Source of the DNA: an uncultured Clostridia bacterium
Lineage (GTDB): Bacteria > Bacillota > Clostridia > Oscillospirales > Oscillospiraceae
Assembly: GCA_945918315.1 (NCBI GenBank)
Contig: CAMEIK010000015.1
Coordinates: 1-12,613 of the forward strand
Direction: 5' to 3'
Length of the DNA stretch: 12,613 bases
Below, in pieces: positions 1-12,613 of this stretch. The notes beneath the pieces were generated by a model that saw only the letters and a program-made list of their open reading frames with translations, was not told the DNA's origin and ran no database searches. Position 1 is the first letter of the stretch, and the number at the start of each line of letters is the position of its first letter. The position numbers and the translations under genes were made by a program.

Positions 1-10
1 ATTGGGGAGA

Positions 11-1048
11 TTACTTGTACATCTCGGGCTTTTCCATGGTCTCCACTTTCAGGAACTGAGAGGTACCACGGGAAGCGTTCAGGGCGTCACCGGCGACGCA
101 GGCCACATAGCCGTCCCAGGCGGAGGGGCCGGTGAGCTTGCCGGCGTGGACGCTCTCCACCCACTTGCACAGCTCAATGTCGTAGGCCTCGATGAAGCGC
201 TCCTTCCAGTCGGTCATGATGGGCATGCTCTCGGCGGGATTCAGGCTGTCCCAGCCGGCGGGACGGGAGCGGCGGACAACGGCATAGGGGTCGGGCAGCT
301 TCACGGTGCCGTTCTCGCAGACCACCTCGCACTGGATGTCGTAGCCGTAACCGTCGGCAACCTGGACCTCCACATCGATGAAGCAGCCCTTCTTGGTCCG
401 CATCAGCATGACCTGGGGGTTATCGTAGCCCTTGTTGGAGTTGGCGCTCTGACGGACCTTGACACACTGCACATCTTCATACTCGTCGCCCAGCAGCCAG
501 CGGCAGATGTCCAGCTCGTGGATGGCCACGTTGGTGACGCCGTTCTCGGTCTTGAAGCCGGGGCCCTGGCTCACGTTCCGGTGGCAGGCCTTGATGACCA
601 GAGGCGCGCCGATCTCGCCGGACTCAATGATCCGCTTCATTTCGGCATAGCCCCGGTCATAGCGGCGCATGAAGCCCACCTGCACCAGCCGGCGGCCGAT
701 CTCCAGCTCCCGGTTGATGATTTCCTCGCAGTCCTTGCCGTTCAGGCTCAGGGGCTTCTCGCAGAAGCACCACTTTTCCTCGGCCAGAGTCTTCATCACA
801 TAGTCGTGATGGGTGGGGTCGATGGAGGTGATGACCACGGCCTCCACCTCGGGGTCCTTGATCATACCGTCGCAGTCGTTGCCGAAGGAACGGATGCCGT
901 ACTTCTCGGCAACGGCATCGGCAGCAGCGGCCACATAGTCGGAAACCGCCACCACGGTAGCGCCGGGAACGGTGTCCATGATCCGGCGGCAGTGATCCTT
1001 ACCGATGGCACCGCAGCCGATAATACCGATTTTCAGAATCTTCTCCAT
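11..1048 (-). CDS. iolG: IolG-type inositol 2-dehydrogenase (Gfo/Idh/MocA family)
   Basis: The 345-residue product should oxidise myo-inositol (or an isomer) to scyllo-inosose with NAD+ in the cytoplasm, the first step of inositol breakdown. Seen: an N-terminal Rossmann glycine motif (GCGAIG, residues 11-16), the family's EKP motif (97-99, catalytic Lys98) and a central HELD motif with His177 and Asp180. Length is normal for IolG. The start has a GGGGGAG ribosome-binding site 9 nt upstream. It is the last gene visible in the operon, 18 bp after iolD, and stops 10 bp from the window edge, so more operon genes may follow. Four residues before His177 is Asn173; in Bacillus IolG, as I recall it, this position is an active-site Asp, so isomer preference (myo-, scyllo-, chiro-) is open. 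Family members are hard to separate by sequence alone; the iolEBD neighbours support the call. Confidence 0.85.
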   Translation of the reverse strand: MEKILKIGIIGCGAIGKDHCRRIMDTVPGATVVAVSDYVAAAADAVAEKYGIRSFGNDCDGMIKDPEVEAVVITSIDPTHHDYVMKTLAEEKWCFCEKPLSLNGKDCEEIINRELEIGRRLVQVGFMRRYDRGYAEMKRIIESGEIGAPLVIKACHRNVSQGPGFKTENGVTNVAIHELDICRWLLGDEYEDVQCVKVRQSANSNKGYDNPQVMLMRTKKGCFIDVEVQVADGYGYDIQCEVVCENGTVKLPDPYAVVRRSRPAGWDSLNPAESMPIMTDWKERFIEAYDIELCKWVESVHAGKLTGPSAWDGYVACVAGDALNASRGTSQFLKVETMEKPEMYK

Positions 1049-1066
1049 AGCGAATTACTCCCCCAA

Positions 1067-3001
1067 TTAATATTTTCTGGCATCCTTTTCATGGGCCAGA
1101 TGATTTTCGTATGCCTTCAGGTTCTCCGGATTCTCGGAAACCTCGGTATCGCCCACACGCCACCAGGCGCCATAGCCGTCGGTCATGGTCTTGGGCAGCA
1201 CCTTGATGTCAATGAGCACCGGGCAGTCCTTCACGGTCTTGGCATCCGCAACGGCGGCCTTCAGCTCGCCCATGGTCCGGACGGAGTAGGACTTGCAGCC
1301 GTAAGCCTCTGCCACCTTGGCGTAGTCAATGTCCAGGAACTTGCCGGAGAGGGCACCGTCGGTGCCCCGGGCCCGAAGCTCGGTGCACAGGGTAGCGTTG
1401 CCGTGGCCTACCTGCAGGTTGTTGATGCAGCCGAAGCTGGCATTGTCAAAGAGGCACACGATGATCTTCTTGTGCTCCTGGACGGCGGTAATCAGTTCGC
1501 CGTGGAGCATATTGAAGCTGCCGTCGCCGCAGAAGGAGTAGACCTCATGGTCATCGCCGATGGCCAGCTTGACGCCCAGGGCGCCGGCGATCTCGTAGCC
1601 CATGGTGGAGTAGCCGTACTCCATATTGTAGCTGTCAATGCCCGTGGGCCGGAACATCCGCTGCATGTCGCCGGGCAGACTGCCGGCAGCGCCGATGGCC
1701 ACATCACCCGGCTCCATCATGGCGTTGATGGCGCCCAGAGCGGTGGTCTGGCACAGCTCGGCGTTCAGGTCGTGGGCAAAGCGCCGGGCGGAGCCGTAGT
1801 TGGCGTCATTGATGATGGGCCGCCACTCGTCGGTATCTTCAAACTCCACGCCGTCCAGCCGCACCAGCTCCGCCGCCCACTTCTGGCGGGCAGCTTCAAT
1901 TTCGCCGTTATAGGCGGTCTTGTAGCCCTCCAGCAGCTTCAGCAGCCGGGGCAGAGCGTCCTTGGCGTCGGCCACCACGGGGATGGCATCCAACTTCAGG
2001 GCCTGGAACTCGGAAACATTGATGTTGACGAATTTGGCATCGTGCCGGAACAGCCACTTGGAAGCGGTGGTGAAGTCGGTGTAGCGGGTGCCGACACCGA
2101 TGATCAGATCCGCGTCCACGGCAATCTCATTGGCAGCGGAGCAGCCGGTGACACCCAGACCGCCCAGGTTCAGCCGGTGGGTCCACTCTATGGCGCTCTT
2201 GCCCGCCTGGGTCTCGCCGAAGGGGATGCCGGTCTTCTCGGCAAATTCCCGGAACTCGGCATGGGCCTCGGAGTAGCGCACGCCGCCGCCGCAGACCAGC
2301 ATGGGCTTTTTCGCGGCACGGATAGCGGCAGCCGCTTCCTCCAGGGCAGCCTGGGTAGCGGGACGGCGCTCCAGCCGCCACACCCGTTTTGCCAGGAAGG
2401 ACACGGGGTAGTCATAGGCCTCGCCTTCCACGTCCTGGGGCATTGCCAGACACACCGCGCCGGTGTTGGCGGGATCAGTAAGGGTGCGGAACGCATTAAT
2501 GCAGGCACTCATGAGCTGCTCGGGCCGGACGATCCGGTCCCAGTAGCGGCACACTGCCTTAAAAGCATCGTTGGTGGTGGTAGCCATGGAGTTCACATGC
2601 TCCACCTGCTGCAGCACCGGGTCGGGCTGGCGGCAGGCGTAGGTGTCGCCGGGCAGCACCAGCAGGGGGATGTTGTTGGAGGTGGCGGTGCCGCAGGCGG
2701 TGACCATATTGGCGGCGCCGGGGCCGATGGAGGATGTGGCGACGCAGATCTGCTTGCGCTTCATCTGCTTGGCAAAGGCAACGGCTGCCTGGGCCATGCC
2801 CTGCTCATTCTTGCCCTGATAGACCTCCAGCCGGTGGGCCTCCTGGATCAGAGCCTGTCCCAGGCCCACAACATTGCCGTGGCCGGGGATGATGAAAACG
2901 CCCCGGACGAAGGGGGTCTGGACCCCATCGACCTCAATGTACTGATTTTCCAGGAAACGCACCAGGGCCTGGGCCATGGTCAGGCGGACAGTCTCAATCA
3001 T
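1067..3001 (-). CDS. iolD: 3D-(3,5/4)-trihydroxycyclohexane-1,2-dione hydrolase IolD
   Basis: A thiamine-diphosphate enzyme of 644 residues that hydrolytically opens the ring of the diketo intermediate to give 5-deoxy-D-glucuronate, the third step of inositol catabolism. Seen: the three-domain layout of the acetolactate-synthase family, with the cofactor-activating glutamate at Glu66 in the KNEQGMA context, a central domain (about 210-360), and the C-terminal ThDP/Mg motif beginning GDGSF at 492-496 and reaching Asn520. Length matches IolD. The ATG at 3001 overlaps the iolB stop by 4 bp (ATGA), indicating translational coupling. It sits between iolB and iolG. A generic acetolactate synthase is unlikely given the length, the N-terminal extension and the iol neighbours. 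Confidence 0.95.
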   Translation of the reverse strand: MIETVRLTMAQALVRFLENQYIEVDGVQTPFVRGVFIIPGHGNVVGLGQALIQEAHRLEVYQGKNEQGMAQAAVAFAKQMKRKQICVATSSIGPGAANMVTACGTATSNNIPLLVLPGDTYACRQPDPVLQQVEHVNSMATTTNDAFKAVCRYWDRIVRPEQLMSACINAFRTLTDPANTGAVCLAMPQDVEGEAYDYPVSFLAKRVWRLERRPATQAALEEAAAAIRAAKKPMLVCGGGVRYSEAHAEFREFAEKTGIPFGETQAGKSAIEWTHRLNLGGLGVTGCSAANEIAVDADLIIGVGTRYTDFTTASKWLFRHDAKFVNINVSEFQALKLDAIPVVADAKDALPRLLKLLEGYKTAYNGEIEAARQKWAAELVRLDGVEFEDTDEWRPIINDANYGSARRFAHDLNAELCQTTALGAINAMMEPGDVAIGAAGSLPGDMQRMFRPTGIDSYNMEYGYSTMGYEIAGALGVKLAIGDDHEVYSFCGDGSFNMLHGELITAVQEHKKIIVCLFDNASFGCINNLQVGHGNATLCTELRARGTDGALSGKFLDIDYAKVAEAYGCKSYSVRTMGELKAAVADAKTVKDCPVLIDIKVLPKTMTDGYGAWWRVGDTEVSENPENLKAYENHLAHEKDARKY

Positions 3002-3816
3002 TTCGTTTCTTCCCCTTCCATTTTGAAAATATGCTCGTTGGCATCGGGCTTCCAGAGCCAGGCGTGCTCCTCGTCATCGATACGGGTCTTCTTCCAGGGG
3101 TCCCCCTCCAGATGCCGGATGCCCCAGGCGTAGCACATGGCATAGCCGGGAGCGGCGGTCTGGGAGTGGAAGCCGCTGGTGATCACCGAAAGACCGTTGT
3201 GCCCGGTCTTGTAGATCTCACCGTTGGCAAAGCCCGCGCCGAAGCCCTGGGGATGGTCAAAGCGGTAGAAGTAGACCTCCGGCTGGGGATGGTGATGGGG
3301 CGGGTAGGAGGACCACTTACCGGGGAAGTTCAGCACCTCGCCCAGCACCATATTGGAGTAGGGGGCGTTGTCGTAGTCGAAGAAGGTTTTGATCTCCCGG
3401 CGCATGCAGCCCATGAGCTCGCCGTTGGCACCGGCGTGCTGGGTCTGAACGGTCTCGGGGGTGTACAGCACCGGGGCGTAGTCCCGGTCATTGACCGTCT
3501 TCTGAATGTACAGCTCGCTGTGGCTGTGGGCTGTCAGGGTGATGGCCGTCTTTCTGGGCGCCAGCAGGCAGTAGGCTTCGTAGCGGAAGCAGTCCGGGCG
3601 GGCGCCGCGAACCGTCTGTCCGTTCCAGTCAAAGGTCACATCGCCGGCAAACAGCAGGACCGCGGTTTCCTTCTGCGTTTCTTCGATGTGATAGGTGTCT
3701 CCCGCTTCCATAACCAGCAGACCCACATCCATCAGGGTGCCCATATCGTCCTTGTCCGCGTCAATGTACGGATTGTAGCCCTGTACCAGGGAAGCGTTTC
3801 TGTCAAGATATGTCAC
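2998..3816 (-). CDS. iolB: 5-deoxy-glucuronate isomerase IolB
   Basis: A cupin-fold isomerase of 272 residues that converts 5-deoxy-D-glucuronate to 5-dehydro-2-deoxy-D-gluconate (DKG). Seen: the IolB metal-binding cluster PPHHHPQPE (172-180; His174-176 and Glu180), followed by the YFYRF strand, and His217 as a further likely ligand. Length is normal. The start is a GTG (complement of 3814-3816) with an AAGGGGGA ribosome-binding site just upstream; no ATG fits better. It begins 17 bp after iolE and overlaps iolD by 4 bp. Its product is the branch point here: the usual next enzyme, kinase IolC, is not in the window, and DKG may instead go to the transketolase encoded upstream. Confidence 0.95.
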   Translation of the reverse strand: MTYLDRNASLVQGYNPYIDADKDDMGTLMDVGLLVMEAGDTYHIEETQKETAVLLFAGDVTFDWNGQTVRGARPDCFRYEAYCLLAPRKTAITLTAHSHSELYIQKTVNDRDYAPVLYTPETVQTQHAGANGELMGCMRREIKTFFDYDNAPYSNMVLGEVLNFPGKWSSYPPHHHPQPEVYFYRFDHPQGFGAGFANGEIYKTGHNGLSVITSGFHSQTAAPGYAMCYAWGIRHLEGDPWKKTRIDDEEHAWLWKPDANEHIFKMEGEETK

Positions 3817-3833
3817 CGTGCGTCCCCCTTTTC

Positions 3834-4736
3834 TTACAGACCCGTATGGGCGCGGATGTAGGCCCGGGCCTTCTGGGCGTACTCCAGAGGATCGGCCTTG
3901 GCAGGATCCTGCTCGGCCTCCACCAGCAGCCAGCCCTCATAGCCGGCCTTGGAAAGGACCTCAAACACGGAGTCAAAATCCACGCCGCCGTCGCCGGGGA
4001 CGGTGAAGGCGCCGTTGCGGACAGACTGCAGGAAGCTCCAGTGATTCTTCCGGGCTTCCTCCACCACCGGCAGGCGCATATCCTTCAGGTGGACATGGCC
4101 GATCCGGTCGGTATACTTTTTCAGCATGGCAAGGGGATCCTCACCGGCAAAGGTGAAGTGGCCGGTGTCGTAGCACAGGAACACGTACCGGGGATCGGTG
4201 TTCGCCATCATCCGGTCGGTTTCTTCGGCTGTCTGCACCACGGTGCCCATATGATGGTGGAAGCAGAGCTTGAAGCCCCGGTCGGCGGCCACTTTGCCCA
4301 GCTTGTTCAGGCCCTCGCAGAAGATATCCCACTGCTCGTCATTCATCACGGGCTTGTGGTTTCCGGTAAGGATGGGAGTATCCACCTGGCCCTGGATGGA
4401 CCAGCTCTGCTCACTGACATTGATCCGGTCCGCGCCCACGGCAGCCAGGAAATCCAGGTTCGCGATAAAGTCGGCTTCCACTTCCTCATAGGGCTTCGTC
4501 AGCAGGAAGGAGGAGAACCAGCGGCTGGCAATCCGCATACCCCGCAGGTCCAGCTGATGCTTCAGTTCGGCAGGGTCCGTGGGGTACTTGTTGCCGATCT
4601 CGCAGCCGGTGAACCCTGCCAGGGCCATCTCACTGACGGTCTGGCGGAAGGTGTTTTCCGCGCCCAGCTCGGGCATATCATCGTTGCACCAGCCGATGGG
4701 GGCGATGCCAAGCTTTACCTTGTTGGCGTCAAACAT
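3834..4736 (-). CDS. iolE: myo-inosose-2 dehydratase IolE
   Basis: A xylose-isomerase-like TIM-barrel enzyme of 300 residues that dehydrates scyllo-inosose (2-keto-myo-inositol) to the 1,2-dione intermediate, using a divalent metal. Seen: the IolE N-terminal signature APIGWCNDD (12-20), HHHMGT at 160-165, YDTGH at 189-193, HVHLKD at 214-219 and VPGDG near 246-250. These supply the usual barrel metal and substrate ligands. The ATG has an AGGAGA ribosome-binding site 7 nt upstream. It starts 14 bp after the malic enzyme stop, so the malic enzyme is transcriptionally tied to the inositol genes. Family length and motifs leave little doubt. Confidence 0.94.
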   Translation of the reverse strand: MFDANKVKLGIAPIGWCNDDMPELGAENTFRQTVSEMALAGFTGCEIGNKYPTDPAELKHQLDLRGMRIASRWFSSFLLTKPYEEVEADFIANLDFLAAVGADRINVSEQSWSIQGQVDTPILTGNHKPVMNDEQWDIFCEGLNKLGKVAADRGFKLCFHHHMGTVVQTAEETDRMMANTDPRYVFLCYDTGHFTFAGEDPLAMLKKYTDRIGHVHLKDMRLPVVEEARKNHWSFLQSVRNGAFTVPGDGGVDFDSVFEVLSKAGYEGWLLVEAEQDPAKADPLEYAQKARAYIRAHTGL

Positions 4737-4750
4737 ACCATATTCTCCTT

Positions 4751-5923
4751 TCAGATCCGGGCAACACCGGTATCCCGGGCAGCCTGGGCAACCGCCTTGG
4801 CAACGGCAGGGCCCACACGCTTGTCAAATGCCTTGGGAATAATGTAATCGGCGGACAGCTCATCGTCGGAAATCAGGTCGGCCAGGGCCCTGGCGGCGGC
4901 CATCTTCATTTCCTCGTTGATGTCGGAGGCCCGCACATCGAAGGCGCCCCGGAAGATGCCGGGGAAGGCCAGCACGTTATTGATCTGGTTGGGGTAGTCG
5001 CTGCGGCCGGTGGAGACAACCGCCGCGCCGCCAGCCTTTGCGTCCTCGGGGAAGATCTCGGGGGTGGGGTTGGCACAGGCAAAGACGATGGCGTCCTTGT
5101 TCATGGTCTTCACCATCTCGGTGGTCAGGGTGCCGGGGGCAGAGACGCCGATGAACACATCCGCACCCTTGATGACGTCGGCCAGCTTGCCCTTTTCCAT
5201 ACCCCGGTTGGTGACCTGGGCCATTTCCTCCTTGATCCAGTTCAGGCCATCCCGGCCTTCATAGATGGCGCCCTTCCGGTCGGTCATGACAATATTCCGG
5301 AAACCGGCGGAGATCAGGAGCTTGGTAATGGAGATGGCAGCGGCGCCGGCGCCGGAGGTGACCACCTTCACATCCTCTTTCTTCTTTCCGACGACCTTCA
5401 AAGCGTTGGTCAGGCCCGCCAGGGTGATGACGGCGGTGCCGTGCTGGTCGTCGTGGAAGATAGGAATGTCGCACTTTTCCTTCAGCTTCCGCTCGATCTC
5501 AAAGCACCGGGGGGCGGAAATGTCCTCCAGGTTGATGCCGCCGAAGGAGCCGGAAATCAGGTAGACGGCGTTGACAAACTCGTCCACATCCTTGGTCTTG
5601 ACGCACAGAGGGAAGGCGTCCACATCGCCGAAGGACTTGAACAGCACGCACTTGCCCTCCATAACGGGCATACCGGCCTCGGGGCCAATGTCGCCCAGAC
5701 CCAGGACGGCGGTGCCGTCGGTAATGACGGCGCACAGGTTGTGGCGGCGGGTCAGCTCATAGGACTTGTTGATATCCTTCTGGATCTCCAGGCAGGGCTG
5801 GGCAACACCGGGGGTATAGGCCAGGGACAGGTCGTCCTTGGTGGCCACAGGCACGGTGGCCTTCACTTCAATTTTGCCCTTCCACTCGCCGTGGAGCCGC
5901 AGGGATTCCTTTGCGTAATCCAT
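4751..5923 (-). CDS. malic enzyme (oxaloacetate-decarboxylating malate dehydrogenase)
   Basis: A short bacterial-type malic enzyme of 390 residues, converting L-malate plus NAD(P)+ to pyruvate, CO2 and NAD(P)H. Seen: AYTPGVA with catalytic Tyr36, EGK with Lys91, the metal ligands in NLEDI (Glu132, Asp133) and HDDQHGTA (Asp158, Asp159), and the cofactor-binding GAGAAA at 191-196. I chose the ATG at 5923 because GGGAGGA lies 7 nt upstream and the family typically begins MDYAKESL; an upstream in-frame ATG at 5950 would add 9 residues and lacks a comparable site. NAD versus NADP preference cannot be read with confidence. Malic enzyme is not part of any inositol pathway I know. Its place between the larA-type gene and iolE suggests that malate is an intermediate here. 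Confidence 0.93.
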   Translation of the reverse strand: MDYAKESLRLHGEWKGKIEVKATVPVATKDDLSLAYTPGVAQPCLEIQKDINKSYELTRRHNLCAVITDGTAVLGLGDIGPEAGMPVMEGKCVLFKSFGDVDAFPLCVKTKDVDEFVNAVYLISGSFGGINLEDISAPRCFEIERKLKEKCDIPIFHDDQHGTAVITLAGLTNALKVVGKKKEDVKVVTSGAGAAAISITKLLISAGFRNIVMTDRKGAIYEGRDGLNWIKEEMAQVTNRGMEKGKLADVIKGADVFIGVSAPGTLTTEMVKTMNKDAIVFACANPTPEIFPEDAKAGGAAVVSTGRSDYPNQINNVLAFPGIFRGAFDVRASDINEEMKMAAARALADLISDDELSADYIIPKAFDKRVGPAVAKAVAQAARDTGVARI

Positions 5924-5930
5924 TGGTAAT

Positions 5931-5937
5931 TCCTCCC
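5931..5937 (-). promoter_or_regulatory. ribosome-binding site fixing the malic enzyme start
   Basis: The minus strand reads GGGAGGA here, 7 nt before the ATG at 5923-5921. Its strength and spacing decide in favour of this start over the in-frame ATG at 5950. Confidence 0.75.
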
Positions 5938-6006
5938 AATATGTATTCAATCAGGTTAACAATGCGAAAAATTGGAATTTGGCAGGGAACCCGGTGTCGG
6001 TCTACT

Positions 6007-6082
6007 TCGTAGGGGACGGGTTTCCCGTCCCCCGGAATTCGCAGACGCGTATGGGGTGGGACGGGAAACCCGTCCCCTACGA
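6007..6082. repeat. BIME/REP-like paired hairpin repeat in the operon's only large gap
   Basis: Two arms, 6007-6031 and 6058-6082, are perfect 25-bp reverse complements separated by 26 bp. Each arm is itself a hairpin: GGGACGGG, a 3-base loop (TTT or AAA), then CCCGTCCC. The element can therefore fold as two short hairpins or one long cruciform/stem-loop. There is no T-run after either stem, so it is not a standard intrinsic terminator. It looks like a dispersed REP/BIME-type repeat. In transcribed form it could slow 3' exonucleases and set different mRNA levels for the upstream genes (GAPDH to LarA) and the downstream ones (malic enzyme to IolG). The rest of the 219-bp gap (5924-6142) shows no gene and no convincing promoter. 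Confidence 0.85.
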
Positions 6083-6142
6083 TGCTGTTTTGGTTGGTGC
6101 GTCAAATTCCTGTTTTTCTGTTTGCTGTATCAAATCAATCGC

Positions 6143-7393
6143 TCAGCCCACAATCCGGGGCAGGGTGGAGCCGCCGTAGGGCATGGCAAGAACCGTGGCG
6201 TCGGGGCCCAGCTTTTGGAAGGCCGCGTCCAGGGCCGCCTGGGCGGAGGGCTGGGGGGTCAGGAAAATGGAACGGACAAAGTCCGGCTCCATGTCCGACA
6301 CCAGCCACACGTCTGCCTTTTGCAGCGTCATGGCAATGGCCGCCGCCTTGTGGCCGCCCAGCTGGAAGTCCCGGCCGATGCGCTCGATCATAGACGCGGG
6401 AGAGGGGGATTTTGTCATCCACTCCTCGAAGGTATGCTCACCCATGCCCTCCTTGCAGGAGCCGATCAGGATGATAATGCCGCCCTGATTCACCGCGTGG
6501 CGGGCATTGTCCAGAGCTTTCTGGGTCTGGTACAGGTTCAGATCCTTGGGAGCGCCGCCCTGGCTCACCAGCACGATGTCCGCCCCCTGGGGAAGCTTCT
6601 TTAAGTAGAGGGTATCGAGAAACGCGCAGCCTGCCCGGTGGGCTTTCACCGGGTCGCCGGCCACCGCCTTCAGAATTTCCTTGTGCTCGCTGAGGACCAC
6701 ATTGACAATGAAGTCGATGCCGCAGATGGCCCCCGCTTCCTCAATGTCCATCCGCAGGGGGTTCGTTTCCAGGGCGCCGGCACAGGCCTCGGGCCGCACC
6801 ATCATGGAGTGGTTGCTCTGGATTGCGTCCCGGGTGGACACGCCGGGCATAATGGCCTTGGCGCCGCCGGAGTACCCGGCAAAATAGTGGTACTCGATAT
6901 TGCCCAGGCAGATCCGCCGGTCCGCTTCCGCCACCACCCGGGTAATATCCACGGGCGTGCCTGCCTTGGTGACGCCCATATGGACGCAGTCCGCGGGTTC
7001 ACAGTCCACGCAGGCAATTTCGGAGAAGGCCCGCTCCCCTGCCAGGCGCCGCCGTTCCTCATCGGTATGATGGCGGTGACTGCCCAGAGCAAAGACCAGG
7101 GTGATGTCCTCCCGGCGCGCCCCCGCGGCGTACAGCTCGTCCAGCAGCGCGGGCATGACCTTGTAGGTGGGCATTGGCCGGGTGATGTCGCTGGTGACGA
7201 TGGCGATTTTTTCACCGGGCTTTACAATCTCCCCCAGCCGGGGGCTGCCGATGGGCTCGGCCAGAGCCCGGCGGACCTCCGCCTCTCCGGTCAGGCCCGT
7301 GGGAACCTCATTGGCGTGAAGCTCGCCCATTAAGTTTTTCTCAGGAACCTCCACCTCCTGGGTGGAGGTTCCGAAGCCGAAGCGCAATCGCAT
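6143..7393 (-). CDS. LarA-family nickel-dependent 2-hydroxyacid racemase, possible malate racemase
   Basis: A 416-residue LarA homologue. The family racemises or epimerises 2-hydroxyacids by hydride transfer through a nickel-pincer nucleotide; lactate is the founding substrate, and malate racemases are known within the superfamily. Seen: TSDITRP (Asp69, Arg72), GSHRHH (His106), EYHYFAGYSGGAKAIMPG with His169 and the cofactor-anchoring Lys179, the likely nickel ligand in SNH (His195), and GGAPKDLNLYQTQKAL (Lys283) lining the substrate site. The active site appears complete and length is normal. The cofactor makers LarB, LarC and LarE are not in the window and must be encoded elsewhere. It starts 3 bp after the transketolase C gene. 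Lactate racemase cannot be excluded by eye; malate is inferred from the neighbouring malic enzyme. Confidence 0.88.
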   Translation of the reverse strand: MRLRFGFGTSTQEVEVPEKNLMGELHANEVPTGLTGEAEVRRALAEPIGSPRLGEIVKPGEKIAIVTSDITRPMPTYKVMPALLDELYAAGARREDITLVFALGSHRHHTDEERRRLAGERAFSEIACVDCEPADCVHMGVTKAGTPVDITRVVAEADRRICLGNIEYHYFAGYSGGAKAIMPGVSTRDAIQSNHSMMVRPEACAGALETNPLRMDIEEAGAICGIDFIVNVVLSEHKEILKAVAGDPVKAHRAGCAFLDTLYLKKLPQGADIVLVSQGGAPKDLNLYQTQKALDNARHAVNQGGIIILIGSCKEGMGEHTFEEWMTKSPSPASMIERIGRDFQLGGHKAAAIAMTLQKADVWLVSDMEPDFVRSIFLTPQPSAQAALDAAFQKLGPDATVLAMPYGGSTLPRIVG

Positions 7394-7396
7394 GGC

Positions 7397-8359
7397 TCAG
7401 CCCTTTCTGGCAAGGACGGCCTTGACCTGGGCCACCACATGGTCGGCGGTCAGGCCGAAGCGCTCCTGCAGGTAGCCCTGGGGACCCACTTCGCCGAACT
7501 CATCCTCCACCGCCACACAGGCAGCGGGCACCGGGCACCGCTCACACAGCACCTGGGCAACGGAGGCGTACAGACCGCCGTGCCGGTTGTGGTTTTCCGC
7601 CACCACCACGGCGCCGGTCTTCCGGGCGTACTCCACCACCGCTTCTTCGTCCAGGGGCTTGACGCTGAACATATCCAGCACGGAAATCTGAGTGCCCTCG
7701 GCAGCCAGGGTTTCCGCGGCCTTCATGGCCTCGTGGACCAGGATGCCGGAGGCGAAGACCACCGCGTCGCCGCCCTCCCGGAGGACGGTGGCCTTGCCGA
7801 TGGGCACCTCGCTGCCCTCGGCGTAAACCTTGGCGTACTGCTTCCGGCCCACCCGGATATACTTGACGCCCTTGCGGTTCACGCACTGGCGGATGGCGCT
7901 CTCCAGCAGGGTGGGGTCGGTCACATCGATAATGGTCGCGCCGGGGATGGTGTTGTACAGAGCCATATCCTCAAAGGGCATATGGGTGCCGCCGTTCATG
8001 GCAGCCATGACACCGGGGTCAGTGCCGATGATGGTAATATCGTTCTTGGCGTAACCGGCGCTGAGGAACACCTGGTCAAAGCACCGGCGGGAAGCGAAGG
8101 GTCCGAAGGTATGGACAATGGGCTTGAAGCCGGCGGAAGCCAGACCGCAGGCCACGCCGATCATGTTGGCCTCGGCAATGCCGCAGTTGATGGCCCGGTC
8201 CGCCACGTCCCGGGTGCCCTTCAGGGTGCCGATGCAGCTCATGAGGTCCGCGTCCAGGTAGACGATCTCCGGATCCTCCTTCACCAGCTGGGGAATCACC
8301 CGGCCCAGCACCTCTTTGCAGGCCCGCTTATCCATTTCACCGTTGTAGACAATTTCCAT
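7397..8359 (-). CDS. transketolase, C-terminal subunit
   Basis: A 320-residue split transketolase subunit carrying the pyrimidine-binding and C-terminal (transketolase_C) domains. With the N subunit it should form a ThDP enzyme moving two-carbon ketol units between sugars. Seen: the cofactor-activating glutamate in CGIAEANM (Glu63); residues matching the usual substrate-phosphate contacts, namely Arg12, Ser41 in DADLMS, His126 in GGTH and Arg169 in IRVGR; and a C-terminal domain from about 190. The start has GGAGGG upstream. It lies 3 bp after the N subunit and 3 bp before the larA-type gene. A DXS-like role is less likely because DXS is a single longer chain. The anionic-group contacts are kept, which would suit either a phosphorylated donor or the carboxylated donor DKG. 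Confidence 0.9.
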   Translation of the reverse strand: MEIVYNGEMDKRACKEVLGRVIPQLVKEDPEIVYLDADLMSCIGTLKGTRDVADRAINCGIAEANMIGVACGLASAGFKPIVHTFGPFASRRCFDQVFLSAGYAKNDITIIGTDPGVMAAMNGGTHMPFEDMALYNTIPGATIIDVTDPTLLESAIRQCVNRKGVKYIRVGRKQYAKVYAEGSEVPIGKATVLREGGDAVVFASGILVHEAMKAAETLAAEGTQISVLDMFSVKPLDEEAVVEYARKTGAVVVAENHNRHGGLYASVAQVLCERCPVPAACVAVEDEFGEVGPQGYLQERFGLTADHVVAQVKAVLARKG

Positions 8360-8362
8360 AGC

Positions 8363-9205
8363 TCAGCCCTCCAGCGCGTCCAGCTCAGACTGCAGCTGAG
8401 CCATCCATCTTGTGTACTGCTCGTCGTTTACCGTCAGGGAGTGGTTCATCACGGTCTCGGCGACCTCCTTGATGCCCGCGCCCTTCACGGTGTCCATGAC
8501 GATGGCAAAGGGCTTGCCGTTACCCACACGGGTACGCTCCAGAGCGCCCTGCAGAGCCTCCACATCGTTGCCGTCCACCTTTACGGTGTCAAAGCCAAAG
8601 GCATTGAACTTCTCCACATAGTCGCCCATGGACAGAACATCCTCGGTCCAGCCGTCCAGCTGCCGCTTGTTCCAGTCCAGCAGCACCACAAGATTATCAA
8701 GCTTCTTGGCCGCGGCAAAGGAGAACGCCTCCCAGACCTGGCCCTCGTTGCTTTCGCCGTCGCCCACGATGAGGAACACACGGCTGTCACGGCCCCGGAG
8801 CTTTTCGCCCATGGCCATGCCGCAGGCCAGGGAGGTGCCCTGACCCAGGGAGCCGGTGGTCATATCCACACCGGGGGTCTTGTTCCGGTCGCAGTGGCTG
8901 GGAAGCCGGGTGCCGGGGCGGTTCAGGGTCTTCAGCTCCTCATAGGGGAAGAAGCCCTTGACGGCCAGGGTGCCGTAGACACCGGGGCCCGCGTGGCCCT
9001 TGGAGCACACCAGCTTGTCCCGCTCGGGCCACTGGGGATTTTGGGGATCCACCCGCATTTCGCCGCCGTAGAGCACCGCCAGCACATCACAGATGCTCAG
9101 GGCGCCGCCGATGTGGCCGGAGCCCAGGGAGTGAATGGCCTCCAGCGCCGCCATGCGGATACGGACAGCCAGGGCCTGCAGTTCCTTCTTCTTAGATACA
9201 TCCAT
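8363..9205 (-). CDS. transketolase, N-terminal subunit
   Basis: A 280-residue subunit holding the diphosphate-binding half of transketolase. Seen: GSGHIGG (28-34, His31), SKGHAG (His71), the ThDP motif starting GDGESNEGQVWEA at 148 and closing with DWNKRQLDG (Asn179), and a helical C-terminal tail. Length matches split N subunits of Clostridia and archaea. The ATG at 9205 has a GAGGTG site upstream. It begins 18 bp after the PGK gene and is followed after 3 bp by the C subunit, so the pair is surely co-expressed. Split transketolases are also used for the pentose phosphate pathway; placement inside an inositol operon suggests a dedicated paralogue, but this cannot be proved from one window. 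Confidence 0.92.
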   Translation of the reverse strand: MDVSKKKELQALAVRIRMAALEAIHSLGSGHIGGALSICDVLAVLYGGEMRVDPQNPQWPERDKLVCSKGHAGPGVYGTLAVKGFFPYEELKTLNRPGTRLPSHCDRNKTPGVDMTTGSLGQGTSLACGMAMGEKLRGRDSRVFLIVGDGESNEGQVWEAFSFAAAKKLDNLVVLLDWNKRQLDGWTEDVLSMGDYVEKFNAFGFDTVKVDGNDVEALQGALERTRVGNGKPFAIVMDTVKGAGIKEVAETVMNHSLTVNDEQYTRWMAQLQSELDALEG

Positions 9206-9223
9206 GGTCTTTCACCTCGTTTG

Positions 9224-10474
9224 TTATTTGCACAGTTCCGCCCCGTGGCGAAGGGCCTTCACAACAGGCAGCTCCTCGCCGGTAAGGAACCGGATCAACG
9301 CGCCGCCGCCGGTGCAGATATAGCCCATTTGGGAGGCCAGGCCGTACTTTTCCGTAGCGGTAATGCTGTCGCCGCCGCCCAGGACGGTAAAGCCCTCGGT
9401 GTCCGCCAGCGCCTGCCACACCGCCTTGGTGCCCAGCTCACTGGGAGCCTGCTCAAAGACGCCCATGGGGCCGTTGACGAAGACGGTCTTGGCGGAAAGA
9501 ATCTCCTGACGGTACATTTCCGCGGTCTTGCTGCCCACGTCCAGAGAGGTAATGTCCCCGGGGACCTGCCCCAGTGCGGCCTCCCGGCGCTGTCCTTCCT
9601 CAACCCAGGCCAGGTCCACCGGCAGGACGATCTTCTCGCCGTACTGGGCGTACAGTTCCTTCGCCTTTTCGATGTACTCGCCGTAGTTGGACTTGAGGAT
9701 AAAATTCACGCTGCCGCTGCCGATTTCCTTGCCCAGGGCCGTGAGGAAGATGTTGCCAACCAGACCGCCGGTGAGGATTTTGTCCGCCACGCCCCGGCTC
9801 AGGACGGTGTTCATCATCAGGAAAGCATCGGAGATCTTCGCGCCGCCCAGCACGAACACGCAGGGCCGCACCGGCGCCTCCATAACCTGGGACACGGTGC
9901 AGTATTCCTTTTCGAAAAGCCTTCCCATGTAGGACGGCAGCACCTGCTCAAAGCCGCAGAGGCTGGGCTGGTCCCGGTGGGCCGCCGCGAAGGCATCGCA
10001 GACATAGAGGTCCGCCAGAGGCGCCAGCTTCTCCACAAGCAGCGTCTTCGCCTGCTGCTCGTGGGTCAGGCACAGCTTCATTTCAAAGAGGGTCTGCTCC
10101 TCGGAAACGAAACGAACGTTGTCCAGAAGCAGGATTTCCCCGTCCTTCAGAGCACGGATGGCCTCCCGGGCGGCGGGTCCGCAGACGTCGTCGATCCACT
10201 TGACCTCCCGGCCCAGCAGCTGCTGCAGCACCGCGGCGTGGGGCTTGGTGGTGTAGAAATTCTTATACTCAATATCGCTGCCCTGGTGGGCCATCAGGAC
10301 CACCTTTGCCCCCCGGTCGCTGAGCTCCCGGACGGTGGGCACGCAGGCCTGGATGCGGTTGATGCTCTTGAGGGTTCCCTTTGCCCGGTCCACCGGCTGG
10401 TTGATGTCCACCCGGCACAGGACGGTTTTGCCCCTGACCTCCGCCTCATCCAGGGTTTTGATTCCGAATCGCAT
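9224..10474 (-). CDS. archaeal-type phosphoglycerate kinase paralogue
   Basis: A 416-residue PGK-family kinase that should transfer phosphate from an acyl phosphate to ADP. It resembles archaeal PGKs more than the usual bacterial form: RVDINQP (21-27), MAHQGS (61-66), LLDNVRF (116-122), CDAFAAAHRDQPSL (159-172), VLGGAK (208-213) and VLGGGDS (364-370). Of the basic residues that hold the 3-phosphoglycerate phosphate in the family, Arg21, Arg40, His63, Arg121 and Arg167 are present. The position of yeast-type Arg65, normally Arg or Lys, is Ser66. This weakened anionic pocket could mean a substrate with a carboxylate in place of a phosphate, such as malyl phosphate. AAGGAG precedes the start, 12 bp after the GAPDH stop. 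It is probably not the housekeeping PGK, though the window cannot show this. Confidence 0.88.
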   Translation of the reverse strand: MRFGIKTLDEAEVRGKTVLCRVDINQPVDRAKGTLKSINRIQACVPTVRELSDRGAKVVLMAHQGSDIEYKNFYTTKPHAAVLQQLLGREVKWIDDVCGPAAREAIRALKDGEILLLDNVRFVSEEQTLFEMKLCLTHEQQAKTLLVEKLAPLADLYVCDAFAAAHRDQPSLCGFEQVLPSYMGRLFEKEYCTVSQVMEAPVRPCVFVLGGAKISDAFLMMNTVLSRGVADKILTGGLVGNIFLTALGKEIGSGSVNFILKSNYGEYIEKAKELYAQYGEKIVLPVDLAWVEEGQRREAALGQVPGDITSLDVGSKTAEMYRQEILSAKTVFVNGPMGVFEQAPSELGTKAVWQALADTEGFTVLGGGDSITATEKYGLASQMGYICTGGGALIRFLTGEELPVVKALRHGAELCK

Positions 10475-10486
10475 GCAGCTCTCTCC

Positions 10487-11539
10487 TTACTTGAAGCGGC
10501 CGATTTTCAGATACTTGTTGGTAGCGGCAGTGCCCTCTTCCCGGGTCAGCTGCATCTTCATAGCGGCGCGGATAGCGTCCATGGTCTCGGGGATGGTGAC
10601 GCTCTCCTGGGGGATGTGGATGGCGTACATAATGTCGTTGCCGCTCTCCACCACGGAGTCCTCCCACAGGCCGATTTCATAAATGTCGCCCCGGCGGTTG
10701 CCCAGGTCACGGCCATACTTGAAGAAGGAAGCGTTGCCCATGAAGCCCTCGTCGATGGTGACGGTGCGGATACGGGGATGGGCGCGGAAGGCGGCCAGGG
10801 CCTCGTCCCGGGTGATCTTCCGGCCGTCCTTGCCGGAGGCCAGCACGGTGATGATGTGGCCGTGGGTCACGGGAGTATGTACCAGAATGCCGGTAGCCTG
10901 GACATGGGGCATGATGGTCATGAGGTCAACGGCCTGATGGGAAGGAGCCTTGTCGATCTGCAGGGCGTTGGTCAGTCCGCGATGGTAGTCACCGGGGTCG
11001 GCCACACGGCGGATGATGGTGATGGCAACCTTGTCCACGCCGTAGGCACGGTCCAGGCAGTCCACGGTACGAATGAGGCCCGTGGTGTTGCAGGAGGTGA
11101 GCTTCAGATAGTTCTGGCCCAGGCCCTTTTCATAGTTGGCATAGCCATGGAAGAACACATCGGCAACGCTGTTCTTCTCACCGCCCTGGAAAATGGCCTT
11201 CACGCCCATCTTCTCATAGATGACCTTGTTCTTCGCGCCCACGCCGCCGGGAGCGGAGTCCAGCATGATGTCAACCTTGCTGCACAGCTCCTCAAAGGTA
11301 CCGGCCACAGGGATGTCCTTGGCATCGAAGGCGGCACGGTCCGCGCCGTTTACCAGATAGAGGTTATACTTGACGCCGTTGGCGCCGATCATGTCGTTCT
11401 CCCGCAGAGCCCGGATCGCCAGAGTGGGAGCCAGATCAGCAATGCCGACAAGCTCCATATCCTCCTGCATGGCAACGCCGTCCGCCAGACGCTGACCGAT
11501 GGTGCCGTAACCCGCGACGCCTACTCTTACTTTAGCCAT
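10487..11539 (-). CDS. type II (archaeal-type) glyceraldehyde-3-phosphate dehydrogenase paralogue
   Basis: A 350-residue phosphorylating aldehyde dehydrogenase of the archaeal type II GAPDH family, which makes an acyl phosphate from an aldehyde, phosphate and NAD(P)+. Seen: GYGTIG Rossmann motif (10-15), IFQGGEK (116-122), catalytic Cys150 in TSCNTTGL, RRVADP (177-182), and a candidate catalytic His in HTPVTHGH (221-228). Archaeal enzymes as I remember them read RRGADP and SHHGPD where this one reads RRVADP and SHQAVD (200-205). These changes are near the substrate and may reflect a different aldehyde. It is the first gene of the operon, with AGGAGG 10 nt before the ATG and a strong promoter about 70 bp upstream. 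Type II GAPDH is uncommon in bacteria, and pairing with an archaeal-type PGK suggests joint acquisition. Confidence 0.9.
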   Translation of the reverse strand: MAKVRVGVAGYGTIGQRLADGVAMQEDMELVGIADLAPTLAIRALRENDMIGANGVKYNLYLVNGADRAAFDAKDIPVAGTFEELCSKVDIMLDSAPGGVGAKNKVIYEKMGVKAIFQGGEKNSVADVFFHGYANYEKGLGQNYLKLTSCNTTGLIRTVDCLDRAYGVDKVAITIIRRVADPGDYHRGLTNALQIDKAPSHQAVDLMTIMPHVQATGILVHTPVTHGHIITVLASGKDGRKITRDEALAAFRAHPRIRTVTIDEGFMGNASFFKYGRDLGNRRGDIYEIGLWEDSVVESGNDIMYAIHIPQESVTIPETMDAIRAAMKMQLTREEGTAATNKYLKIGRFK

Positions 11540-11561
11540 AATCTAATATCCTCCTGTTAAT

Positions 11562-11575
11562 GATAATGTGTTATC
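11562..11575. promoter_or_regulatory. small inverted repeat in the operon leader
   Basis: GATAA-TGTG-TTATC is a perfect 5-bp inverted repeat with a 4-base spacer, located between the predicted transcription start and the GAPDH ribosome-binding site. It is too weak for a confident hairpin call and could be an operator half-site pair. Low certainty. Confidence 0.25.
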
Positions 11576-11592
11576 CGTCCGGAACCGGGCAG

Positions 11593-11611
11593 ACAATTTC
11601 ATCTGAATTGT
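11593..11611. promoter_or_regulatory. candidate operator overlapping the operon's -10 box
   Basis: ACAATT and AATTGT form an inverted repeat with a 7-base spacer covering the -10 box (11607-11612) and the predicted start of the minus-strand transcript. A repressor bound here would block initiation. The divergent DeoR-type regulator is the natural candidate. The binding is inferred; only the repeat and its position are seen. Confidence 0.4.
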
Positions 11612-11635
11612 AACACACCATCCCCAAACTGTCAA
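11607..11635 (-). promoter_or_regulatory. sigma-A type promoter of the ten-gene operon
   Basis: On the minus strand TTGACA (11635-11630) is followed, after exactly 17 bp, by TACAAT (11612-11607). This is a consensus -35 and a five-of-six -10. Transcription would start near 11600, giving a leader of about 60 nt before the GAPDH ATG at 11539. Confidence 0.8.
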
Positions 11636-11655
11636 CGACAGGTTGTGATTTTCTT

Positions 11656-11667
11656 GTGAAATTTCAC
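11656..11667. promoter_or_regulatory. perfect 12-bp palindrome between the divergent promoters
   Basis: GTGAAATTTCAC is a perfect palindrome lying about 20 bp upstream of the minus-strand -35 box and about 38 bp upstream of the plus-strand -35 box. Its central position fits an operator or activator site shared by both promoters. The binding protein is unknown. Confidence 0.4.
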
Positions 11668-11704
11668 TGACAAAAATATTAAAGTTACTAATTTTACAAA
11701 ACAG

Positions 11705-11733
11705 TTGACAATTTACAAAAAAAAGGATATAGT
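11705..11733 (+). promoter_or_regulatory. sigma-A type promoter of the deoR-type regulator
   Basis: TTGACA (11705-11710), a 17-bp spacer and TATAGT (11728-11733) form a near-consensus promoter. Transcription should start near 11740, about 50 nt before the ATG at 11790. The sequence TTTACAAAA occurs twice (11693-11701 and 11712-11720), flanking the -35 box 19 bp apart, which could serve autoregulation. Confidence 0.8.
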
Positions 11734-11772
11734 AGTTGCAGATTGTTCCAACGCGTTCACACCGTGCCCTGA

Positions 11773-11778
11773 AAGGAG
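11773..11778 (+). promoter_or_regulatory. ribosome-binding site of the deoR-type gene
   Basis: AAGGAG lies 11 nt before the ATG at 11790, a slightly long spacing. It supports this ATG over an in-frame TTG at 11736, which falls at or before the predicted transcription start. Confidence 0.65.
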
Positions 11779-11789
11779 TGTTTCCCTCC

Positions 11790-12551
11790 ATGAAAGAAGT
11801 CAGACAGAAGCAGATGCTTTCCCTCATTGCCCAGCGGGGCAGTATCACCATGGAGGAGCTGCAGCGTGTCTTCGGAACCTCCATGAATACCGTCCGCTCC
11901 GATGTCGCCAAGCTGGTCTCCTCCGGGGCAGTGGAGAAGATTTACGGCGGCGTGCGTATCCTCAGCACCCAGGAGGTCCCCCTCTTTACCCACCGGTCGG
12001 ACCTCCACGCCGACGGCAAGCGGCGCATTGCCCAGTACGCCCAGGACCTGATTCAGGACAATGATACCTTATATATTGATCCCGGTACCACCACCATGCA
12101 CCTGATGGACTTCCTCTCCCCCGCCAAGCATGTGACCATTATCACGGGAAACCTGTCTATTCTTGCCCGGGCCTCCGCCTTCCCCAATGTGGAGCTCATT
12201 GTCCTGCCGGGGCTTCTCAATCGCAGGACCAATTCCGTCGCCGATGTGAGCACCCTGGAATTCCTGGGCCGCTACCGCTGCGCCAAGGCCTTCCTGGGCG
12301 CCTCGGGGGTTTCTCCCAACGGGAAGCTGAATGTGTCCACCTACATTGAATATGAACTCAAGAAGCTTGCCATCCAGCAGAGCCTGCACACCTTCCTGCT
12401 GGCCGACGGCAGCAAATTCGGCAAGGAAAGCCTGATGGCCTACGGTACCATCGCCGATCTGGAGGAAATCATCACGGATACCAGTTGTCCGGCCTTTGCC
12501 AGAGAGCTTTGTGCCAAAGAGGGCATCCGTCTCACCGTGGTGGATGAATAA
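11790..12551 (+). CDS. DeoR-family transcriptional regulator (IolR-like)
   Basis: A 253-residue DeoR-type regulator, probably a repressor of the divergent operon. Seen: an N-terminal winged helix-turn-helix (about 5-58, including RQKQML, SITMEELQRVFGTSMNTVRSD and IYGGVRI), then a DeoR C-terminal sugar-phosphate-sensor-like domain with DPGTTTMHL (98-106), VTIITGN (115-121), LPGLLN (139-144) and LADGSKFG (204-211). Length is typical. The start is set by AAGGAG and by the promoter position. Bacillus IolR is from the same family and answers to phosphorylated DKG; no kinase for that compound is seen here, so this protein's ligand may differ. It is the only plus-strand gene. I leave the symbol blank because orthology to IolR is not established. 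Confidence 0.9.
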   Translation: MKEVRQKQMLSLIAQRGSITMEELQRVFGTSMNTVRSDVAKLVSSGAVEKIYGGVRILSTQEVPLFTHRSDLHADGKRRIAQYAQDLIQDNDTLYIDPGTTTMHLMDFLSPAKHVTIITGNLSILARASAFPNVELIVLPGLLNRRTNSVADVSTLEFLGRYRCAKAFLGASGVSPNGKLNVSTYIEYELKKLAIQQSLHTFLLADGSKFGKESLMAYGTIADLEEIITDTSCPAFARELCAKEGIRLTVVDE

Positions 12552-12570
12552 TTCATTTAAGGGGAATTTA

Positions 12571-12598
12571 ATTGACAATTGACAATTGACAATGGACA
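12571..12598. repeat. tandem 7-bp repeat downstream of the regulator gene
   Basis: Three perfect copies of ATTGACA (12571-12591) are followed by a variant ATGGACA (12592-12598). AAGGG at 12559-12563 and CCCTT at 12609-12613 bracket the array as a short inverted pair, so it may be the edge of a small dispersed intergenic repeat that continues past the window. No T-run hairpin terminator is visible after the regulator gene within the 62 bp available. Confidence 0.75.
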
Positions 12599-12613
12599 AT
12601 TAAGGAATCCCTT

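Follow-up and report, generated by a model that had tools for sequence, protein, structure and literature searches.

Inositol, which comes from phytate, is a common nutrient in the gut. In the classical pathway, IolG-E-D-B-C-J-A, 2-deoxy-5-keto-D-gluconate (DKG) is phosphorylated and then cut to malonate semialdehyde. A split between transketolase and transaldolase routes is known from the breakdown of sulfoquinovose.

Individual enzymes close to those considered here have been described. The sulfofructose transketolase is reported to carry a His to Asp swap (RSFHR to RAFDR; PMC11659671), and a mutant E. coli transketolase to convert 5-ketogluconate to tartaric semialdehyde (PMC12016104). In the malate racemase Mar2, K351 binds the second carboxylate, and a malic enzyme in the genomic context was read as a hint to malate; the role of Mar2 in vivo was left open, and the words inositol and transketolase do not occur in the main text of that article (PMC7583248). 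The present analysis points to a conserved cluster of gut bacteria that likely breaks down inositol via transketolase and malate, a seemingly undescribed route of which no description was found in the open-licence literature searched.

Gene content and organization of the operon

The window, that is the whole stretch of DNA analysed, comprises 12613 bases and is an entire contig (C15), so that its own genome cannot be read past the window's ends. Ten genes, all on the minus strand, form a single operon in the order GAPDH-II, PGK, TktN, TktC, LarA, malic enzyme, iolE, iolB, iolD and iolG, and every gene named in the original prediction was recovered as an open reading frame with support from Pfam and NCBIfam models. 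GAPDH-II (10487..11539) is a type II (archaeal-type) GAPDH paralogue (NF003251, 386 bits against a cut-off of 185; TIGR01546, 291 against 233) with a predicted role as phosphorylating malate-semialdehyde dehydrogenase, and the PGK paralogue (9224..10474; PF00162, 392 bits) is predicted to transfer phosphate from D-malyl phosphate to ADP. A split transketolase is encoded by TktN, the N-terminal, TPP-binding subunit (8363..9205; PF00456, 162 bits), and TktC, the C-terminal subunit (7397..8359; PF02779 and PF02780), all three transketolase domains looked for being present in the pair. The LarA homologue (6143..7393) scores as a LarAH6-type nickel-dependent malate racemase (NF052593, 566 bits, cut-off 500), and the malic enzyme (4751..5950; PF00390, 111 bits; PF03949, 92 bits) likely starts at the ATG at 5923, which is preceded by GGGAGGAA.

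Among the inositol genes, iolE, for the 2-keto-myo-inositol dehydratase (3834..4736; TIGR04379, 407 bits, cut-off 290), and iolD, for the acylhydrolase (1067..3001; TIGR04377, 873 bits, cut-off 715), are well above their thresholds. The iolB-type 5-deoxyglucuronate isomerase gene (2998..3816; PF04962, 161 bits; TIGR04378, 93 bits, cut-off 205), whose product is predicted to give DKG, and iolG, of the inositol dehydrogenase family (11..1048; NF052679, 367 bits, cut-off 540), fall below the NCBIfam cut-offs and are thus divergent members of their families.

Intergenic gaps measure 3-18 bases and iolB and iolD overlap by 4; the sole wide gap, of 192 bases between LarA and malic enzyme, holds a 36-base inverted repeat (6007..6082; arms 86% complementary, loop of 4 bases), perhaps an inserted palindromic element. 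Upstream of GAPDH-II lies a promoter-like site on the minus strand (11607..11635; TTGACA-17-TACAAT) that matches the consensus at 11 of 12 positions, with TG before the second hexamer; its assignment is by consensus match. A putative DeoR/GlpR-family regulator is encoded divergently on the plus strand (11736..12551), an open reading frame for which all NCBIfam models of this type score below cut-off (best 120 of 300 bits), and similar genes adjoin GAPDH-II in some relatives too.

Conservation of the cluster in relatives

A genome scan for GAPDH-II relatives, of which the best 80 of 417 were kept, showed PGK next to GAPDH-II in 68 of the 72 loci with more than 1 kb to the right of GAPDH-II. Where enough flank was available (51 loci from the same best 80, near-duplicates included), PGK was found in 49, LarA in 46 and at least one of iolE/B/D in 40, a recurrence which argues that the grouping is not due to chance. 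TktC was absent from 16 of these 51 loci and malic enzyme from 29; the 29% TktC match of L039 adjoins genes for pyruvate dehydrogenase E2/E3, was therefore taken as an E1 subunit and was dropped from the counts. No iolE/B/D was seen in 11 of the 51, in at least two cases (L003 and L007) because the contig ends there, and one locus (L011) lacks PGK, LarA and transketolase. Among 17 loci with GAPDH-II at 62-81% identity, PGK was present in 16, LarA in 12, a transketolase in 10 and an iolD/E/B gene in 8. Oscillibacter valericigenes An411 also carries the GAPDH-PGK pair, with no iol genes seen in the stretch retrieved around it. The tally for iolG was left out because it takes in distant oxidoreductases (24-31%), and a match to GAPDH-II at 25% identity in G164 was not counted.

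No IolC above the cut-off in genomes with GAPDH-II

IolC exceeded the cut-off in none of 44 genomes with GAPDH-II (best score 199 bits, cut-off 300), whereas 13 Clostridia genomes with IolC score 358-421 bits. The window's own genome is 64% complete, and three carriers that are 94-98% complete (G002, G006 and G097) are also below the cut-off (186-199 of 300 bits); a hidden IolC in the carriers was set aside on these scores. A draw of 391 Clostridia genomes contained 28 with iolD and 16 with GAPDH-II, and IolC was found in none of the 16. Within the 28 iolD genomes, IolC occurs in 0 of 12 with GAPDH-II against 12 of 16 without it, the latter being 11 over the cut-off plus a partial match in G290 (283 of 300 bits); the Fisher test, which ignores kinship, gives p 6.6e-5, or about 2.5e-4, calculated by hand, when G290 is left out. 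GAPDH-II itself is associated with iolD, which 12 of its 16 carriers have (p 2e-12). These counts favour the expectation that inositol genes and this module would occur together in genomes lacking iolC. A genome of the same genus (G031, 87% complete) has neither GAPDH-II nor LarA and carries the gene order iolA-iolC-iolD-iolE-iolG-iolB, with IolA (TIGR01722, 575 bits, cut-off 448) and IolC (393 bits, cut-off 300).

The four iolD genomes without IolC and GAPDH-II all have a transaldolase-family gene inside the iol operon, and one genome (G408) combines GAPDH-II with such an iol-operon transaldolase. No description of a DKG-cleaving transaldolase route was found in a narrower search of titles and abstract openings in the open-licence literature.

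Changes at conserved residues

The nearest solved structure to TktC is 6yaj. Asp114 of TktC replaces the phosphate-orienting His, the same swap as in the sulfofructose enzyme, and Asp is aligned there in 60 of 60 operon-type TktC (the window itself, L001, and L039 not counted); at this site a further transketolase of G006 (L172, 29% identical to that of the window) carries Asn instead of His.

The PGK paralogue, nearest to 2cun, has Ser66-Asp67 in the window where five solved PGKs have Lys or Arg at the first place. The motif reads HQGSD, HQGDT or HQGGD in all 85 rows (83 of them distinct; L082 and L141 are one locus counted twice among near and distant rows, and the PGKs of L019 and L022 are alike) against HQGKP, HLGRP or HLGKV in the solved enzymes. 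Ser66 is kept in 69 of 69 near rows, and the 16 distant ones have Asp (13), Ser (2) or Gly (1); these rows exclude the window, the other, partial PGK of its own genome (L002) and the short L017, L051 and L056. In PGK, the Lys or Arg of HQGKP or HLGRP is the ligand of the 3-phosphoglycerate phosphate. GAPDH-II, closest to 2czc, keeps the Cys150 of the catalytic motif, and two segments differ from four solved enzymes: HQ replaces their common PSHH in 98 of 98 rows, and GLTN replaces their GP(I/V)N in all 81 near rows and in 16 of the 17 distant ones, the window itself being excluded from both counts. Loss of phosphate-facing residues in TktC and PGK, together with the changed segments of GAPDH-II, is what would be expected if a carboxylate takes the place of the phosphate, and at the level of sequence the changes in all three enzymes fit a carboxylate substrate.

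The window's LarA has Mar2 (6d6z) as its nearest solved structure, which together with the LarAH6 model score agrees with its original assignment as malate racemase. Lys349 of its GHK motif is Lys in all 69 rows with letters at this position (two rows have none; the short L013, L055 and L078 were omitted). The nickel cofactor requires LarC. A search of 20 genomes with GAPDH-II found it in 11, the window's own among them; three of the others carry LarA in the locus (L024, L039 and L081).

Proposed route and alternatives

The operon very probably encodes an inositol route in which unphosphorylated DKG is cut by transketolase and the remainder passes through D-malyl phosphate and malate to pyruvate, a reading built on gene content, neighbourhoods and residues; we infer its individual reactions, acceptor, stereochemistry and ATP balance. 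IolG, IolE, IolD and IolB would form DKG, from which the split transketolase, with no prior phosphorylation, would move a C2 unit to an acceptor, either glyceraldehyde 3-phosphate (to give xylulose phosphate) or ribose 5-phosphate (to give sedoheptulose phosphate), and leave malate semialdehyde. GAPDH-II would oxidise and phosphorylate the latter to D-malyl phosphate, the PGK paralogue would convert this to D-malate and ATP, LarA would racemise D-malate, and malic enzyme would decarboxylate malate to pyruvate. The four-carbon aldehyde and glyceraldehyde 3-phosphate are isosteres, the former having CH2-COO- in place of CH2-O-PO3; this would account for the recruitment of GAPDH and PGK relatives. 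One ATP would not be spent on IolC and one would be gained at PGK, so that energy is probably gained where the textbook route spends it. The comparison supports the overall scheme of the original prediction, the checkable parts of which came out mostly in its favour. This extends to the D-malate branch: the DKG carbons that are cut have, worked out by hand from the known configuration, the D-threo arrangement of fructose and xylulose, which would yield (R)-malate semialdehyde and then D-malate. At L077 a tartrate/D-malate-type dehydrogenase (TIGR02089) directly follows GAPDH-PGK and fits D-malate as product; it also passes the 3-isopropylmalate dehydrogenase model (413 bits, cut-off 393). The gene after PGK in L054, considered as a D-malate dehydrogenase by its length, was rejected: a sugar-binding regulator domain (PF04198) was detected in it, and the model that it matches best, below cut-off, is DeoR.

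That GAPDH-II, PGK and transketolase are ordinary central enzymes acting on triose phosphate, with DKG cut classically elsewhere, is very unlikely. No transketolase other than that of the operon was found in G000 (64% complete), G104 (85%) and G002 (98%), and in G097 the other match sits at the cut-off, so the operon enzyme may double as a housekeeping one and may not be dedicated. No GAPDH-I was found in the own genome, which is incomplete, or in G005, G032, G089 and G104, all less than 90% complete. Yet all 10 genomes that are 90% complete or more also have canonical GAPDH-I, which makes GAPDH-II an extra enzyme there, and a housekeeping role for it was set aside on this ground; the own genome also holds the second, partial PGK, and the sub-threshold IolC scores of the carriers, the phosphate-facing residues lost in TktC and PGK, and the LarA and malic enzyme left unexplained all speak against such a role.

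The same machinery could act on another acid, the transketolase cutting a related 5-keto-hexonate or fructuronate and GAPDH-PGK giving tartrate, which LarA would epimerise. L072, where GAPDH-PGK-Tkt is joined to UxaE and an IolO-like epimerase, speaks for this, as do the name of the L077 dehydrogenase model, tartrate dehydrogenase, and the tartrate side activity of malate racemases of the LarA superfamily, although in LarAH62 that activity is much weaker than the one on malate (PMC11770544). For the window this is improbable, as its IolE, IolD and IolB point to DKG, a compound with no 2-hydroxyl, and malic enzyme comes after LarA. It is less probable still that a transaldolase or aldolase cleaves DKG to malonate semialdehyde here too, with the module acting downstream. 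The iol operons with a transaldolase-family gene in other Clostridia, including G408, and the IolA of the GAPDH-II locus L058 (550 bits, cut-off 448) would suit it, but by local BLAST of the fetched loci IolA occurs only in L058 (57%) and L070 (25%) among L003-L082 and in none of L141-L157, and the only transaldolase match in GAPDH-II loci is that of L039 (33%). The transaldolase model gives this match a low score (74 of 367 bits), and transaldolase cleavage in the window's relatives was set aside on the BLAST outcome.

Transketolase cleavage of DKG is the favoured reading for the operon. If it is true, an ATP-spending step is replaced by an ATP-making one, two reactions are added, a phosphorylating malate-semialdehyde dehydrogenase and a malate kinase working in the ATP direction, and the division between transketolase and transaldolase becomes a general way of dealing with unphosphorylated ketoses that carry an acid group; genomes without IolC would otherwise be scored as non-users of inositol. 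We lean towards a broader view in which anaerobic bacteria have three means of cleaving DKG (kinase plus aldolase, transketolase, transaldolase). The transketolase branch would be a carboxylate look-alike of glycolysis, with GAPDH and PGK reshaped for D-malyl phosphate. Both this metabolite and the substrate-level phosphorylation would be new, and the module would have been put to a second use, in making tartrate together with a Thermotoga-type inositol route.

Comparison with known systems

The window shares IolG, IolE, IolD and IolB, and so the predicted way to DKG, with the classical pathway, IolD and IolE passing their models. It differs in that there is no IolC, that unphosphorylated DKG would be cut between C4 and C5, and that the route would end in malate and pyruvate. 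With the sulfo-TK pathway (SqwGH) as described in PMC11659671, it has in common a split transketolase, the predicted transfer to glyceraldehyde 3-phosphate of C2 from an unphosphorylated ketose that bears an acid group, and the His to Asp change. The acid group would here be a carboxylate instead of a sulfonate, a single C2 transfer would take place, and the aldehyde would be oxidised by GAPDH-II and PGK, whereas in the sulfo-TK pathway it is isomerised for a second cut (PMC11659671); a scan of the ten genes of the operon gave no match to the sulfoquinovose or sulfoerythrose isomerases. The engineered TktA of PMC12016104 cuts the same bond, 5-ketogluconate being the 2-hydroxy analogue of DKG, but it is a mutant enzyme in an engineered strain and has no GAPDH-PGK step. 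Finally, the window's LarA passes the model of the Mar2/LarAH6 family, and if the route is true, the malate racemases of this family would gain the in vivo role left open in PMC7583248.

Gene content of the operon

The window (12613 bases) is the complete contig C15; the genome to which it belongs is in 264 contigs and 64% complete. The original prediction placed iol genes together with transketolase, GAPDH, PGK, LarA and malic enzyme, and these were indeed found on the minus strand, where an operon running from 11539 to 11 comprises GAPDH-II (the archaeal-type paralogue), PGK, TktN and TktC (the subunits of a split transketolase), LarA, malic enzyme, iolE, iolB, iolD and iolG. A DeoR/GlpR-family gene (11736-12551) is divergent from the operon, with a good promoter-like site between the two. 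The closest solved relative of the GAPDH, of archaeal type II, is 2czc and that of the PGK is 2cun, both from Pyrococcus horikoshii. LarA scores over the LarAH6 malate racemase model cut-off, and its closest solved relative is Mar2.

In the proposed route, IolG, IolE, IolD and IolB would yield 2-deoxy-5-keto-D-gluconate (DKG), which the transketolase would cut between C4 and C5, leaving COO-CH2-CHOH-CHO, that is, glyceraldehyde 3-phosphate with a carboxymethyl end for the phosphate ester. Adapted GAPDH and PGK would take this aldehyde to D-malyl phosphate and then to D-malate and ATP. The operon would include LarA because D-malate needs racemising ahead of malic enzyme.

A 36-base inverted repeat (6007-6082) lies in the gap between LarA and malic enzyme; since the corresponding gap at locus L015 is only 14 bases, the repeat could be a palindromic element that was inserted here. 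The iolB product (2998-3816) reaches 93 of 205 bits against the IolB model, versus 343 bits for the IolB of locus L151; the IolB of G031, a genome of the window's genus, is likewise low (83 bits), and these scores point to divergent IolB clades.

Conservation of the cluster

Scanning with the window GAPDH gave 417 relatives; loci were kept for the best 80 (80-100% identity), which going by titles come from Clostridia and Spirochaetales genomes. Within these best 80 of 417, PGK adjoins GAPDH in 68 of the 72 loci with more than 1 kb to the right of GAPDH; the 51 loci with enough flank contain PGK (49), LarA (46), any of iolE, iolB and iolD (40) or all three (35), TktC (35, being 36 less L039) and malic enzyme (22). 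GAPDH-II occurs in 16 of 391 evenly drawn Clostridia genomes. Seventeen loci (62-81% identity) fetched around 15 of these, the window's own genome left out, hold PGK in 16 cases, LarA in 12, transketolase in 10, malic enzyme in 6 and an iolD, iolE or iolB gene in 8, the last spread over seven families.

Several observations count against the route: transketolase, malic enzyme or iol genes are missing from some GAPDH-II loci, IolA, the end of the classical pathway, is present at one of them (L058), and LarC was found in only 11 of 20 GAPDH-II carriers. A dedicated role is further challenged by the operon transketolase being the only one found in the window's genome, G104 and G002; because no other was found there, it may supply the pentose phosphate pool as well. 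Canonical GAPDH-I is present in 14/20 genomes, including all 10 that are at least 90% complete, and was not found in the window's own genome (64% complete).

GAPDH-II, PGK, iolE, iolB and iolD are also present at four Spirochaetes- or Spirochaetales-titled loci (L023, L047, L062, L064). In the first three, iolD is followed by a LarA that at L023 reaches 363 of the 500 bits required by the malate racemase model; as its identity is just 33-36%, the racemase may have been swapped.

Substituted residues

The PGK motif reads HQGSD in 69/69 close relatives and HQGDT, HQGSD or HQGGD in 16/16 distant ones (85 rows, 83 distinct), and five solved PGKs have at that place Lys or Arg, which binds the phosphate of 3-phosphoglycerate. 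In TktC, Asp114 replaces the His of 6yaj, of the human enzymes and of other transketolases from G031 and G006 (L166, L167); a further G006 transketolase (L172) has Asn. Asp is found at this site in 47/47 near, 10/10 distant and 3/3 third-group sequences. GAPDH-II retains the motif Cys and has HQ for the PSHH of four solved enzymes (98/98 rows). The His to Asp change of TktC, in residues termed phosphate-orienting, is also described for a sulfofructose transketolase (PMC11659671). Lys349 of the LarA GHK motif, the counterpart of Mar2 K351 (PMC7583248), is conserved in each of the 69 rows that have a residue at this position.

Distribution of IolC, GAPDH-II and transaldolase

IolC, the DKG kinase, and the GAPDH-II module are mutually exclusive. 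As anticipated for genomes carrying the module, IolC was above cut-off in none of 44 GAPDH-II carriers (two duplicate pairs, hence at most 42 distinct genomes). Among the 391 Clostridia genomes, iolD is above cut-off in 28 and IolC matches occur in 14, one of them partial and just below cut-off (G290) and two without iolD (G342, G471). IolC is found in 0/12 genomes with iolD and GAPDH-II versus 12/16 with iolD and no GAPDH-II, G290 counted (Fisher p 6.6e-5; about 2.5e-4, by hand, with G290 left out; kinship ignored in both). Four genomes (G393, G484, G496, G605) have GAPDH-II and no iolD above cut-off. In G031 (87% complete), iolD is present, GAPDH-II was not found and the operon order is iolA-iolC-iolD-iolE-iolG-iolB, with IolA at 575 of 448 bits and IolC at 393 of 300. 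Further iolD genomes of the window's taxonomic order (G154, G172, G187) have neither IolC above cut-off nor GAPDH-II, and an Asp-type transketolase lies a few kilobases from their iolB-iolD.

The remaining four iolD genomes without IolC or GAPDH-II (G270, G298 and G325, of one genus, and G315) carry a transaldolase-family gene within the iol operon; therefore every one of the 28 has IolC, GAPDH-II or an iol-operon transaldolase, the IolC genomes being only partly covered for transaldolase. G408 has GAPDH-II and the iol-operon transaldolase together. The gene lies between iolE and iolB or iolD, in operons without IolC, at L158 (6910-7986), L159 (6574-7650) and L160 (9425-10501), where IolA is present, and at L161 (7362-8441) and L165 (7494-8570). 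Its PF00923 score is 153 bits at both L158 and L161; the genes of the remaining two of the four genomes give similar NCBIfam scans, and all are below NCBIfam cut-offs. IolA is kept in G270, G298 and G325, the model scan covering that of G270. The transaldolase is likely a way of cutting DKG, with malonate semialdehyde and fructose 6-phosphate as the expected products.

Comparison with known pathways

At L077 (12415-13479), the sole such case among the loci tested, a tartrate-dehydrogenase-type protein (TIGR02089, 504 of 470 bits; 413 of 393 to a 3-isopropylmalate dehydrogenase model) directly follows GAPDH-II and PGK; this family includes D-malate dehydrogenases. LarA, malic enzyme and iol genes were all not found in this 21 kb locus. 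At L072 (205-15603), GAPDH-II, PGK and transketolase are flanked by genes for the tagaturonate epimerase UxaE, a creatininase-family protein and two products that resemble IolM (a dehydrogenase, 187 of 450 bits) and IolO (an epimerase, 273 of 300 bits); it looks as if a Thermotoga-type inositol route fed the same module towards tartrate.

No description of a transketolase inositol route was found among the open-licence papers searched, and none of a transaldolase route among the matches listed there, at narrower coverage. Close precedents for the DKG cut are sulfo-TK (PMC11659671) and the reaction of a mutant TktA on 5-ketogluconate (PMC12016104). Given these precedents, the proposed route would be a variant of known chemistry, with two enzyme steps that seem new.
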